Assembly: GCF_900143515.1 (NCBI RefSeq)
Contig: NZ_FSQT01000002.1
Coordinates: 4,217,501-4,281,500 of the forward strand
Direction of reading: 5' to 3'
Length of the DNA stretch: 64,000 nt
Origin: Micromonospora cremea
GTDB lineage: Bacteria; Actinomycetota; Actinomycetes; Mycobacteriales; Micromonosporaceae
Shown: positions 1-64,000 of the stretch, piece by piece
Layout of the letters: every line of letters begins with the position of its first letter
Numbering within the stretch: position 1 is the first letter of the stretch
The notes under the pieces: model-generated
Seen by the model: only the letters and a program-made list of their open reading frames with translations
Database searches by the model: none
Told to the model about the DNA's origin: nothing
Program-made: the position numbers and the translations under genes

Positions 1-1
1 G

Positions 2-64
2 GTGAGTGCCGGCGCCCGGACCGCGTTGGCGGCGGCGGCCGAGCGGGCGACCCGCTGGTGCTGA
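2..64 (+). CDS. C-terminal tail of an upstream gene (partial)
   Basis: The frame open from the first bases of the window encodes an Ala/Arg-rich tail ending in RATRWC and stops at TGA 62-64. It has the high-GC third-position pattern of a coding frame and ends 50 bases before the -10 box of the next gene, so it is probably the end of a gene that begins to the left. Too little is present to identify it, and a chance open frame cannot be excluded. Confidence 0.35.
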   Translation: MSAGARTALAAAAERATRWC

Positions 65-114
65 CCAGATCGCCGCCGGTCCGGGCGGGCCGGACGGGGC
101 GGAGGCGAAAGCCG

Positions 115-120
115 TAGAGT
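115..120 (+). promoter_or_regulatory. -10 box of a leaderless promoter
   Basis: TAGAGT lies 6 bases before the GTG at 127 and there is no Shine-Dalgarno sequence between them, so transcription probably starts at or beside the start codon. Confidence 0.6.
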
Positions 121-126
121 CTCGCC

Positions 127-1224
127 GTGATCGAGATCGGCGCGCAGGTCGACCTGTCCCACCCGCCGGACCGGGTGTGGCTCGCATTGACGGATCGGGA
201 GCTGCTCGGCCGGTGGTTCGCCGAGGCCGAAACGGTGGCGGGAGTCCCGGACCGGTTGGTGCTGCACACGGCGGGGTTGCCCGGCTTCGACGCCAACATC
301 GAGGTCGAGGTGACCGAGCGGCAGGTGCCGGAGCTGCTCGCGCTGCGCTGCGACGAGGCCGGCCGGCTCACCGAGGTGACCTGTGCCGTCACCGCCACGA
401 AGCAGGGCTGCCGGCTGGCGGTCCGGGAGGTCACGACGCACGGCACCTGGTCCGCCGAGCAGCACGATCCGCGCGAGCAGCAGCTCCGGCAGGCGCTGAC
501 CGTGCGCCTGCCGGCCATTCTCGACTGGCTCGCCTTCCAACAGGTCGACCTGCGGCGCGGCGAAGCCGGAATGACGACCGAACTGCCGACGATCGGTGCG
601 CGCCCCGCCCGAGCCCGTCGCCGTCGCCGCACAGTGGTCGCGGTGCTGGCCGGGGCCGTACTGGTCGCGGGGCTGGCGGCGTGGGTCACGTTGCCGGACG
701 AGCCGGACAGCGCAGCCGCACCGCCCCCGGCGGCGCCATCGCCATCGTCGTCGTCGCCGTCATCGTCGTCCGTGGCGGCCGTCGCGCCCACCGGCACACC
801 GAGGGCGACGCCCTCGGCGCGCCCCTCGCGGACCACCGCGTCGCCGACCGCCCGCCCGAGCCGCACCCCGACGGCGAAGCCGTCGCCCACCGTCGCCTCA
901 GCCCCCGCAGCACCACCGCCGGTGACCGCCACCTACCGCACCGACTCCAGCCGGCTGTTCGGCTACACCGGCGAGGTGGTGATCGACAACCCAGGGGGCG
1001 CGGCGGCGGACTGGGTCGTGGTGGTCACCCTCGCCGAGGGCAGCAGCGTCGACGACGTCGACGGCGCTGACGTTCGGCAGGACGGGCGGACGCTCACCTT
1101 CACCGGGCCGGCCGTGCCGGCCGGCGGATCGCAGACGATCCGCTTCGATGTTCGCGACAGTCGACCGAAGGCCAGGGAACCGGAGGGCTGCACGGTGGGC
1201 GGCAACGCGTGCGCGGGCGTGTGA
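127..1224 (+). CDS. SRPBCC domain - membrane anchor - CBM2-like domain fusion protein
   Basis: Three parts are visible in the 365 residues. Residues 1 to about 150 look like an SRPBCC/AHSA1 (START-fold) domain, with PPDRVWLALTDRELLGRWF near the N-terminus. An Arg-rich stretch then leads into one hydrophobic helix at about 169-189. A Ser/Pro/Thr/Ala-rich linker to about 265 is followed by a domain resembling carbohydrate-binding module 2, with two tryptophan-poor beta segments and a closing Cys pair (GCTVGGNACAG). Positive charges before the helix predict that the SRPBCC half stays in the cytoplasm and the CBM2-like half is outside. The GTG at 127 is chosen because a TAGAGT box sits 6 bases upstream. 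The ligands of both domains are unknown. The combination suggests a sensor or scaffold rather than an enzyme, but that is inference. Confidence 0.75.
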   Translation: MIEIGAQVDLSHPPDRVWLALTDRELLGRWFAEAETVAGVPDRLVLHTAGLPGFDANIEVEVTERQVPELLALRCDEAGRLTEVTCAVTATKQGCRLAVREVTTHGTWSAEQHDPREQQLRQALTVRLPAILDWLAFQQVDLRRGEAGMTTELPTIGARPARARRRRRTVVAVLAGAVLVAGLAAWVTLPDEPDSAAAPPPAAPSPSSSSPSSSSVAAVAPTGTPRATPSARPSRTTASPTARPSRTPTAKPSPTVASAPAAPPPVTATYRTDSSRLFGYTGEVVIDNPGGAAADWVVVVTLAEGSSVDDVDGADVRQDGRTLTFTGPAVPAGGSQTIRFDVRDSRPKAREPEGCTVGGNACAGV

Positions 1225-1334
1225 GCGTGGGCCGCGACGGGTGGCGCACCGGTGACCGGCGTACCGCCTCCACCGGTTGTCACCGCCCGCCGTCTGCGGA
1301 CCGACCCGGGAGCAGGCGGGCGGGCGGTCGTCCC

Positions 1335-1340
1335 TAGGCT
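1335..1340 (+). promoter_or_regulatory. -10 box of a leaderless promoter
   Basis: TAGGCT is followed by 6 bases (ggcggc) and then the ATG at 1347, with no ribosome binding site, as expected for a leaderless transcript. Confidence 0.65.
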
Positions 1341-1346
1341 GGCGGC

Positions 1347-1973
1347 ATGGCACTGCTGCACCGGGCGACCCTGCGCCCCACGAAGCTCGACCTGCTTGCG
1401 ACCTGGCTGCCCACTCGACCGTGGTACCGGGGGCCGGTCGGCGTCGACGTGGTGAGCCGGGGCGCCTACCGCTTCGACGACCCCGCCGGCGCGGTCGGCA
1501 TCGAGACGATCCTGGCCGGCGCCGCCGACGGGCCGGTCCACCAGGTCCCGCTCACCTACCGCGCCGAGCCCCTCGACGGCGCCGACGACTGGCTCGTGGG
1601 CACCACCGAGCACTCGGTGCTCGGCCCGCGCTGGGTGTACGACGGCTGCGCGGACCCGGTGTACGCCGCGGCGCTGGCCCACGCGATCCTCACCGGCACC
1701 GGTCAGGCGGAGCAGTACATCGAGGTCGACGGCCGACGCGAACTGCGTGAGCCGACCATGACCATCGTGGCCAGCGGCGCCGGCGTGCCCCCGGTCGGCG
1801 CCGCGGGACCGGTGGTTGACGAGGACGCCACGCTCATCGTCACCGACTCCGTCGAGCTGGTCGTCGTCCGCCGGCCCGGCGCTGGCGCGGTCGTCGCCGC
1901 CGGGGCGGTCCTCAGTGGCAGCTGGAACGGCCAGCCGACGACCGTGCCGCTGGCGTACGCCCGACCACGCTGA
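1347..1973 (+). CDS. Stand-alone maltokinase N-terminal cap-like protein
   Basis: The 208 residues resemble the N-terminal cap domain of actinobacterial maltokinases (Mak_N_cap type): an opening MALLHRATLRPTK segment, alternating strands, and a TYRAEPL...VGTTEHS..GPRWVYDG core. The kinase domain that follows the cap in maltokinase is missing, so this protein alone cannot phosphorylate maltose. Such isolated caps are common in actinomycetes, and their role is not established. The gene is monocistronic, with a TAGGCT box 6 bases upstream of the ATG. The next gene has its own -10 box. The family assignment rests on overall pattern, not on a catalytic motif. Confidence 0.65.
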   Translation: MALLHRATLRPTKLDLLATWLPTRPWYRGPVGVDVVSRGAYRFDDPAGAVGIETILAGAADGPVHQVPLTYRAEPLDGADDWLVGTTEHSVLGPRWVYDGCADPVYAAALAHAILTGTGQAEQYIEVDGRRELREPTMTIVASGAGVPPVGAAGPVVDEDATLIVTDSVELVVVRRPGAGAVVAAGAVLSGSWNGQPTTVPLAYARPR

Positions 1974-2028
1974 CGCTCCGGCGGCCCGGCTTCCTCCCAG
2001 CGGGCCGACGGGCGGGCCGGCCGGCCGC

Positions 2029-2034
2029 TACGGT
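2029..2034 (+). promoter_or_regulatory. -10 box of a leaderless promoter
   Basis: TACGGT is separated by 6 bases (cgtggc) from the ATG at 2041. No purine-rich ribosome binding site is present. Confidence 0.6.
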
Positions 2035-2040
2035 CGTGGC

Positions 2041-2382
2041 ATGGTCACCGTCGCCGACGTACGGGCCCTCGCCCGGACGCTGCCACGCAGCAGCGAGCAC
2101 CTGATCCGGGACCGGGTGAAGTTCCGGGTCGGGTCGATCGTCTACGTCGCGTTCTCCCGCGACGAGGCGACGATGGGCTTCGGGTTCCCCAAGGAGGAAC
2201 GGGCCGGGCTGGTCGCCGCCGAGCCGGACCTGTTCTTCCTGCCCGGCGAGTCCGACCTGCGCTTCCATTGGGTGTGCTGCCACACTGCCCGACTGGAGCA
2301 CGGGTACATGACCGAACTGGTCACCGAGGCATGGCGGATGGTGGTGCCGAAGTTCCTGGCCCGGCAGCGGCTGGACAGCTGA
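2041..2382 (+). CDS. MmcQ/YjbR family protein
   Basis: The 113-residue protein matches the small MmcQ/YjbR (DUF419) family, built around a double-wing DNA-binding-like fold. Visible family features are the N-terminal helix VADVRALARTLPRS, a central KFRVGSIVYVAFS strand pair, the PKEERAGLVAAEPDLFF segment and the terminal LVTEAWRMVVPKFLA helix. The molecular function of the family is not known. A longer frame extends upstream, but ATG 2041 is preferred because a TACGGT box lies 6 bases before it and the family is normally about 110-120 residues long. The gene converges on the GH87-like gene across a strong hairpin. Confidence 0.8.
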   Translation: MVTVADVRALARTLPRSSEHLIRDRVKFRVGSIVYVAFSRDEATMGFGFPKEERAGLVAAEPDLFFLPGESDLRFHWVCCHTARLEHGYMTELVTEAWRMVVPKFLARQRLDS

Positions 2383-2385
2383 CGG

Positions 2386-2420
2386 GCGACGGGGGGCCCG
2401 GTGTCCGGGCCCCCCGTCGC
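2386..2420. terminator. Bidirectional hairpin terminator
   Basis: A perfect 16-bp inverted repeat (2386-2401 with 2405-2420) closes a 3-base loop between two convergent genes whose stops are at 2382 and 2422. It has no T tract, as is usual for high-GC actinobacterial terminators. Confidence 0.8.
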
Positions 2421-2421
2421 G

Positions 2422-4452
2422 TCACCACCCGGCCGGTGGCGGTGGCGGCGACACCGGCGGCCGGTCGTCGCAGGTGATGGTGTTCGGCAGTAGCCACGGG
2501 GCCAACCAGCCGCCGTCGTTGCCGCCGAGGTCGGTCAGCGCGAACTCCGAGCCGGCCGGGGTGAAGTGGAACGACCCGCAGTTGTTGACGCCGACGGCAC
2601 CCACGTTGCGAGCGTCCACGTTGGCGAACGAGGCCGACCCGGCCGACCGGGCGCTGACCACCGAGGTGCCGGTGCCGTCGACCCGGATGTCCCGGAAGCG
2701 CACGTTGGTGATCGAGTGGAGATCCTTCACCGGCCAGTCGCTGACCAGCATGATCGCGTTGTAGGTGTTGTCGAGGTACGCGTCACCGACCACCTCGATG
2801 GTCGCGTCGATGCTCCGGTCCAGGGCGAAGATCCAGATCGCGCCCAGCCCGATGTTCCAGTTCAACTCGTACGTGCCGGCGCGGGCGGTGGTGTTGTTGG
2901 TGATCCGCAGGTGCCCGGTGAACGGTTCCGCGCTGAAGCGGGCACCGATGTGGATGCCGCTGCCCTCGCGGACCGGGTCGGCGATGAGGTTGTGCGACAC
3001 GGTGTTGTCCGTGCCGCCGTAGATGGCGATGCCGTTGGCCAGTGTCGGCGACTGCACGGTGTTGTGGTCGAACGTGTTCCGCGCGTTGGCCGTCGTCTCC
3101 GACCACATCGCCAGGCCGTCGTCGCCGGTGTTGCGGACGAAGTTGTGCGCGACGAGCGAGTCGGTGACGCCGGTGTGGAAGTTGAGCGCGTCCGCGATCT
3201 GGTCGACGATGATGTTGTTGGTGACGCGCACGTTCCTCATCGGCCCGTCGAACCACAGGCCCACCTTGGTGTGGTGCAGGTAGAGCCCGTCGATGGTCGA
3301 GTCGCTCATCGCCCCACCGATCGCGTTGACCTGGTCGGTGTCTATGCGTTCCCGGACGTCGCCCTCGATGGCGAAGCCGGAGAGGTGGACGTTGCGGCTG
3401 CCGCCGTCAGCGGCGTCGCGGCCGTAGAAGCCGACGCCGGTGTGCACCGAGCCGTCCGGGGCCGGAGTCGGCAGGGCGACCTCGCGCCCCTTGATGATGG
3501 TGTACCAGCTGCCGGCGCCCTCGATGGTCACGTCGTCGACGATGATGTGCCGGTTGACCTGGTAGGTGCCCGGCGGGATGTACACCTTCAGGTGGGCCCG
3601 CCGGGCGAAGGCGATGGCCCGGTCCAGGGCGTCGGCGGAGTCCCGCCGGCCGGTGGGGTCGGCGCCGAAGGCCAGCACGTTCGCCGCGAGGAGCCGGAGA
3701 CGCGGCGGCGCGACCACCTCGGAGTCGAGCAGGTCGATGACCGTCCAGGCGGCGGCGCTGCCGGGCGGCGCGGTGAGCCGGATCTTGTCGCCGGCCCGGT
3801 AGGTGCGCCCGAGCAGGAGCCGCTGCTCGTCGTAGAAGTGGGTGGGCCGGAACGGCGTGCTGATGGTCGGGTACGGCGTGGTGGCCGACGGCACGCACGA
3901 GCACTCGGTGATCCACCAGTCCGGGTGCAGCAGCCCGGCCCGGGGGTCGTTGGAAAACGGGTACTGGTTGTAGAGCCACGAGTACTGCGACGTCAGCGTC
4001 ATGCTGCGGACGTGCCGGCCGTTGACCGCGACGCCCAGCGGGGCGGTGATCCCGCCGCCCTGTGACGCGTCCGGGATGCTGTACCGCACGGTGATCGCGT
4101 TCGCCGCGCTGGGCAGGACGAACTCGACGTACCGGCCGGGGGTGAGCCGCACCGCCCGGCGGCCGGAGGCCTCCGCGGGCAGCGTGTAGGCGGACCGGTC
4201 CGGGCCGATGATCTCGCCGTTGGTGCGGGCGTTCTCCGCCTCCTGTTCGACGAAGTCGACGTCGGCGCCGCGCCCCGCGACCAGCGCCGGGTCGAGGGCG
4301 GCCCGGGTGACCACCGGCTGCGCGCCGGCGGGCGGCGCGGCGGTCGCGGCGGGCCCACCGCCCAGTAGCGCCAGGACGGTCACGGCCACGACCGCGCCCG
4401 CGGTCAGTGGCCGGTGGGGGCGTCGCCGCGCCGGCGTTGTGCTCCGGGACAT
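2422..4452 (-). CDS. Secreted GH87-like alpha-1,3-glucanase (mycodextranase family)
   Basis: This is a predicted exported hydrolase of 676 residues. Residues 1-39 form a signal peptide with an Arg-rich start, a hydrophobic core and ATAAP. Residues 65-250 resemble the carbohydrate-binding beta-sandwich found at the start of actinobacterial GH87 proteins. From about residue 258 the protein becomes a right-handed beta-helix with repeated turns. Asp421, Asp444 and Asp445 (DALNF, then NTGDDGLAMW 23 residues later) have the spacing I know for the three acidic catalytic residues of GH87 alpha-1,3-glucanases. The predicted role is cleavage of alpha-1,3-glucan, for example in fungal walls. The start has a good AGAGGAG site. 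The C-terminal tail is proline-rich. Another polysaccharide specificity within the beta-helix superfamily remains possible. Confidence 0.75.
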   Translation of the reverse strand: MSRSTTPARRRPHRPLTAGAVVAVTVLALLGGGPAATAAPPAGAQPVVTRAALDPALVAGRGADVDFVEQEAENARTNGEIIGPDRSAYTLPAEASGRRAVRLTPGRYVEFVLPSAANAITVRYSIPDASQGGGITAPLGVAVNGRHVRSMTLTSQYSWLYNQYPFSNDPRAGLLHPDWWITECSCVPSATTPYPTISTPFRPTHFYDEQRLLLGRTYRAGDKIRLTAPPGSAAAWTVIDLLDSEVVAPPRLRLLAANVLAFGADPTGRRDSADALDRAIAFARRAHLKVYIPPGTYQVNRHIIVDDVTIEGAGSWYTIIKGREVALPTPAPDGSVHTGVGFYGRDAADGGSRNVHLSGFAIEGDVRERIDTDQVNAIGGAMSDSTIDGLYLHHTKVGLWFDGPMRNVRVTNNIIVDQIADALNFHTGVTDSLVAHNFVRNTGDDGLAMWSETTANARNTFDHNTVQSPTLANGIAIYGGTDNTVSHNLIADPVREGSGIHIGARFSAEPFTGHLRITNNTTARAGTYELNWNIGLGAIWIFALDRSIDATIEVVGDAYLDNTYNAIMLVSDWPVKDLHSITNVRFRDIRVDGTGTSVVSARSAGSASFANVDARNVGAVGVNNCGSFHFTPAGSEFALTDLGGNDGGWLAPWLLPNTITCDDRPPVSPPPPPAGW

Positions 4453-4645
4453 GGGACTCTCCTCTGTGGTCCGCGGGCGCTCTCACCGGCGCTCAGCATC
4501 GACCGCCATGATGCCAGTGGCGAATGTCACGTTGCAAGAGCAAGATGGAAACATGAAAAGCGGCGACCGGTACGCAGAAAGAAACCGACAAGCTGATGCG
4601 ACGCTCCCCTTTGCTCAGCTCCACCGGATGCGCTGCCGGCGGGCG

Positions 4646-4651
4646 TAGGCT
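4646..4651 (+). promoter_or_regulatory. -10 box of a leaderless promoter
   Basis: TAGGCT is followed by 7 bases and the GTG at 4659. No ribosome binding site lies in between. It fixes the start of the NYN-domain gene downstream of the longer open frame. Confidence 0.65.
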
Positions 4652-4658
4652 GAACCGC

Positions 4659-5750
4659 GTGGATCAAGAAGACCGGATCGCCCTGTTCCTCGACTACGAG
4701 AACCTCGCGCTGGGGGCTCGCGACAACCGTGGCGGCATGGCCTTCGACTTCCGGCCCATCGCCGACGCCCTGGCCGAGCGGGGGCGCGTGGTGGTGCGCC
4801 GGGCGTACGCCGACTGGTCGTACTTCGACGAGGACCGCCGGATGCTCACCCGGTCCCACGTCGAGCTGATCGAGATCCCGCAGCGGATGGGGGCGTCCCG
4901 CAAGAACGCGGCCGACATCAAGATGGCCGTGGACGCCATCGAGCTGGCGTTCGAGCGCGACTACATCTCCATCTTCGTGATCTGCAGCGGCGACAGCGAC
5001 TTCACCCCGCTGGTGCACAAGCTCCGCGAGCTCAACAAGCGGGTCATCGGCGTCGGAGTCGAGGGGTCGACCTCGGCGCTGCTTCCGCCGGCGTGCGACG
5101 AGTTCCTCTACTACGACCGGCTGGAGGGTGTGGACATCCCGCCGACCCGCGCCCGGCGCGGTCGTCCGGTGCGGCAGCCGGGCCCGGACCTGCGTCCACC
5201 CGAGCCGGAACGGGAGCAGGAGCCGGAGGAGGAGCGGCAGCCGACGGGGGAGGAGCCCGGCCGGGACGTGGACGCCCTCGCCGTGCTGGTGGCCCAGACG
5301 GTGGCCGGGCTGCAGGGCAGCGCTAGCGGCGAGGTGACCGCCTCCCGGCTCAAGCGCACCCTGCTGCGCAAGGACGCGACGTTCAGCGAGTCCGACTACG
5401 GGTTCCGTACCTTCGGCGAACTGCTGCGCCACCTCGCCGCGCACAACGTGATCGAGCTGGCCGAGGGCCCCGCGAAGGGGGACCCGGAGGTCTCGCTGCC
5501 CGAGCACGGCGATCGGGAGGTGGCCTTCGGCCTGCTCCGCGGCGTCGTGGCGGAGCTAGGCAGCGGTGGCAACCCGGTGGCGCTGTCCGGGCTGAAGAAC
5601 CAGCTGCGCCGGGCCCGGCCCGACTTCAGTGAGAAGAAGCTCGGCTACCGCAGCTTCCTCCAGTTCTGCAAGGCCGCAGCCACCGCCGGAGCGGTTGACC
5701 TGCGCTGGAGCCCCGAAGCCGACGACTACCTGCTCACCGCGCAGGGGTGA
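4659..5750 (+). CDS. NYN-domain ribonuclease-like protein with two OST-HTH/LOTUS domains
   Basis: The 363-residue protein begins with a NYN (LabA/DUF88-type) PIN-fold domain. Conserved acidic motifs are LFLDYENL near residue 11, KNAADIKMAVDA and CSGDSDFTPL, which in the family form the metal-binding nuclease centre. After a charged Pro/Glu/Arg linker (about 165-200) come two OST-HTH/LOTUS winged-helix repeats at about 205-270 and 290-360 (YGFRTFGELLRHL and LGYRSFLQFCKAA mark equivalent helices). LOTUS domains bind RNA and G-quadruplexes in characterised proteins. An RNA-processing role is therefore likely, with unknown targets. The GTG at 4659 is favoured over an upstream ATG because of the TAGGCT box. 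The gene is monocistronic. Confidence 0.82.
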   Translation: MDQEDRIALFLDYENLALGARDNRGGMAFDFRPIADALAERGRVVVRRAYADWSYFDEDRRMLTRSHVELIEIPQRMGASRKNAADIKMAVDAIELAFERDYISIFVICSGDSDFTPLVHKLRELNKRVIGVGVEGSTSALLPPACDEFLYYDRLEGVDIPPTRARRGRPVRQPGPDLRPPEPEREQEPEEERQPTGEEPGRDVDALAVLVAQTVAGLQGSASGEVTASRLKRTLLRKDATFSESDYGFRTFGELLRHLAAHNVIELAEGPAKGDPEVSLPEHGDREVAFGLLRGVVAELGSGGNPVALSGLKNQLRRARPDFSEKKLGYRSFLQFCKAAATAGAVDLRWSPEADDYLLTAQG

Positions 5751-5933
5751 GTGCGGCCGGCCGTGGCCGGCGCATCCACCGGCACCTCGCCCGGCCCTGA
5801 TCCGCTGCTCAGGACGGGAGAAGTGGCCGCGGTGGCTCCTCCACGTCTCGACTTGACCCGAACTGCGCCCGAATTACGGCCATTGTCCCGCTCTAGGCCC
5901 ACCTGCGCCGTACCCCTTGCCGCCGAATTGCTA

Positions 5934-5939
5934 TACGGT
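5934..5939 (+). promoter_or_regulatory. -10 box of a leaderless promoter
   Basis: TACGGT stands 6 bases before the ATG at 5946, within a locally AT-rich stretch (ttgctatacggt), and no ribosome binding site is present. Confidence 0.55.
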
Positions 5940-5945
5940 CGGCGA

Positions 5946-6164
5946 ATGATGGTGGAGGAACACTGGTGGAACGGTGACACGACCCCGCGCGGGCGCCGGG
6001 ACGTGTACATCCGTACTGACGGGCAGGGTTGGGAGGTCCGCGCCCAGATCGGTGGGGCGTCGGGTCGTGAGCGGGTGCAGCAGTGCCCCAGCCGGGCCTC
6101 GGCGGCCATCCTCGCCGACGCCTGGCGCGGCACCCACCCTTCCTGGCGCGAACTGACGCGCTGA
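5946..6164 (+). CDS. Small hypothetical protein (72 aa)
   Basis: A 72-residue basic protein beginning MMVEEHWWNGD and ending in a WRGTHPSWRELTR segment. It has no membrane segment or metal motif and I do not recognise a family, although the pattern of aromatic residues looks conserved rather than random. The frame is open further upstream, but the TACGGT box 6 bases before the tandem ATG ATG decides the start. It sits alone between the NYN-LOTUS gene and a small acidic gene. Confidence 0.6.
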   Translation: MMVEEHWWNGDTTPRGRRDVYIRTDGQGWEVRAQIGGASGRERVQQCPSRASAAILADAWRGTHPSWRELTR

Positions 6165-6356
6165 TCCGGCACCGGGCCGGGCCGGCAACGCTCCCGGGCT
6201 CCAGCCCGGGGCGGTCACCGGCCGGCCCGGCGCACGGCTCACCCGCCGTCCTCGACGCCGATCCGAATCCCCTCGATCACTTGATGCTGAGCAGTCGTCA
6301 ACGGGCAAGATCCGACTACTGACCATCAAGAGATCAAGGGGGTTCTGTGCAATCCC

Positions 6357-6383
6357 GTGTCCCCCGCCTCAGGCGGGGTACAC
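6357..6383 (+). promoter_or_regulatory. Hairpin in the 5' leader of the 52-aa gene
   Basis: An inverted repeat of 12 bp with one mismatch closes a 3-base loop (tca). It begins about 60 bases before the start at 6420, so it would lie in the leader of that gene. It could be a terminator of upstream transcription or an mRNA structure. Confidence 0.45.
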
Positions 6384-6419
6384 CAGGGGAAGCCGGACCG
6401 CGCCCGATGGAGGTCACCC

Positions 6420-6578
6420 ATGTCGCAGGGTCCCGACGAGGAGAACCCGAGGATCGAGGAAGAGGCGCGGGAGGCCGAGCGTCGGCTGGCCGCGCTCACC
6501 AACCGGTCCGAGGACGCGCTGACCGACGAGGAAGCCCGGGCGTCGGACGAGGCCCGCACCGAGCAGGACGCCGGCTAG
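6420..6578 (+). CDS. Small acidic hypothetical protein (52 aa)
   Basis: The 52-residue protein is strongly charged (runs of EEE, DEE and DEAR) and reads as one or two amphipathic helices, with no Cys, no membrane segment and no signal peptide. Small proteins of this composition are frequent in Micromonosporaceae but I know no function for them. A GGAGG site 6 bases before ATG 6420 defines the start, so a longer in-frame ATG at 6357 inside the hairpin is not used. The stop codon is part of the following terminator hairpin. Confidence 0.65.
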   Translation: MSQGPDEENPRIEEEAREAERRLAALTNRSEDALTDEEARASDEARTEQDAG

Positions 6579-6600
6579 GCCGGCCCGACCGGGCCGGCCT
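6577..6600. terminator. Bidirectional hairpin terminator
   Basis: A perfect 10-bp stem (6577-6586 with 6591-6600) and a 4-base loop overlap the stop codon at 6576-6578. The hairpin separates this gene from the convergent oxidoreductase ending at 6617. Confidence 0.7.
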
Positions 6601-6616
6601 GCCTCGACGGTATCGG

Positions 6617-7687
6617 TCAGGCAGCCGGGTCCGACGGGACCGGGAGCACCACACCCTCGGCAGCCGACCGGTGCGCCAGCTCGATCAGCTCGACGGTGGC
6701 GACCGAGTCCCGTGGATCCACCGGCATCGGCGTGCCGTCCCGCAGCGCCGCCGCCACCTGCTGGTAGAAGCTCTGGTACGAGCCGGCCTCGGTGGGCACC
6801 GGCCGCAGGTCACCGTCAACGCCGAGCAGGCCGTACCGCTCCGGCGGGACCTCGCCCCAGCCCGGCTGGTCCGGCCGGCCACCCTCGTGCAGCGCCGCTT
6901 CCTGCACGTCCAGGCCGTACGTCGTGTAGCCGGCCCGGTCACCGAGCACCCGCAGGCGAGGCCCGAGCTGAGCGGTCACCGCGCCCATCCACAGGTGCGA
7001 GTGGACCCCGTTCGCATGGGTCAATGCCACGAACGCGTCGTCGTCGACCGCGGCGCCCTCGCGGCGGCGGTCGACCTCCGCGTAGACGCGGTCGACGCGG
7101 CCGAAGAGCTGCACCGCCTGGTCGACGAGGTGGGCACCGAGGTCGAAGAGGGCGCCGCCGGCCTCCTCGGGGCCGGCAAGCTCCCGCCAGCCCGGCTTGA
7201 TCGTCGGACGGAAACGCTCGAACCGGGACTCGAAGCGGAGCACCCGCCCCAGTTCGCCCTGCTCCACGAGGCGGCGTGCGGTCAGGAAGTCGCCGTCCCA
7301 CCGGCGGTTCTGAAACACCGTCAGCGGCACTCCCCGGCGGGCGGCCTCCTCGACCAGCGCCCCACTCTCGGCGGAGGTGGGGGCCAGCGGCTTGTCGACG
7401 ACGACCGGCAGGCCGGCGGCCAGCGCCGCCCGAGCCATCGGCACGTGCTGCCGGTTCGGCGTCGCCACCACGACCAGGTCCAGCGCCTCGGGCGTACGCC
7501 ACAGCTCGTCGGCATCGTCGACCAGGCGGGCGTCCGGGTGGTGCTGCCGGGCCTGCTCGCGCCGCTGCGGATCGCGGGTCATGATGGCGTCCAGCCGCAG
7601 CCCGGGCGTCGCGGCGATCAGCGGTGCGTGGAACACCCGGCCCGCCAGCCCGTACCCCAGCAGACCGACCCGCAGCGCCTCCGCCAT
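6617..7687 (-). CDS. Gfo/Idh/MocA family NAD(P)-dependent oxidoreductase
   Basis: The 356-residue protein has the two-domain Gfo/Idh/MocA layout. An N-terminal Rossmann domain carries GLLGYGLAGRVFHAPLI, the second strand ends near TRDP, and VVVATPNRQHVPMARAAL is followed by the DKPLAPT motif with the conserved lysine. The C-terminal alpha/beta domain has GALFDLGAHLVDQAVQLFG, which supplies the aspartate and histidine of the active site. Members oxidise or reduce sugars, inositols and related polyols. The substrate cannot be told from sequence. The frame runs far upstream, but the family start and length agree with ATG 7687. It is not in an operon with the two-component genes, whose nearest stop is at 7786. 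Confidence 0.85.
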   Translation of the reverse strand: MAEALRVGLLGYGLAGRVFHAPLIAATPGLRLDAIMTRDPQRREQARQHHPDARLVDDADELWRTPEALDLVVVATPNRQHVPMARAALAAGLPVVVDKPLAPTSAESGALVEEAARRGVPLTVFQNRRWDGDFLTARRLVEQGELGRVLRFESRFERFRPTIKPGWRELAGPEEAGGALFDLGAHLVDQAVQLFGRVDRVYAEVDRRREGAAVDDDAFVALTHANGVHSHLWMGAVTAQLGPRLRVLGDRAGYTTYGLDVQEAALHEGGRPDQPGWGEVPPERYGLLGVDGDLRPVPTEAGSYQSFYQQVAAALRDGTPMPVDPRDSVATVELIELAHRSAAEGVVLPVPSDPAA

Positions 7688-7785
7688 GCCGTACTCCCGT
7701 CTCCCGGTCCGCGCCCTGGTGACGGCGGTCCCGGTGATCGAATCTACGCCCCGGCCGGCCGGGTGCGACCCGGGCCCGGCGCTGC

Positions 7786-8451
7786 TCAGCTGCCCGGGTC
7801 GGCGCGCAGGTAGGTGAGCACCGCGAGCACGCGGCGGTTGGTGTCGTCGTTGGGCGGCAGGTCGAGCTTCAGCAGGATGTTGCCGACGTGCTTGCCGACC
7901 GCCGCCTCGGTGACGTGCAGCCGGGCGGCGATCGACGCGTTGGACCGGCCCTCGGCCAGCAGCGCCAGCACCTCGCGTTCCCGGGCGGAGAGCGCGGCGA
8001 GCGGGTCGCGCGGGCGGTGCAGCAGCTGCCGGACGACGTCCGGGTCGATGGCGGTGCCGCCGGCGATGACCCGGTGCAGCGTGTCGACGAACTCGGCGAC
8101 CTCTGCCACCCGGTCCTTGAGCAGGTAGCCCACCCGCTGGCCGTCGCCGCTGTCCAGCAGCGCCGCGGCGTACCCGGTCTGCACGTACTGACTCAGCACC
8201 ACGACCGGGAGCTGGGGCCGCTCGGCGCGCAACGCCACGGCCGCGCGCAGCCCGTCGTCCCGCCGGCCGGGCGGCATCCGGATGTCGGTCAGCACCAGGT
8301 CCGGTCGGTGCGCGCGGGCCGCGTCCAGCAGCTCCGGAGCGGAGCCGACGGCGGCACACACCGCGAAATCGAATCGGGTGAGCAGCGCGACCAGGCCCTC
8401 GCGCAGCAGCACCTCGTCCTCGGCCAGCACGACACGGGTCACGCACGGCAC
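7786..8451 (-). CDS. NarL/LuxR-type response regulator
   Basis: The 221-residue protein is a two-domain regulator. The receiver (about 1-125) has the acidic pair in LAEDE, the phospho-acceptor aspartate in LVLTDIRMPP, and the lysine in GYLLKDR. The C-terminal LuxR-type helix-turn-helix (about 150-215) has LSAREREVLALLAEGRSN and the recognition helix AAVGKHVGNILLKL. Its start overlaps the last codons of the sensor kinase gene upstream by 13 bases, so the two are co-translated and should form one two-component system. The signal and target genes are not apparent. Confidence 0.92.
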   Translation of the reverse strand: MPCVTRVVLAEDEVLLREGLVALLTRFDFAVCAAVGSAPELLDAARAHRPDLVLTDIRMPPGRRDDGLRAAVALRAERPQLPVVVLSQYVQTGYAAALLDSGDGQRVGYLLKDRVAEVAEFVDTLHRVIAGGTAIDPDVVRQLLHRPRDPLAALSAREREVLALLAEGRSNASIAARLHVTEAAVGKHVGNILLKLDLPPNDDTNRRVLAVLTYLRADPGS

Positions 8452-9731
8452 GGCAGCTCCACCCGGACCAGGGTCGGCCCGCCGGGCGGGCTGGACAGCA
8501 GCAGCCGGCCGTCCGCGGCGGCGACCCGGTCGGCGAGACCGGTCAGGCCGGTGCCCCGGGCGGGGTCGGCGCCCCCGCGGCCGTCGTCGGACACCTCGAC
8601 GACGAGGTCACCGCCGGTCCGGGTGAGGCGCACCTCGGCGCGGGTCGCCCCGGCGTGCCGGGCCACGTTGCCCAGCGCCTCCGACACCACGAAGTAGGCG
8701 GTGGTCTCGACGATCTCCGGTAACTCGCCGTCGAGGTCGGCCCGTACGACGACCGCGACGGTGGCCGCGTCGGCCAGCTCCCGTACCGCACCGGCGAGAC
8801 CAAGGTCGGTGAGGCTCTGCGGCCGGATGCCGTGCACCAACTGCCGGAGCATCACCATCAGGCCCCGGGCCTGGTCGTGCGCGACGGCCAGCGGCCGGGC
8901 CGCGGGGGAGTCCTCGGGCACGTCCAGCCGGGCCAGGCCCAGCTGGAGGGTGAGGCTGGTGAGCCGAGGTTGGGCGCCGTCGTGCAGGTCGCGTTCTATC
9001 CGGCGACGTTCTGCCTCGTACGCGCCGACCAGCCGGGTCCGGGACCGGGCGACCTCGCGCAGCGCCGCCGCGTCGACCGGCCAGGCCAGCGCCCACCGGG
9101 CCACGGCGGCCTGGGCGGCGGCGAGCAGCCCGGCGGCGTAGCAGAGCACCGGGACGAGCAGCACACCCACGATCGCGTACGGGACAGCCTCACCGGCGGT
9201 GTCCACCGTGCCCCACACGACGATGACCTGGTCGGCGTCCCCGGCCAGCCAGGGGCTGGCGACCAGCCCCACGTCCAGCACCACCAGCAGCAGGAACACC
9301 CAGTACGCGACCGGCACGAACCCGCCCAGCCAGAACAGGTACGCCACCTCCCGCCACCCGGCGGCGGTGCGGTAACGGGCGGCCAGGCCCGGCCACGGCG
9401 ACGCGGGCAGCGGGCGGCCGTCCACGAGACCGAGCCGCCATCGCTCGACGGCGGCCACCGGGAAGCTCGCGATCGGCGCGAGTGCCAGCAGGATGAGGCT
9501 GCCGACCGTCAGGAACAGCAGGAGTGGGATCTCCGGCGGTCGGCCCTGCAGCCGTACGCCGTTGACGGCTGCCAGCAGGGGCGCGACGACGACGAGCAGC
9601 CCGACGGCGAGCACACCGGCGACCGGCACGGTGCTGACCAGGTAGGCAAGGGCGCGCCAGGGCCAGGCGGAGACCAGCCAGCCGCGGCGACGTAGCGCCT
9701 CGGCCAGGTGGCGGGGGTGTTCCGGGATCAT
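8439..9731 (-). CDS. Sensor histidine kinase of the HisKA_3/NarX class
   Basis: The 430-residue protein starts with several hydrophobic helices over roughly residues 20-200, including a long four- to six-pass membrane region. A HisKA_3 dimerisation helix follows, with the phosphorylated histidine in RDLHDGAQPRL. The HATPase domain has an N box in GNVARHAGATRAEV and G boxes in DDGRGG and GTGLTGLADRV. It partners with the response regulator overlapping its 3' end. The membrane part has no large extracellular loop, so the signal is probably sensed in or near the membrane. ATG 9731 lies 7 bases after a TAGCGT box, which fixes the start well inside a longer open frame. Confidence 0.9.
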   Translation of the reverse strand: MIPEHPRHLAEALRRRGWLVSAWPWRALAYLVSTVPVAGVLAVGLLVVVAPLLAAVNGVRLQGRPPEIPLLLFLTVGSLILLALAPIASFPVAAVERWRLGLVDGRPLPASPWPGLAARYRTAAGWREVAYLFWLGGFVPVAYWVFLLLVVLDVGLVASPWLAGDADQVIVVWGTVDTAGEAVPYAIVGVLLVPVLCYAAGLLAAAQAAVARWALAWPVDAAALREVARSRTRLVGAYEAERRRIERDLHDGAQPRLTSLTLQLGLARLDVPEDSPAARPLAVAHDQARGLMVMLRQLVHGIRPQSLTDLGLAGAVRELADAATVAVVVRADLDGELPEIVETTAYFVVSEALGNVARHAGATRAEVRLTRTGGDLVVEVSDDGRGGADPARGTGLTGLADRVAAADGRLLLSSPPGGPTLVRVELPCRA

Positions 9732-9738
9732 GACGCAG

Positions 9739-9744
9739 ACGCTA
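9739..9744 (-). promoter_or_regulatory. -10 box of a leaderless promoter for the two-component operon
   Basis: On the minus strand TAGCGT is followed by 7 bases (ctgcgtc) and the ATG at 9731. There is no ribosome binding site. Confidence 0.6.
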
Positions 9745-9914
9745 ATCGCCGCGTCCGGGTCGACCCAGCCGTCCAGATCCACTCCTGGGGTATGCCCAGC
9801 CCTACCTCGCCGCCCGTGCCGAGGCGGGGCGGGACGGGTGTGGTGTGGCCGGAAACGGGAAGAACGCGCCGTCACGCGACCCGCGTGACCTGTGCTGGCG
9901 GCAACTGGAGAGAC

Positions 9915-10610
9915 ATGGGTGCCAGAACCTTCGTGGTGGTCGGCGCTACCAGCGGGCTCGGCCTCGCGGTGGCCCGGCTGCTGGTCGACGAGCACCAGGT
10001 CGTGGTGCTCGGCAACGTGGCGGCTGAGGTCGCCGCGGTGACCGACGAGCTGGGCTGCGCCGGGGCGGTGTGCGACGTCTCCTCCTACGAGCAGGTCCGC
10101 GACGCGTTCGCCGAGGTGGTGGGACGCTACGGCACGATCGACGGGGTGGCGGCCTGCTCGTCGATGTGGGCGGGCGGCGACCTGGCTGACCTGTCCGTGG
10201 AGCACATCCGGCGGGCCGTGGAGACCAACGTGCTGGGCACCACCTACGTGCTCCGGGAGGCGCTGGAGCACCTGCACCGGCAGGGCCACGGCAACGTGGT
10301 GTACATCGGCGCGATGGCGGTGACAACGCCCCGGCCCGGCATCCCGGTGTACCGGGCGACCAAGAGCTACGGCAGCAGCCTGGTCGAGTCGCTGGCCGAG
10401 GCCCAGCACAGCAACCAGGTCAAGGTGATGCAGCTGCATCCCGGGCCCATGCCGACCCGACTGCAGGAACGGGTCGGCGCCGAGTTCCTGGACGAGGTGT
10501 ACGCCATGCCCGAGCAGGTCGCCACTGAAGTCGTCCGGCTGCTGCTGCTCGAGCCCGACGATCTCTACGTCTCCGGCGAGCGCGTCCTGCGCGCGGACGG
10601 GCGGTGGTGA
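9915..10610 (+). CDS. Divergent short-chain dehydrogenase/reductase-like protein
   Basis: The 231-residue protein has the SDR Rossmann fold, with the cofactor loop GATSGLG at residues 10-16 and the YRATK motif (Tyr and Lys of the active site). Two normal marks are absent. The NNAG motif reads AACS, and the residue 13 before the active tyrosine, normally serine, is alanine (GAMAV). Activity may therefore be altered or lost, or another residue may compensate. GGAG lies 6 bases before ATG 9915, so the longer upstream frame is not used. The stop overlaps the start of the MFS gene, indicating an operon with an exporter. The substrate is unknown. Confidence 0.8.
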   Translation: MGARTFVVVGATSGLGLAVARLLVDEHQVVVLGNVAAEVAAVTDELGCAGAVCDVSSYEQVRDAFAEVVGRYGTIDGVAACSSMWAGGDLADLSVEHIRRAVETNVLGTTYVLREALEHLHRQGHGNVVYIGAMAVTTPRPGIPVYRATKSYGSSLVESLAEAQHSNQVKVMQLHPGPMPTRLQERVGAEFLDEVYAMPEQVATEVVRLLLLEPDDLYVSGERVLRADGRW

Positions 10611-12238
10611 CGGCGGAAGCCGGACCCGCCGAGCGTCCGGCTTCGGCGTTGGCTCCGCTGCGGACCGCCGTCTATCGCAACCTGTGGCTGGCCCTGCTCG
10701 CCGCCAACATCGGCACCTGGATGCAGACGGTCGGCGCGCAGTGGCTGCTGATCCACCACTCCAACGCCTCGACCCTGGTCGCCCTGGTCCAGACCGCCAG
10801 CCTGCTGCCGGTGCTGCTGCTGGCGCTCCCCGCCGGCGTGCTGGCCGACAACTTCGACCGCCGGCACCTGCTGATCGCCGTGCAGCTGTTCCTGGTGGCG
10901 GTGGCGGTGGCGTTGACCCTGCTCACCGTCACCGACCGGATGCCGCCCGCGCTGCTGCTCACCCTCACCTTCGCGTTCGGGGTCGGGCAGGCGCTCACCC
11001 TGCCGGCCTGGGCGGCGGTGATCCCGGAGCTGGTGCCGCAGGACCAGCTCCGGGCGGCTTCCGCGCTCGGTTCGATCAGCGTGAACATGGCGCGGGCGGT
11101 CGGGCCGGCGGTGGCCGGTGTGTTGATCGCCCGGACCGGTGTCGCCCCGGTCTTCGCGTTGAACGCCGTCGCGTTCCTGATCTTCACGTACGCGCTGGCG
11201 CGCTGGAAACCGGGCAACGCCCGCGCGGTCGAGGTGCCCGAGCGGTTCACCGCGGCGCTGCGTGCCGGCAGCCGCTACGTGCGGCACTCGCCGACCGTCC
11301 GCCGATTGTTGCGCCGGGCGCTGGTCTTCGTGATCCCGGCGAGCGCCCTGTGGGCGCTGCTGCCGCTGGTGGCCAACCACCGGCTCGGGCTGGGCTCCGG
11401 CGGGTACGGTCTGCTGCTGGCGGCCGTCGGGGTGGGGGCTATCGCGGGTGGCCTGCTGCTGGCCGTGATCCGGACCCGCCTGTCGGCCAACCAGCTCCTG
11501 TTCATCGCCGGGGCGCTGTTCACCACCGCGCTGGCGGTGATCGGCACGGTGCGGGTGGTGCCGCTGGTGCTCATCGCCCTGCTGCCCGCCGGGATGGCCT
11601 GGGTGACGGTCCTGGCCAACGTCAACGCCGAGATGCAGGTCTTCCTACCGACCTGGGTGCGAGCCCGAGGGCTGGCCGTCTACCAGGTCTTCTTCGCCGG
11701 CGGGCAGGCGGTGGGCGCGCTCGTCTGGGGTCTGGTGGCCGACCTCGCCGGGCTGGTGACCGCCTTTCTCGCTGCGGCGGCGTTGATGCTGGTCGGCACC
11801 GTGACCAGTCGGATCTGGCCGCTGCCGGACCTGCGGACGGTGAACCGGGACCCGGCCGCCTACTGGCCGCAGCTGCACCTGGCGAACGAGCCGGACCCCC
11901 GGGTGGGGCCGGTCCTGGTGACGGTGCAGTACACCGTCCGGCCGGAGCGGACACAACCGTTCCTGGCGGCGATGGACCTGGTGCGCGGCGCCCGCCAGCG
12001 GACCGGCGCGATGCGCTGGGGACTGTTCCGGCCGGCCGAGACCACGGACCGGTTCGTCGAGGTGTACCTGGTGCCGTCCTGGGACGAGCACCTGCGCCAG
12101 CACGGCGGCCGGTTGACGAGCGAGGACCGTCAGGCCGAGGAGCGGGCCCGGGAGCTGACCGACGGGGAACCGGAGGTGCGCCACCTGGTGCCGGCCGCGG
12201 CCGGCCCGACGCTGACCGACGATCGGGAAGCGCTCTGA
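10604..12238 (+). CDS. MFS transporter of the EntS-like (MFS_3) family with ABM-like C-terminal domain
   Basis: The 544-residue protein has about ten to twelve membrane helices over residues 20-410 and the loop motif LPAGVLADNFDRRHLL after the second helix, typical of major facilitator drug or siderophore exporters. The region after about residue 430 is soluble and resembles the ferredoxin-like ABM domain that ends many members of this family (VTVQYTVRPER, then RWGLFRPAET). The GTG at 10604 overlaps the SDR stop, so translation is coupled. A tandem GTG at 10607 is an equally possible start. A TetR-type regulator gene follows, which may control export. Confidence 0.85.
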   Translation: MVTAEAGPAERPASALAPLRTAVYRNLWLALLAANIGTWMQTVGAQWLLIHHSNASTLVALVQTASLLPVLLLALPAGVLADNFDRRHLLIAVQLFLVAVAVALTLLTVTDRMPPALLLTLTFAFGVGQALTLPAWAAVIPELVPQDQLRAASALGSISVNMARAVGPAVAGVLIARTGVAPVFALNAVAFLIFTYALARWKPGNARAVEVPERFTAALRAGSRYVRHSPTVRRLLRRALVFVIPASALWALLPLVANHRLGLGSGGYGLLLAAVGVGAIAGGLLLAVIRTRLSANQLLFIAGALFTTALAVIGTVRVVPLVLIALLPAGMAWVTVLANVNAEMQVFLPTWVRARGLAVYQVFFAGGQAVGALVWGLVADLAGLVTAFLAAAALMLVGTVTSRIWPLPDLRTVNRDPAAYWPQLHLANEPDPRVGPVLVTVQYTVRPERTQPFLAAMDLVRGARQRTGAMRWGLFRPAETTDRFVEVYLVPSWDEHLRQHGGRLTSEDRQAEERARELTDGEPEVRHLVPAAAGPTLTDDREAL

Positions 12239-12299
12239 GGTCGGCGGCGGGCCGGCACGCGGCGTACGGCGTACGGCCGATTGCTAGGATGGCCACACC

Positions 12300-13076
12300 A
12301 TGGCGAGCGAGCGCAAGGCCACCGCGGACCCGGCCCGCAGCCTGGCCATCCTGTGGCGCACCCGGGAGCCGACCAGCCGCAGCGCCGGCCCGGGGCTCAG
12401 CGTCGACCGAATCGTCCGGGCCGCCATCGCCATCGCGGACGCCGAGGGCCTCGACGCCCTGACCATGCGCCGGGTCGCTGAGGCGCTGGGCGTCGGCACC
12501 ATGTCGGTCTACACCTACGTGCCGGGCAAGGCCGAACTCGTCGACGTCATGATCGACACCGTGTACGGCGAGATGCCCCGCGCCGCCGTCGCCGGCGACT
12601 GGCGGGCCCGGCTGGAGCGGATCGCCCGGGACAATCTCGCCCTCTACCAGCGCCATCCCTGGATGCTGCGAGCCGAGACGACCCGACCCGTGCTCGGCCC
12701 CCACCTGGTGGGCAAGTACGACCACGAGCTGAGCGCGGTCGCCGACATCGGGCTCACCGACGTGGAGATGGACGCGGTGCTCACCCTCGTCCTCGGGCAC
12801 GTGAAGAGTGCCGCGCGCGCTGCGTCCGAGGTGGTCGATTTGGAGCGGGAGACCGGCATGACCGACGGCCAGTGGTGGCAGTCGCACGCGCCCTGGCTGG
12901 AGAGGCTCATGACGGCCGGCAGCTACCCGACCGCCGCCCGGGTCGGCACCGCGGCGGGCCAGCAGCACGGCGCCGCGTACGGGCCGGAGTACGCCTTCGA
13001 GTTCGGCCTGCAACGCGTCCTGGACGGCATCTCGGTGGTGGTCGCCGAGCGGGCGGCCGCCGGCCAACCCGGATAG
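12300..13076 (+). CDS. TetR/AcrR family transcriptional regulator
   Basis: The 258-residue protein has an N-terminal TetR helix-turn-helix at about residues 35-85 (IVRAAIAIADAEGLDALTM, then VAEALGVGTMSVYTYVPGK). It is followed by an all-helical ligand-binding domain of the TetR_C_1 type, found in tetracycline-repressor-like proteins of actinomycetes. It lies 61 bases after the MFS exporter and is a candidate regulator of it. A TAGGAT box at 12285-12290 ends 9 bases before the ATG, so it has its own promoter and a very short or absent leader. The ligand is unknown. Confidence 0.9.
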   Translation: MASERKATADPARSLAILWRTREPTSRSAGPGLSVDRIVRAAIAIADAEGLDALTMRRVAEALGVGTMSVYTYVPGKAELVDVMIDTVYGEMPRAAVAGDWRARLERIARDNLALYQRHPWMLRAETTRPVLGPHLVGKYDHELSAVADIGLTDVEMDAVLTLVLGHVKSAARAASEVVDLERETGMTDGQWWQSHAPWLERLMTAGSYPTAARVGTAAGQQHGAAYGPEYAFEFGLQRVLDGISVVVAERAAAGQPG

Positions 13077-13105
13077 CCACGGCGGCCGGAGGCGGCATCG
13101 CCCGT

Positions 13106-13459
13106 TCACGGGTACGGCGTCACCAGCGGCTCGTTCTCCTCGACCAAGTACGTCGAGAGCATCATGGTGGTGGTGTCGTCGGTGACGTTGCGGGCATTGT
13201 GGATCGTCCGGGGCGGGATCAGGAGCGGCTCGCCGGCGTGGATGGTCAGCGTCGGCCGGTCGTCGAACTCCATGTCCACCGTGCCGCGGATGAGGAAGCC
13301 CACCTCCTCGCCGGGGTGGCTGTGCCGCCCCGATGCCAGCCCGACCGGAATCTCGAAGAGCGTCTGCACGATCAGGCGGCCCGGCGCGGAGGCCGGATGA
13401 CGCTGCAATTCGGTGCGCGTGACGCTGGGCGCCGAGGTGCTGCCGGGATCCTTCGCCAC
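13106..13459 (-). CDS. Cupin-domain protein
   Basis: The 117-residue protein is a single cupin barrel. Cupin motif 1 is recognisable in GRHSHPGEEVGFLIRGTVDM (two His and a Glu as metal ligands). Motif 2 is PLLIPPRTIHNARNV with the third His. Small cupins of this kind bind Fe, Mn or Zn and act as isomerases, dioxygenases or sensors. The function here is not determined. The GTG at 13459 is preceded by AGGAGG at a proper distance. The gene is divergent from the LtrA-like gene. Confidence 0.85.
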   Translation of the reverse strand: MAKDPGSTSAPSVTRTELQRHPASAPGRLIVQTLFEIPVGLASGRHSHPGEEVGFLIRGTVDMEFDDRPTLTIHAGEPLLIPPRTIHNARNVTDDTTTMMLSTYLVEENEPLVTPYP

Positions 13460-13635
13460 GGGCTCCTCCTGATTCCTGGCGGCTTGCCCGAACTCACGCC
13501 GGATACGGGCGACTCTAACGGGGTTCGTCGTGACGGACCGCCGGAACAGACGAGCTGCGGGCCCGGGGGAACTGACCCGGGCCCGGCCCCGCGGGTGGTA
13601 CGACTGGAGGCGGCGACACCGGAGGCCGGGGAAGG

Positions 13636-14844
13636 ATGGCGATGGCGAACGGGCTTCCGGGGCGGCTGCTGCAGCGGCGGGAGGACTTCAGGCGACCGTC
13701 GTTCCTGGAACTCTTCTTCGACCTGACCATCATCTTCGCGCTGACCCGATTGTCCCGGGCGCTGCTCAGCGACCTCAGCCTTCACGGCGGCTTCCAGGTG
13801 CTCCTGCTGCTGGCGGCCATCTGGTGGGTGTGGTTCGTGACGGCCTGGTCGGCGGACTGGTTCGACCCGCGTACCCCGCTGATCGTCGTCCTGCTGCTCT
13901 GGGTGATGTTCGGCAATCTGCTGATGGCCGCCGCGGTGCCCACCGCATTCGATGGGCACGCCATGGTGTTCGCCATCGCGTATGTGGCCATCCACCTGGG
14001 CCGCGCCTTCATGCTCATCCCCGCCCTGCGGGGTCACCCGCTGCAACTGCGGACCGCGCGGGTGGCGATCTGGTTCGCCGTCTCCGGCGTGCTCTGGGTG
14101 GTCGGGGCGGCCGTCCCCCCGGCCCGGGAGGCGCTCTGGGCGCTCGCACTGATCCTGGACTACGCCATGGCGCGGCTGGGCTGGCCGACGCCGCGGCTCG
14201 GCCGCAGCTCGTGGCCGGACCTTCAGGTGAACGGGGAACATCTCTCCGAGCGTTACCAGCAGATCTTCATCATCGCGCTGGGTGAGCTGATCCTCATTTC
14301 CGGCATCACCTACAGCGACTCCGGCTTCGACCTGGAGCGCACCATGGCGTTCGCCGTGGCGTTCCTGACCGCGGTGGCTCTCGCCCGGCTCTACCTGGTT
14401 CCCGCCGGTGGGCGGCTGGGCGCCGCCATCGAAGCGGCCGGTCCGCCCGGCAGTCGACTGGCGCTGCTCGCCGGCTACCTGCACCTCGTCATGATCGCCG
14501 GGGTCCTGGCGACCTCGGTCGGTATGGAGCTGGCGATCGACGACCCCGGGGCGTCCGACCGGGACCGGTTGACTCTGACCGTCGCCGGCCCCGTGCTGTT
14601 CCTGATCGGTCGGCTCCTGCTCTCGGCGGTCGTCGACGGCAGCCTCTCCCGGCCCCGGCTGATCGGGCTACCGCTGATCGTCCTGGGTGGCGTGGCGAGC
14701 GCGCAGCTGCCGCTGGTCGGCGCTGGCGCGACCATCCTCGGTCTCCTCATCCTGATGATCGCGGCCGAGGCGCTGCTCGCCCGGATTCGGCGGCGCCGAC
14801 CGGCGGGTGCGGGCGGGGCGGTTGGCCGGTGGCGGCATGGGTAG
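13636..14844 (+). CDS. ltrA: LtrA family integral membrane protein (low temperature requirement A)
   Basis: The 402-residue protein matches the LtrA family. It opens with the conserved RRPSFLELFFDLTIIFALTRLS segment and has about ten membrane helices with the internal ERYQQIFIIALGELIL motif. LtrA was named from a Listeria cold-growth mutant. Its transported or sensed compound is not known. The start is either ATG 13636 or, better spaced from the GGGGAAGG site, ATG 13642. Its stop overlaps the start of the next membrane-protein gene, so the two are co-translated. A 9-bp GGGCCCGGG inverted repeat lies about 75 bases upstream. Confidence 0.85.
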   Translation: MAMANGLPGRLLQRREDFRRPSFLELFFDLTIIFALTRLSRALLSDLSLHGGFQVLLLLAAIWWVWFVTAWSADWFDPRTPLIVVLLLWVMFGNLLMAAAVPTAFDGHAMVFAIAYVAIHLGRAFMLIPALRGHPLQLRTARVAIWFAVSGVLWVVGAAVPPAREALWALALILDYAMARLGWPTPRLGRSSWPDLQVNGEHLSERYQQIFIIALGELILISGITYSDSGFDLERTMAFAVAFLTAVALARLYLVPAGGRLGAAIEAAGPPGSRLALLAGYLHLVMIAGVLATSVGMELAIDDPGASDRDRLTLTVAGPVLFLIGRLLLSAVVDGSLSRPRLIGLPLIVLGGVASAQLPLVGAGATILGLLILMIAAEALLARIRRRRPAGAGGAVGRWRHG

Positions 14845-17011
14845 TGACGGGTCACCGCGCTACCGCGACGGACCGGGGTGGCACGACGACGTCGTGGAGT
14901 TGCGGGTGCATGGGGTGTCCGGGGCGGGACCGGAGCGGGTGCTCGACCGGGCAGACGTACGCCAGGTCGCCGGTGACCGCAGCGGCGGTTTCCACCGTCC
15001 CTCACCCCAGCCCGACGGCACCGACCCGGACGGGGTCACGCTGGAGGCGTACCGGTGGGGCGACCTGCCCTCGGGCACCATGGCCCGGACGCTCTCCCTG
15101 GTCTTCCTGCTGCCGTTCATGCTCAGCAACCTGGCGGTCCTGATGCGGCCCACGGGTCGGCGGAGTGGCCCCGGTGTCACCGTCGTGTGCCGGCTCATCG
15201 CGCTCGATCTCACCCTGCTGTACGTGCTGTCGACCGCCGGTGTCGCGCTCGACCTGCTCGCCTGGCGCTGTCTCGGCGCGGCCCGCTGCCCGGCCGCACG
15301 TGACGCGCTCGCCGGGCTCGACGGCTGGTCGACCGGGCAGCGACTGGCGCTGCTGGCCCTCCTGCCGGTCGCCGCCGTCGGGTTCCTCCGGCTGCTCGGC
15401 GCCCGTCGGCGCCGTCCCGTCGGCAACCCGCTGTGGGCCGTGGACCCACTGGTCGCACGGCTGCGGGCGACCCACGTCGCCGCCGCGCTCGCCGTGCTCG
15501 ACCTGGTGCTGCTCGCCGCCCGGTCGTCCGGCGGCCGGACGACCGCGACGACCCTGCTGCTCGTGCTCACGGGCGCGGTGCTGCTCGCCTGCGTCGCCCT
15601 GCTCGGCGTGCCCGGGCTGCTGGACGGGGCGGCGACCGCACGGGCGGCCGGCCGGACCGCCGCCGCGGTGCGCGTGGTGGCGTACGGACTGAGCGTGGCC
15701 ACCTTCGCCACCGTGGCCCTGGACCCGCGAGGCTGGCCGTCGTCGATCGGGCTGCCGGGGCTCGAGCGGATCCTCGGCTCGGTGTCGCTCGTCCAGATGT
15801 CGCTGCTCGTGGCGCTGGGCGGGCTGGTGGTGTGGGACCACGGTCGGCGGGTCCCCCGCGGCGCACCGCGGCACGGGCTCGGCGCGGCGGTCATCGCGGC
15901 CATCGCGGTCGGCCTGGCCGGAGCGTTCTCCGCAGCCCTGGTCTACTGGGCCGGGAAACTGCTTGGTGGCGCGGCCGGTCAGCCGCTGGCGTACAACTGG
16001 ACCATCCTGGCCTTCTTCCTGCACGTCGTCGCGGCGGTGGTGCTGTGCGGTGCGATGACGCTGCTCTCGCGCGGCCGCCGGTGGCGTGCCGCGGCGGCGA
16101 TCACCGCCCGGGACTTTCCGACGGCTCCGCCGGGAGCCGCCGAGTATCTGCCGAGGGTGACGAGAATGATCGCCCGAGCCCGCTTCACCGAGTGGCTGGG
16201 ACGGCTCGCCGTGGCCTACGCGGCGCTGGCGGTCATCGGTCTGACCACGAGCGTGCTGGGACAGTTCCGGCTCCAGCCGGACCGGCTGGGGCGGCAACTC
16301 CTCGGGCTGCCACCCGGGTTCGTCGGCGCCGGGCTCGCCGTGGGCAGCTTCCTCGTCGCCGCCCTGCTGCTCGCCCTGCTCCTGGGCGGGTTGTTCGCCT
16401 ACCGGACGTCATGGTTCCGCCGGTACGTCGGGGTGCTGTGGGACCTTGGCACGTTCTGGCCCCGGGCCGCCCACCCGTTCGCGCCCGCGAGCTACGCGGA
16501 CCGCGCGGTGCCCGAGTTGGCCGACCGGATCACCCAACTGGCGCAGCGGCACGCCGGGGTGGTGCTCTGCGGGCACAGCCACGGCTCGGCGCTGCTGGCT
16601 CTCGCGGTGCTGCGGCTGCCGCCGGGGGTGCGCCAGCGGGTCGCGCTGCTCACCTACGGGTCCCCGCTGGACCGCCTGTACGCCCGGCTGTTCCCGGCGT
16701 ACCTGAGCGAGGAGGTGTTGCGCCAGGTGGGGGAGCGGGTCGGGTGGCGGTGGCTGAACCTGTGGCGGGACACCGACCCGGTCGGTGGCTGGATCTTCGC
16801 CGCGCACCGGCCCGGCGATCCGCCGCCGGACACCGCCGACCCCGCCGGGCGGGTCGATCGGCGGCTGCGGGATCCGCGGAACCTGCTGGCGCGGCCAGGG
16901 GAGCACCAGCCGCCTCCGCTGCGGGGGCACCAACCGGGCGAGTCCGATCCCGAGTTCCGGGCAGCGGTGCGCGAACTCGCCGGTCGCCTACGCGACCAGG
17001 GCCGTACCTGA
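14837..17011 (+). CDS. Multi-pass membrane protein with an alpha/beta-hydrolase-like (lipase) domain
   Basis: The 724-residue protein begins with a short soluble segment (DVVELRVHGVSGAGPE, the kind of strand and loop that opens an alpha/beta hydrolase). It then has numerous hydrophobic helices over about residues 75-540, and ends with a soluble region carrying VVLCGHSHGSALLALAV. The GHSHG sequence is a good nucleophile elbow (GxSxG), so the hydrolase fold appears to be interrupted by a long membrane insertion. Downstream residues likely to supply the acid and histidine are not certain. ATG 14837 overlaps the LtrA-like stop by 8 bases. I know of no characterised homologue. A membrane-associated esterase or lipase is a reasonable guess. 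Confidence 0.65.
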   Translation: MGSDGSPRYRDGPGWHDDVVELRVHGVSGAGPERVLDRADVRQVAGDRSGGFHRPSPQPDGTDPDGVTLEAYRWGDLPSGTMARTLSLVFLLPFMLSNLAVLMRPTGRRSGPGVTVVCRLIALDLTLLYVLSTAGVALDLLAWRCLGAARCPAARDALAGLDGWSTGQRLALLALLPVAAVGFLRLLGARRRRPVGNPLWAVDPLVARLRATHVAAALAVLDLVLLAARSSGGRTTATTLLLVLTGAVLLACVALLGVPGLLDGAATARAAGRTAAAVRVVAYGLSVATFATVALDPRGWPSSIGLPGLERILGSVSLVQMSLLVALGGLVVWDHGRRVPRGAPRHGLGAAVIAAIAVGLAGAFSAALVYWAGKLLGGAAGQPLAYNWTILAFFLHVVAAVVLCGAMTLLSRGRRWRAAAAITARDFPTAPPGAAEYLPRVTRMIARARFTEWLGRLAVAYAALAVIGLTTSVLGQFRLQPDRLGRQLLGLPPGFVGAGLAVGSFLVAALLLALLLGGLFAYRTSWFRRYVGVLWDLGTFWPRAAHPFAPASYADRAVPELADRITQLAQRHAGVVLCGHSHGSALLALAVLRLPPGVRQRVALLTYGSPLDRLYARLFPAYLSEEVLRQVGERVGWRWLNLWRDTDPVGGWIFAAHRPGDPPPDTADPAGRVDRRLRDPRNLLARPGEHQPPPLRGHQPGESDPEFRAAVRELAGRLRDQGRT

Positions 17012-17049
17012 ACGGTCGTCGGTGAATCCGGGCGGTCCGGCGCCGATCC

Positions 17050-17445
17050 TCACCGATCCTCGGGCAGCCGTTCGGACTCCGCGACCACCGCCCGGACCTT
17101 GCGCAGGGTGGCGTCGGGGGAGCGGATCGCGGCACGCCACCGGTCCAGCGTCCGGGTGAGCACCCGGACCACGAACTGCAACTGATTGACCTGCTCGCGC
17201 AGCACTCCCAGCTCCGAGCGGGCGCTCAGCGCCTCCTCCTCCAGCTCGGTGATCCGGGTCTGTAGTGGTTGCACCAGGGTGAGGGCGGCCTCGGTGAGGG
17301 TGTCGGCGGCGTCGGCCTTGAACTTGCCCCGCTGCACCACGACGGTGGCGATGGCGGCCAGCCCGGTGCTGCCGCCGAGGATGCCGAACACGCTGAGCGC
17401 CACCTGCAGCCACGGGGGTGCTTCGGGCGCCGGTGTGGAGATCAC
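17050..17445 (-). CDS. Small membrane-anchored coiled-coil protein, phage-like
   Basis: The 131-residue protein has one hydrophobic helix near residues 12-32 (LQVALSVFGILGGSTG) followed by a long heptad-type coiled coil (TRITELEEEALSARSELG, then LREQVNQLQFVVRVLTR). Its GTG start overlaps the stop of the gene upstream (GTGA at 17442-17445). Small anchored coiled-coil proteins following small multi-pass proteins occur in actinophage tail-lysis cassettes, but no phage hallmark gene is near, so the origin is only a suggestion. The longer open frame that joins this gene to the previous one results from frameshifts there. Confidence 0.55.
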   Translation of the reverse strand: MISTPAPEAPPWLQVALSVFGILGGSTGLAAIATVVVQRGKFKADAADTLTEAALTLVQPLQTRITELEEEALSARSELGVLREQVNQLQFVVRVLTRTLDRWRAAIRSPDATLRKVRAVVAESERLPEDR

Positions 17446-17928
17446 GTGACACCGCCTTCTGCCGGTTCGACAGCCGCACACTGACTGGCCTGGGCCAGCC
17501 GGCGCAGGTCGACGGCGATCTGAACGGCCCGCCACAGCGACCCGACGGCGAGCGCCGTGATGAACGACGCCGCGGCGATGGCCTACCCGCCCCGCCGAAC
17601 ATGCCGCCGGCCTTGCCGGCCGCCGGCCCGACACGACCACCAGCGCCATCGTGTACATGCCGCTGATGGTGCCGAACACCACGACCGAGGCGAGCTCGAT
17701 GCCGAGCCCGGTGGCGAGCCGGCCGGGCCACAGGATGCCCAGCAGGCCACCCACGCCGACCAGGACCAGACCGATCTCCCAACCGATCTGGATCGGCACC
17801 GGCATGGCCATCCGGACCGAGGTCGGCCGGCTGCCGAGCAGGAGCAGCAGAACACCGCAGACACCAGCCATGGCCAGGGCGGCCACCTCGAACGGCTGGT
17901 GCCGGGACCGGATACGCAGGTACCCCAC
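17442..17928 (-). pseudogene. Multi-pass membrane protein gene disrupted by two one-base losses (or sequencing errors)
   Basis: From GTG 17928, with AAGGAG 7 bases upstream, the frame encodes three or four membrane helices as far as a MYTMALVVVSG segment. It then continues naturally in another frame (PAAGKAGGMFGGAG) and finally in a third (AIAAASFITALAVGSLWRAV), ending at TGA 17442-17444 with a GTGA overlap to the next gene. Adding one G in each of two G/C runs near 17626 and 17584 restores a single protein of about 160 residues. As read, the first frame runs on into the downstream gene and gives a false 292-residue fusion. Either a recent pseudogene or assembly errors explain this. The protein family is not known to me. 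Confidence 0.6.
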
Positions 17929-18308
17929 GGCGACTCCTTGGTCGAGAACCGTCGTTCACCCGCCGGCGGCCGTTTGGGGCTGCCAGGGGAGTGGGTGGTG
18001 ACCGCGCTGCGGTCCGTGCGGCGGAGCCCGACGGTGGTGACGGTGCGTGTGGACGGTCGATGGTCGAGGAGGTGAGCGACTCGCCGTCGTTGGCTGGCCG
18101 ATATCTGCCTGTGTATCACCGATGAGCAGTCAGCGTCCACTTTGTGTAACGTCGCATATCCGCAGGTCAGGGCCCTTCTGCAGGGCTGTTGGCCCTAGGG
18201 GCCCGGTGCGGGCCGAAAGAGGGCCCCGGGCCGACCGAGCCACGCCAGCGAATGACAGTAAGTGTCGGATATCTTACGACTCGTGACATGGCTGCGGTCG
18301 GCCCGTCA
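17929..18308. other. Intergenic region, 380 bases, rich in inverted repeats
   Basis: It lies between the start of the disrupted membrane-protein gene and the 3' end of the hydrolase gene, both on the minus strand. GGCC-rich inverted repeats at about 18165-18235 (including GGGGCCC with GGGCCCC) could terminate the hydrolase transcript. The surrounding stretch 18100-18290 is more AT-rich than the rest of the window and should hold the promoter of the phage-like pair. I see no conserved reading frame and no attachment site. Confidence 0.5.
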
Positions 18309-19187
18309 CTATCGCGCGAGCAGTGCGCGCAGCGCCCGGACCACCTCTGCGGGCGCCTCCTCGGCCATGAAGTGACCGCAGGTGACCGTCTGGTGCGACA
18401 GGTCCGGCGCCCAGGCCCGCCACAGCCCGGCCGCGTCGTAGCCGAGAGCCGCGCCCCAGTCCTGCTGCAGCACCGTCACCGGCATCCGGAGCTGGTTGCC
18501 GGCCGCCCGGTCGGTGGTGTCGTGGGCGACGTCGATCCCCGCGGACGCCCGGTAGTCGGCGACGATGGACGTGACCGCGGCCCGGGACGCGCTCAGGTAC
18601 GCGGCCCGCACGTCCGCCGGCAGGGCCTCCGGGTCGCGGGTCCAGGCGTCCAGGAAGTGGCCGAAGAAGGCGTCCGGGCTGCCGCCGATCAGCTCCTCGG
18701 GCAGGCCGGGTGGCTGCGCCATCAGATACAGGTGGAAGGCGACCGCGGCGCTGGCGCCGTGCAGCACGTCCCACATGTCCAGGGTGGGCAGCACGTCGAG
18801 CAGGGCGAGCTGGCTGATCGCCTCCGGATGGTCGAGACCGGCGCGGAACGCGACCAGGGCGCCCCGGTCGTGCCCGGCCAGCGCGAAGCGCTCGTGGCCG
18901 AGCGCCCGGGCCAGCGCCACGACGTCGGCTGCCATGGTGCGTTTGGCGTACCCGCTGCCGTCGACGTCGACGGGCTTGTCGCTGTCGCCGTAGCCGCGCA
19001 GGTCCGGGCAGATGACCGTGTGGTCGGCGGCCAGGTCGGCCGCGACGTGCCGCCACATGAGGTGGGTCTGCGGAAAACCGTGCAGCAGCACGATCGGCGG
19101 CCCGGAGCCGCCCACGGCGACGTTGAGCGTCACGCCCTCGGCGACGGTGACCCGCCGGTAGTCGAATCCGTTGATCGTCGGGTCCAC
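18309..19187 (-). CDS. Alpha/beta hydrolase of the haloacetate dehalogenase/epoxide hydrolase type
   Basis: The 292-residue protein has the alpha/beta-hydrolase core: the HGFPQTHLMWR oxyanion-hole region, the CPDLRGYGDSDKP loop, and a nucleophile elbow GHDRGA in which the nucleophile is aspartate rather than serine. The DR pair, the cap region rich in aromatic residues and the late CGHFMAEEAP histidine fit fluoroacetate and haloacetate dehalogenases and soluble epoxide hydrolases, which form a covalent ester with Asp. The two activities cannot be told apart by eye. The gene stands alone and diverges from the large BTAD regulator. Confidence 0.85.
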   Translation of the reverse strand: MDPTINGFDYRRVTVAEGVTLNVAVGGSGPPIVLLHGFPQTHLMWRHVAADLAADHTVICPDLRGYGDSDKPVDVDGSGYAKRTMAADVVALARALGHERFALAGHDRGALVAFRAGLDHPEAISQLALLDVLPTLDMWDVLHGASAAVAFHLYLMAQPPGLPEELIGGSPDAFFGHFLDAWTRDPEALPADVRAAYLSASRAAVTSIVADYRASAGIDVAHDTTDRAAGNQLRMPVTVLQQDWGAALGYDAAGLWRAWAPDLSHQTVTCGHFMAEEAPAEVVRALRALLAR

Positions 19188-19329
19188 GGGGAACCTCTCT
19201 GGTGAGCAGGGGCCGGCGGGGGCGGTGGCCCGTCGCCGTCGTACCTGGTCGAGCCTGCTCCCTGGTGATCAGCAGGCGGTCAGCGTCGGATCAGTGCCGG
19301 CGGGCCGGGTTCGGCCGGGTGGACCCGCC

Positions 19330-19335
19330 TAGATT
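19330..19335 (+). promoter_or_regulatory. -10 box placing the transcript start at an upstream ORF
   Basis: TAGATT lies 6 bases before ATG 19342, the leaderless spacing seen at other genes here, yet that ATG opens a 9-codon frame and not the large regulator. Confidence 0.55.
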
Positions 19336-19341
19336 GGTGCC

Positions 19342-19371
19342 ATGACCAGGCGGCGGCACCCGTGGCGGTGA
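19342..19371 (+). CDS. Leaderless 9-codon upstream ORF (MTRRRHPWR)
   Basis: The ORF starts 6 bases after a TAGATT box and ends at TGA 19369-19371. The stop overlaps a GTG at 19368 that is in frame with the BTAD regulator (GTGA overlap). Five of its nine residues are Arg or His. The arrangement suggests that the large regulator is translated by coupling from this minigene. Too short for any family assignment. Confidence 0.5.
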   Translation: MTRRRHPWR

Positions 19372-22300
19372 CCTTCGGCGTGCTCGGGCCGGTGACCGCC
19401 ACGACCGAGGGTGGTCCGGTCCCGCTCAAGGGTCTCCGTCAGCGCACGGTGCTGGCCCGGCTGCTGATCGCCCGGGGTCGGGTCGTCCCGGTGGACCGGC
19501 TCGTCGACGACCTGTGGGAGGCGCCACCGGAGGGCGCGGTGGGCGCGATCCGAACCTTCGTCGCCGACCTGCGCCGGGCCCTGGAGCCCGACCGGCCGCC
19601 CCGGCAACCGCCGCGGCTGCTGGTCACCGAACCACCGGGGTACGTGCTGCGGGCCGCCCCGGACGCGGTGGACGCCGGACGGTTCGAGGCGGCGGTCGGC
19701 GAGGCGGGCCGGCTGCTGGCGGCGGGACTGCCCGCACCGGCCCTGGCCGCGCTGGACGCGGCGCTCGGGCTCTGGCGCGGGCCCGCGTACGCGGACTCCG
19801 CGGGTGAGGCCTGGGCCGTCGCGGAGATCAACCGGCTGGAAGAGCTGCGGATGCTCGCCATCGAACGGCGGGCGGAGGCGCTGTTGGCGCTCGGCCGGCC
19901 GGACGAGGCCGCCGTCGACCTGCCGGCCCATCTCGCCGCCCACCCGCTGCGCGAGGACGCCTGGCGGCTGCTCGCGGTGGCCCGGTACCGCTCCGGTCGA
20001 CAGGGCGACGCGCTGGCCGCGCTGCGCCAGGCCCGGGACGTCCTGGTGACCGAGCTGGGTGTGGACCCCGGGCCCGAGCTGCGGCGGCTGGAAACCGACA
20101 TCCTGGCCCAGGCGCCGCACCTCACCCCGCCCGCCGCTGCCCCGTCCGCCCTGGACCTGGCCGGACCCGTTCGATCCGGCGGGCCGGGACCGGTGCGGGA
20201 GCGTCCCTTCGTCGGCCGCGACGCGGAGCTGGACCGGCTGCGGCGGGCCGCTGAGGTCGCCGCCCGGCGCGGCCAGCCGACCCTCGCCCTGCTCAGCGGG
20301 GACCCGGGCGCCGGCAAGACGGCACTGGCCGAGACGCTGACCCGGCGGCTCGCCGCCGAGGGCTGGGCCACGGCGTGGGGCCGCAGCCCGGAGTCCGAGG
20401 GCGCCCCGGCAGCCTGGCCGTGGACGCAGATCACGGATGCGCTCGTCGGACCGACCGACTCCAGCGGCGGCACCGGCATCGACGGCGCGGTCGATGGCAC
20501 CGGAGCCGCGAGCGATCCCGCCGTGGCCCGGTTCCGCCGGCACCGAGCGGTGGCGTCGCTGGTCTCGGCGGTCGCCGACCGGCGACCGGTGCTGCTGGTC
20601 CTCGACGACCTGCACCGCGCCGACGGGGACACCCTGGACCTGCTCACCGTGCTGCTCACCGGCCCACAGCCGGCCACCGGACCGGTGCTGATCCTCGGCA
20701 CGTACCGGGCCACCGAGATCAGCCCGGAGCTGACCGCCGCGCTGGCCCGGGCCGCCCGGCTGGAGCCGGTGCGGGAGTACCTCGCCGGCCTGTCCGCGTC
20801 GGCGACCGGTGAACTGGCCCGGGTCGTCGCCGGCACGGAGCTGGACCCGCCCACCGTACGGTTGATCCATTCCCGCAGCGGCGGCAACCCGTTCTTCGTG
20901 CGGGAGCTGGCCCAGCTGTACGTGGCCGAGGGCGGCGGGGCGCTGGCGGCGGTGCCGCCCGGGGTGCGCGACGTGATCCGGCATCGGCTGGCGCAGCTGC
21001 CCGCGCCGACCCGCACGGTGCTGCGGCAGGCGGCCGTGCTCGGCCGGGATCTCGACCCGGAGGTGCTCGGCGCGCTGGCCGGGGACACCACGACCCTGCT
21101 GGACGCCGTGGACCGTGCGTTGCAGGCCGGCTTCCTCAGCGAGCAGGAGCCCGACGGGCGGCTGAGGTTCACTCACATCCTCGTCCGCGACACGCTCTAC
21201 GCCGACCTGTCCGCGCCGCGTCGCGCCGCCCTGCACGCGGCCGTGGCGGAGGCGTTGCAGCGGCGCCAGCCCACCGATCCCGCCGCGCTGGCGCACCACC
21301 TGCTGCACGCCGGTGGACCGGCAGCCGCCCGGCGCGCCGCCGGCTACGCCCGTACCGCCGCGGAACAGGCCGAGCGGGCCGGCAACCCACACGAGGCGGC
21401 CCGGCTGTGGGCGCAGGTGGTCGACGCGTACGACCGCGCCGGCGAAAGCGAGCGGCGCGAGCGGCTGGGCGCGGTGCTCGGCCTGGGGCGCGCGCTGGCC
21501 GTGACCGGCCGGTTGGCCGAGGCGCGACGGCGCCGGGCCGAGGCGATCGCCGACGCCGAGTCGATCGGTGACCCCCGCCTGGTCGCGGAGGTGCTGGCCG
21601 GCTTCGACGTGCCCGCCATCTGGACCCGCAACGACGACGATCGGCTCTCCGGGCGGATCGTCGAGGCCGCCGAGCACGCCCTGACCGCCCTCGGCTCGAC
21701 CGGCTCGGCGCAGCGCAGCCGGCTGCTGAGCACCCTCGCGCTGGAGCTGCGCGGCACCACCACCGACCGTGGCCGCCGGGCAGCGCAGGAGGCCGAGGGG
21801 ATCGCCCGGACGGCCGCGGACCCCGGGCTGCTGGCCTTCGCGCTCAACGCCCGCTTCATGCACGCCTTCCACCGCGTCGGCCTGGCCGGTGAGCGGGCCC
21901 GGATCGGCGCCGAGCTGGTCGACCTGGCCGCCCGGCACCAGCTGGTGACCTTCGAGGTGCTGGGCCACCTCGTCCTGGTGCAGGCCAGCTGCGCGCTGGC
22001 CGACCGCGCCGGCGCCGACGCGCACGCCCGCGCCGCCGACCGCCTCGCGGAGCGCTACGAGCTGCCGCTGGTCGGTGTCTTCACCCGGTGGTACGCCGCG
22101 CTGCGGCTGGCGCTGCAGGGCGAGCAGGCCGCGGCGGCGCACGCGTACCGGGCGGCTGCCGACCGGCTGCCCACCGACGGAATGCCGGGCCTGACCCGGG
22201 GGCTGCTCCCGCTCGCCCTGCTCGGGCTGCGCCTGGCCGGTCCCGTCGACGCCGACCGGTCGGTACCCGGGCCGGACGGGATCGTCGACCAGCCCGTCCC

Positions 22301-22703
22301 CGGGCTCGACGGCGAGGACTGGGTGGGCATGGACTGGGGCCCCCACGAGCCGTGGGTCCGACCGTTGCTGCTCGTCGCCGCCGGCGACCGGGACGCTGCC
22401 GGAGCGGCCCTGCGTGCCCTCCCGGAGGGACCGCACGATCTGCTGCGGGAGGCACGGCTCTGCGTCACCGCTCGCGCGGCGCTCGCCCTCGGCGACCGCG
22501 CCACGATGGAGCGTGTCGCCGCCGGACTCCGGCCGGCCGCCGATGAACTGGCCGCCGGCAGTGGGGTGCTCACCGTCGGCCCGGTGGCCGGGCACCTCGC
22601 CGACCTGGCCGCCGCGCTGGGCCGCGACGACGAGGCGGCCGCGCACCGCCGTACCGCCCGCGCGACAACCGCCCGGGCCCGCGCCGCCGCCTCCCCGACC
22701 TGA
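19362..22703 (+). CDS. Large BTAD/AAA-ATPase/TPR transcriptional regulator
   Basis: The 1113-residue protein has four parts. An OmpR-type winged helix (about 1-95; FGVLGPVTA opening and LVDDLWEAPPEGAVGAIRTF) is followed by a bacterial transcriptional activation domain (about 100-250; RLEELRMLAIERRAEALLALG). Next is a P-loop ATPase (about 280-560) with Walker A GDPGAGKT and Walker B VLLVLDDLHRAD. A helical repeat region of TPR type extends to the end. This is the AfsR/SARP-like plan of nucleotide-dependent activators that often govern secondary metabolism. No biosynthetic cluster adjoins it, so its targets are unknown. The start is GTG 19362 or GTG 19368. The second overlaps the stop of the upstream minigene. 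Confidence 0.88.
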   Translation: MAVTFGVLGPVTATTEGGPVPLKGLRQRTVLARLLIARGRVVPVDRLVDDLWEAPPEGAVGAIRTFVADLRRALEPDRPPRQPPRLLVTEPPGYVLRAAPDAVDAGRFEAAVGEAGRLLAAGLPAPALAALDAALGLWRGPAYADSAGEAWAVAEINRLEELRMLAIERRAEALLALGRPDEAAVDLPAHLAAHPLREDAWRLLAVARYRSGRQGDALAALRQARDVLVTELGVDPGPELRRLETDILAQAPHLTPPAAAPSALDLAGPVRSGGPGPVRERPFVGRDAELDRLRRAAEVAARRGQPTLALLSGDPGAGKTALAETLTRRLAAEGWATAWGRSPESEGAPAAWPWTQITDALVGPTDSSGGTGIDGAVDGTGAASDPAVARFRRHRAVASLVSAVADRRPVLLVLDDLHRADGDTLDLLTVLLTGPQPATGPVLILGTYRATEISPELTAALARAARLEPVREYLAGLSASATGELARVVAGTELDPPTVRLIHSRSGGNPFFVRELAQLYVAEGGGALAAVPPGVRDVIRHRLAQLPAPTRTVLRQAAVLGRDLDPEVLGALAGDTTTLLDAVDRALQAGFLSEQEPDGRLRFTHILVRDTLYADLSAPRRAALHAAVAEALQRRQPTDPAALAHHLLHAGGPAAARRAAGYARTAAEQAERAGNPHEAARLWAQVVDAYDRAGESERRERLGAVLGLGRALAVTGRLAEARRRRAEAIADAESIGDPRLVAEVLAGFDVPAIWTRNDDDRLSGRIVEAAEHALTALGSTGSAQRSRLLSTLALELRGTTTDRGRRAAQEAEGIARTAADPGLLAFALNARFMHAFHRVGLAGERARIGAELVDLAARHQLVTFEVLGHLVLVQASCALADRAGADAHARAADRLAERYELPLVGVFTRWYAALRLALQGEQAAAAHAYRAAADRLPTDGMPGLTRGLLPLALLGLRLAGPVDADRSVPGPDGIVDQPVPGLDGEDWVGMDWGPHEPWVRPLLLVAAGDRDAAGAALRALPEGPHDLLREARLCVTARAALALGDRATMERVAAGLRPAADELAAGSGVLTVGPVAGHLADLAAALGRDDEAAAHRRTARATTARARAAASPT

Positions 22704-22828
22704 CCGTCGGCGGCGGTGTCACCCGCCGCCCCCGGCGACTTGCCGGTTCCCCCGGAACCGACGGGCAGGGTGCGGTCAGATGGGAACCAGCGGTGCGGTT
22801 CCCGTCCGCCGGGATCAAGGGGGTACGC

Positions 22829-24403
22829 GTGGAGGTGCTCGTCCTGATCGTGGTGCTGGGCGTCACCGTCCTCGTCGGCACCACGCTCGGCGGCCGGTAC
22901 AGGGTCGCGCCACCGATCCTGCTCATCGCGTTCGGGGTGCTGCTCGGGCTGGCGCCGCCGTTGTCCGAGCTGACCCTGGAGCCGGACCTGGTACTGCTGA
23001 TCTTCCTGCCGGCGATCCTCTACCGGGAGAGTCTCACCATCAGCCTGCGCGAGATCCGGGCCAACTTCCCGGTGATCGGGCTGCTCGCCGTGGTGTTGGT
23101 GGTGCTCACCATGGTCACGGTGTCGCTGACCGCGCAGGCGTTCGGGGTGAATCCCGCCGCGGCCTGGGTGCTCGGGGCGGTCCTCGCGCCGACCGACGCC
23201 GCCGCGGTCACCGGGCTGGCCAAGCGGCTGCCCCGGAAGCTTCTGACCACCCTGCACGCGGAGAGCCTGATCAACGACGGCACCGCACTGGTGCTCTTCG
23301 CGGTGACCGTGGGCCTGCTCACCGGGGGAGCGGAACCCGGCGCGCTCGGGATCGGCGAGGAGTTCGTCGGGGCCAGCGCCGGGGGAGTGATCGCCGGCCT
23401 GCTGGTCGGCGGCGCCGTGGTGCTGGTCCGCAAACGGCTCGACGATCCCCTGCGCGAGGGCGCGCTGAGCGTACTGACGCCGTTCGGCGCGTTCCTGCTC
23501 GCCGACGCGGTGCACGCGAGCGGCGTGCTGGCGGTCGTGGTCGCCGGCCTGGTGCTGGCCTACGCCGGCCCCCGGGTGATCCGCGCCCGGTCCCGGGTGC
23601 TGGCGTACGCGTTCTGGGACCTGTCCACGTTCCTGATCAACGGCGGGCTGTTCGTCCTGCTGGGCACACAGATCCCCCGGGCGGTGAGGGGCATCACCAG
23701 CGCCTCGCCGCAGCGCGCGCTGGCGATCGTGCTGGTGGTCACCGTGGTCGTCCTCGTCACCCGGCTGCTCTTCGTCTACCTGACGGCGGAATCGGTGAAG
23801 CTGCTGAGCCGCCGAAGGATGAACGCGAGTCGGGCGCAGGGCGGCTGGCGGGTGGGCACCGTCGCCGGCTGGTCGGGTTTCCGGGGTGCCGTCTCGCTCG
23901 CCGCCGCCCTGGCGGTCCCGACGATGACGGTGTCCGGTCAACCGGTGGCCGAACGCGACCTGATCATCTTCGTCACCTCGCTGGTGATCGTGCTGATCAT
24001 GCTCCTTCAGGGCACCACCCTGCCGCTGGTGGTGCGCTGGGCGCGGCTGTCCGGCGACCCCGAGCGGGCCGACGAGTTGCGGCAGGCACGCCTGCGGGCC
24101 ACCGAGGTGGGCCTGGCCGCGCTGCCCCAGGTCGCCGAGGAGATCGGCGCCGACGAGGAGTCGGTCCGCCGGCTGCAGGCCGAGTACCAGCGGCACCTGG
24201 AGGACGCCAACGAGGGCTCTGGGCGTACCGCCGAGGAACTCCGCCGGGAACGCCAACTGCGCCTCAGGGTTCTCGAGCACAAACGGCGGGAGGTCACCCG
24301 GTTACGCAACAGTCGGGAGATTGACGACCTCGTGCTGCTCGACCTTCAGTCCGCGCTGGACAACGAGGAGATCCGGCTGCTGGGCCGCGAGGCCACAGAG
24401 TGA
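22829..24403 (+). CDS. CPA1-type Na+/H+ antiporter
   Basis: The 524-residue protein has about twelve membrane helices over residues 1-400. It carries the CPA1/NhaP-type motifs: LIFLPAILYRES in helix 3, VLAPTDAAAVTGLAK with the ion-binding Thr-Asp, and ESLINDGTALVLF with the second acidic site, followed by GWSGFRGAVSLAAALAVP. The last 120 residues form a soluble helical tail rich in Glu and Arg, as in many actinobacterial members. It exchanges protons for Na+ or K+ across the membrane. GTG 22829 is preferred because AAGGGGG stands 6 bases upstream. An in-frame GTG at 22793 lacks a site. Confidence 0.9.
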   Translation: MEVLVLIVVLGVTVLVGTTLGGRYRVAPPILLIAFGVLLGLAPPLSELTLEPDLVLLIFLPAILYRESLTISLREIRANFPVIGLLAVVLVVLTMVTVSLTAQAFGVNPAAAWVLGAVLAPTDAAAVTGLAKRLPRKLLTTLHAESLINDGTALVLFAVTVGLLTGGAEPGALGIGEEFVGASAGGVIAGLLVGGAVVLVRKRLDDPLREGALSVLTPFGAFLLADAVHASGVLAVVVAGLVLAYAGPRVIRARSRVLAYAFWDLSTFLINGGLFVLLGTQIPRAVRGITSASPQRALAIVLVVTVVVLVTRLLFVYLTAESVKLLSRRRMNASRAQGGWRVGTVAGWSGFRGAVSLAAALAVPTMTVSGQPVAERDLIIFVTSLVIVLIMLLQGTTLPLVVRWARLSGDPERADELRQARLRATEVGLAALPQVAEEIGADEESVRRLQAEYQRHLEDANEGSGRTAEELRRERQLRLRVLEHKRREVTRLRNSREIDDLVLLDLQSALDNEEIRLLGREATE

Positions 24404-24598
24404 TCGCGGCCGCCCGCGGTGCCGGCCGCCCGTCGGGGACGAGCCGGACCGGCGGCGCAGTCGTCGTGCGGTGGGCGGCGGACCGACGGATTGGCGACAC
24501 CTCCCGGGCCGCGTGCGGGGCGGGTGGCCGCTCCGTCGCCGGGTACGGTGGAATCGGTTCGGCGTCGGTCGATGCGTTCGGTCCGCGAGGGGGTGCCC

Positions 24599-25897
24599 AT
24601 GACCACCGGGGCGACGGAGGCCGACCTGCGGATGGTCACCGAACGGGAGTTCCTCGACGAGCTGACGTCGGTCACCCGTGAGCGCGGCGCGACCGAATTC
24701 CTGTACCTGATGGCACAGGGCGACGGCGTCATCGGGGTGCAGTGGGAGCAGCCCGGCCTCGATCATCTGCGCCGCTACCGGGTGCGCGGCCCGGCCTGCC
24801 CGCACTGCGTCATCTTCGAAGCGGTGCTGGCGCTGGCGCCCGTGCTGCCACTGGACCTGATGCGGACCGCGCGTACCCGACCCCAGTACGAGACGGTGCT
24901 GCGCACCGGCCGGCTGCCCCACCTGGCGTTCGCCCGGCCGGTCGGCCAGCCCGGGGCGAGCTGGCTCGGCGACTGCCACGCGGTCACCGGCGACCCGCAC
25001 ACCGACGCCGACTGCCCGCGGCACGCCGTGCCCGCACCGAGCGGCGACCCGCTGGACCTGCGCGTCGGGTCGCTACCCCGGGCGATCCGGGAGCTGTACC
25101 CCCACGACGCGGCCGCGACGGCGGATCTTCAGCAGCGGCTGCGGATCGCCCGGGACTGGCGGGCCGACGCGCAGGCCGTGGCGAGCGGGGTCCGTGAGGC
25201 GGCGGCGACCTGGGCGTTCCTGCGCAACTCCTGCGTGCTGGGTGTGCCGGTGCCCGGCGCCTACGGTCTCGTCCTCACCCTCCCGCCGGCCCGGGCTCCG
25301 GACGACCGACCGCTGGCCGAGTTGCACGCTGCGGCGGTGCGCGCGCTGCCCGCCGGCGGCCCGGTGGCCTTCCAGGAGCGGGCCTGCCTGGTGCCGGAGC
25401 CGGCCCCGGGGGCGCAGCGGATGCCGTCGTACGTCGGCGCGCTGGACCTGACCGGTGCGGCGCCGGTGCGCACGCTGCGGCTGCCGGCGCCCCGCCGGCC
25501 GCTGAGCACCACCGGCCGGGGCGTGCTGCTGCTCTACGAGGCGCGGCACGCGATGGGCCGGCACTTCGCCAGCGCGCCGGAGCGCGACAGCGCCTACTGG
25601 GAATCCGAGGCGGCGTTGCACGTCTTCGAGTTCACCCTGTTGGAGCGGGTCGCCGGCCGGCACTACCAGGAGGCGGTGGCCGCCTACCTGCAGGCTCTGC
25701 GCCGGGAGGGCGACCTGCTCGCCCGCCCGCACAAGGTGCTCGACCGGCGCCGGCGCAAGGCGTTGTCGCTGGCGTTCGGTGGGCTGGACGACGAGGAGCT
25801 GCACCTGTGGGCGTCGGTCGCCTACCGCAACGCCAGCCTGGTGCTGCTCGGCGACCTGAAGGCGTTCGCCGCGCACCTGCGCCGCCAGGCCGCCTGA
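24599..25897 (+). CDS. Unrecognised 432-aa soluble protein
   Basis: I do not recognise the family. The protein has no signal peptide or membrane helix. Its first third holds a CPHC pair near residue 61, further Cys and His residues (LGDCHAVTG, DADCPRHAVP) that could bind zinc, and a mixed alpha/beta pattern. The middle contains TWAFLRNSCVLGVPVPGAYG. The last third is helical and rich in Arg and His (LLYEARHAMGRHFAS). A GAGGGGG site 6 bases before the ATG fixes the start, and the upstream in-frame extension is dropped. It is monocistronic and convergent with the ABC operon. Confidence 0.6.
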   Translation: MTTGATEADLRMVTEREFLDELTSVTRERGATEFLYLMAQGDGVIGVQWEQPGLDHLRRYRVRGPACPHCVIFEAVLALAPVLPLDLMRTARTRPQYETVLRTGRLPHLAFARPVGQPGASWLGDCHAVTGDPHTDADCPRHAVPAPSGDPLDLRVGSLPRAIRELYPHDAAATADLQQRLRIARDWRADAQAVASGVREAAATWAFLRNSCVLGVPVPGAYGLVLTLPPARAPDDRPLAELHAAAVRALPAGGPVAFQERACLVPEPAPGAQRMPSYVGALDLTGAAPVRTLRLPAPRRPLSTTGRGVLLLYEARHAMGRHFASAPERDSAYWESEAALHVFEFTLLERVAGRHYQEAVAAYLQALRREGDLLARPHKVLDRRRRKALSLAFGGLDDEELHLWASVAYRNASLVLLGDLKAFAAHLRRQAA

Positions 25898-25955
25898 CGC
25901 GAAGGAAGGGCACCTTGTTACGCCTCGTGTAGAGGAAGGGCCCCTTCCTGACGGT
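25898..25955. repeat. Intergenic AAGGAAGGGC palindromic repeat, probable bidirectional terminator
   Basis: Two related units, GAAGGAAGGGCACCTT and AGGAAGGGCCCCTTCCT, lie 20 bases apart. The second is a perfect palindrome of 8-bp arms. They fill the gap between convergent genes. From memory this motif recurs between genes in Micromonospora genomes. No other copy is seen in this window. Confidence 0.6.
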
Positions 25956-26699
25956 TCAGAGCACCTGGGCGAGGAACCGGCGCAGCCGGGGATGCTCGGC
26001 CCGCTCGAAGATCGCCTCCGGCGGGCCCGCCTCCAGCACCACGCCCCGGTCCATGAAGGCCACGGTGTCGGCGACCTGCCGGGCGAAGCCCATCTCGTGG
26101 GTGACCACCACCATGGTCATGCCCCCGGCGGACAGGTCGGCCATCACTCCGAGCACCCCCTTGACCAGCTCCGGGTCGAGCGCCGAGGTGGCCTCGTCGA
26201 AGAGCATCACCTCCGGCCGCAGGGCCAGCGCCCGGGCGATCGCCACCCGCTGCTGCTGACCGCCGGAGAGCTGCGCCGGCCGGGCGTCGGCCTTGCCGGC
26301 CAGCCCCACCAGCTCCAGCTGGGCCCGCGCGACGGCCTCCGCCTCGTCCTCCCCGAGCTTGCGCAGGCGCCGCAGCGCCAGGGTGACGTTGCGCAGCACG
26401 CTCATGTGCGGGAAGAGGTTGAACTGCTGGAAGACCATGCCCACCCGCTGCCGCAGCGCGTCCGGGTCGTCGCGCAGCACGCTGCGCCCATCCAGCAGCA
26501 CATCGCCGCGGTCCGGTTCGATCAGCCGGTTGATGGTGCGCAGCAGAGTGGACTTGCCCGACCCGGACGGCCCGATCACGCAGGCCGTCGCGCCGCGCGG
26601 CACGGCCAGGTCGACGCCGCGCAGCACCCGGCTCGGTCCGAAGGCGAGGTGCACGTCGCGTACGTCGAGGCTGACCGAGGTGGTCGTGCTGGCGGTCAT
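25956..26699 (-). CDS. Polar amino-acid ABC transporter, ATP-binding protein
   Basis: The 247-residue protein has all ABC ATPase motifs: Walker [10 protein letters not shown] near residue 43, the Q loop in [12 protein letters not shown], signature LSGGQQQR, Walker [15 protein letters not shown] and the switch histidine in VVVTHEMGF. Size and motifs match the GlnQ/HisP class that powers uptake of polar amino acids. Its ATG overlaps the permease stop by four bases (ATGA), and it is the last gene of a three-gene operon. The SAM-IV riboswitch upstream of the operon points to methionine, cysteine or a related sulfur compound as cargo. Confidence 0.93.
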
Positions 26700-27478
26700 C
26701 GCCGGTCCCCTTCCGTCGCGCCGGACAGCGCCGACTCGGTGTCGTCCTCGTCCTCGTCGGCAGGCGCGGTGGCCGGCCGGCCGTGGCGCAGCCGCCAGTC
26801 GATCCAGTTGACCGCGTGCGTCAGCGGAACGGTCAGCGCCAGGTAACAGAGCCCGGCCAGCAGCAGCGCGGACTCGTTGCCGGTGGTGGCCGCGTAGTCC
26901 TGCCCGATCCGGAACAGCTCCCGCTGACTGGCCACCAGTCCGAGGAAGTAGACCAGGCTGGAGTCCTTGATCAGCGCGATGAGCTGATTCACCCAGGCCG
27001 GCAGCACCCGCCGGATGCCCTGCGGAATGATCACCAGCCGCATCGCCTCGCCCCAGGAGAAGCCGAGAGCCCGGGCGCCCTCCAGCTGCGCGGCCTCCAC
27101 GGACTGGATGCCGGAACGGAAGATCTCCCCGATGTACGCCGCCGCGATCAGCGACAGTGCCAGAATGCCCAGCGGGTAGGGGTCGGGTCCCCAGACCTGC
27201 ATGCCCAGCGGCGCGAGCCCGACGCCGATCAGCAGGATCGTCGCCGCGGCCGGCAGCCCCCGGAACACATCGGTGTAGACCCGCGCCGGCCAGCGCAGCC
27301 ACCGGCTGCGGGAGATGCCGGCGACGGCCAGCAGCAGGCCCAGCACCGAGCCGAGCAGGGCGGCGGAGACCGCCAGGATCAGCGTGTTGGGCAACCCGAC
27401 GGTCAGCATCTCGGGTAGCGCCTCGCGCATCGCGTCCCAGTCGAAGAAGGTCTCCCACAGGGTGCTCAACGGATCCAT
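26696..27478 (-). CDS. Polar amino-acid ABC transporter, permease
   Basis: The 260-residue permease has five predicted helices and the HisM/GlnP features. The conserved EAA loop is present as [21 protein letters not shown], and [17 protein letters not shown] precedes it. A single permease gene implies a homodimer in the membrane with two copies of the ATPase. The C-terminal tail is Asp/Glu-rich ([10 protein letters not shown]). The gene follows the binding-protein gene after 43 bases and overlaps the ATPase gene, so the three are co-expressed. Confidence 0.92.
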
Positions 27479-27521
27479 CGGTCGCCTCTCCTACCGCCCC
27501 GCTCGCTCGTCACCGGGTGTC

Positions 27522-28400
27522 TCAGGACGCAGCCGACGCCGACGCCGACGCCGACGCCGCGGCCGGCACGGTCACGGAGCCGCTGCCCGGGTGGAAGTCC
27601 GCCGGTACCGGCCGGCCCGGGTAGTACTGCGCCTGCAACCGGCTCCAGGTGCCGTCCGCGATCACCTCGTCGAGGCCCTTGTTCAGCGCCTCGCGCAGCT
27701 TGTCGCCGCCCTTGGCCACGGCGTACGCGGTCGGTGCCGGGCTGAGCTGCTTGGCCGCCACGGTGATCTTGCCGTTGCTGTCGGCGGCCGACTTCTCGCC
27801 GATCTCGGCCGGGGCGATCCACGCGTCGGCGGTGCCCGCCTTGAGCTGGTTGATCGCGCCGTTGTAGTCCGGCACCCGGACCGGGTTGAGCTGCTCGCCG
27901 GTGGCGTAGTCGTCCTGGACGGTGCCCTGCACCACCACGACCCGCTTGCCGGCGAGCTGGTCGAAGCCGGTGATCGGCGAGCCGGCCGGCACGTCCAGGC
28001 CGAAGTAGCCGAAGTCGTAGCCGTTGCCGAAGTCGACCGTCTTCTTCCGCGCCTCGGTGATGGTGATCGAGGAGCTGCCGACGTCGAACTTGCGGTTGTT
28101 GACCTGGGAGAGCAGGGCGGAGAAGTCGGTGCCGACGAACTCCACCTTCAGGCCGAGCTTGCTGGCCACCGCGGTCAGCAGGTCGTTGTCGAAGCCGGTG
28201 AACCTGCCGTCCTTGAGGTACACGTTCGGCGGCGCGTCGGTCAGCGTGCCGGCGCGCAGCACGCCCGGCTGCGCCAGGCCGTACGGATTGCCGGCGGCGT
28301 CGGACGAGGTGTCGTCGCCGCAGGCGGTGAGAGCGGTGGCGGCCAGGATCGTGGCCGCGCCGAGGGCCGCGGCGCGGGTCAGGGCAGGAAGAAATCGCAC
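27522..28400 (-). CDS. Amino-acid ABC transporter, lipoprotein substrate-binding protein
   Basis: The 292-residue protein is a family 3 solute-binding lipoprotein. A signal peptide with the lipobox LTAC puts the acylated Cys near residue 27, anchoring it on the outer face of the membrane. The two-lobe fold shows RFTGFDNDLLTAVASKLGLK, GSSSITITEARKK (ligand-contact loop) and KRVVVVQGTVQDDYA. The mature protein ends in a low-complexity Ser-Ala tail encoded by tandem GCCGAC units at 27530-27556. GTG 28400 with GGAG upstream is preferred to a longer frame. The gene leads the operon and lies behind a leader peptide and a SAM-IV riboswitch, which implies a sulfur amino acid ligand. Confidence 0.92.
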   Translation of the reverse strand: MRFLPALTRAAALGAATILAATALTACGDDTSSDAAGNPYGLAQPGVLRAGTLTDAPPNVYLKDGRFTGFDNDLLTAVASKLGLKVEFVGTDFSALLSQVNNRKFDVGSSSITITEARKKTVDFGNGYDFGYFGLDVPAGSPITGFDQLAGKRVVVVQGTVQDDYATGEQLNPVRVPDYNGAINQLKAGTADAWIAPAEIGEKSAADSNGKITVAAKQLSPAPTAYAVAKGGDKLREALNKGLDEVIADGTWSRLQAQYYPGRPVPADFHPGSGSVTVPAAASASASASAAS

Positions 28401-28499
28401 AGGTGTCTCCGAAGGTTTCGCAGCGGCGGGCACAGACGTGCGCCGCCGACGGTGCGCCCGGTGGGCGTACCGCTGGGATGGGGTTCGAAAAGGGGTGCG

Positions 28500-28643
28500 C
28501 TAGTACGCTGCGTGGCCGCGACAGGCGGCGCTGCACACCCGCATCATGTCCACGTGCCGCCGCCGGGTCAGTGCCGGTGGTGGCCAGCCGGTGCGGGAAT
28601 CCGCGGCGTCGGCCGATGGGATGGTGCTGCTGAGGATGCGCAT
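28500..28643 (-). CDS. Cys-containing leader peptide (47 aa)
   Basis: The short ORF has GGGAG 4-5 bases before its ATG and ends 99 bases before the binding-protein start. Its C-terminal half, TRRRHVDMMRVCSAACRG, matches the RRRHVD-x-x-RV-x-SA-x-C pattern of actinobacterial putative leader peptides placed upstream of sulfur-metabolism and transport genes. Two Cys codons near the end fit a cysteine-sensing attenuation mechanism in which ribosome stalling affects downstream expression. That mechanism is inferred. The ORF lies between the SAM-IV riboswitch and the operon. Confidence 0.75.
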   Translation of the reverse strand: MRILSSTIPSADAADSRTGWPPPALTRRRHVDMMRVCSAACRGHAAY

Positions 28644-28672
28644 GGTTCTCCCGGGTCTGTGCTGACCTGGGT

Positions 28673-28787
28673 GCCAGGCCACGCTTGCACCGACGTCGTG
28701 CCGGTGCCTGGTCTTCACCCGGGGCACCCCACCGCGGAGGAGGGTTGCCGGCCTGCGAGCCGGGGCTTCGCGCTGGCGCTCATGACC
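28673..28787 (-). ncRNA. SAM-IV riboswitch
   Basis: Read on the minus strand, the element begins GGTCATGAGCGCCAGCG, continues with AAGCCCCGGCTCGCAGGCCGG, CAACCCTCC, CGCGGTGGGGTGCCCCGGG and TGAAGACCAGG, and closes with a hairpin and CAAGCG. This closely follows the SAM-IV aptamer known from Mycobacterium tuberculosis, including the GGTCATGAG/GACC closing helix and the pseudoknot region. It should bind S-adenosylmethionine and lower expression of the leader peptide and ABC operon when SAM is plentiful. A -10 box just upstream puts the transcript start at its first base. Confidence 0.9.
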
Positions 28788-28794
28788 TGTGCCG

Positions 28795-28800
28795 AGGCTA
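28795..28800 (-). promoter_or_regulatory. -10 box of the riboswitch-controlled operon
   Basis: TAGCCT on the minus strand ends 7 bases before the first base of the riboswitch. A -35-like TGGACG lies 19 bases upstream (28820-28825), a rather long spacing. Confidence 0.5.
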
Positions 28801-28873
28801 GCAGCTTGGGGCGGCGGATCGTCCAGTCGTTATGACCACGCTCACCGTCCGCGACGAACATCGACCGAGCGGG

Positions 28874-30826
28874 TCAGCCGGCGTGCACGTGCGGCCGGCG
28901 GCTCCGGTCGGGCTCCTGGCGGCGCAGGATCTCCCGGGTGACCGGGGCGACTTCGCCCTGGCCGAACGCCAGGTAGCGCAGGAAGTTGCCGAACGGGTGG
29001 CCCTCGGTCCACTCGAAGTAGATGTGCGGGCGCCGCCGGGTCTGGTCGCGGATCTCCAGCAGCACAGCGGCCAGCGCGTTGGGCACCGAGGAACTGGCCA
29101 GGCTGAGTACCAGGTACTGGTCGTGCACCACGCTGCCGCGCACCAGCAGCTCGGTTTCGAAGTCCGACGGGTCAGTGACCGTCACCTCGACGAAGATCAC
29201 GACGCTGTCGGCCGGGAAGTCGTTGTCCGCGACGGTCTGGGCGAGCTTGTCGCGGTACTCCGCCGGGTCTCGGCTGGCCGGCTCGTGCGCGATCAGGCGG
29301 ACCCGGCGCCCGGCGCACTCGTCGATCAACCGTGCTGCCTCGGGGTCCAGCTCGACCCGACGGACCCGCAGTTCGAAGGCGCGGTTCAGCCGGGACAGCA
29401 GCGATACCACGATCATCCCGCCGATGAAGCAGGCCGCGATCTTCACGCCGTCGGGGCGCTCCACCACGTTCGCCGCGGTGGTGTAGACGAAGAACACCGC
29501 GATGGCCGCGAACGCGACCGTGCGGCCGCGCTGGCGCCGCCGCCGTGCCGCGAGGGTCACCGCCGTCGCCGCCGAGGTGATCAACACCAACACCCCGGTG
29601 GCGTACGCGCCGCCCTGCGCGTCCACGCTCGCCCGGAAGACGACCGTGATTAGAAACGCCACCGAGGTGAAGACCAGCACCAGCGGCCGAACGGCCCGGG
29701 CCCAGGTCGGTGCCATGCCGTAGCGGGGCAGGTAGCGGGGTACGAGGTTGAGCAGGCCCGCCATCGCCGAGGCGCCCGCGAACCAGAGGATCCCGATGGT
29801 GGACAGGTCGTAGACCGTGCCGAACACCTCGCCCAGGTATTCGTGCGCCAGGTAGGCCAGCGCCCGGCCGTTCGCCGGCCCGCCCGGCTGGAACGCCTCC
29901 GGCGGGATCAGGACGGTGGTGGTCACGCTGCTGGTGACCAGGAAAACGCTCATGATCACGGCGGCGGTGGTGAGCAGCAGGCGGGCGCCGCGGATGCGGC
30001 CCAGCGGCCGGTCCTCCGAATCCTGCCGATCCCCTCGGATGTGTGGCATCACCGCCACCCCGGTCTCGAAGCCGGACAGGCCCAGCGCCAGCTTCGGGAA
30101 GACCAGCAACGACAGCCCGACCACCATCCACGGGTCGCCGTGCCCGGTGGTCAGTGCGGTGGTCCAGTCCCCGACCGCGCTCGGGTGCGTCACCACCCGC
30201 CACAGCGCGGCGGCGATCACGACCGCGTTCAGCGCCAGATAGACCGCGACCAGGACGACGGCGATCCCGATGGCCTCGGTGAATCCCTTGAGGAACACCG
30301 CGCCCAGCAGCGTCACCAGCAGCAGCGTGAGCAGCACCTGGTGCCCCTTGAGCCCGCTGGGCAGGAACGGGTTCTCGTCGATGTGCGCGGTCGCGTCGGC
30401 TGCGGAGAGGGTGATGGTGATGATGAAGTCGGTGGCCGCGAAACCGAGCAGCACGAGCACGAACAGCTTGCCGGGCCAGAAGCTCAGCAGGCGTACCAAC
30501 ATGGCGATGGAGCCCTCACCGTGTGGGCTCTCCACCGCCACCCGCCGGTAGACCGGCAGCGCGCCGAGCAGCGTCACCAGCACCAGCACCAGGGTCGCCA
30601 CCGGCGAGAGCGCGCCGGCGGCCAGCGCGGCGATGCCCGGCTGGTAACCGAGCGTCGAGAAGTAGTCGACGCCGGTCAGGCACATCACCTTCCACCACGG
30701 ATGGTGCCGGTGCTCCGGTGGGCGGGCGTGCGGGCCGTGGTGCTGCACCGCCTGCTCCGAACCGCCGTCGAACAGCCAGGCCCGCAGCCGCCCGGTCCGG
30801 CGGCCGGCGCGCCTGTCGACCTCCAT
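28874..30826 (-). CDS. APC family permease with a soluble C-terminal domain
   Basis: The 650-residue protein has about twelve membrane helices from residue 45 to 475. The first, [19 protein letters not shown], has the unwound glycine-rich shape of APC amino-acid permeases. About 170 residues of soluble C-terminal domain follow, with alternating strands ([23 protein letters not shown]). The fold is that of the amino-acid/polyamine/organocation superfamily, and the helix 1 and soluble-tail features also recall KUP potassium carriers. The substrate is not determined. The gene is divergent from corA and ends close to the riboswitch promoter, which is oriented away from it. Confidence 0.8.
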
Positions 30827-31047
30827 CGGCGCTTCCCCCGTCGTCCGCCCACGGTCACCGTGAGTATCCGCCAGCGGGGCGGTGCCCGTCCGCCGGTGCG
30901 CGGAACCCAGCCAACGCGGCTGGCCGCCGGGCAGCGCGTCGGAGGGTTTCGGGCCGTGGGCACCGGGGAAGCAGCGCCTCCCGGCGTCCCGCCCGAACGG
31001 TCCGGGTGGTGCGGGCAGCCGCCGGACGGTGCGGGAGGGAGCGGCTC

Positions 31048-32178
31048 ATGGTTGGCGGCCGTCGGTTCCGCCCGGGCGGTGGCTTCGGCCGGCGGCTTGA
31101 CGAGCACGAGGTCCGCGTCGGCGAGCCGCCGCAGAACGAGCCGACGACACCGCCCACCGGCGGGCTGGTCGACAGCGCCGTCTACGTCCACGGGCATCGG
31201 TTCGCGTCGCCCGACGGCCTCGCCGAGACGTACCGCTGTCTCCAGGAGCAGGACGGTGCGATGGCCTGGATCGGGTTGTACCGGCCCGACATCGACCAGA
31301 TCACCTCGCTGGCCCGTGAGTTCCGGCTGCACGACCTGGCGGTGGAGGACGCGATCAACGCCCACCAGCGGCCCAAGCTGGAACGGTACGGGCACACGCT
31401 CTTCGTGGTGCTGCGCGCCGCCCGCTACGACGACCAGCGGGAAGAGGTCGCGTTCTCCGAGCTGCACCTGTTCATCGGGCCCGGATTCGTGATCACCGTT
31501 CGACACGGTGAGGCGCCGGACCTGGCCGCGGTGCGGCGGCGGATGGAGACCGACGCGCAGATGCTCGCCCAGGGCCCGGAGGCGGTCCTGTACGCGATCC
31601 TCGACCAGGTGGTCGACGGCTACGCGCCGGTGGTGGCCGGGTTGGAGAACGACATCGACGAGATCGAGACGGAGGTCTTCGGCGGCGACCCGAACGCCAG
31701 CCGGCGCATCTACGGGCTCAGCCGCGAGGTCATCCAGTTCCAGCGGGCCGCCCGCCCCCTGCTCGCCGTGCTCGACGCGCTGGCGGACGGCGCCGGCAGC
31801 TACGGCACCGACGAGGAGCTGCGCCGCTACCTGCGGGACGTCACCGACCACCTCACCCAGGTGGTGGAGCGGGTGGACGGCTTCCGGCACCTGCTGCAGA
31901 ACATCCTCACGGTCAACGCCACCCTCGTCTCGCAGCAGCAGAACGAGGAGATGCGCAGCCTCACCGCGGCCAGCTACACGCAGAACGAGGAGCTGAAGAA
32001 GGTCTCCTCCTGGGCGGCGATCCTGTTCGCTCCCACGCTGATCGGCACGGTGTACGGGATGAACTTCGTGCACATGCCGGAGCTGAACTGGCGCTACGGC
32101 TACCTGTTCGCGCTGCTGCTGATGGCCCTGGTCTGCGGCAGCCTCTACCTGATCTTCAAGCGGCGCGGCTGGCTGTGA
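31048..32178 (+). CDS. corA: CorA family magnesium/cobalt transporter
   Basis: The 376-residue protein has the CorA plan. A large cytoplasmic alpha/beta domain is followed by a long stalk helix (about 215-310, rich in Gln and Glu). Two membrane helices lie near the C-terminus, and the signature GMN sits in VYGMNFVHMPE between them. A short positively charged tail follows. CorA forms a pentameric Mg2+ channel. GGGAGGG before ATG 31048 supports the start, and the upstream frame to 30523 overlaps the divergent permease and is discarded. Confidence 0.93.
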   Translation: MVGGRRFRPGGGFGRRLDEHEVRVGEPPQNEPTTPPTGGLVDSAVYVHGHRFASPDGLAETYRCLQEQDGAMAWIGLYRPDIDQITSLAREFRLHDLAVEDAINAHQRPKLERYGHTLFVVLRAARYDDQREEVAFSELHLFIGPGFVITVRHGEAPDLAAVRRRMETDAQMLAQGPEAVLYAILDQVVDGYAPVVAGLENDIDEIETEVFGGDPNASRRIYGLSREVIQFQRAARPLLAVLDALADGAGSYGTDEELRRYLRDVTDHLTQVVERVDGFRHLLQNILTVNATLVSQQQNEEMRSLTAASYTQNEELKKVSSWAAILFAPTLIGTVYGMNFVHMPELNWRYGYLFALLLMALVCGSLYLIFKRRGWL

Positions 32179-32193
32179 CCGGACCGTCGAGGG

Positions 32194-32379
32194 TCACTCG
32201 ATGCCGCGCAGGATGTGCCGTTCGTCCTCGCTGTCGTCGTCGCCGGCGCTGATCCGGCCGAGCAGCACGGCAGCGGCCCAGATGGTCAGGGGCGTGGCCG
32301 CTCCGGTCATGCCGCCGCCGGTCCGGTCGTCCCGGGTCTGGCTCCGCTCCGTACGTGGTGGCCTGCGCTGAGCCTGCAT
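32194..32379 (-). CDS. Small hypothetical protein with one hydrophobic segment (61 aa)
   Basis: The 61-residue frame has a basic N-terminus, a short hydrophobic stretch (TPLTIWAAAVLLGRI) and an acidic end (GDDDSEDERHIL). GAGAGG lies 8 bases before ATG 32379. It converges on corA. I do not recognise it. The composition looks like a real small membrane-associated protein, but a chance frame is possible. Confidence 0.45.
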   Translation of the reverse strand: MQAQRRPPRTERSQTRDDRTGGGMTGAATPLTIWAAAVLLGRISAGDDDSEDERHILRGIE

Positions 32380-32654
32380 GGGCACTGCCTCTCCTCGTCG
32401 ACGCCGCCTCCGCGGCGCGGCGTGCACCCGCGCCGCCGGCCGGGCCACCCGCGTGTGGGCAGGTCGCCGCCGGTACAGCAGCCATCTCGCACCATCGCAC
32501 GCCCGGGCTCGTTCGCACCCCTGGTTTTCAGTTTCCCGACTCTCGCCGTCCCGGGGACGCTCACCAGCGGTGCAGCTGCGCCCGCGCCGCGGCCCGATTC
32601 GGCTACCTCAGACGCGGCCCGGCGAAGCCCCGCTCGCGGCGCGGCGAACCACTA

Positions 32655-32768
32655 TCAGCCCAGGAGATCTCTCTTAACGAGTGCGGCCAGTTCCTCGAGA
32701 GGGGTGTCCCCGTCGCAGTCAAAGAGATGCACTTCGCCTTTCGGCCCCTTGATGTGAAAAGGCGGCAA
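32655..32768 (-). CDS. 37-aa ORF coupled to the LigT-like gene
   Basis: A TTG at 32768 begins one base after the stop of the phosphoesterase gene (TGA at 32770-32772) and opens a 37-residue frame. The peptide is PPFHIKGPKGEVHLFDCDGD followed by an acidic helix and a KRDLLG end. Codons such as AAA, AGA, CTT and TTT are frequent, unlike the neighbours, so the stretch is locally AT-rich. The sequence looks protein-like and the spacing allows coupled translation. It may instead be the remnant of an older gene. No family is recognised. Confidence 0.45.
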   Translation of the reverse strand: MPPFHIKGPKGEVHLFDCDGDTPLEELAALVKRDLLG

Positions 32769-32769
32769 G

Positions 32770-33285
32770 TCAGGGCAGCGGGTGGGCGATGCCGCGGGCG
32801 TGGTCGGTGAGCGCCGCGCCGACCACGGTCGCGGCCACCGGCAGCACCTCCAGGCAGCGGCGCACCGCAGCGGCCATCAGCGCGTTAGGCACGCGCATGG
32901 ACAGCGTGCAGTGCGGGACCCAGCGTCCCGGCTGGTAGTGCTCGACCAGGGTGATGCCGGCGGCGGCGAGGCGGTCGTGCACCAGCCGGTGGTGCGCCAG
33001 CAGCTCCGGGGTGACCGTCGGGCCGAGCCACAGCACCCGGCCGACGAACTGACCGGCGTGCTGGAAGTCGAGCCGCAGCGGTGCGGCCACGACCGTGCCG
33101 CGCAGCGCCGCCGCGACCTGCTCGGGATCGAAGCGGGGCGCCACCGCGAGCGAGACGTGCGGGCGGTGGCGCTGCTCCAGCAGCGAACGCATGCTCTGCA
33201 CGCCCTCGGCCTCCAGCGCGTCCCAGAGCACCCGGATCCGCCGGGTGGCGTCTGGATCCAGATACAGCTCCAACGCGGCGACCAC
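32770..33285 (-). CDS. 2'-5' RNA ligase/LigT-like 2H phosphoesterase
   Basis: The 171-residue protein belongs to the 2H phosphoesterase superfamily. Its two HxS/Tx motifs are RPHVSLAVAPRF near residue 43 and VPHCTLSMRV near residue 127, which together supply the two active-site histidines. Members join or cleave 2'-5' RNA linkages or open cyclic phosphates. The bacterial in vivo role is unsettled. It is transcribed away from the DinB-like gene and is followed at once by a 37-aa ORF. Confidence 0.85.
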   Translation of the reverse strand: MVAALELYLDPDATRRIRVLWDALEAEGVQSMRSLLEQRHRPHVSLAVAPRFDPEQVAAALRGTVVAAPLRLDFQHAGQFVGRVLWLGPTVTPELLAHHRLVHDRLAAAGITLVEHYQPGRWVPHCTLSMRVPNALMAAAVRRCLEVLPVAATVVGAALTDHARGIAHPLP

Positions 33286-33362
33286 GTGATCACCGTAACG
33301 GCAGAGGTTTGCCGGCCGGTCTCGGCGGTACCTGACCGGAAACAGACCAGGAGGCGTGGCCC

Positions 33363-33872
33363 GTGGACGTGAGTGACCTGCTGACCGAGGCGTACGACCG
33401 CCTGCCCGACCTCGTCCGCGCGGCGGTCGACGGCCTCACCCCGGAGCAGCTGCACTGGGCGCCCGGTCCGGGCGCCAACACGATCGGCTGGCTGGTCTGG
33501 CACCTGACCCGAGTCCAGGACGATCACGTCGCCGACCTGCTCGACACCGACCAGATCTGGGTGAGTGGCGACTGGGCGGGGCGGTTCGGACTCACCGCCG
33601 ACCCGGCCGACACCGGCTACGGCCACTCGCCCGCGCAGGTCGCGGCGGTTCGGCCGGAGAGCGCGCAGGCGCTGATCGACTACTACGAGGCGGTCTCGGG
33701 GCGGACCCGCCAGTTCCTGGCCGGTCTGCGTGCGGCGGACCTGGACCGGGTGGTCGACGAGGCGTGGGACCCGCCGGTCACCCTCGGCGTCCGGCTGGTC
33801 AGCGTCGCCGAGGACGACCTGCAACACGTCGGCCAGGCCAGCTACGTCCGCGGCCTGATCGGGGTCGACTGA
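33363..33872 (+). CDS. DinB/DUF664 family protein
   Basis: The 169-residue protein is a four-helix DinB-type protein. The WLVWHLTRVQDDHV segment carries the first histidine of the metal site, and the late EDDLQHVGQASYVRGL segment carries a second. In actinobacteria several members are thiol-dependent transferases that use mycothiol or bacillithiol. The role of this one is unknown. AGGAGG precedes the GTG start. The gene is monocistronic. Confidence 0.82.
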   Translation: MDVSDLLTEAYDRLPDLVRAAVDGLTPEQLHWAPGPGANTIGWLVWHLTRVQDDHVADLLDTDQIWVSGDWAGRFGLTADPADTGYGHSPAQVAAVRPESAQALIDYYEAVSGRTRQFLAGLRAADLDRVVDEAWDPPVTLGVRLVSVAEDDLQHVGQASYVRGLIGVD

Positions 33873-33983
33873 CCGGCGGCGTCCGCCCGGCTCACGCCAC
33901 GCCCCCGCTCGTCACCCGGTTCGGGTGAGCCGGCCTCACCCCGGCGCGGGTGATCCTGCGGGGAAGCGGGGGGAGGGGACGTG

Positions 33984-34373
33984 ATGGGAACGACGATCGC
34001 GGAACACCTGCGACAGCTGGGCTCCGGCCGGCGTACCGACCTGCCGGAAACGACTTCCGGGACCCTACGGCTGGACGCGCGCGAGGACGGCCATACCGAG
34101 CACTGGCACCTGACCGTCGCCGACCAGCACGTGCGGGTGACTCGGTCGGGCGACGACGCCGAGTTGGTCATCCGCGCCGCCCCGGAGGTCTTCGACCGGT
34201 TGGCGAGCGGGGAGACCCACGTGGCGACGGCGCTGCTGCGCAACGAGCTGACCGTGCAGGGCAACCTGCAGCTGCTGATGCTGCTGCGGCGCATCTTTCC
34301 CGGGCCGGCCGGTGCCCGCCATCCGCGCGAGCTGGGTCGGGCCGCGATGGCCGCGCGGGAGGGGCGGCAGTGA
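33984..34373 (+). CDS. SCP2-like sterol-binding-domain protein
   Basis: The protein of about 129 residues resembles the SCP2 sterol-transfer fold: five strands followed by the helix-strand DAELVIRAAPEVFDRLASGE and the AL-R-NELTVQGNLQLLMLLRRI end, typical of small SCP2-domain proteins that bind lipids in a tunnel. ATG 33984 is 7 bases from GGAGG, and a GTG three bases earlier is also possible. Its stop overlaps the start of the debranching-enzyme-like gene (GTGA at 34370-34373), so the two are co-translated. What connects lipid binding to glycogen metabolism is not clear. Confidence 0.72.
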   Translation: MGTTIAEHLRQLGSGRRTDLPETTSGTLRLDAREDGHTEHWHLTVADQHVRVTRSGDDAELVIRAAPEVFDRLASGETHVATALLRNELTVQGNLQLLMLLRRIFPGPAGARHPRELGRAAMAAREGRQ

Positions 34374-36451
34374 GCCGGGAATGGGTGCACGTGATCGCCG
34401 GGAACGCCTTCGCGATCAGCGACGGGCAGGGCGACGTGGTCGATGACCCGAACACTCCGGTGGGACTCTTCTCGTTCGACACCCGCTTCCTGTCCCGCTG
34501 GGTGCTCAGTATCGGCGGGGAAGAGCTGAACGTGCTCTCCCGCGACGACATGACGTACTTCGAGACCCGGTTCTTCCTGGTGCCGGGCGCGGCGAGTCAC
34601 TACGTCGACGCCGACGTGTCGGTCATCCGGCACCGCTCGATCAACGACAGCTTCAACGAACGCATCACGTTGCTCAACCACTCGGCGCGGCCGGCCGAGT
34701 TCACCGTGCGGATGGACATGGGCAACGACTTCGCCGACCTGTCCGACCTGGCCGAGGTTGCTCAGGGCCGGGAGCTGCGACGACGGGACGTCTGCGTCGC
34801 CGCCGACTCCGCGCGCAGCCAGCTCGTGCTGCGGTACGAGCGGGAGCGGTTCGCCCGCGAGACCACCGTGAGCAGCACGGCTTCCGCCGACGTGGACGAG
34901 CGGGGGATGACGTTCCGGATCCGGATCGAGCCCGAGGGGATGTGGGAGACCGACCTGCACGTGACCATGAACATCCGGGGCGAGGGCGGCCGGGACCTGC
35001 GCAAGGACCTGGAGGCACACCGGGAGCACGTACGCGTGGGGATGCGCGAGGATCTGGCGGCGTGGATGGACCGGGCCCCGCAGTTGGTGGCCGAACGGGA
35101 TGGCCTGGAGGAGATCTACCGGGGCAGTCTGGCCGATCTGGCGGCGCTGCGGTACCTGCCGCTGGCGCACGAGACCCGGGTGCCGGTCGGCGGCCTGCCG
35201 TGGGCGATGGGACTCTGCGGGCGGGACAGCATCATCACCTGTCTGCAGACCATGGCGTTCACCCCCGAGCTGGCCCCCGCGACGCTGCGGTTGCTGGCGC
35301 TGTTGCAGGGTGGCCAGCTCGACGACGAGCACGAAGAGGAGCCGGGCAAGATCCTCGCCCAGCTTCGCTACGGCGAGTCGGCTGCGTTCGCCGACCGGCC
35401 GGACGTGCTGTACTACGGCGCGGCGGACACCACCCCGCTGTTCGTCGTTCTGCTCGACGAGTACGAGCGCTGGTCCGGCGACGCGGACCTGGTCCGCGAG
35501 CTGCGCCACCCGGCCCGGATGGCACTGGACTGGATCGACGAGTACGGCGACCTGACCGGCGACGGGTACCTGCGCTACCAGCGTCGCAACGAGCGGCACG
35601 GCCTCGTCAACCAGTCCTGGAAGAACTCCCCGGACGCGATCACCGACGCGTGCGGGCGGCAGCCGGCCTTACCCCGGGCCACCTGCGAGTTGCAGGGCTA
35701 CGCGTACGACGCGAAACGGCGCGGCGCGCGGCTGGCCCGGGAGTTCTGGGGCGATCCCGGGTACGCCGACCGGCTGGAGCGGGAGGCGGCGGAGATGAAG
35801 GACCGGTTCAACCGGGACTTCTGGTTGCCGGAACGGGAGTACTACGCGTTGGCGCTGGACCCGTACGGTGAGCCGACCGACGCGCTGTCATCCAATATCG
35901 GGCACCTGCTGTGGAGCGGGATCGTCACGGACGACCGTGCCGAGGCGGTCGCCGAGCACCTGCTCGGACCGCGACTGTTCAGCGGTTGGGGAGTGCGGAC
36001 CTTCGCTGCCGGGCAGCGCCCGTACAACCCGGTGGGCTCACACCTGGGGGCGGTGTGGCCGTCGGACAACGCCCTGATCGCGGCCGGGCTGCGGCACTAC
36101 CGCTTCGATGCGCAGGCGGGCCGGATCGCGGCCGGCATCTTCGACATGGCGCAGACGCTCGGCGGGGCGGTGCCGGAGCTGATCGCCGGCTACGAGCGCA
36201 GCCGGACGAAGTACCCCGTTCAGCTGCCCGCGGCCGGTCGCCCGCAGTCGTGGTCCTCGGGCGCGCTGCTGATGCTGCTGGGCGCCCTGCTGGGGCTGCG
36301 TCCCATCGGCGACAACCTTCTGGTCAACCCGGCCCTGCCAGCCGGGTTCGGCAGAGTCGAGCTGCTGGACATCCCGGGCCGTTGGGGTCTTGCCGACGCG
36401 TACGCCGGAGACCGTTCCGCCACCGCCACCGGCCGTCGCCGACTTCGCTGA
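34370..36451 (+). CDS. Amylo-alpha-1,6-glucosidase (glycogen debranching-like enzyme)
   Basis: The 693-residue protein has an N-terminal glycogen-debranching domain (about 1-200; DTRFLSRWVLSIGGEELN) and a C-terminal (alpha/alpha)6 barrel of GDE_C/GH63 type (about 240-690). In the barrel are LPWAMGLCGRDSIIT, YYGAADTTPLFVVLLDEY, HGLVNQSWKNSPDAI and AVWPSDNALIAAGLRHY, the segments that build the active site of this class. It should hydrolyse alpha-1,6-linked glucose or a related glycan. It is translated by overlap with the SCP2-like gene. The frame that reaches upstream to 33950 is rejected. Confidence 0.85.
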   Translation: MSREWVHVIAGNAFAISDGQGDVVDDPNTPVGLFSFDTRFLSRWVLSIGGEELNVLSRDDMTYFETRFFLVPGAASHYVDADVSVIRHRSINDSFNERITLLNHSARPAEFTVRMDMGNDFADLSDLAEVAQGRELRRRDVCVAADSARSQLVLRYERERFARETTVSSTASADVDERGMTFRIRIEPEGMWETDLHVTMNIRGEGGRDLRKDLEAHREHVRVGMREDLAAWMDRAPQLVAERDGLEEIYRGSLADLAALRYLPLAHETRVPVGGLPWAMGLCGRDSIITCLQTMAFTPELAPATLRLLALLQGGQLDDEHEEEPGKILAQLRYGESAAFADRPDVLYYGAADTTPLFVVLLDEYERWSGDADLVRELRHPARMALDWIDEYGDLTGDGYLRYQRRNERHGLVNQSWKNSPDAITDACGRQPALPRATCELQGYAYDAKRRGARLAREFWGDPGYADRLEREAAEMKDRFNRDFWLPEREYYALALDPYGEPTDALSSNIGHLLWSGIVTDDRAEAVAEHLLGPRLFSGWGVRTFAAGQRPYNPVGSHLGAVWPSDNALIAAGLRHYRFDAQAGRIAAGIFDMAQTLGGAVPELIAGYERSRTKYPVQLPAAGRPQSWSSGALLMLLGALLGLRPIGDNLLVNPALPAGFGRVELLDIPGRWGLADAYAGDRSATATGRRRLR

Positions 36452-36464
36452 TCGGAAAGCCGCG

Positions 36465-37160
36465 TCACGGCACGCCGTCGGCGGTGACGCCGACGTCTCG
36501 ATCACTGTGCGCGGTGGGGGCGGGTGGGGTGGGGGTGCGGCGGGAGAGGGTGCGGTCGATGCCGACGAACAGCAGGCCGAGCAGCCAGAACGCGATGGCG
36601 AAGAAGACCGCGCTGATCGCCACCCCGGCGTAGCCCAGCTCGCCCGCGTCCAGGAACGGGTACGGGTAGCCGTGCACGACCAGACCCCGCAGCAGGGCGA
36701 AGCCGAGGTAGCCCAGCGGAAACGCCAGCCACCAGGCCGCGTACCGCGGGCGCAACTGGCCGCGCTGGTCGAACAGCGCCCAGTCGGCGACCGCCAGCAG
36801 CGGCACCACCGTGTGCAGCAGCTGGTTGCCGAGTGCCTCGCCGACGGCCCGGTCCGGCTGGGCCATGGCGAACGGGCTGGCCGGGTTGGCCAGCACCAGG
36901 TGGTAGACCACGCCGGTGATGGTGATGTAGAGGGTGACCGCGCCGCGTAGCGCCGACGGTGGATCGGCTCGGTCCCGCCACGCGCTGAGGCCGGCGTACC
37001 CGGCGAGGGCGCCGACCGCGACGTTGCTCTGGATGGTGAAGTAGGGCAGCAGCCCGGTGACGGTGGCCGGGCCGAGGGCGGTGAGTGCGATCCCGGCCAG
37101 CACGCTGAGCACCACCACCAGGCGCAGAACCGCCGCCGCGCGTCGCCGCCGCAGACTCAT
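36465..37160 (-). CDS. Pr6Pr family membrane protein
   Basis: The 231-residue protein has six predicted helices with short loops and the family features YFTIQSNVAVGALAGYAGL and NQLLHTVVPLLAVADWALFD. The family is FAR-17a/AIG1-like, and its bacterial function is not known. The C-terminus is a short Pro/Thr-rich soluble tail. The gene converges with the debranching gene, leaving 13 bases between the stops, and is monocistronic. Confidence 0.75.
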   Translation of the reverse strand: MSLRRRRAAAVLRLVVVLSVLAGIALTALGPATVTGLLPYFTIQSNVAVGALAGYAGLSAWRDRADPPSALRGAVTLYITITGVVYHLVLANPASPFAMAQPDRAVGEALGNQLLHTVVPLLAVADWALFDQRGQLRPRYAAWWLAFPLGYLGFALLRGLVVHGYPYPFLDAGELGYAGVAISAVFFAIAFWLLGLLFVGIDRTLSRRTPTPPAPTAHSDRDVGVTADGVP

Positions 37161-37265
37161 CGGGGCAAGCTATCAGTCCACGGGCGACCGGCGCTGGGCT
37201 GGACGAGTCGCACGCCCCGCCGCGCGAGGGCCGGCGGGGGAGCCGCCAGTGTGCGTCCCGGCTGG

Positions 37266-38069
37266 TCAGGTCGGTGGGCCGCCCCGCCGGGAGTGCCGGC
37301 CGTCGCTTGGTCCGGTGCGGTCCGGTCCGGCAGCGGTGGGCCGGTTGTCGGGCGGGCTGGGCGGCTGTGGGCGCCGGCTCGGCGCGGTCTCTGGTCGCCC
37401 GTCGGTCGCCCCGTCCGGCGCCGGCCTGGCGGCCAGGACCCGGGTGCAGTAGTCGGCCACCCGCTGCCGGTCACCGGCGGCGGCGATCAGACCGGAGAAG
37501 GCCGGGTTGTCGAGGGCTGCTGCGCGGTCGTCCCCGGCGACCGCCTGGTACGCCCGGCACGGGCCCGCCATCTCAGCGGTGACCGAGGAGGCGGGCGGCA
37601 CCGACCCGCTCGTGGCGGGGCTGCCCGGTACGGCCTGACCACCGGTGACCGGGGCGGTGACGGCGGGTGGATCGGCGGGCGCCGGCGTGGTGGCGGTGGG
37701 CGGCTGCGGTGGACGGGGCGCAGGGCCGGTGGCGGCGGCCAGCGCCACGCCGCCGCTGGCGACGAGGGCCAGGGCCACCACGGCGGCCCTGCCACCGAAC
37801 CCGGCGAGGCCGCGTTTCCGGCGGGCTACGGCCGGTGCGGCCTCGGCGACGCCCTCCCCAGGGTGCCGGGCGTGCTCTGCATGGAGGCGGCCGTGGCGCT
37901 CGCGGCGGAAGGCCAGCACGGCGACGTCTTCGCCGGCCAGCTCCGCGGGGCGCGGCGCGGCGCGTGCCGCGGTCAGCAGCAGCACGACCGGTCGTGGCCC
38001 GGCCGATGGCTCGACCGTCCCGCCGAGCAGCCGCTCGGCGGTTTCCTGGTCCATCCGGTCTGCGTTCAT
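37266..38069 (-). CDS. Hypothetical single-pass membrane protein with Pro/Ala-rich outer region
   Basis: The 267-residue protein has a soluble N-terminal part (about 1-90) beginning MNADRMDQETAERLLGG. A positively charged RRKRGLAGFGG stretch leads into one hydrophobic helix (AAVVALALVASGGVALAAA, about 95-115). A low-complexity Pro/Thr/Ala region follows. The architecture resembles anti-sigma factors of actinomycetes, but no sigma factor gene adjoins it and no zinc-binding anti-sigma motif is seen, so this is left unnamed. A GAGGG site precedes ATG 38069. Confidence 0.6.
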   Translation of the reverse strand: MNADRMDQETAERLLGGTVEPSAGPRPVVLLLTAARAAPRPAELAGEDVAVLAFRRERHGRLHAEHARHPGEGVAEAAPAVARRKRGLAGFGGRAAVVALALVASGGVALAAATGPAPRPPQPPTATTPAPADPPAVTAPVTGGQAVPGSPATSGSVPPASSVTAEMAGPCRAYQAVAGDDRAAALDNPAFSGLIAAAGDRQRVADYCTRVLAARPAPDGATDGRPETAPSRRPQPPSPPDNRPTAAGPDRTGPSDGRHSRRGGPPT

Positions 38070-38189
38070 CTCGTGTCCCTCAGCGCCGCCCACCTGCGCG
38101 GTGTCACATCCGCCCCGGGGGGGGGCGGGGTGACGCGCGAGGTGGACGGTGGGGACCGCTGGTGAAACGCCCGTGGCCGCCGAGCCCGC

Positions 38190-38693
38190 TCAGCCCATGG
38201 TCTTGGCGCCGTCGATCGCCTCGCGCAGGATGTCGGCGTGCCCGGCGTGCTGAGACGTCTCGGCGATCACGTGCAGCAGCACCCGGCGGACCGTCCAGCT
38301 CGCCCCCGGCTCGAACCAGGGCGCCTGTGGCAGCGGGTGCGCCGCGTCCAGGTCGAGGGTGGCGATCAGCTCGTCGGTCTGCTCGGCGATCTGCCGGAAC
38401 CGCTCGACCAACCCGGCCAGGGTCTCGCCCTGCGCCATCTGGAACTGGCCGACCCAGTCGACCTCCTCGCGCTGCATCGCCTCCGCGCCCCCGACGGCGA
38501 AGAGCATCCACCGCTCCTCGATGCCGGCCACGTGCTTGATGAGGCCGCCGAGACAGAGCTCGCTGACGGTGCTGCGGGTGGCCGCCTGCTCGTCGGTCAG
38601 GCCGTCGACGGTGTGCAGGAGGAAGCCCCGGTGTCGGCGCAGCGTCTGCAGCAGGTCGGCCCGCTCCCTGGTGAGCTGCTCGGTGCTGGTCAT
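38190..38693 (-). CDS. DinB family protein (DUF664)
   Basis: The 167-residue protein is a second DinB-like four-helix protein in the window. The histidines of the expected metal site are seen in GGLIKHVAGIEERW near residue 53 and in SQHAGHADILREAI near the end (HxxxH). This pattern fits the mycothiol-dependent transferase and maleylpyruvate-isomerase-like branch. GGAGAGG precedes ATG 38693. It is divergent from the DUF72 gene. Confidence 0.85.
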   Translation of the reverse strand: MTSTEQLTRERADLLQTLRRHRGFLLHTVDGLTDEQAATRSTVSELCLGGLIKHVAGIEERWMLFAVGGAEAMQREEVDWVGQFQMAQGETLAGLVERFRQIAEQTDELIATLDLDAAHPLPQAPWFEPGASWTVRRVLLHVIAETSQHAGHADILREAIDGAKTMG

Positions 38694-38825
38694 GGTGCCG
38701 CCTCTCCGTCGATGTCCCCTCGCCGCCAGCGTAGGAGGCGGCACCGACAATTCCGGACCCGACACGACGGCGGCGCGGGCCGCCAGCGGTTGCCGATCCG
38801 CGCGCGGGGCGGTCCACTGAACGAC

Positions 38826-39755
38826 ATGGGTGTGATTAAGGTGGGCACGTCATCCTGGGCCGACCAGTCGCTGCTGCGCTCCGGGTGGTACCCGCGCTCG
38901 GCCAACACCCCAGCCGGCCGACTCGCCTACTACGCCGGCCGGTTTCCGCTGGTCGAGGTGGACACCTCCTACTACGCGATCCCCGCGCCGGAGATCACGC
39001 AGGGCTGGGTCGACGCCACACCGGCCGAGTTCACCTTCGACGTCAAGGCGTTCGGTCTCTTCACCGGTCACCCGACGCCGGTCGCCGCGCTGCCCCGCGA
39101 CCTGCGCCCGGCCGGCGGCCCGAGCCGGATCCGTCGCCGCGACCTGCCGGAGCGGGCGTACGACGAGCTGTGGTCCCGGTTCCGGGCGGCGCTGGACCCG
39201 CTCGCGGCGGACGGCAAGCTGGGTGTGGTGCTGCTGCAGTTTCCGCCATGGCTGGTACGCAGCGCCGCCGCCGAACGCCGGATCGCCGAGCTGGCACAGC
39301 GGTGCCGGCCGTGGCGGGTCGCCGTGGAGCTGCGGCACGGGTCCTGGTTCGACGAAGAGGCCGCGCCGGCCACGATGGACCTGCTGCGCGCGCACGACCT
39401 CTCGCTGGTCTGCGTCGACATGCCGCAGGGCCACCCGTCGTCGGTGCCGCCGATCCTGACCACCACGGCGGAGCCGGCGATCGTCCGGTTCCACGGCCAC
39501 AGCGACGCCTGGCGCGACGGCGACAAGCAGGACAAGTTCCGCTACGCGTACGCCGATGGCGAGCTGCGGCACTGGGCCGGGCTGCTGGCCGAGCTGGCCG
39601 GCCCGGCCGACGAACTGCACGTGCTGTTCAACAACTGCTGCGCCGGTCAGGCCCAGCGCGACGCCACCCGGCTGGCGCAGCTCCTCACCGAGAACATTCT
39701 CGGAGCCGAACCCGAGCGCCAGAGCGTCCAGGCCCGCGCCACGTCGACCGGCTGA
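38826..39755 (+). CDS. DUF72 family TIM-barrel protein
   Basis: The 309-residue protein matches the DUF72 (YecE) family: GTSSWAD...GWYP at the N-terminus, the VEVDTSYYAIP strand, FTFDVKAFGLFTGHP, LGVVLLQFPPWL, AVELRHGSWFDEE and the end motif LFNNCCAGQA. The fold is a TIM barrel related to metal-dependent nucleases and isomerases. No function has been proven for the family. No good ribosome binding site is seen, and ATG 38826 is chosen from the conserved start. The gene converges with the next one. Confidence 0.88.
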   Translation: MGVIKVGTSSWADQSLLRSGWYPRSANTPAGRLAYYAGRFPLVEVDTSYYAIPAPEITQGWVDATPAEFTFDVKAFGLFTGHPTPVAALPRDLRPAGGPSRIRRRDLPERAYDELWSRFRAALDPLAADGKLGVVLLQFPPWLVRSAAAERRIAELAQRCRPWRVAVELRHGSWFDEEAAPATMDLLRAHDLSLVCVDMPQGHPSSVPPILTTTAEPAIVRFHGHSDAWRDGDKQDKFRYAYADGELRHWAGLLAELAGPADELHVLFNNCCAGQAQRDATRLAQLLTENILGAEPERQSVQARATSTG

Positions 39756-39818
39756 CGGTCGGGCGTCCGGCACTCAAGTGCCCACCGGGCGGACGCTCGG
39801 TGGGCGGCGCCGCTGCCG

Positions 39819-40190
39819 TCAGGAGCGCCGGCCCCGGGTCCGCAGCGCGTCCTCGGCCCGTTCGTCGATGTCCGCGTCGTCCGGGAAGGACCGGCGGCTG
39901 GGTGCCGGGTCGGGGGGCGCGCCCGGTCCGGCCGCGGCGGTACGGGTCGGTTCCACCGAGCCGAAACCGTGCCGACCCGCCGGGCCGGACCGGCCCGCCG
40001 GGGCGCCGGCGCGGCGCTCGCCGCGCCGTCCCTCGGGCACCGCCGTCTCCTCGCTGCCCTCGTCCATCGGCGAGTCCTCGTCCGCGCCCCAGGGCGGTTC
40101 GGCATCGAAGCCGTCACTGGTCTTCCACGGCTCGACCGCCTCTGGCTGCAGCGGGTCGCCGCTGCCTCTGGGTCCCTCGTGCGCCGTCAT
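39819..40190 (-). CDS. Hypothetical hydrophilic protein (123 aa)
   Basis: The protein is low in complexity, rich in Pro, Gly, Asp and Arg, and has no hydrophobic segment. It opens MTAHEGPRGSGDPLQPEAVE and ends in DADIDERAEDALRTRGRRS. It is probably disordered. Similar short proteins are annotated as hypothetical in Micromonospora. The 172 bases between it and the gene at 40363 contain only GC-rich sequence and should hold its promoter. Confidence 0.5.
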   Translation of the reverse strand: MTAHEGPRGSGDPLQPEAVEPWKTSDGFDAEPPWGADEDSPMDEGSEETAVPEGRRGERRAGAPAGRSGPAGRHGFGSVEPTRTAAAGPGAPPDPAPSRRSFPDDADIDERAEDALRTRGRRS

Positions 40191-40362
40191 GGCCACCCCG
40201 CTCGTCGGGTCCGCCGCTACCGGCGGACGATTGCCCTCCCCGGGCCGGTCAGGAACCGCCCGGTCGCACGCCGCACGCCGCGCGCCGTGCCCGTGACGGC
40301 GACGCAGAGCCGGCCGGCGCCCCGCCGTCGAGGTGCCGGCGGGACGCCGGCCAGCCCGGCGC

Positions 40363-40992
40363 TCAGCGCCCGGCCATCGCCATCTGCCGCTTGCCGGCGC
40401 CCATACCGGCGATCTTGACCATCCCCTTCGGGGCGCTCGCCAGCATGCCGGCCCGGCCGAGCATCCCTCGGAACACCTGGCCGGGCTTCTGCTGCTCACC
40501 CATGTACGCGGTGACCACGACCAGGGTCCCGGTCAGCGCCGGGATGGCCCACTGGAGCAGCTTCATCTGCCGCTGGGAGGAGGCCACGCTGGCCGGGGTC
40601 TGGTGGTTCGGCTCGGTGGCGCCGTTCACCGGTGGGGCGCCCGCCTTCTCCAACCGCATGCCGATCAACCGGCTGTAGCCGGTCACCGCGAGCGCGCCGA
40701 TGGTCAGCGCCGTCTTGATGGTGCTGGCCCGGGCGACACCTGACTGGCTGGCCACCCGTGGGCTCTCCGTCACCAGCTCACCGACCGCTCCGGCCAGGTG
40801 GGCGCCGATCGCGGCCGCGTTGACCGGGGTCCACTTGGACCATCCGGCCGAGGCGACCGGGAGCCGCTGGGTGGAGTCACTGATCTTCGCCGCTGCGCCG
40901 TTGACGCCGAGCGCTCCCATGAGGGAGCCGCCGAACCAGGCCGCCAGACCCAGATCGTGCATCGAGCGCAGTGCGGTATGCCGTTCGGACAT
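40363..40992 (-). CDS. Hypothetical membrane protein (209 aa)
   Basis: The protein has an N-terminal amphipathic segment (LRSMHDLGLAAWFGGSLMG) and about four hydrophobic stretches, including TIKTALTIGALAVTGYSRLIG and the later LLQWAIPALTGTLVVVTAYMG. A basic Gly/Met-rich tail follows (GMVKIAGMGAGKRQMAMAGR). Proteins of this plan are conserved in actinomycetes without known function. It lies alone, transcribed away from the 56-aa gene. Confidence 0.65.
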   Translation of the reverse strand: MSERHTALRSMHDLGLAAWFGGSLMGALGVNGAAAKISDSTQRLPVASAGWSKWTPVNAAAIGAHLAGAVGELVTESPRVASQSGVARASTIKTALTIGALAVTGYSRLIGMRLEKAGAPPVNGATEPNHQTPASVASSQRQMKLLQWAIPALTGTLVVVTAYMGEQQKPGQVFRGMLGRAGMLASAPKGMVKIAGMGAGKRQMAMAGR

Positions 40993-41189
40993 CTGATCCC
41001 CTTCCGCCGTGTCGGGCGCTGCGGCTTACCCGCCGCCCGGGCGGCTAACCCCGTCCCTGGCCGGCCGATCCGCGCCGCATCCGGTACTCCGGGGACATCC
41101 GGGCCCTGGGTTGCCGCATCGTCGCCGGCAGGAGTCGTCCGGTCCGTGGTGGGTAGATCTCGACGGACGCTGAGGGAGAGGGGAACGGG

Positions 41190-41360
41190 ATGTCGCAGCC
41201 GGACGAGAGCCGGGAGAAGACCGCCAAAACTGACGCGGTGCTCATGCACCCGGACAACGACCTGAAGAAGAACACCGCGGAGGTCCCGCCGCGCAAGGAC
41301 CACGGTGAGGTCCGGGTGGAGCGCGACGGCGACCTGGTGCCGCTGGATCAGGACGAGTGA
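41190..41360 (+). CDS. Small charged hypothetical protein (56 aa)
   Basis: The 56-residue protein is strongly hydrophilic (SQPDESREKTAKTD at the start, GEVRVERDGDLVPLDQDE at the end) and has no cysteine or hydrophobic segment. A GAGGGAGAGGGG site lies just before ATG 41190, which supports translation. I recognise no family. It is short enough to be missed by length-limited gene callers. Confidence 0.6.
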   Translation: MSQPDESREKTAKTDAVLMHPDNDLKKNTAEVPPRKDHGEVRVERDGDLVPLDQDE

Positions 41361-41364
41361 GCGG

Positions 41365-41394
41365 GCCGGCCGGGCCATGCGGCGACCGGCCGGC
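41365..41394. terminator. Bidirectional hairpin terminator
   Basis: A perfect 9-bp GCCGGCCGG stem (41365-41373 with 41386-41394) with a 12-base loop lies between convergent stops at 41360 and 41400. Confidence 0.6.
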
Positions 41395-41399
41395 ACCTC

Positions 41400-42263
41400 T
41401 CAGCGGCGCGGCAGGTCGCCGGCGAAGCGGGCGACCCGCTGCGCGAGCGGGGTGCCCGCGCGGACCCAGGTGAAATGGTCCAGTGCAGCGCCGGCCTGCG
41501 TCACCGTGTACCGCTCCCGGGCCAGCGGCGCCGCGGTGAGCTTCGCGCAGAGGTGGTCCATGGACTCGTGCGGCGTGTACTGGTCGTCGTCCACGCTGAC
41601 CGCCAGCACCGGGGTTCGGACCGCGCGCACCGCCGCCTCGGCGTCCGTGCCGTCCAGCTGGGGGAAACGGCCGGTCCGCGCGGTGTACGCCCAGTCTCTG
41701 ATGACCCCGCGTGCCTGCCGGCCGCCGAAACCCCAGCCCGGCCAGACCCCGAGCAGCGCCGCGGTCGCGGCGATCCCCTGGGTGGACGCCAGCACGCCGA
41801 GGCCGCGCCGGCCCGGATAGCTTCGCCAGTAGGGGATGCCGACCGCGACCAGCGCCAGCCCGTCCACCGCGTCATCACCGTGCAGGGCGAGGCGCAGCAG
41901 CGCGGCCTGCCCGCCGAGTGAGTGCCCCAGCAGCAGCCGGGTACGTCCGTCCAGTCGCGGCTTGAGCGCGGCCAGCACGGTGCCGACGTCGCCGGCCAGC
42001 TCGCTGTAGCCGTGCCGGTCGCCGCGGCTCGGCGCGGGGGTGCTCGTCCCAGTGCCGCGCAGGTCGGCGACGACCACCGCCAGCCCGGCGGCGCGCAGCG
42101 CGGCCGCGAACGGCCGGTAGTAGCGGGCCCGGACCCCCATCGCCGGCCAGATCACCACCATCGGCGCGCCCGCCGGTCCGGCCGGCTCCGGATACACCTG
42201 CACGCCGAGGCGACCGCCGTCGACGTCGACGAACTCCTGCGCGTACTCCGTGTCCCCGTTCAC
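41400..42263 (-). CDS. Serine alpha/beta hydrolase
   Basis: The 287-residue protein has the hydrolase core with nucleophile elbow GHSLGG (Ser115), an acidic residue in AVSVDDDQYTPH and a late histidine in ALDHFTWVR, forming a plausible catalytic triad. The ADLRGTGTS loop precedes the nucleophile. It resembles lysophospholipase-type (hydrolase_4) enzymes, which cleave ester bonds of lipids or small molecules. No signal peptide is seen, so it is cytoplasmic. The substrate is unknown. Confidence 0.85.
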   Translation of the reverse strand: MNGDTEYAQEFVDVDGGRLGVQVYPEPAGPAGAPMVVIWPAMGVRARYYRPFAAALRAAGLAVVVADLRGTGTSTPAPSRGDRHGYSELAGDVGTVLAALKPRLDGRTRLLLGHSLGGQAALLRLALHGDDAVDGLALVAVGIPYWRSYPGRRGLGVLASTQGIAATAALLGVWPGWGFGGRQARGVIRDWAYTARTGRFPQLDGTDAEAAVRAVRTPVLAVSVDDDQYTPHESMDHLCAKLTAAPLARERYTVTQAGAALDHFTWVRAGTPLAQRVARFAGDLPRR

Positions 42264-42345
42264 CGGCCCAGCTTACGGGCCGCCATTACCGGCGGGTAGC
42301 AGCCGCTTTCGGAAGCCTGCCCGCGCCGATCTGTCTGGATGCGAC

Positions 42346-42373
42346 GGAGGCCCCGCCGGGTGGCGGGGCCTCC
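42346..42373. terminator. Hairpin terminator of the GDSL esterase gene
   Basis: A perfect 12-bp stem (42346-42357 with 42362-42373) with a 4-base loop stands 14 bases after the stop at 42387 on the minus strand. Confidence 0.75.
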
Positions 42374-42386
42374 GTGAGGACTCCGG

Positions 42387-43643
42387 TCAGGAGACGGAGA
42401 TCGTCCCGTTGCTGGCCCGGACGCAGGCCACCGCCCGGGCGCTGGTGGTGGCGGCGCCGCTGAGGCACTGGCCGAGCACCTGGTGCCCGGTGGCGTTCGG
42501 GTGCCACGACTCCTGGCAGGTCTGGAAGTAGCTGACGCAGGTGTTGGCGATTCGCTGGATGGCGATCTTGTCCTTGCCGGAGAGGCTGGTGACGAAGGTG
42601 CCGTTCGGGCTGTCCTGCAGTCGGATCGGGGTGGCCAGCGCGCCGGTCGGGCTGGTCGACGACTCGCAGAGCCGCGCGCCGTCGAAGGCGCGCTGCACGT
42701 TGAGGTAGACCAGGTCGGCGGCGGGGAACTCGGCGGCCAGGGTGTCCCGGGTGGACTTCACCAGGGTGCCCAGGCCCTGCGAGAAGCGGTGTCCGGGCAT
42801 CAGGCTGGCCCGGTGGATCGGGCAGCCGGCCGCGTACCGCTCGGCTCCCAGGTCACGGAACTTGTCCCGGGTGTCGTCCCGGCCGTCCTCGGTGTGGAAT
42901 GTCGGGTTGAGGTCCATCGGCAGCGGGTTGGTGTAGTCCTGGAACACGATCCGGTGCTGCCCGTCCGCGTCCACCTGGTCCAGGGTGGTCAGCAGCTGTC
43001 GTACCGCGGCGGTGGTCTCCGCGGTCGCGGCGCTGAGCTGCGCGGCGGTGGCCAGGTCGGCGTCGCTGCACGGCTTCTGCTCCACCGGGCCACCCAGGAA
43101 CGCCCAGAACTCCCACCAGCCCGTCCAGGCGTCGGCGATGAACCGGTTGGCGCACTTCTCCGCCACGCTGCCGAAGGTGAACGAGCTGTTGTTCGAACCC
43201 AGGCCGATCAGCACCAGGTCGATGTCCTGGGTCTGCGCGACGGCGCGCAGCTGGCCGATCTGAGAGGCCACCGTGCGGCCCTTCTCACGCGCCACCGACG
43301 CGGTGGCGATGTCGTGCGGCTGGCCGCCGGAGCAGGCCAGGTTGAACCGGTTCTGGATGCCCGCCAGGGTGGCCTGGTTCAACGAGGCGTTCGCCGAACG
43401 GTGGCAGAAGAACGCGTTGTTGTTCGGCGCCGTCCAGCCGGGGAAGCCCTGGGCGACACCGTTGACGTCGACGACCGGGATGTACGCCCCGGCGCCCTCG
43501 CCGCTGATGAAGCTGTCGCCGAGCGCCACCGCGGCGGTGGGCAGCGCGGCGGACGCGGGGGCGGGCAGCGCGACGGCGGTCGACAGCGCCGCCGTGACGA
43601 TCGTGAGTGCCGCGGCGAGCGCGGTACGCCGGAACCTGGGCAT
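42387..43643 (-). CDS. Secreted SGNH/GDSL esterase or lipase
   Basis: The 418-residue protein has a signal peptide (basic start, hydrophobic core, APASA at about 28-32). A GDSFISGEG block with the nucleophile Ser44 follows immediately, then the GSNN motif of the oxyanion hole (LIGLGSNNSS) and SWHPNATGHQ near the end with the catalytic histidine. This is the SGNH hydrolase plan of extracellular actinomycete lipases and esterases. The enlarged middle region holds paired cysteines that may form disulphides. The upstream region 43644-43738 includes TTGACG, a possible -35 box. Confidence 0.88.
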   Translation of the reverse strand: MPRFRRTALAAALTIVTAALSTAVALPAPASAALPTAAVALGDSFISGEGAGAYIPVVDVNGVAQGFPGWTAPNNNAFFCHRSANASLNQATLAGIQNRFNLACSGGQPHDIATASVAREKGRTVASQIGQLRAVAQTQDIDLVLIGLGSNNSSFTFGSVAEKCANRFIADAWTGWWEFWAFLGGPVEQKPCSDADLATAAQLSAATAETTAAVRQLLTTLDQVDADGQHRIVFQDYTNPLPMDLNPTFHTEDGRDDTRDKFRDLGAERYAAGCPIHRASLMPGHRFSQGLGTLVKSTRDTLAAEFPAADLVYLNVQRAFDGARLCESSTSPTGALATPIRLQDSPNGTFVTSLSGKDKIAIQRIANTCVSYFQTCQESWHPNATGHQVLGQCLSGAATTSARAVACVRASNGTISVS

Positions 43644-43738
43644 GGGGCCCCATCCATCGAAAGATGAAAGATTCTCTGAGAGCGCGATCAGATCACCCTC
43701 GCGCGACAGGCGTCAATGGCTCGTAACAGATTCGTTCG

Positions 43739-44114
43739 ATGAATGACACGCCCGAGCGGGCTGCGCGACACCGGCTGGCCGTAGCTCCCACGGACGGCAC
43801 CCCGGCCGACATCGTCGAGGCCGTCTGGGGCGTGCACGCCCAGGTCATGTCCGAGCTGTCGGTCGGTCTGCGTGCCGGGGGCGCTGACCCGCGCCGCGCT
43901 CGGGAACGAGCCCACCCTGGTCAAGGGTTTCGGCCCATGCACCTGCTGCCCACGCGGGACCTGCCGATGTGGACCGGAGCCCTCGCCGCCGTCGCGCGGG
44001 CCCGGCCGGACCGTGATGCGGGCACTCCACAACGGGCAGAGCGGCAACGACCCGGCGCTGTCGCGTCGGGGCGAATGCCCGACCGACGGTGGGCCGGTGG
44101 GACCGCGCGCCTGA
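43739..44114 (+). pseudogene. Decayed winged-helix DNA-binding (AlkZ-like, DUF1006) protein gene
   Basis: The first frame encodes an ARHRLAVAPTDGTPADIVEA opening and GVHAQVM...LSVGLRAGG, as in AlkZ-like DNA glycosylase family proteins. Homology then shifts frame to LTRAALGNEPTLVKGFGP and returns to MHLLPTRDLPMWTGALAAV before being lost. The stretch corresponds to the first third of a normal protein of about 350-400 residues and lacks several codons between the blocks. The remaining two thirds are absent. A functional protein is not possible. The ORF that continues to 45220 is a chance frame antisense to real genes. Confidence 0.65.
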
Positions 44115-44134
44115 GACTGGTGGCGCCGAGCGAC

Positions 44135-44884
44135 CTACCGGTCGGGCTGCCGGCGCCGCCTCAGCAGTGCCGCGCCAGCGGCGTTCAGACCGACACCCCA
44201 GATCAGCAGGACGCAGAGCCACTGCGCCCACCGCAAGACGCTCATGTCACCGGAGAGCAGGTTGCGCACGCTGCCGTACGGGGTGAGCCAGGCCTGGGCG
44301 GGCCGGAGTGCGTCCACGGCGCCCAGCAGCGCGTACAGGCTCAGCGGCAACACGATGGTGCCGAGGAACGCGACGACGGGCGAACGCAGCAGCAGGCCCA
44401 GCCCGGTGCCCACCAGCCCGGCGACGACCTGCACCAGCACGCTGCCGACCGCGATGGTCCCGGCGTGCCGCCACGGGTCGTCGGCGACGTCGGCCGGGGT
44501 CAGGGCGAGCGTCGCGGCGCAGATCAACACCCCGACGACGCCGATGACGACGGCCGGCAGCCCCACCGCGAGCACCGTGGGGATGACCCGGACGGCGTCG
44601 GGCGCCCGTCGCAGGTCGCGCACCAGCAGGATGCCGAAGAGCGGCGTCGCGACCGACATCAGGCTCTGGACCGTGTCCGAGAGGCCGGCGAACGTGCGGT
44701 CGGCGGGGTCCATCGCGGCGGTCAGGGCCACGGCGGCGAGCAGCCCCGCCAGCAGGGTGCCCGCGAGCAGCCACCGTCGAGCCGGCGTAACGATGGCGCT
44801 CCGGGAAGTGCCGCGAGTCGTCGTCTCTTCCACCCCGATGGCCTCCTGACGGTTGGTCGTACCCGGATCTGTTGGCGTGCTCAT
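44135..44884 (-). CDS. Multi-pass membrane protein, ABC-2 permease-like
   Basis: The 249-residue protein has six predicted helices after a hydrophilic N-terminus of about 30 residues. The pattern and the SDTVQSLMSVATPLFGILLV segment resemble ABC-2-type transporter permeases. No ATPase partner is adjacent, so transport is not proven. Its ATG overlaps the stop of the methyltransferase gene (ATGA at 44881-44884), which indicates one transcript. Confidence 0.65.
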   Translation of the reverse strand: MSTPTDPGTTNRQEAIGVEETTTRGTSRSAIVTPARRWLLAGTLLAGLLAAVALTAAMDPADRTFAGLSDTVQSLMSVATPLFGILLVRDLRRAPDAVRVIPTVLAVGLPAVVIGVVGVLICAATLALTPADVADDPWRHAGTIAVGSVLVQVVAGLVGTGLGLLLRSPVVAFLGTIVLPLSLYALLGAVDALRPAQAWLTPYGSVRNLLSGDMSVLRWAQWLCVLLIWGVGLNAAGAALLRRRRQPDR

Positions 44885-45546
44885 CGGATCGGCCCGCGGT
44901 GGAATTCGGCGCGCCAGCGGCGTACCCCGCTCTGGTCCTGGATCTCCTCGACCCGCAGCGGCGCGAGCCCGGCACCGCCGAACGCGTCGATCTCGGCGCG
45001 GGTCAACGGCCACGGCGGCGCGACCGGCGTGGGCTCGTCGTCGGCGCGGCCGGCGGCGATCACCAGCAGCGTGCCGCCCGGCGCGACCAGCTCGCCCACC
45101 GCGTCGATCGCGGCGGCCCGGATCTCCGCGGGCAACGCCTGCACGGTCATGCTCTCCACCACCAGGTCGAACGACCGTCGCCAAGCCTCCGGCGGGGCCA
45201 GCAGGTCGGCGGCGCGGTAGTCGACCGCCGAGACGGGGTGCCGGTCCCGGGCGGCGGCCACCGCGGTGGGCGAGATGTCGAAGGCCACCGTGGCGAAGCC
45301 CAGCCCGGCGACGTGCTCGGCGTCCCGTCCGTACCCGCAGCCGACCACGACCGCCCGTCGGCCGGCCCCAATCGGGCCTCGCTCGGCGGTCCACTCGGCG
45401 AGCAGGCCGTGCGGGGCGTCCCGGTCCCACGGGACGACCGCCTCGCCGCGCCCCGCCTCGGTGTAGAGCCGTTCGAACCAGCCCGTCGGGTCGCCGGCGG
45501 CCAGCGACGCGGCGGCCAACCGCCCGGTCGCCTCGTCCTCGTCCAT
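44881..45546 (-). CDS. Class I SAM-dependent methyltransferase
   Basis: The 221-residue protein has the Rossmann methyltransferase motif I as VVVGCGYGRDAEHVAGLG, motif II near VAFDISPTAVAAARDRHP and an acidic loop YRAADLLAPP. The WFERLYTEAGRGEAVVPWDR opening resembles the thiopurine S-methyltransferase-like branch. The methyl acceptor is unknown. It is co-translated with the membrane protein downstream and has its own start at ATG 45546. Confidence 0.83.
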   Translation of the reverse strand: MDEDEATGRLAAASLAAGDPTGWFERLYTEAGRGEAVVPWDRDAPHGLLAEWTAERGPIGAGRRAVVVGCGYGRDAEHVAGLGFATVAFDISPTAVAAARDRHPVSAVDYRAADLLAPPEAWRRSFDLVVESMTVQALPAEIRAAAIDAVGELVAPGGTLLVIAAGRADDEPTPVAPPWPLTRAEIDAFGGAGLAPLRVEEIQDQSGVRRWRAEFHRGPIR

Positions 45547-45729
45547 GACGCTCCCGCCCCGCGCCGGCGCGTGCCGGCCGCGATCGCCGGTAGCGTAGCG
45601 GCTGAACGTCCCGTCCGTGGCCCCGTGATCACCGCCGGCCGTCCCGTCGGGGCTGGCGACGGGCTGTTCGCTGGCTCACGACGCACGGCGGGTCGCGTAG
45701 GTCCTCCGGGAGTTGTCTCAGCCTCGGGC

Positions 45730-45735
45730 TAGGCT
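45730..45735 (+). promoter_or_regulatory. Possible -10 box of the parE-parC operon
   Basis: TAGGCT stands about 75 bases before the TTG start of parE. No convincing -35 box is seen at standard distance. Confidence 0.4.
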
Positions 45736-45809
45736 CGCTGCGGCGCGCCACGCCGGCTGATGTCGCCGGTGACCGGTAGCACACCGCCGAGACCGGGGAG
45801 TACGACCAG

Positions 45810-47867
45810 TTGACCGCAGAGCCTGACACCCTGTACGGGGCCGATGACCTCACCCACCTTGAGGGGCTGGACGCTGTCCGCAAGCGGCCCGGCATGTACA
45901 TCGGTTCCACCGACAGCCGTGGCGTGGGTCACCTCGTCAACGAGATCCTCGACAACTCCACCGACGAGGGTGTCGCCGGTCACGCCACCAACGTCGAGGT
46001 CACGCTGCACGCCGACGGTTCAGTGCAGGTCGACGACGACGGCCGGGGCATCCCCACCGACGTGCACGCCAAGTCCGGCATCTCCGGCGTCGAGCTGGTG
46101 CTCACCCGGCTGCACGCGGGCGGCAAGTTCGGCGGCTCCGGCTACAAGACCTCCGGCGGCCTGCACGGCGTCGGCGCGTCCGCGGTCAACGCGCTGTCCC
46201 GCCGGTTCGACGTGACCGTCCGCCGGGCCGGCAAGATCCACTCGATGTCCTTCCGGCACGGCGTGCCGGGGATCTTCGACGGCGACGGGCCGGACGCGCC
46301 GTTCACCGCCGGCCCCGGGCTCCAGGTCGTCGGCGCGATGAAGCGCAGGCAGTCCACCGGCACCTCGATCCGCTGGTGGCACGACGCCCGCTACTTCGAA
46401 ACCGGCGCGGCACTCGACGTCGACGCGGTCCGGATGAAGCTGCGCAACACCGCCTTCCTGGTCCCCGGTGTGCAGTACCTGCTGCGCGACCTGACCGGCG
46501 AGGCGCCCGCCGAGGAGAAGTTCCACTACCCCAACGGGCTCGGCGACATGGTGGAGTTCCTGGCACCGGCCGGCGACCGGCCGGTCTCCGGCACCCTGCT
46601 GGTCACCGGCGAGGGGACGTACCGGGAGAACGCCGCCGACGCCAACGGCGTCATGCAGTCCAACGTGCAGCGCCGCGCCGAAGTCGAGGTGGCGTTCCGC
46701 TGGGGCACCGGCTACGAGCGCACCGTCGAGTGCTTCACCAACACCATCCGCAACGCGCACGGCGGCACCCACCGCAAGGGCTTCGAGCGGGCCCTGGCAC
46801 GCACCCTCGCCGATGCCATCCGCAACACCCGTGGGTTGCTCAAGGCCAAGGAGGAGCCGCCCACCCTCGACGACGTCCTGGAGGGGATGACCGCCGTGGT
46901 GCACGTGCGGATCCCCGAGCCGCAGTTCACCTCCCAGACCAAGGACGAGCTCTCCACCACCGGCATCACCAAGGTGATCCACACCCTGGTCGAGGCGCAC
47001 ATCAAGTCTTGGCTGGAGGACCGGCGCACCAAGGCCGAGGCGCGCACCGTGCTCCAGAAGATCGTCGACGCGGCGCGGGTGCGGCTCACCCAGAAGCAGC
47101 AGAAGGACGCCGCCCGACGCAAAACCGCCCTGGAGGGCGCGTCGATGCCACCGAAGCTGGTCGACTGCCGCGCCACCGGCATCGACCGCAGCGAGCTGTT
47201 CATCGTCGAGGGCGACAGCGCCCTCGGCACGAGCCGCATGGCCCGCTCCTCGGAATACCAGGCGCTGCTGCCGATCCGAGGCAAGATCCTCAATGTGCAG
47301 AAGGCCAACCTCCAGCAGGTGCTGGACAACGCCGAGTGCGCGGCGATCGTCCAGGTCCTCGGCGCCGGCTCGGGGCGCACCTTCGACCTCTCCGCACTGC
47401 GCTACGGCCGCGTGCTGATCATGGCCGACGCCGACGTGGACGGCGCGCACATCCGCACTCTGCTCATCACCCTCTTCGCCCGGTACATGCGCCCGCTGAT
47501 CGAGGCCGGCCGGCTCTACGCCGCGATGCCACCCCTGCACAAGATCACCACCAAGGGGCGCAACCCGCAGACCACCTACACCTACACCCAGGCCGAAATG
47601 GAGGCGACGGTCCGCAAGCTGGAGAAGTCCGGCAAGCAGATCGTCACCCCGATCCCGCGCTTCAAGGGTCTCGGTGAAATGGATGCCGACGAGTTGTGGG
47701 ACACCACGATGAACCCAGCCACCCGCGCCGTCCGCCGGATCACCCTCGACGACGTGGACGCCGCCGAGCGGATCCTCGAACTGCTGATGGGGGAGAAGGT
47801 CGAGCCGCGCCGCAACTGGCTGATCGACTCCGCCGACCGCGTCGACCGCGAGGCGATCGACGCATGA
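45810..47867 (+). CDS. parE: DNA topoisomerase IV subunit B
   Basis: The 685-residue protein is a type IIA topoisomerase B subunit. The GHKL ATPase has the EILDNSTDE helix, DDDGRGIP and GGLHGVGASAVNALS. The transducer domain follows, then the TOPRIM domain with VEGDSALG and MADADVDGAHI, whose acidic residues hold Mg2+, and the QKANLQQVL region. It pairs with the ParC encoded 32 bases downstream to decatenate chromosomes. ParE is chosen over GyrB because the partner lacks a GyrA box, and actinomycetes carry this second pair beside gyrBA. The start is TTG at 45810 with GGGGAG about 11 bases upstream. Confidence 0.85.
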   Translation: MTAEPDTLYGADDLTHLEGLDAVRKRPGMYIGSTDSRGVGHLVNEILDNSTDEGVAGHATNVEVTLHADGSVQVDDDGRGIPTDVHAKSGISGVELVLTRLHAGGKFGGSGYKTSGGLHGVGASAVNALSRRFDVTVRRAGKIHSMSFRHGVPGIFDGDGPDAPFTAGPGLQVVGAMKRRQSTGTSIRWWHDARYFETGAALDVDAVRMKLRNTAFLVPGVQYLLRDLTGEAPAEEKFHYPNGLGDMVEFLAPAGDRPVSGTLLVTGEGTYRENAADANGVMQSNVQRRAEVEVAFRWGTGYERTVECFTNTIRNAHGGTHRKGFERALARTLADAIRNTRGLLKAKEEPPTLDDVLEGMTAVVHVRIPEPQFTSQTKDELSTTGITKVIHTLVEAHIKSWLEDRRTKAEARTVLQKIVDAARVRLTQKQQKDAARRKTALEGASMPPKLVDCRATGIDRSELFIVEGDSALGTSRMARSSEYQALLPIRGKILNVQKANLQQVLDNAECAAIVQVLGAGSGRTFDLSALRYGRVLIMADADVDGAHIRTLLITLFARYMRPLIEAGRLYAAMPPLHKITTKGRNPQTTYTYTQAEMEATVRKLEKSGKQIVTPIPRFKGLGEMDADELWDTTMNPATRAVRRITLDDVDAAERILELLMGEKVEPRRNWLIDSADRVDREAIDA

Positions 47868-47899
47868 GCACGCGTACCGTCCGAGGGGAAAGCTGAGTC

Positions 47900-50800
47900 A
47901 TGGCACGCCGCAAGGAAAACAAGGTCGATCTCTCCTCGTTCGACCAGGCCGGCGCGCGGGTCTTCGACAACCCGCTGGTCACCGAGGTCTCCGACTCCTA
48001 CCTGGAGTACGCGTTCTCGGTCATCCACTCCCGCGCCCTGCCCGACGCCCGCGACGGCCTCAAGCCCGTGCACCGGCGCATCCTCTGGTCCATGTACGAG
48101 CAGGGCCACCGCCCCGACCGTGGGCACGTGAAGTCCGCCCGCATCGTCGGGGACTGCTTCGTCGCCGGCACCCTCGTCTCAACGCCCGAGGGTCTGCGGG
48201 CCATCGAGGAGATCGAAGTAGGTGACCGTGTGCTGGACGGCGCGGGAGCCGCCGTGCCGGTAACCACCGTGTATCGCAACCCGGTGTCCGATCTGGTACG
48301 CGTGACCTGGAGCAATGGGCACACGATGCTCGTCACCCCAGGGCAGCGCTTCCGTGTCGTCGCCGATGACCTCTCCGTCCGCTGGGTCGCAGCTCGGGAT
48401 CTCCCAGGGCAGCTCACGTTGGCGTATGGCAGTCGCCGTCGAGCGGTTTCGGCACCCGCTGGTGACGTCTACGACTACGTCCGCGGGCTGGTCGTGGCCG
48501 AGGGGTTCGCCGTGGACCGGTCGCGGGATGCGGACGGTCGAGTACGGATCCACATGTGTGACGTCGAGCCGCTGGATATCGCCCATGGCTGGGCGATCGC
48601 CAATGATCTCAACGTTTCCCGAGGTAAGCGCGAGGCTCGTAACCCTCGCCATCGGGACCAGCACATCCTGACCTTCAGTCGACATGACGGGCTTCTGAAG
48701 GCCGGTCAGCCGCTCAGTCGCGACAAGCATGTGCCGAGCGACGTCATCAGGAACCGGTCAGCGTGGGCGCCGTTCCTCGCCGGCTTCTTCGACGGCGATG
48801 GCTACATCCGCAAGCGCTTTAGAGAGATTGTCTTCGTCAGCACCAGTGACGTGTTGGTGCGGCAGATCTACGCCATGCTTGCCGATCTCGGACTGCACGG
48901 GCATCACTGGACCAGCGGCCGCAACTCCAGGCACCGCCTGCTTCGGGGCCTCTCTATCTCCGGGCGAGATGCTGCCGAGCTTGCCCGGCTGCTGCTGCCG
49001 TGGGTGAGGATCGGGTACAAGCACGATGACTTGCAGCGGGTTGCCGAGATTGGCTACCAGTACGGCGGCAAGCAGGGCAATGATCGTTTGCCGTGCGGCC
49101 CGGTAATGGCGGAGTTCACTGCCGCACATCAGGGCGGCGGTTGGTTCCGGGACAAGGAAGGACGAGCCTTCCGCGACTCGCTCTCGGCCAACGGTGGTCC
49201 GAAGGTGCGATACGGCAAGGACCGCAATGGCGTCCTGCTCGCGGAACGGTCGTTCCAGTTGGAGCGCGCGGTCCGTGACGGCTGGATCCGCAAGCTTCAC
49301 CGCCTCGACTCACCACTCGCTGCTCGGCTGGACGCGTTGGTCGGTGCTTCTTTCCTGAGGGTTACCTCGGTTGAGGCGGTGTCGCCCGACGTCACGTACG
49401 ACATTCAGGTCGGCAGTGACGAGCACGCATTCGTCGCCGAGGGCTATGTCGTGCACAACTGCATGGGTAAGTACCACCCGCACGGCGACACGGCGATCTA
49501 CGACGCCATGGTCCGCCTCGCGCAGGACTTCTCGCTCAACGTGCCGCTCATCGACGGGCATGGAAATTTTGGATCCTCAGACGATGGACCGGCAGCGGCG
49601 CGCTACACCGAAGCGCGGATGTCGCGCGAGGCGATGCTGCTCGTCGGTGAGCTTGGCGAGGACACCGTCGACGTCGAGCCCAACTACGACGGCTCGCTGA
49701 TCCAGCCGACCGTGCTGCCGGCCGCCTTCCCGAACCTGCTGGTCAACGGCGCGTCCGGGATCGCGGTCGGGATGGCCACCAACATGATCCCGCATAACCT
49801 GGCCGAGGTGGTCTCCGCCGCCCGCTGGCTGATCAACCACCCGGACGCCACTCTGGACAAGCTCATGGAGTTCGTCCCCGGCCCCGACCTGCCCACCGGC
49901 GGTGTGCTGCTCGGCTTGGACGAGGTGCGCCGGGCGTACGAGACCGGGCGCGGTGTGGTGCGGATGCGCGGCAAGGTGGAGATCGGCCCGCTCGAGGGCA
50001 GCCGGGGGCGCCAGGCGATCACCGTGGTCGAGTTGCCGTACGGCGTCGGCGCGGAGAAGGTCATCGCGGCGATCACCAACGAGGTCACCAAGACCAAGCG
50101 GCTGACCGGCATCGCCGACGTCAAGGACCTCACCGACCGGGAGAGCGGCACGCGGCTGGTCATCGAGTGCAAGGTTGGCGTCAACCCGCAGGCCCTGCTC
50201 GCGGACCTCTACCGGCTTACCCCGCTGGAGCAGTCGTTCGGCGTCAACAACCTGGTGCTGGTGGACGGGCAGCCCCGCACGCTCGGGCTGAAGGCGCTGC
50301 TGGAGGTCTTCCTGGCTCATCGGTACGAGGTGGTCACCCGGCGCAGTTCGTACCGCCGTCGCAAGCGTCAGGAGCGGCTGCACCTGGTCGACGGTCTGCT
50401 GATCGCCCTGCTGGACATCGACCGGGTGGTCCGGCTGATCCGGGGCAGCGACGACGCGCAGGCGGCCAAGGACGGGCTGATGAGCCAGTTCGGCCTGTCC
50501 GACATCCAGGCCACCTACATCCTGGACACTCCGCTGCGCCGCCTGACCAAGTACGACCGGATTGAGCTGGAGGCCGAGGAGGAGCGGCTGCGCGGCGAGA
50601 TCGCCGAGCTGTCCACCATTTTGGACGACGACAAGGTGCTCAAGAAGCTGGTCTCCGACGAGCTGGCGGCCGTGGTCAAGCAGTTCGGCACCGAACGGCG
50701 CACCACGTTGGTCGACGGTGACCTCAAGGAGGTGCTGGCCGCGTCCGTGCCGGCCGGGCCGTTGGAGGTCGCCGACGACCCGTGTCAGGTGATCCTCTCC

Positions 50801-51688
50801 GCGACCGGGCTGGTTGCCCGGACGGCGGCCGAGTCGGAGGAGAGCGCTGAGGGGCGTCGTCGCAACGGCCGGGTCAAGCACGACACGGTGCGTGCGATCG
50901 TGCACTCGACCGCCCGTGGTCGGGTGCTGCTGGTGACCAGCGCCGGCCGGGCCTTCAAGATCGACGTGCTGCCGTTGCCGGTGCTGCCCGAGCAGGCCGG
51001 CACGGTGTCGCTGCGGGGCGGCATGTCCGCCGCCGAGTTGGTGCCGCTGGAGGCGGGGGAGACGGTGGTCGGCGTGGCTCCGCTGGGCGGGCCGGCGGAC
51101 GGTTCGCCGGGGCTTGCGCTCGGTACCCGGCAGGGCGTGGTGAAGATTTGCGCGCCGGAGTGGCCGGTGCGCTCGGACGAGTTCGAGGTGATCGGCCTGC
51201 GGGACGGCGACGAGGTGGTTGGGGCGACCTGGCTGACCGACGGCGCCGAGACGCTGACCTTCGTCACCTCGGAGGCGTCGCTGCTGCGTTTCGCCGCTGG
51301 GCTGGTCCGGCCGCAGGGTCTCAAGGGTGGCGGCATGGCCGGCATCAATCTGCCGGCCGGAGCGCGGGTGGTCTTCTTCGGCGCGGTGCGTACCGACGAC
51401 CCGGGGCACGGCGAGCCGATGGTGGTCACCTCCACCGGGGCGACGGTCAAGGTGACGCCGTTCAAGGCGTACCCGGCGAAGGGGCGGGCGACCGGCGGTG
51501 TGCGTGCGCACCGCTTCCTCAAGGACGAGACGGATGTGGTCGTGGCCTGGGTGGGGCCGCGGCCGGTGGGCGCTACCGGCACCGGCGAACCGGTCGAGCT
51601 GCCCGCCGCCGACCCGCGCCGTGACGGCTCCGGCTTCGCGGTGATGCTGGGCCCAACCGTGGTAGGTCACGTCATCGAACGCGACTGA
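47900..51688 (+). CDS. parC: DNA topoisomerase IV subunit A precursor containing an intein
   Basis: The precursor has 1262 residues. Residues 1-85 begin the breakage-reunion domain (LKPVHRRILWSMYEQGH). Residues 86-520 are an intein. Residues 521-1262 resume with CMGKYHPHGDTAIYDAMV, where Tyr534 is the DNA-cleaving tyrosine, and continue through the tower, coiled-coil and beta-pinwheel domains. After splicing a subunit of 827 residues is predicted. The GyrA box (QRRGGKG type) is not found in the C-terminal part, so topoisomerase IV is favoured over gyrase. Splicing is needed for activity, because the intein separates the catalytic tyrosine from the upstream active-site residues. Confidence 0.88.
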   Translation: MARRKENKVDLSSFDQAGARVFDNPLVTEVSDSYLEYAFSVIHSRALPDARDGLKPVHRRILWSMYEQGHRPDRGHVKSARIVGDCFVAGTLVSTPEGLRAIEEIEVGDRVLDGAGAAVPVTTVYRNPVSDLVRVTWSNGHTMLVTPGQRFRVVADDLSVRWVAARDLPGQLTLAYGSRRRAVSAPAGDVYDYVRGLVVAEGFAVDRSRDADGRVRIHMCDVEPLDIAHGWAIANDLNVSRGKREARNPRHRDQHILTFSRHDGLLKAGQPLSRDKHVPSDVIRNRSAWAPFLAGFFDGDGYIRKRFREIVFVSTSDVLVRQIYAMLADLGLHGHHWTSGRNSRHRLLRGLSISGRDAAELARLLLPWVRIGYKHDDLQRVAEIGYQYGGKQGNDRLPCGPVMAEFTAAHQGGGWFRDKEGRAFRDSLSANGGPKVRYGKDRNGVLLAERSFQLERAVRDGWIRKLHRLDSPLAARLDALVGASFLRVTSVEAVSPDVTYDIQVGSDEHAFVAEGYVVHNCMGKYHPHGDTAIYDAMVRLAQDFSLNVPLIDGHGNFGSSDDGPAAARYTEARMSREAMLLVGELGEDTVDVEPNYDGSLIQPTVLPAAFPNLLVNGASGIAVGMATNMIPHNLAEVVSAARWLINHPDATLDKLMEFVPGPDLPTGGVLLGLDEVRRAYETGRGVVRMRGKVEIGPLEGSRGRQAITVVELPYGVGAEKVIAAITNEVTKTKRLTGIADVKDLTDRESGTRLVIECKVGVNPQALLADLYRLTPLEQSFGVNNLVLVDGQPRTLGLKALLEVFLAHRYEVVTRRSSYRRRKRQERLHLVDGLLIALLDIDRVVRLIRGSDDAQAAKDGLMSQFGLSDIQATYILDTPLRRLTKYDRIELEAEEERLRGEIAELSTILDDDKVLKKLVSDELAAVVKQFGTERRTTLVDGDLKEVLAASVPAGPLEVADDPCQVILSATGLVARTAAESEESAEGRRRNGRVKHDTVRAIVHSTARGRVLLVTSAGRAFKIDVLPLPVLPEQAGTVSLRGGMSAAELVPLEAGETVVGVAPLGGPADGSPGLALGTRQGVVKICAPEWPVRSDEFEVIGLRDGDEVVGATWLTDGAETLTFVTSEASLLRFAAGLVRPQGLKGGGMAGINLPAGARVVFFGAVRTDDPGHGEPMVVTSTGATVKVTPFKAYPAKGRATGGVRAHRFLKDETDVVVAWVGPRPVGATGTGEPVELPAADPRRDGSGFAVMLGPTVVGHVIERD
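48155..49459 (+). mobile_element. Intein with LAGLIDADG homing endonuclease motifs (435 aa) in ParC
   Basis: The intein starts with Cys86 (block A: CFVAGTLVSTPEGLRAIEEI) and ends with GYVVHN, followed by Cys as the +1 nucleophile. Block F is readable as VTYDIQVGSDEHAFVAEGYV. Two LAGLIDADG-like helices, DYVRGLVVAEGF and FLAGFFDGDGYI, each retain an acidic residue, so the endonuclease may be active. Block B reads MLVTPGQRF, with Gln where the TxxH histidine normally stands. Base composition is less GC-biased than in the exteins (codons such as AAT, GTT and AGA), consistent with recent transfer. The site, GD^CMGKYHPHGD, is not the GyrA site used by mycobacterial inteins. Confidence 0.9.
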
Positions 51689-51727
51689 CCCCCGACCCGT
51701 CCCGCCCGGCCCCGCCTGCCCTCGTTG

Positions 51728-51779
51728 ATCATGAAGTTGTTGCGGCGACACGCCGACGTTGTCGCAACAACTTCGTGAT
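51728..51779. repeat. Palindromic intergenic repeat after parC
   Basis: Two 17-base arms (51728-51744 and 51763-51779), reading ATCATGAAGTTGTTGCG and its reverse complement with one mismatch, flank an 18-base loop that can itself fold. The AT-rich arms stand out in the GC-rich context. Similar TTGATCATGAAGTTGTTGCG motifs recur between genes in Micromonospora, as I recall. It probably ends parC transcription. Confidence 0.65.
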
Positions 51780-51904
51780 TGAGCTGGCTCGGGCGCGGGT
51801 GGGGCGCGGTATGGTGAGCGCTCTGTTGTCGGTGAGGGCCCGGGTGCGCCGCTAAGCACCTCTCACATGATCTTTCTTCTGTCCGGCGGAGTCGCTGGCG
51901 CGGC

Positions 51905-52423
51905 GTGAGCGCCGCCATCCGGGTTCGGCCGCCGCGGGAGTTGCGCGCTGCTCGTCGGTCCCGGCCGCACCGCTGCTGGGGTCATCTGATCGCCGCCCCG
52001 CTCTGGCCGCTGCATGGCGCGAACCTGGGTACCCTGCTGCGCACCTGCGACGCGGTCGGCGCCTGCCTCGCCGTGCCGCCGTTCCGCTGGGTGGACGAGG
52101 CCGTCGCTCGGGGCAACACCCTGCGCCGGGCGGGTTGCGTGCACCGGGTCGGCAGTCCGCTGCGCTGGCTGGCCGCCGAACGGGCCGCCGGTGCCCGGAT
52201 CCTCGGGGTGGAGCTGGCCGACGAGGCCGTCCGGCTCGGTGATCTGCCCGCCGCTCGGGGTCGCACCGTGGTGCTGCTCGGGCATGAGGCGACCGGCATC
52301 CCGTCCGAGGCGCTCGACCACCTGGACGCGGCCGTGGAGATTCCGATGGTCGGGCACGGCCACAGCCTGAACGTCGCCGTCGCCGGGTCGCTGGTCCTCT
52401 ACAAACTCGCCGGCTTCCTCTAG
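51905..52423 (+). CDS. SpoU/TrmH-family rRNA/tRNA 2'-O-methyltransferase
   Basis: The 172-residue protein has the three SPOUT motifs of the TrmH family: NLGTLLRTCDAVGA (motif 1), VVLLGHEATGIPSE (motif 2) and IPMVGHGHSLNVAVAGSLVLY (motif 3). These form the trefoil knot that binds SAM and the RNA ribose. It would methylate a 2'-hydroxyl of tRNA or rRNA. The exact nucleotide cannot be assigned. GTG 51905 gives the usual short N-terminus. It is monocistronic. Confidence 0.88.
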   Translation: MSAAIRVRPPRELRAARRSRPHRCWGHLIAAPLWPLHGANLGTLLRTCDAVGACLAVPPFRWVDEAVARGNTLRRAGCVHRVGSPLRWLAAERAAGARILGVELADEAVRLGDLPAARGRTVVLLGHEATGIPSEALDHLDAAVEIPMVGHGHSLNVAVAGSLVLYKLAGFL

Positions 52424-52454
52424 GGCGTCGGGCGGGGGTGGGGAGGGGTGGGGG

Positions 52455-53090
52455 TCAGGCGACGTTGATGGGGCGGAACTGGACGCTGACCCGGGGGCCG
52501 ACGGGGCGGGTGGTCTTCGGGATGGCGTGTTCCCAGGTGCGCTGGCAGGAGCCGCCCATCACGATCAGGTCGCCGTGGCCGACGGGGAAGCGCAGGCTGT
52601 CGCCGCCGCCCCGGGGGCGCAGCAGCAGCGGCCGGGGTGACCCGAACGAGACGATCGCGACGACGGTGTCGGTGTGCGCCGAGCGGCCGATGGTGTCGCC
52701 GTGCCAGGCCACGCTGTCGCGCCCGGAGCGGTAGAGGCACATGCCGGCGGTGACGAACGGCTCGCGCAGCTCGGGGGCGTAGTGCCGGGTCAGCGCCGCC
52801 CGTGCCGCCGTGAGCACCGGATGCGGCAGTTGCCGGTCGCCGTCGTACCAGCAGAGCAGGCGGGGCACGTCGACTTCGCTGTCGTACATGGTGCGCCGCT
52901 CGGCCCGCCAGGGCACCTCGGTGAGCAGGGTGTCGAGGACCGCGTCGGAGCCCCGGACCCAGCCGGGGAGGTGGTCGACCCAGGCGCCCCGGGTGAGGTG
53001 GTGCCGGCGGATCTGGCCGGGCAGCGGCCCCAGGGTCGGCCCGGCGTCGGCCAGGTCGAGCATCGACGGCTGGTAGGCGGCCTGCGTCAT
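52455..53090 (-). CDS. alkB: AlkB-family 2-oxoglutarate/Fe(II) dioxygenase
   Basis: The 211-residue protein is an AlkB homologue. The HxD...H iron site is WHGDTIGR and, 50-60 residues on, WEHAIPK, and the 2-oxoglutarate-binding arginines lie in RVSVQFRPI at the C-terminus. VPRLLCWYDGD and LRFPVGHGDLIVMGGSCQRTW are also typical of the family. Such enzymes remove alkyl groups from DNA or RNA bases by oxidation. It converges with the TrmH-type gene and diverges from the PPOX gene. Confidence 0.9.
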   Translation of the reverse strand: MTQAAYQPSMLDLADAGPTLGPLPGQIRRHHLTRGAWVDHLPGWVRGSDAVLDTLLTEVPWRAERRTMYDSEVDVPRLLCWYDGDRQLPHPVLTAARAALTRHYAPELREPFVTAGMCLYRSGRDSVAWHGDTIGRSAHTDTVVAIVSFGSPRPLLLRPRGGGDSLRFPVGHGDLIVMGGSCQRTWEHAIPKTTRPVGPRVSVQFRPINVA

Positions 53091-53164
53091 GGGGCCACCC
53101 TAGCAGCACTTTCGTACACCCGTGCCAATTGGTGTTCGCGGTCCGGATGGGCCAAGATCAAGCG

Positions 53165-53815
53165 GTGAGCATTCGTGATCTCCTGCGCGGCCTACCGGTC
53201 TTTGCCCGGCCGCTACCGCAGTTCGCCCCCGGTGACGCCCCGGATCATCCCGACGACCTGTTCGTGTCGTGGCTCGGCGAGGCCATTGCCGCCGGGGTGG
53301 TGGAACCGCACGCGATGACGTTGAGCACGCTCGACGTTGACGGGGTTCCCGACACTCGTGTCCTTCTGCTGAAGGATGTCGATGACAGGGGCTGGCAGTT
53401 CGCCACCGACGCCGGCAGCGCGAAAGGCCGACAGGTTGCGGGCCGACCCGATGCCGCCCTGGGGTTCTACTGGCGTGAGCAGGGCCGACAGGTCCGCGTC
53501 CAGGGGAGTGTCAGCCCGCTCGATCCGCAGACCTCGGCCAGCGACTTCCTCGCCCGGCCCGTCGGCTCCCGGGTGGCGAGCCTGGCCAGCAGGCAGAGCG
53601 AGGTGTTGAGTGATCCGACGGACCTCGAACACGCCCTCGCCGCGGCGGAGGACGCTGTCCGGGAGAACCCCGACTTGCTCTCTGCGAGCCACACGGTCTA
53701 CGCGGTGACGCCCAGGACGGTGGAGTTCTGGCAGGGCCATGCCGAGCGACGGCACGTGCGTCTGCGGTACCGCCGAGTCGGCGACGCCTGGATCAAGGAA
53801 CTGCTCTGGCCGTAG
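53165..53815 (+). CDS. Pyridoxamine 5'-phosphate oxidase-like FMN protein
   Basis: The 216-residue protein has the split-barrel PPOX fold: MTLSTLDVDGVPDTRVLLLKDVDDRG, FATDAGSAKGRQVAGRPDAALGFYW and the C-terminal EFWQGHAERRHVRLRYRR motif (dimer contacts, FMN phosphate and substrate). It is closest in outline to PdxH/PhzG-type enzymes, about 215 residues long. Oxidation of pyridoxamine or pyridoxine phosphate to PLP is the likely role, but a phenazine-type reaction is possible. GTG 53165 fits the family start. Confidence 0.8.
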   Translation: MSIRDLLRGLPVFARPLPQFAPGDAPDHPDDLFVSWLGEAIAAGVVEPHAMTLSTLDVDGVPDTRVLLLKDVDDRGWQFATDAGSAKGRQVAGRPDAALGFYWREQGRQVRVQGSVSPLDPQTSASDFLARPVGSRVASLASRQSEVLSDPTDLEHALAAAEDAVRENPDLLSASHTVYAVTPRTVEFWQGHAERRHVRLRYRRVGDAWIKELLWP

Positions 53816-53824
53816 GGCGGGCGG

Positions 53825-54877
53825 TCAGTCGGTGGCCGGGCGTACGGCGTCGAGCACCGCGTCCACGACCCGTGCCCGGCCCCGCCCGTCGACGGTGGAC
53901 CAGGCCCGCGCGGCAAGTGCCGTCCTCCGCTGCGGTGAATTGAGCAGCCCGTGCAGCGTCCGCGCGGCCGTCGCGCGGGCGGCCCGCCCGGCGACCCCGG
54001 CGCCGGTCAGCTCCGGCAGTTCGCCGAGGCCGGCGGCCACACCGTGCCGCACCACCCGGGCGTACGACTCGCGCTGGTTGTCCACCACGCAGACCAGCGC
54101 TGCGGGTGCGCCGAGGCAGCAGAGCTCCCAGGTGGACGTGCCGGCGGCGCTGACCACCAGGTCGGCCGCGGTGATCAGCGTCGGCAGCGAGCCGGTGGGC
54201 GGGACCGGTCGGAGGATCTGCCCCCGCCCGGGGGTGATCTCCTCCAGCTCCGTCTCGATCTCCGGCCGGCCGACGATGACCGTGAGGTCCATCGGATGTC
54301 CGGTGGCCAGCAGCACCCGGGTCAGCACCGGGGCCGCGCCGACGGCGTCGGTGCCGCCGAAGAAGGCCAGCACCCGGGGCCGGCTGACCGCGGTGGCGGG
54401 CCGGGGCGCCGCCGGTCGGGCGGCCACCACCGAGTCGCGCAGCAGGGCGTACCCGCTGCCGGCGAGCAGCTGTCCGGGCAGCGCCGGAGCCTGCGCCCCG
54501 AAGTTCTGATCGAGGTAGAGGTCGGCGTCCTGGCCACGGCTGTCGCCGTCGATCACGGCGAGGGTGAACACGCCGGCGGCGCGGAGCGCGCCAGCCCCGG
54601 CCGGGTCCAGCTCGTACGAGTCGAGGATCAGCACGTCCAGCTCGTGGCGGCGGGCCGCCTCGACCAGCCCGGCCGGCGAATCCGGGCCCGGATGCAGGGG
54701 GATTCCCCGCGCGGCCAGCTCCGCGGTGGCCCAGGCCAGCCGTTCGACCGCGCCGAACACCGCGACCTGGGCGCCCCGAGCCTGGAACTCCTCGGCCAGC
54801 GCCAGGCAGCGGACGAGGTGGCCGACGCCGCGCCGCGGCCCGGCGTCGCAGCGCAGTCCGACCCGTAGCGTGCTCAG
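53825..54877 (-). CDS. pseG: PseG-like nucleotide-sugar hydrolase
   Basis: The 350-residue protein is a GT-B-like hydrolase of the PseG/SpsG type. The N-terminal signature is LRCDAGPRRGVGHLVRCLAL, whose GVGH histidine corresponds to the catalytic one in PseG. The second lobe has VLAFFGGTDAVGA and VVSAAGTSTWELCCLGAP. In pseudaminic acid synthesis PseG removes UDP from the 2,4-diacetamido altropyranose. No ATG, GTG or TTG exists at a suitable place, and the best start is CTG 54877, overlapping the cytidylyltransferase stop (CTGA). The next in-frame GTG would delete the signature, so a CTG start or a sequence error must be assumed. Confidence 0.82.
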   Translation of the reverse strand: MSTLRVGLRCDAGPRRGVGHLVRCLALAEEFQARGAQVAVFGAVERLAWATAELAARGIPLHPGPDSPAGLVEAARRHELDVLILDSYELDPAGAGALRAAGVFTLAVIDGDSRGQDADLYLDQNFGAQAPALPGQLLAGSGYALLRDSVVAARPAAPRPATAVSRPRVLAFFGGTDAVGAAPVLTRVLLATGHPMDLTVIVGRPEIETELEEITPGRGQILRPVPPTGSLPTLITAADLVVSAAGTSTWELCCLGAPAALVCVVDNQRESYARVVRHGVAAGLGELPELTGAGVAGRAARATAARTLHGLLNSPQRRTALAARAWSTVDGRGRARVVDAVLDAVRPATD

Positions 54878-55734
54878 GACTCCTCCAGCCGCTTCTGCCG
54901 TACGTCGGCGTTGAGCGCGCGCAGCCGCGGCTGCCCGTCGAGCCAGTCGGCGAGCTTCGCCAGCGGCACGCTGACGTCGCCGAAGTGGTCGGTCACCGCG
55001 CGGACCAGCGCCCAGTCCTGCTCGGTGTCGAGGGTCAGCCGCAGCGGGGAGCGGTTCGGCGTGAGTGTCACCCCGAGCACCCGGAACAGCTCCGGATGGG
55101 TGTACGCGTACGAGGTCACGTGCACCCGGTGGTGACCGGTGGCGAGCCGGTCCAGGGTACGCAGCGTCTCCGCGCGGATGATCTCGACGTCCAACCCCCG
55201 GGGCAGGGTGCGGGCGATCGACGTGCTCGCGTAGTCCAGCCCCGGCACCGCCCGGTACACCGAGGCGACCAGCGTGATGATCTCCGGGTCGAGCAGTGGG
55301 CAGTCGGCGGTGAACCGCATGACCGCGTCGCCCGGGTGTGCGGCCAGCGCGCCCACGAACCGGCCCAGCACGTCGTCGACCGGCCCGCGGTGGCAGGGCA
55401 CGCCCAGCCGTGCGCACTCGGCCACGACCGCGTCGTCGGCCGCGTCCGTGCTGGTCGCGACCACCAGGTCGGCGAGGACGCCGCTGTCGCGGGCGGCGCG
55501 CACCACCCGGCCCAGCACGGAACGCCCGGCGAGCGGGCGGAGCACCTTGCCGGGCAGCCGGGACGATCCCATCCGCGCCTGCACGATGCCGACGATCCGC
55601 GGTCCACCGGCCGTGCCCGTGGCCCCCGTCAGCGCCGGGCCGTGCTCCGGTACGGCGTTGGGTGCGGCGGTCGCGCGCTCGTCGACCGGCGCCGCGCGCT
55701 CGTCGACCGGCGCCGCGCTGTCGTGACCGCTCAT
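54874..55734 (-). CDS. SpsF/PseF-like cytidylyltransferase
   Basis: The 286-residue protein has a nonconserved Pro/Ala-rich N-terminus of about 45 residues, including APVDERA repeated. A nucleotidyltransferase domain follows, with IVQARMGSSRLPGKVLRPL binding CTP, VATSTDAADDAVV and VMRFTADCPLLDPEII, whose aspartates hold Mg2+. In the pathway it would activate pseudaminic acid as the CMP-sugar. SpsF relatives activate other sugars. The stop overlaps the pseG start and the ATG overlaps the upstream stop (55731-55734), so it belongs to the operon. Family name is firm, substrate inferred. Confidence 0.82.
   Translation of the reverse strand: MSGHDSAAPVDERAAPVDERATAAPNAVPEHGPALTGATGTAGGPRIVGIVQARMGSSRLPGKVLRPLAGRSVLGRVVRAARDSGVLADLVVATSTDAADDAVVAECARLGVPCHRGPVDDVLGRFVGALAAHPGDAVMRFTADCPLLDPEIITLVASVYRAVPGLDYASTSIARTLPRGLDVEIIRAETLRTLDRLATGHHRVHVTSYAYTHPELFRVLGVTLTPNRSPLRLTLDTEQDWALVRAVTDHFGDVSVPLAKLADWLDGQPRLRALNADVRQKRLEES
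55673..55714. repeat. Tandem 21-bp repeat within the cytidylyltransferase gene
   Basis: Two identical 21-base copies (55673-55693 and 55694-55714), followed by 6 bases of a third, encode the repeated APVDERA heptad near the N-terminus. The unit keeps the frame, so copy number could vary without breaking the protein. Confidence 0.85.
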
Positions 55735-57557
55735 CGCCGCTTCTCCTGCCTCGAGGCGAGCGCCGTGCGAGCCCGGCGCTTGGCCGCCCGGGCGCCCCGC
55801 TTGACGAGCCGGGCCGGGGTGATGGCGAGTCGACCCACCCGGTAGCTGAGTGAACCGCTGAGCAGGCCGATCTTCGCCTCCGCCCGGCGCAGCGCCCGTT
55901 CCCGCGAGGTGAGCAGCTCGTCGGTCCACCTGGTCAGTGCGGTGAGCCGGCTGATCTCCTCGCGCTGGCGCAGCCACGCCTCCCGCAGCTGCTGGTAGCT
56001 GTGGGCGCCGACCGGCGGGTCGGTCGGCTCGACGGCGTGCAGCTCGGTGGCGAGGCTGACCCGGCCGTCGGTGTCCAACCCGTGCAGCGCCCCGGTGATC
56101 GCAGCCTCGGCCTCCACCGCCTGCGCCACGGTCTCCCGGTTCACGTCGTGGCCGGCGAGCCCGCCGAGCACGACGGTCAGACCCGCCACGTCCAGGGTGG
56201 ACGACCATGGGTGGGCGTACCCGCCGGTGAGCAGGCCCGCCGCGAAGCGCCACAACCCGCGCGCCAGCACCACGTCGCCGGGCAGCGCGTCGGTGGCCCG
56301 CCAGCTCGGGTCGAGCACCGCGTAACGGTCGCCGGCGACCACCACGTTGTCGGTGCTGGCCAGCGCCGCCGCGCCGGCGATCCGGCCGTCGGCGCCGGCC
56401 TGGTCGGCGAGCCAGCCCGCGTACCCCTGCAGCAGGGTGCGCAGCGCCGCGAGGTCGCGGCGCAGCGCCGCGTCGAGCAGCAGGGTACGCAGCAGCCGCC
56501 CAGCCGGCACCGGCCCGGTCAGCGCGCCCGGGTCCCGGTACGCGGCCTCGCGGCTGGCGAACGGCGGGGCGGCCAGCACGCTCGCGCCGGTCGGGGCGGC
56601 CAGGTTCCACCGCCAGCCCGAGGGACCCTCGAGCACCTCGAGCACGCCGATACCGGGTTGCCCGGTCTGCGCCAGCGCCACCGGCAGGTTGCCGTCGGTG
56701 GTCGGCTCGGCCCGGTCCTCGGAGCCAGTGGGCCGCCGGGCCAGCATCAGCCAGCCCGGCGCGAGGTCGGCGGCGCGCCCGGCGTGCAGCGCGTCCACCG
56801 CGAGCCGGGCCGGGTCCTGGAGCACCGTCCCGGTGGCGAAGCCCCCGGCGCAGGCGCCGTGCAGCACCGCGTCGAACAGTCCGGAGCCGGCGCCCCGGTC
56901 GAGCTGGTCGGCGTCGAGCAGCGCCGTCACGGTGCTGGTGTCGGGGTATCCGGCCCAGCAGGCGGTCGGCCGCAGCCCGGCGTCGGTGAGCCGCTCGCGC
57001 AGCTGGTCCCGGTTGGCGGGGCGGGCCCGGTCCAGCACCCCGTCGATCACCCAGGCAGAGTCGTCCCGGCCCGCGTACCAGGGGGTCGTGGCGACCAGCC
57101 GGTGCAGCCCGAGCGGGTTGTCCAGGCGCAGCAGCAGCGCCCCACCCGGCCGTACCGCGGCGACCAGTCGCGCCAGCACCCCGTTCCAGCCCAGCCGGGT
57201 GCCCTCCACCGACTCCACCGGGTCCAGCCCGGCGCCGGCGATCACCACGTCGTACGTTTCGTCGGTGGGCAGCCCGGCCGGGCCACCCACCACGACGCGG
57301 GTGGCCCGCTGGGCCAGCGCCACCGCGTCCGGGTGGCTGCGCAGCAGGCAGGTGACCTCGGCGTGGGCGAGTCGGTCGAGCAGCGCCGGGTCGTGCGGCC
57401 CGGCCAGCAGGACCCGGGCACCGGCCGGCACGATCCGGGCGGCCAGCGCAGCGAGGGGCCCACCGTCGGCCAACCGCGTTTCCGGCAGGTCGGACCAGGC
57501 CAGCATCTCGCCGCCCGGCAGGGTGATCCGGTCGGCGGGTGCCGTCTCAGTCGTCAC
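55731..57557 (-). CDS. 608-aa methyltransferase-like protein with C-terminal coiled coil
   Basis: The N-terminal 200 residues have a Rossmann-like pattern, including GARVLLAGPHDPALLDRLA, YDVVIAGAGLDPVES and a GGALLLRLDNPLGLH strand, suggesting a class I methyltransferase. The middle part (about 290-490) recalls aminoglycoside phosphotransferase-like folds, but the catalytic HxD is not evident. The end (about 535-608) is a coiled coil and basic helix (YQQLREAWLRQREEISRLT, then RLVKRGARAAKRR). GTG 57557 overlaps the previous gene by 11 bases. Its place in the operon implies a role in modifying or assembling the sugar product. Confidence 0.55.
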   Translation of the reverse strand: MTTETAPADRITLPGGEMLAWSDLPETRLADGGPLAALAARIVPAGARVLLAGPHDPALLDRLAHAEVTCLLRSHPDAVALAQRATRVVVGGPAGLPTDETYDVVIAGAGLDPVESVEGTRLGWNGVLARLVAAVRPGGALLLRLDNPLGLHRLVATTPWYAGRDDSAWVIDGVLDRARPANRDQLRERLTDAGLRPTACWAGYPDTSTVTALLDADQLDRGAGSGLFDAVLHGACAGGFATGTVLQDPARLAVDALHAGRAADLAPGWLMLARRPTGSEDRAEPTTDGNLPVALAQTGQPGIGVLEVLEGPSGWRWNLAAPTGASVLAAPPFASREAAYRDPGALTGPVPAGRLLRTLLLDAALRRDLAALRTLLQGYAGWLADQAGADGRIAGAAALASTDNVVVAGDRYAVLDPSWRATDALPGDVVLARGLWRFAAGLLTGGYAHPWSSTLDVAGLTVVLGGLAGHDVNRETVAQAVEAEAAITGALHGLDTDGRVSLATELHAVEPTDPPVGAHSYQQLREAWLRQREEISRLTALTRWTDELLTSRERALRRAEAKIGLLSGSLSYRVGRLAITPARLVKRGARAAKRRARTALASRQEKRR

Positions 57558-58392
57558 TGTCCTCTTCTTCCTGGAGGTTCGCCCAGCCGAGCAGCTCACG
57601 CAGCTCGCCCGGCGTGCAGCGGTGGTCGGTGCCCAGCTCGGCGCGGGCGATTCCGACCGTGGTGGGCAGGTCGACCGCGGCGCCGTGCAGCTGCGGCCAC
57701 TGCCGCCGGATGCGGGCGGTCCCGCCGAAGGTCGGGTCCTCGTTGGACAGGATCATCGGGTCGCCGTAGACCGCTGGTTCGCAGCCGGCCGCGATGCCGT
57801 AGAAGATCGCGCTGGTCAGCCGGTTGGATGCCACCCGGCGGTGCCGGCGCAGCTCGGTCAGTTGCTTGTCGAGGAACTCCGGGTCGGTGTCCTTCCACCA
57901 GTGCCCCCGGTAGCCGTGGCAGATCACCCGGAACCCGGCGCGCTCGTAGAGCCGGCGGACGTGGCGCATCCCGTACTCGTGCCAGTAGAGGCAGACCGTG
58001 ACGGGGCCGGGTTCGGTGTCCCGGATGCGGGCGATCAGCTCCCGGTGGTCACCCTTGACGTGCTGGCCCTCCCAGCCGTGGAACGGGTACCAGATGGTGC
58101 CGTCCCGCTCCTCGACCGGTGGTTCCTCGGGCCGCATGGCCAGCAGGTAGACGAACGGGGCCCCGATGACGACCACGTTGCGCCGCCCCACCGACCAGGC
58201 CCGGCGGCGGGTCTGCTCCGACCAGAGCAGGCTCGGGGTGCGATCGGCGTACGGATGGCCGGGAGCCAGGCCGTCGCCGATGTTCCAGCCGTGCTGCACG
58301 TACCCGTTGATCCGCGGCGGATGCCGGTCGCCGAGGCCGGCGTAGCGGGCCAGCACGTGCGCGTGGCCGTAGAAGTGGTTCGCGTGGTGCAT
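57547..58392 (-). CDS. Unrecognised 281-aa protein, candidate nonulosonate transferase
   Basis: The protein has no membrane segment or signal peptide. It opens MHHANHFYGHAHVLARYAGL and has INGYVQHGWNIGDGLAP, VVVIGAPFVYLLAM, TVCLYWHEYGM and SNRLTSAIFYGIAAGCEPAV, a layout of alternating strands and helices like a GT-B enzyme. The second half, with a conserved-looking ER-GC-P segment, resembles the nucleotide-binding half of polysaccharide glycosyltransferases of the sialyltransferase kind. It lies between PseC and the 608-aa protein and is the only gene in the operon left to transfer the CMP-sugar. That role is inferred, and no family was recognised. Confidence 0.55.
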   Translation of the reverse strand: MHHANHFYGHAHVLARYAGLGDRHPPRINGYVQHGWNIGDGLAPGHPYADRTPSLLWSEQTRRRAWSVGRRNVVVIGAPFVYLLAMRPEEPPVEERDGTIWYPFHGWEGQHVKGDHRELIARIRDTEPGPVTVCLYWHEYGMRHVRRLYERAGFRVICHGYRGHWWKDTDPEFLDKQLTELRRHRRVASNRLTSAIFYGIAAGCEPAVYGDPMILSNEDPTFGGTARIRRQWPQLHGAAVDLPTTVGIARAELGTDHRCTPGELRELLGWANLQEEEDSDD

Positions 58393-58402
58393 CAGGTTCC
58401 CA

Positions 58403-59560
58403 TCAGGCGGCGGAACGCACCGAGCCGGCCCGCAGGGCCGTGGCCAGGGCGTCGATGACGCGGTCCTGGTCGGCGTCGCTGAGTCCCGGGTAGAGCGGCA
58501 GCGACAATTGTTGGGAGTAGAACGACTCCGCGACCGGGCAGGATCCGCGCCGGTAGCCCAGGTCGGCGAAGGCCGGGTGCCAGTGCACCGGAATGTAGTT
58601 GACCTGGACGCCGATGCCGGCGGCGCGCATGCGGTCGTACACCTCGCGGCGGCGCCCGTCGAGCACCCGGATCGGGTAGAGGTGCCAGGCGGGTCGGGCC
58701 CAGGCCCGCCGTCCCGGGAGCCGGATGCCCGGCAGGTCGGCGAGGGCCTCGTCGTAGCGGGCCACCAGGTGATCGCGGCGGGTCAGGAACTCGCCCAGCC
58801 GGCGCAGCTGGCTGCGGCCCAGCGCGCAGAGCACGTCCGGCAGCCGGTAGTTCAGCCCGAACTCGTGCACCTCCTGGTGCCAGCCGCCCTCGTCCGGCCA
58901 GCGCTGCTCGTCGCGCTCGCGCACCACGCCGACGCCACGGAACCGGCGGGCCCGCTTGAGCAGCTCCGGGTGGGGGGAGACCACCGCGCCGCCCTCGGCG
59001 GTGGTGAGGTTCTTGGTGGGGAAGAACGACAGCGTGGTCAGATCGGCCAGCGAGCCGACCGGCCGGCCCTTGTAGCTGGCGCCGATGGAGTGCGCCGCGT
59101 CGGCGAGCAGCAGCGCGTCGTGCCCGCCCAGCGCGGCGCGTAGGGCGTCGTAGTCGGCCGGGTGGCCGGCGTAGTCGACGGCGGACACCACTCGGGTACG
59201 CGAGGTGGTCCCGGCGGCGGCCGCCGCCGGGTCGAGGGTGAAGGTGTCCTCCTCGACGTCGGCGAAGACGACCTTCGCGCCGAGCGCGACGGCGCTGCTG
59301 GCGGTCGCCACGAAGGTCATCGGCGGCACGATCACCTCGTCGCCGGGGCCGACGCCGGCCGCCGCGTACGCCACGTGCAGCGCCGCGGTGCCGTTGGAGA
59401 CGGTGGCGCAGCCCGCGCCACCGGTCCAAGCGGCCAGGTCGGCCTCGAACGCCTCGACCTGCGGCCCGGTGGTGAGCCAGTCGCCGCGCAGCACGCCGGC
59501 CACCGCGGCGATGTCGTCCTCGGTGACCGAGTGCCGGCCGTACGGAAGCATTGCCGTCAT
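58403..59560 (-). CDS. pseC: PseC: UDP-4-keto-sugar aminotransferase
   Basis: The 385-residue protein is a DegT/DnrJ/EryC1/StrS-type aminotransferase. The PLP-binding lysine is Lys183 in FFPTKNLTTAEGG, the same position as Lys183 of Helicobacter PseC. VSNGTAALHVAYAAAG, DEVIVPPMTF and VNYIPVHWHPAFADLGY are also present. It converts the 4-keto product of PseB into the 4-amino altrosamine using glutamate as amino donor. ATG 59560 overlaps the pseB stop (ATGA), and a second ATG at 59551 would drop only three residues. It acts after PseB and before PseH. Confidence 0.9.
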   Translation of the reverse strand: MTAMLPYGRHSVTEDDIAAVAGVLRGDWLTTGPQVEAFEADLAAWTGGAGCATVSNGTAALHVAYAAAGVGPGDEVIVPPMTFVATASSAVALGAKVVFADVEEDTFTLDPAAAAAGTTSRTRVVSAVDYAGHPADYDALRAALGGHDALLLADAAHSIGASYKGRPVGSLADLTTLSFFPTKNLTTAEGGAVVSPHPELLKRARRFRGVGVVRERDEQRWPDEGGWHQEVHEFGLNYRLPDVLCALGRSQLRRLGEFLTRRDHLVARYDEALADLPGIRLPGRRAWARPAWHLYPIRVLDGRRREVYDRMRAAGIGVQVNYIPVHWHPAFADLGYRRGSCPVAESFYSQQLSLPLYPGLSDADQDRVIDALATALRAGSVRSAA

Positions 59561-60540
59561 GCGGTGATGCCGAGCATGTCGCGTAGCTCCTCGACGCTGA
59601 GCCACTCGTCGTTGGTGTCCGACTGGTACGCGAAGCCGTCCGGCACCGGCTCGCAGTCGACCGGCGGGTGGTAGCCCCAGCCGGCGATGGTCGGCTGGAC
59701 GATGTACCGGTCCTTGGCGCGCAGCGTCCGCCGGCTGTCGTCCGGCGCGATCATCTCCTCGTGCAGCTTCTCGCCGGGCCGGATACCGATCTCGTGCGTG
59801 GTGGCGTCCGGTGCGACGGCTCCGACCAGGTCGAGGATGCGCATGCTGGGGATCCGCGGTACGAACAGCTCGCCGCCCTGCATCTGGTCGAACGAGTCCA
59901 CGACGAACTGCACGGCCTGCTCCAGCGTGATCCAGAACCGGGTCATCCGCATGTCGGTGATCGGCAGGCTCTTGCCCTCGGCGGCCAGCCGGCTGAACAG
60001 CGGGACCACGGAGCCACGGCTGCCCACCACGTTGCCGTAGCGGACCACCGAGAACCGGGTCGGGTGGTGGGCCGCGTAGTGGTTGGCCGAGACGAACAGC
60101 TTGTCGCCGACCAGCTTGGTCGCGCCGTACAGGTTGATCGGGCTCGACGCCTTGTCGGTCGAGAGCGCGATGACCTTCCGGACGCCGGCCTCGATCGCGG
60201 CGTCGACGACGTGCTGGGAGCCGGTGATGTTGGTGGCGATGTACTCGGAGGGGTTGTACTCCGCGGTGTCCACCTGCTTGAGGGCGGCGGCGTGCACCAC
60301 GTGGTCCACGCCGTGCATCGCCCGGGTGAGGCGGTGCCGGTCCCGGATGTCGCCGATGAACCAGCGCAGCCGGGAGTCGTCGCCGAGCTGCTGGCGTAGC
60401 TCGTACTGCTTGAGTTCGTCGCGGGAGAACACCACCACCCGGGCGGGGTCGGCCTCGGTGAGGATGTGCCGGAGGAACGCCCTGCCGAAGGAACCCGTTC
60501 CCCCGGTGATCAGAATGGACGATCCATTCAACTCACTCAA
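59557..60540 (-). CDS. pseB: PseB: UDP-N-acetylglucosamine 4,6-dehydratase (inverting)
   Basis: The 327-residue protein is an extended SDR of the FlaA1/PseB class. The cofactor loop is GGTGSFG (residues 13-19). The catalytic set Asp129-Lys130 (STDKASSP) and Tyr138 with Lys142 (YGATK) has the spacing of Helicobacter FlaA1. It dehydrates UDP-GlcNAc and inverts C5, the first step of pseudaminic acid synthesis. The start is TTG 60540, 7 bases after GGGAG. Longer frames lack a site. It heads the operon pseB-pseC-281 aa-608 aa-cytidylyltransferase-pseG. Confidence 0.92.
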   Translation of the reverse strand: MSELNGSSILITGGTGSFGRAFLRHILTEADPARVVVFSRDELKQYELRQQLGDDSRLRWFIGDIRDRHRLTRAMHGVDHVVHAAALKQVDTAEYNPSEYIATNITGSQHVVDAAIEAGVRKVIALSTDKASSPINLYGATKLVGDKLFVSANHYAAHHPTRFSVVRYGNVVGSRGSVVPLFSRLAAEGKSLPITDMRMTRFWITLEQAVQFVVDSFDQMQGGELFVPRIPSMRILDLVGAVAPDATTHEIGIRPGEKLHEEMIAPDDSRRTLRAKDRYIVQPTIAGWGYHPPVDCEPVPDGFAYQSDTNDEWLSVEELRDMLGITA

Positions 60541-60904
60541 TTTGGTTCTCCCGTGATCGTGGATGAACGGGCGGCCCTCGGCCGGCCGACCGGGGTGAGA
60601 CGCTAACCGTGGCGGGTTAACGGGCCGGCGTTCGCGGGTGAACCGGTCGCCCTGCTCCCGTGAATGCCAGGCACCGGGTAGGCGAACACTTGCGGCCATC
60701 CGGGAAGCGGCCTGACCAGGCCGGATCGGGCCGTTACAGTGGCCGCGCGAGCGACCCGGCCGCCTCTGTGCGCCGCCGGTTCCCGCGTTCACCCGACGTT
60801 CGTGCCGCCGTGGCGCGAGCGTTTCGCCCTGCGCGTCACCGGCCGCACCGGCGTGCCCACACGCCCGCGCGGGCCCGGACCGGTCGGCAATTCAGGAGGC
60901 GTTG
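60541..60904. other. Divergent promoter region, 364 bases
   Basis: The gap separates pseB and the GT-C gene, which are transcribed outwards. It contains the plus-strand promoter listed separately. On the minus strand a TTAACCCGCCACGGTTAGCG stretch near 60610 could be the -10 region for pseB. No conserved reading frame is seen. Confidence 0.55.
60712..60740 (+). promoter_or_regulatory. Sigma-70-type promoter of the GT-C gene
   Basis: CTGACC (60712-60717) and TACAGT (60735-60740) are 17 bases apart, the standard spacing. The start would lie near 60747, leaving a leader of about 158 bases before ATG 60905. Confidence 0.6.
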
Positions 60905-62638
60905 ATGGCATCCGGCAGCGACGTGATGGAACGGCCGGCGGTCCCGGTCGAGACACCGCCTGTCGCACCCGCGCGGCGCTGGCTGGTGCCGCTGCTGCTG
61001 CTCGTCGGATGGGTGCTCGGCGTCGCCTGGCGGATGTGGCTGTCCCGGCACATCGGGCTGCCGATCGCGCACACCGACGAGGACAGCTACCTGAACACCG
61101 CCCGTGCGCTGGCCGGCGGGCCGGGTGGGTTCAGCAGCGAGAACGACCTGCTGCGCCGGGTCGGTTACCCGATGCTGATCTCGCCGGCGTTCCTCGGGGA
61201 CCGGGATTTCACCGACAGCTACCGCCTGGTCCAGCTGATCAACGCGATGGTGAACTCGGCGCTGTTGCCGCTGGCGTACCTGCTCGGGCGGCGGCTGCTC
61301 CAGCTGCGCCGGTCGTATGCCCTGCTCGGGGCCGTGGTGGCGGCGACCCTGCCGGCGACCGCCTTCTACGCCGGCGTCGCCATGATCGACACGGTGATGG
61401 CGCCGCTGGTGATCGCCTGGCTGCTGGCGGTGCACCGCTGGATCGAGCGGCCCGGCCCGCTCGCCGCGGCCACCGTCGGCCTGCTGGTCGGCGCGTTCCA
61501 CCTGCTGCACTCCCGCGGCCTGGTGATCGTGGCGGTGCACGCCGGGCTGGTCCTGCTGCTGCTGGTCCGTCGCCGGATCACTCCGGCCGGGGTGCTCGCG
61601 GCGCTGCTGCCGGTGCTCGCCCTGGTGCTGGCCAACGAGGCCGTCATCCGGCTGCTCGGGAACAAGGTCTACCTGCTCGGCAGCACCCCGGGCGGCAGCA
61701 TGGTCGAGGCGGTCGCCTCCGGCCCGGGTGTGGTCCGCGTCGGCGCCGCTGTCGCCACCCAGCTCTGGTACCTCGTGGTGATCACGTTCGGGATGGCCGG
61801 GGTGGCCTGGGCCGCCGCCGTCCGGGAGCTGTGGCGTCCCCGCAGCGGTGACGCCACCCGCTGGACGATGGGCGTGGCGCTGGTGGTGAGCGTCGGGGTG
61901 GCCAGCGGCGCGTCGGTGATCCTGGCCGGCATCACCGGCAAGCCGCTGGACGCGATCTACGGCCGCTACGTGCAGATGCTGGCGCCGTTCTGGCTGCTCG
62001 TCGGGCTCGGGGTGCTGCTCACCGCCGGGCGCCGGGTGTTGCTGCGCCGTGCGGCCGTCGCGACGGCCCTGCTCGTCGCGGGCGGCGCGCTGATCGCCGT
62101 CCGGTTGGCGTACGTGGCCAGCCGGGGGCACTCGCTGCGCTACGGCGGCTTCGGCGCGCCGGACCTGATGGCGCTGACCGGCGGTTGGCAGGAGATGCGG
62201 CCGGTGGTCGGGTCGCTGGTCGGCGTCGCCGCGTGCCTGCTGCTCGTCGCGGCGGCGCAGGTGCCCCGGCTGCGGCTGCCACTGCTCGGCGCCCTCGTCG
62301 TGGTCAACCTCGTCACCATGCAGGTGATCGATCAGCGGCTGGTGCGGCCGATGGCCGCGAGCAGCGCGCCGACCCCACGGGTGGCCGACCTCGGGGTGCG
62401 TCCCGGCGAGCAGGTGTGGTCCTCCACCGGCGTGCACTACATCCTGCGGCTCAACCTCAGTCATCAGGTGACCTGGACCGACGTGCGGTGGTTCCGCGAG
62501 CAGCCGCCGGCCGCGGCGCAGGTGGTCTTCACCCGGTGGGCGCCCGGCGAACCCGACGACTGGGACGGCGCGAAGTACGGCTTCGTCCGGCTGGGCGGCA
62601 ACGCGGACCAGCACTGGGCGGCCTGGCGGCGGGCCTGA
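60905..62638 (+). CDS. GT-C family membrane glycosyltransferase (GT39/ArnT-like)
   Basis: The 577-residue protein has about ten to twelve membrane helices and, in the first outer loop, HTDEDSYLNTARAL, the acidic pair expected for polyprenyl-phosphate-dependent GT-C enzymes (PMT, ArnT). The last 100 residues form an outer soluble domain. Such enzymes move a sugar from a lipid carrier onto a protein or glycolipid outside the membrane. AGGAGG lies 5 bases before ATG 60905, and a TTG three bases earlier is less likely. Its place between PseB and PseH suggests that it acts on the same surface glycan. Confidence 0.7.
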   Translation: MASGSDVMERPAVPVETPPVAPARRWLVPLLLLVGWVLGVAWRMWLSRHIGLPIAHTDEDSYLNTARALAGGPGGFSSENDLLRRVGYPMLISPAFLGDRDFTDSYRLVQLINAMVNSALLPLAYLLGRRLLQLRRSYALLGAVVAATLPATAFYAGVAMIDTVMAPLVIAWLLAVHRWIERPGPLAAATVGLLVGAFHLLHSRGLVIVAVHAGLVLLLLVRRRITPAGVLAALLPVLALVLANEAVIRLLGNKVYLLGSTPGGSMVEAVASGPGVVRVGAAVATQLWYLVVITFGMAGVAWAAAVRELWRPRSGDATRWTMGVALVVSVGVASGASVILAGITGKPLDAIYGRYVQMLAPFWLLVGLGVLLTAGRRVLLRRAAVATALLVAGGALIAVRLAYVASRGHSLRYGGFGAPDLMALTGGWQEMRPVVGSLVGVAACLLLVAAAQVPRLRLPLLGALVVVNLVTMQVIDQRLVRPMAASSAPTPRVADLGVRPGEQVWSSTGVHYILRLNLSHQVTWTDVRWFREQPPAAAQVVFTRWAPGEPDDWDGAKYGFVRLGGNADQHWAAWRRA

Positions 62639-62651
62639 CCCGCGCCGCCCC

Positions 62652-62700
62652 GCGTCCGGTGGACATCAATTTTCGTAAACGGGGGATGTCCACCGGACGC
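62652..62700. terminator. Perfect 16-bp inverted repeat, probable bidirectional terminator
   Basis: Arms 62652-62667 and 62685-62700 match over all 16 bases and flank a 17-base AT-richer loop. The element lies in the 108-base gap between the convergent GT-C and PseH-like genes. Confidence 0.7.
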
Positions 62701-62746
62701 ACGGGCGGTTAATGGTGTCGGGCCATTGCGGAATGCGCGCCGGCCA

Positions 62747-63283
62747 TCAGCGCCGGCGGCGGTCCTGCCGGCGCAGGGAAATGGGGATGACGGTGATTTC
62801 CCGACCGTCGGACATCTCCTGTCGCGGAGTGCCCTCGACGAATCGGAAACGCCGGTTCATCTGCCGTACGACGGTGTTGTGCGCGAGCACCTCCCCGTCG
62901 AGCCGGTCCAGATGCAGCCCGTCGAAGGCGTACTCGACGGCCTCCCGCATGACCGCCAGCCAGGCGGGCAGTGTCTCGTCCCGCCCGGCCAGACCCTCGG
63001 CGTCCAGATAGAAGCCCAAGGCGCCGGTCCGGGGCTCGTCCAACCTCAGGTCGAAGAAGGTGACCACACCGCAGGGCCGGTCGTCGCGGACGTACACCAG
63101 CACCCGCCGGGACGGGTCGTTCCGCACCGCCGACCACCACCGGGCGTGCTCGTCGGCGGTGATGTCGTGACGAGTCTTGCTGACCTGACGATTGGTTTCC
63201 TGATTACGCCAGGACAACATCAGGTGAACATCGTCCACCGTCGCTTCGCGCAGCACGTACCTCTCGCTTTCCTGACTGTTCAC
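62747..63283 (-). CDS. pseH: PseH-like GNAT N-acetyltransferase
   Basis: The 178-residue protein is a RimJ/RimL-type GNAT, the size of PseH. Visible are the first strand YVLREATVDDVHLMLSWRNQ, the acetyl-CoA loop region near RDETLPAWLAVM and the LDRLDGEVLAHNTVVRQMNR segment ahead of the last strand (RFRFVEG). In the pathway PseH acetylates the 4-amino group made by PseC. GTG 63283 fits the family start, since upstream codons are basic and unconserved. The assignment depends partly on the neighbouring pse genes, and a related acyl transfer using ACP is possible. Confidence 0.78.
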   Translation of the reverse strand: MNSQESERYVLREATVDDVHLMLSWRNQETNRQVSKTRHDITADEHARWWSAVRNDPSRRVLVYVRDDRPCGVVTFFDLRLDEPRTGALGFYLDAEGLAGRDETLPAWLAVMREAVEYAFDGLHLDRLDGEVLAHNTVVRQMNRRFRFVEGTPRQEMSDGREITVIPISLRRQDRRRR

Positions 63284-63343
63284 GTCCGGTCCCGGAACCC
63301 TACCCGGACGTACCGGGAAATCAGATATCCATTCGTTGGGCTG

Positions 63344-63349
63344 TAGACT
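63344..63349 (+). promoter_or_regulatory. -10 box of a leaderless promoter
   Basis: TAGACT lies 7 bases before the ATG at 63357 of the acyl carrier protein gene, with no ribosome binding site. Confidence 0.6.
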
Positions 63350-63356
63350 CCGACGC

Positions 63357-63608
63357 ATGAACGAATTGAGTCGCGCGCAGATTCGCGACCTCATGGCTCA
63401 GGTGTTGAAGAACCAGGACAAGGAGCTGCCGGCGCACGACGCTGCGCAGCTGCGGGAGATCGGCTTCCGGTCGCTGGACTTCTCCGAGCTGGCCCTGCGG
63501 GTGGAGGACGAGACGGGGGAGGAGCTCAACTTCGACGCCCCCGGCCTGCGCCGCATCGCCACCGTCGGCGACGTCCTCGACTTCCTCGTCGAGCTTCAGC
63601 GGCAGTGA
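63357..63608 (+). CDS. Acyl carrier protein
   Basis: The 83-residue protein is an acyl carrier protein. The phosphopantetheine-accepting serine is Ser39 in EIGFRSLDFSELALRVE, where FRSLDFSE replaces the usual DSLD. The helical acidic surface of helices 2 and 3 is retained (VEDETGEEL). It would carry an acyl group as a thioester. It is divergent from the PseH-like gene and its stop overlaps the AMP-ligase start, so the two form a loading pair. It is a dedicated, pathway-specific ACP rather than the fatty-acid one, by context. Confidence 0.85.
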   Translation: MNELSRAQIRDLMAQVLKNQDKELPAHDAAQLREIGFRSLDFSELALRVEDETGEELNFDAPGLRRIATVGDVLDFLVELQRQ

Positions 63609-64000
63609 CCAGCGCGACAGCTCACCCCCGGGGCGCCGGGTATCCGGAACCGGCCGGCGTCGACAACCGGCTCGTCGTCGGGGGCGCCGCGCTGACCTGG
63701 CGGGCGCTGCCGACACCGGCGTTGCCCGATCCCGCCGCGGTGCTCGCGCACTCCGCCGGGCACGCGCTCGCCGCCGCGCGGCAGCACGCGGTGTACGGCA
63801 CCGAGCTGTTGCTCAGCACCGCGAGCCGGGTCGACGCGGCGATGCGCGCGGAGCTGCTGGACGCCGGGTTCACCGTGACGGTCCTCGACGACGACGGCGT
63901 GCACCCGAGCGCACCGCCTCGGCCGCGAGCCGCCGAACCCGGCCGGCTCTGGCTGCTGACGTCCGGCTCGACCGGCCGCCCCAAGCGCGTGGGGCACACC
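63605..64000 (+). CDS. AMP-dependent ligase (acyl-ACP synthetase-like), truncated by window end
   Basis: The first 132 residues of an adenylate-forming enzyme are present. The LWLLTSGSTGRPKRVGHT segment near residue 120 is the P-loop motif (T-S-G-T-T-G-x-P-K) of the superfamily. The preceding 100 residues are shorter than in typical acyl-CoA ligases, so the N-terminal domain is reduced. GTG 63605 overlaps the ACP stop (GTGA). It should activate a carboxylic acid and load it on the ACP encoded just before it. The remainder lies beyond base 64000. Confidence 0.8.
   Translation, partial: MTSATAHPRGAGYPEPAGVDNRLVVGGAALTWRALPTPALPDPAAVLAHSAGHALAAARQHAVYGTELLLSTASRVDAAMRAELLDAGFTVTVLDDDGVHPSAPPRPRAAEPGRLWLLTSGSTGRPKRVGHT

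Follow-up and report, generated by a model that had tools for sequence, protein, structure and literature searches.

The window analysed here, a 64,000-nt stretch of the Micromonospora cremea contig NZ_FSQT01000002.1, carries, together with the 3.4 kb that follow it, a pseudaminic-type nonulosonate (Pse) locus (Table 1; positions above 64000 are extended coordinates on the same contig). The locus comprises PseB, PseC, a PseG-like hydrolase, a CMP-sugar synthase, PseI and a cassette, module A, made up of a PseH-like GNAT (PseH'), an ACP, a short AMP-ligase, a FabG-like SDR and a small PPTase-like protein. The preliminary description had named PseB, PseC, PseG, a PseH-like enzyme, the CMP-sugar synthase, the ACP and the start of the ligase, and profile scores place all of them where it had put them; beyond its list are two conserved window genes (D281 and a 608-aa protein) and, just outside the window, the SDR and the PPTase-like gene. 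To the right of 64000, where it had looked for the rest of the ligase, an acyltransferase and PseI, the ligase runs on as a complete gene, an acyltransferase (Acyl_transf_3) is among the genes that follow, and PseI is present as the sole NeuB-family match in the whole genome.

Table 1. Features of the Pse locus and its surroundings, in order of position.
Feature	Position	Strand	Evidence or remark
PseG-like UDP-sugar hydrolase	53825-54862	-	TIGR03590 136 bits vs cut-off 153.6
CMP-sugar synthase (PseF/SpsF-like)	54874-55734	-	PF02348 90.6 bits; TIGR03584 PseF 31 vs 206
608-aa protein	55731-57557	-	no Pfam family; conserved in Pse loci whether or not they have the cassette
D281, GT-B-fold protein, candidate Pse transferase	57547-58392	-	transferase role putative
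PseC aminotransferase	58403-59560	-	TIGR03588 397.5 bits, below cut-off 423.5; still best family
PseB 4,6-dehydratase	59557-60552	-	TIGR03589 493 bits, exceeding cut-off 408
Hydrophobic protein ("GT-C" in the preliminary description)	60902-62638	+	no Pfam match; label from hydrophobic sequence
PseH', PseH-like GNAT, putative acyl-ACP-dependent N-acyltransferase	62747-63283	-	TIGR03585 73 bits vs 93
Module A ACP	63357-63608	+	PF00550 26.5 bits vs cut-off 20.8
Short AMP-ligase, 427 aa, complete	63605-64888 (extended)	+	PF00501 and PF13193 above cut-off
FabG-like SDR	64881-65636 (extended)	+	TIGR01830 172 vs 298 bits
PPTase-like protein	65620-66069 (extended)	+	metal-binding D-x-E and W-xxx-E-xxx-K motifs
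PseI	66382-67434 (extended)	-	TIGR03586 455 bits vs cut-off 340
GT2	67568-68740 (extended)	-	PF00535
Wall-teichoic-type genes	75624-85806 (extended)		PF04464, PF01128, PF00005, PF01061

Among the core enzymes, PseB and PseI lie above the curated equivalog cut-offs; PseC, PseG and PseH are matched best by their own families but below them, and the PseF match is very weak, though the protein is a cytidylyltransferase, with 40% identity to the gene following pseI in Azospirillum. Given the weak PseF-model score, it is called here a CMP-sugar synthase in the broad sense. For D281, TagF-like and 2-epimerase-like assignments were tied in the fold list and were both dropped, so that the GT-B fold alone is claimed. 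Of 82 cassette loci, 48 show the hydrophobic "GT-C" protein, which is for this reason placed outside the cassette core.

The genes of module A retain the residues that their predicted activities call for. The ACP serine lies within the motif GFRSLDFSEL, invariant in 59 aligned rows; the C-terminal lysine of the ligase, K424, is invariant in 80 (one locus entered twice); and the two motifs of the small PPTase-like protein, known as PPTase motifs from Sfp, are invariant in 24. The ACP and PseH' are divergently oriented, with 73 bp between them, and PseH' matches the solved PseH structure 4xpk (E 9.5e-7). PseH is known to use acetyl-CoA. What marks an acyl-ACP donor module (carrier serine, ligase C-terminal lysine, N-S-Y-K ketoreductase, adjacent genes) is all present, and the reading we favor, at a probability of roughly two in three, is that in this Pse pathway of a soil bacterium a dedicated acyl-ACP supplies the acyl group for the N-acylation step of PseH. 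The ligase could also load an amino acid onto the carrier, as in Dlt- or NRPS-like modules, with PseH' making an N-aminoacyl Pse; among solved structures it is closest in sequence to adenylation domains of NRPSs and to ligases for aryl or malonyl groups, and teichoic-type genes lie downstream. Yet a FabG-like SDR, present in 81 of 82 cassette loci and with its catalytic N-S-Y-K set invariant in 82 aligned rows, does not fit an aminoacyl group, nor does the KAS III added in Azospirillum, and we regard this alternative as quite improbable. As to a dlt-type system, in which DltB (an MBOAT protein) and DltD would adjoin the ligase and carrier genes, the direct neighbors are the GNAT, the SDR, the PPTase-like gene and PseI, and MBOAT had no match among the flanking genes scanned further out.

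The cassette belongs to the Pse locus. Among 300 genomes of the family, 55 of the 56 with the module A ligase also carry PseI, and the two lie within 5.5 kb of each other in all 51 cases where they share one contig, bearing out the earlier assignment of the ACP-ligase pair to this locus. Beyond the window, where the preliminary description had allowed for an unrelated polyketide or peptide cluster, the ligase is followed by the SDR, the PPTase-like gene, PseI, GT2 and the acyltransferase; no ketoacyl-synt domain is found near the ACP-ligase pair, the seven matches in the genome (E <= 0.001) being separated from it by over 0.5 Mb or located on the other contig. Gene content and this distance lead us to reject a PKS or NRPS origin of the pair. 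That the product of the cassette is some unrelated small molecule and its location here is due to chance is scarcely credible, given this co-occurrence and tight linkage, a PseH clade of its own and the exclusion of a second module described below, even with one locus (L138) in which the cassette is situated apart from its PseI. At E <= 1e-50 the ligase is found in three of 396 genomes of the phylum, including the window's own and one other member of the genus.

The earlier proposal of a surface glycan or a teichulosonic-type polymer agrees with the surroundings: Flagellin_N had no match in the window genome at E <= 0.001 (4 of 14 control genomes matched), on which ground a flagellar role is rejected here, and the teichoic-acid-type genes downstream point to a wall glycan. 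In the available parts of PMC6113628 and PMC7831098, actinomycete teichulosonic acids are nonulosonate wall polymers, teichuronic or teichulosonic acid is attributed to Kribbella, and the one structure described, that of Streptomyces coelicolor, contains Kdn, not Pse. Kribbella carries the module A cassette. A literature search covering few subscription journals, and weak to that extent, found no paper placing Pse in the walls of Micromonospora, Actinoplanes or Kribbella, and none describing an ACP-dependent PseH.

Other PseI genomes of the family carry a second module, module B, consisting of an ACP, an SDR, an AMP-ligase, LuxE and LuxC (for example L068:11030-15680). When each PseI genome among the 300 is assigned by its marker (the module A ligase for A, LuxE for B), exactly one module is found in 135 of 136, 55 with A and 80 with B, and both in none; LuxE and LuxC are without a match in 83 cassette loci, and LuxE at E <= 1e-50 in all 56 genomes with the module A ligase. 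Both modules place an ACP, an SDR and an AMP-ligase at a Pse locus, but their ligases are only 28% identical, their ACPs have no detectable similarity at the thresholds used, and module B has LuxE and LuxC, no PPTase match, and another PseH and PseI type. The types of PseH and PseI change together with the module, and in the PseH tree the PseH' clade is specific to cassette loci (identical rows were entered once; L059, L083, L084, L088 and L098, extracted as fragments of 3-6 residues, were left out). Comparison of the PseH rows revealed no GNAT loop difference that would mark ACP use, and the TIGR03585 score fails as a discriminator.

Module B adjoins PseI and PseB in 7 of 14 loci of the same genus. 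Queries derived from the window missed it or matched it weakly, and the view that these sister loci are without any ACP module proved wrong once genes were called between PseI and PseB. Its presence in sister species lowered our confidence in acylation of Pse by acyl-ACP from 0.72 to 0.68, and raised by a similarly small step that in another reading, in which the acyl-ACP merely travels with the Pse locus and acts elsewhere in the polymer, on a different amino sugar or as the source of an O-acyl group. This would accord with the Acyl_transf_3 enzyme and glycosyltransferases that are part of the locus, with ACP-ligase-SDR sets found beside non-Pse acyltransferase genes (L144, L163, L164), and with module B lying 20-26 kb from PseI in seven genomes. 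Of the 14 same-genus loci lacking the cassette, however, 10 have the Acyl_transf_3 gene as well, whereas the acyltransferase that tracks the cassette is PseH', adjacent to the ACP in the window; we hold this reading unlikely.

It is known that pse genes can have an ACP module next to them, and module A is a new variant of this arrangement. The statement in the preliminary description that no described pathway has exactly this set holds for the window's own genes, the published set matching module B in content; it does not hold for the combination of ACP, reductase and synthetase, which in Aeromonas flagellar islands follows pseH together with LuxE and LuxC, according to the available part of PMC7874193. 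These Group II islands resemble the module A locus, by gene content, in their pse genes, ACP, reductase and AMP-dependent synthetase, and differ from it in LuxE and LuxC and in serving a Gram-negative flagellin glycan. In section 9 of PMC4875605, flagellar islands of enterobacteria are listed with comparable genes, which are not stated to adjoin pseH. The Aeromonas authors read their gene set as channelling fatty acids, and a module supplying fatty acyl groups or fatty aldehydes for a liposugar has been suggested for such sets of ACP, reductase, ligase, LuxE and LuxC (available parts of PMC7874193 and PMC4875605). For module A this is very improbable: the counterpart in the family is module B, its LuxE and LuxC are those absent from the cassette loci, and evidence of a long chain was not found. 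Moreover, the Pse derivative of unusual mass from the A. piscicola AH-3 polar-flagellum glycosylation island of Group II, 376.14 Da in the same part of PMC7874193, fits short hydroxy acids, though the island is module-B-like.

Under dedicated acyl-ACP supply, the PPTase-like protein would convert the ACP to holo-ACP, and the AMP-ligase would adenylate a short carboxylic acid and load it onto the carrier. The SDR would then reduce a 3-oxo group, so that the ACP would bear a short hydroxyacyl chain; 3-hydroxybutyryl, derived from acetoacetate, is the most likely one. PseH' would acylate the PseC product with it at the 4-amino position, which is N-4 in the UDP-sugar and becomes N-7 in Pse. Further steps by PseG, PseI and the CMP-synthase would yield CMP-Pse5Ac7(hydroxyacyl), from which a glycosyltransferase, with D281 as a candidate, would attach Pse to a wall polymer. 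The computed residue masses are 316.127 for Pse5Ac7Ac, 360.153 for Pse5Ac7(3-hydroxybutyryl) and 376.148 for Pse5Ac7(dihydroxybutyryl). The standard PseH pathway shares the PseB, C, H, G, I set with the window locus. The tetronate genes of Vibrio cholerae O1 (RfbK carrier, RfbL/WbeL ligase), compared by description, concern another sugar and other partner genes; RfbL/WbeL probably activates a hydroxy acid, either on CoA or on a carrier protein, with which perosamine is N-acylated (PMC12208996 and PMC3441752, in the parts available).

More tentatively, and at somewhat less than even odds, Pse-producing Micromonosporaceae may always carry one of two exclusive acyl-ACP modules, of which A would belong to a portable short-ligase/SDR/ACP family of amino-sugar donors found in several phyla, paired with an acyl-ACP-dependent PseH class and its own PseI type and placing a hydroxyacyl group on Pse N-7; sister species would then alter their surface chemistry by swapping PseH and PseI with the module. 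To our knowledge, the origin of unusual nonulosonate N-acyl groups is largely unassigned. Where a compact linked module comes with PseH and PseI types of its own and close relatives carry a different module in its place, the question of the acyl source becomes directly testable: the masses of wall Pse can be compared between species that naturally carry A or B, in Micromonospora and, for module A, in the Kribbella VKM strains. If the proposal is true, it provides a rule for predicting acyl groups of surface glycans from genome sequence.

Outside the family, each of 12 Azospirillum records (L162, L165-L175) has pseI adjoined by an ACP and a related ligase-SDR pair. This pseI-ACP-ligase-SDR-KAS III-flagellin cluster is like module A in its position and in its ligase and SDR (about 40% and 45% identical), and differs in having two ACPs, an alpha/beta hydrolase, KAS III, no annotated PPTase and a flagellar context. 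The flagellar glycan of A. brasilense Sp7 is listed without Pse in the available part of PMC3958885, which does not help. A protein search with the Azospirillum ligase returned mainly Azospirillum among the best 120 matches listed, one with the Chthoniobacterales ligase mostly unnamed matches that carried no context, and the latter ligase is found in one of 288 genomes of its phylum, its own.

The region read comprises the window (G000:C2:4217501-4281500, in a genome of 2 contigs and 7.76 Mb) and the next 40 kb. Its pseudaminic acid (Pse) locus carries a cassette, module A, of a PseH-like GNAT (PseH'), an ACP, a short AMP-ligase (ligase A), a FabG-like SDR and a PPTase-like gene; the starts of the ligase, SDR and PPTase-like genes each overlap the end of the preceding gene. 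By family model scores of the locus proteins, several Pse models are the top-scoring family, yet remain below curated cut-offs. D281, a conserved gene kept in loci of both module types, is a candidate Pse transferase. The convergent PPTase-like and PseI genes are separated by a stretch that holds a perfect tandem array with a 16-bp unit, CGACAGGGCGCGCCCA, in 6.4 copies (L010:7706-7808, equivalent to 66206-66308 extended). The IspD-SDR fusion (77355-78800 extended) resembles joined TarI/TarJ for ribitol phosphate and adjoins TagF-like and ABC genes.

Features of the window locus and of related module sets (ext., extended window coordinates; L numbers, DNA stretches compared)
Feature	Position	Strand	Remarks
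PseG-like	53825-54862	-	
CMP-sugar synthase	54874-55734	-	
608-aa protein	55731-57557	-	
D281	57547-58392	-	GT-B fold in predicted model; best matches TagF and sugar 2-epimerases, tied
PseC	58403-59560	-	
PseB	59557-60552	-	
Hydrophobic protein	60902-62638	+	
PseH'	62747-63283	-	
ACP	63357-63608	+	
Ligase	63605-64888 (ext.)	+	
SDR	64881-65636 (ext.)	+	
PPTase-like	65620-66069 (ext.)	+	
PseI	66382-67434 (ext.)	-	
GT2	67568-68740 (ext.)	-	
Acyl_transf_3 gene	68935-70290 (ext.)	+	
Teichoic-type genes	75.6-85.8 kb (ext.)		two TagF-like, IspD-SDR fusion, ABC transporter pair
Module B example	L068:11030-15680		ACP-SDR-AMP ligase-LuxE-LuxC
Further module B stretches	L063, L065, L070, L073-L075, L079, L176-L187		
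PseI-PseB gap remnant	L062:10588-10824		ACP alone; full module B elsewhere in genome
PseI-PseB gap remnant	L069 from 10495		ACP and SDR piece; full module B elsewhere in genome
Acyltransferase-ACP-ligase-SDR, alphaproteobacterial plasmids	L163:8961-11696; L164:8265-11737		
ACP-ligase-SDR, Chthoniobacterales MAG	L144:8880-14161		beside FdtA, DegT aminotransferase, hexapeptide transferase

Module A is part of the Pse locus. Of 300 family genomes surveyed, 56 have ligase A (called at E <= 1e-20) and 136 have PseI (E <= 1e-60); 55 genomes have both, 81 PseI only, 163 neither, and the single ligase-only genome, G255, is a fragmented assembly. Where both are present, they lie 1.0-5.5 kb apart on one contig in 51 of 55 genomes and on separate contigs in the other 4. 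We compared 82 cassette loci (76 distinct), 20 from the 56 ligase genomes, picked for spread, and 62 from a collection scan, whose 77 loci were reduced by leaving out L144, from Chthoniobacterales, and 14 loci that matched the ligase weakly (L145-L158). Of these 82, 80 have a detected ACP, 81 an SDR, 79 PseH', 73 PseI, 64 the PPTase and 48 the hydrophobic protein. The holders are mainly Micromonospora/Verrucosispora and Kribbella (15), with one Actinoplanes, Marmoricola MAGs, Nocardioides, Actinophytocola and an unclassified actinobacterial MAG; teichuronic or teichulosonic acids are described for Kribbella walls in the available parts of PMC6113628 and PMC7831098. One member of the window's genus group shares an identical ligase stretch with Micromonospora halophytica (L048 and L097). 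As an exception, L138 has its PseI elsewhere in the genome, away from the cassette. A contig of a Marmoricola MAG (L143:10001-10840) breaks off within a ligase of the cassette type that is not preceded by an ACP, which may reflect mis-assembly or a rearranged module.

PseI genomes lacking ligase A nearly all carry an alternative, module B. From the 81 PseI-only genomes we took 20, among them every one of the 14 in the window's genus; in the loci of these 14, PseB, PseC, D281 and the 608-aa gene are retained with identities of 59-93%, and the PseH adjoining PseI is a different one, 41-48% identical. Queries with window sequences did not pick up an ACP in these 14 loci. Module B came to light by gene calling and Pfam in the PseI-PseB interval; its genes encode an ACP (PF00550), an SDR, LuxE (PF04443), LuxC (PF05893) and an AMP-ligase (PF00501) with 28% identity to that of the window. 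Of the 20 stretches, 8 hold the complete module B, 2 a part of it (one at an edge), 2 just the ACP or the ACP and an SDR piece, and 8 none of it. LuxE lies 1.3-1.4 kb from PseI in 7 of the 14 same-genus genomes and 20-26 kb away in the other 7, where the full gene set stands beside DegT-like, dehydratase-like and TagF-like genes. Family-wide, LuxE (E <= 1e-50) occurs in 97 of 300 genomes: 80 of the 81 PseI-only genomes, none of the 56 with ligase A, and 17 without PseI. Exactly one of the two markers, ligase A or LuxE, is thus found in 135 of 136 PseI genomes; in the remaining one, G030, the PseI match is below its cut-off. Neither the ACP, ligase, LuxE nor LuxC of module B was found in 83 cassette loci (the 82 and L144).

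The PseH tree follows this division: one branch (99/96; 98% of 200 bootstrap trees) parts 63 cassette rows from 19 others, and 13 positions differ almost completely between the types. Counted on the trees for the genus, the cassette label requires 1 change for PseH and for PseI, 2 for GT2, 3 for PseB, 4 for the 608-aa gene and for PseC, and 6 for D281; PseG (2) and PseF (3) are counted on only 7 non-cassette rows. The few changes for PseH and PseI, and the larger numbers elsewhere, point to PseH-PseI and the module as the exchanged unit, with the rest of the locus shuffled; adjacency alone could explain the co-switching of PseI.

The module A family predates the window-type Pse locus. In 14 plasmid records, ligase and SDR genes related to those of module A (about 36-41% and 41-46% identity, respectively) are neighbors. 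All 12 Azospirillum records have, in order, pseI, CMP-synthase, ACP, alpha/beta hydrolase, ACP, ligase, SDR, KAS III and flagellin; in Qingshengfaniella and Haematobacter the set is preceded by an annotated acyltransferase gene (hexapeptide-type in Haematobacter). BLAST detected no similarity between the Azospirillum/Rhodobacterales ACPs and the window ACP. The Haematobacter ligase is annotated with 625 aa and has a repeat-rich N-terminal part. Upstream of the Azospirillum pseI region (L162:330-4006), a second KAS III, SRPBCC and SDR genes lie beside a PseH-like GNAT, which scores 67 bits with TIGR03585 (cut-off 93). The Chthoniobacterales set, together with its neighbors FdtA, DegT and the hexapeptide transferase, apparently belongs to an N-acyl 3-amino-sugar pathway. 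The top NCBIfam model of this hexapeptide transferase is the acyl-ACP enzyme LpxA, well below cut-off, and PseI has no match in the genome of this MAG. The common denominator of module A-type sets is an acyltransferase with ACP, ligase and ketoreductase.

In the simplest mechanism proposed, the ligase would load an acyl group onto the ACP, the SDR would reduce it there, and PseH' would move it to N-4 of the UDP-sugar, which by the established pathway numbering becomes N-7 of Pse. Because of the KAS III in Azospirillum and the FabG-like SDR, a 3-oxo/3-hydroxy acyl pair is suggested; acetoacetyl/3-hydroxybutyryl is the favored candidate, at somewhat less than even odds, and dihydroxybutanoyl, as in tetronate, a rather improbable second.

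The literature searched yielded no description of module A, its PPTase or its exclusion with module B, nor of a PseH/PseI switch or a wall setting of such modules in Actinomycetota. Carrier and ligase genes for the acyl group of an amino sugar are described in V. cholerae O1 (excerpts of PMC12208996 and PMC3441752). The gene content of module B is that published for Aeromonas flagellar islands: in the accessible text of PMC7874193, the pse island has an ACP, a reductase and an AMP-synthetase with LuxE and LuxC, which its authors assign to liposugar synthesis, as is done for similar genes of enterobacterial flagellar islands in that of PMC4875605. In A. piscicola AH-3, whose island, as far as described there, is module-B-like, unlike the window's module A, a Pse derivative of 376.14 Da with a further 102 Da terminal unit is reported (PMC7874193, in part). 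Pse with acetyl and dihydroxybutyryl has a computed mass of 376.148, with a dihydroxybutyryl increment of 102.03; propionyl and glyceroyl, glycolyl and 3-hydroxybutyryl, or two lactyl groups on Pse give the same mass. By this arithmetic, which would bear on module B at best and does not identify the group, the AH-3 values fit a dihydroxybutanoyl-type group, among other combinations.
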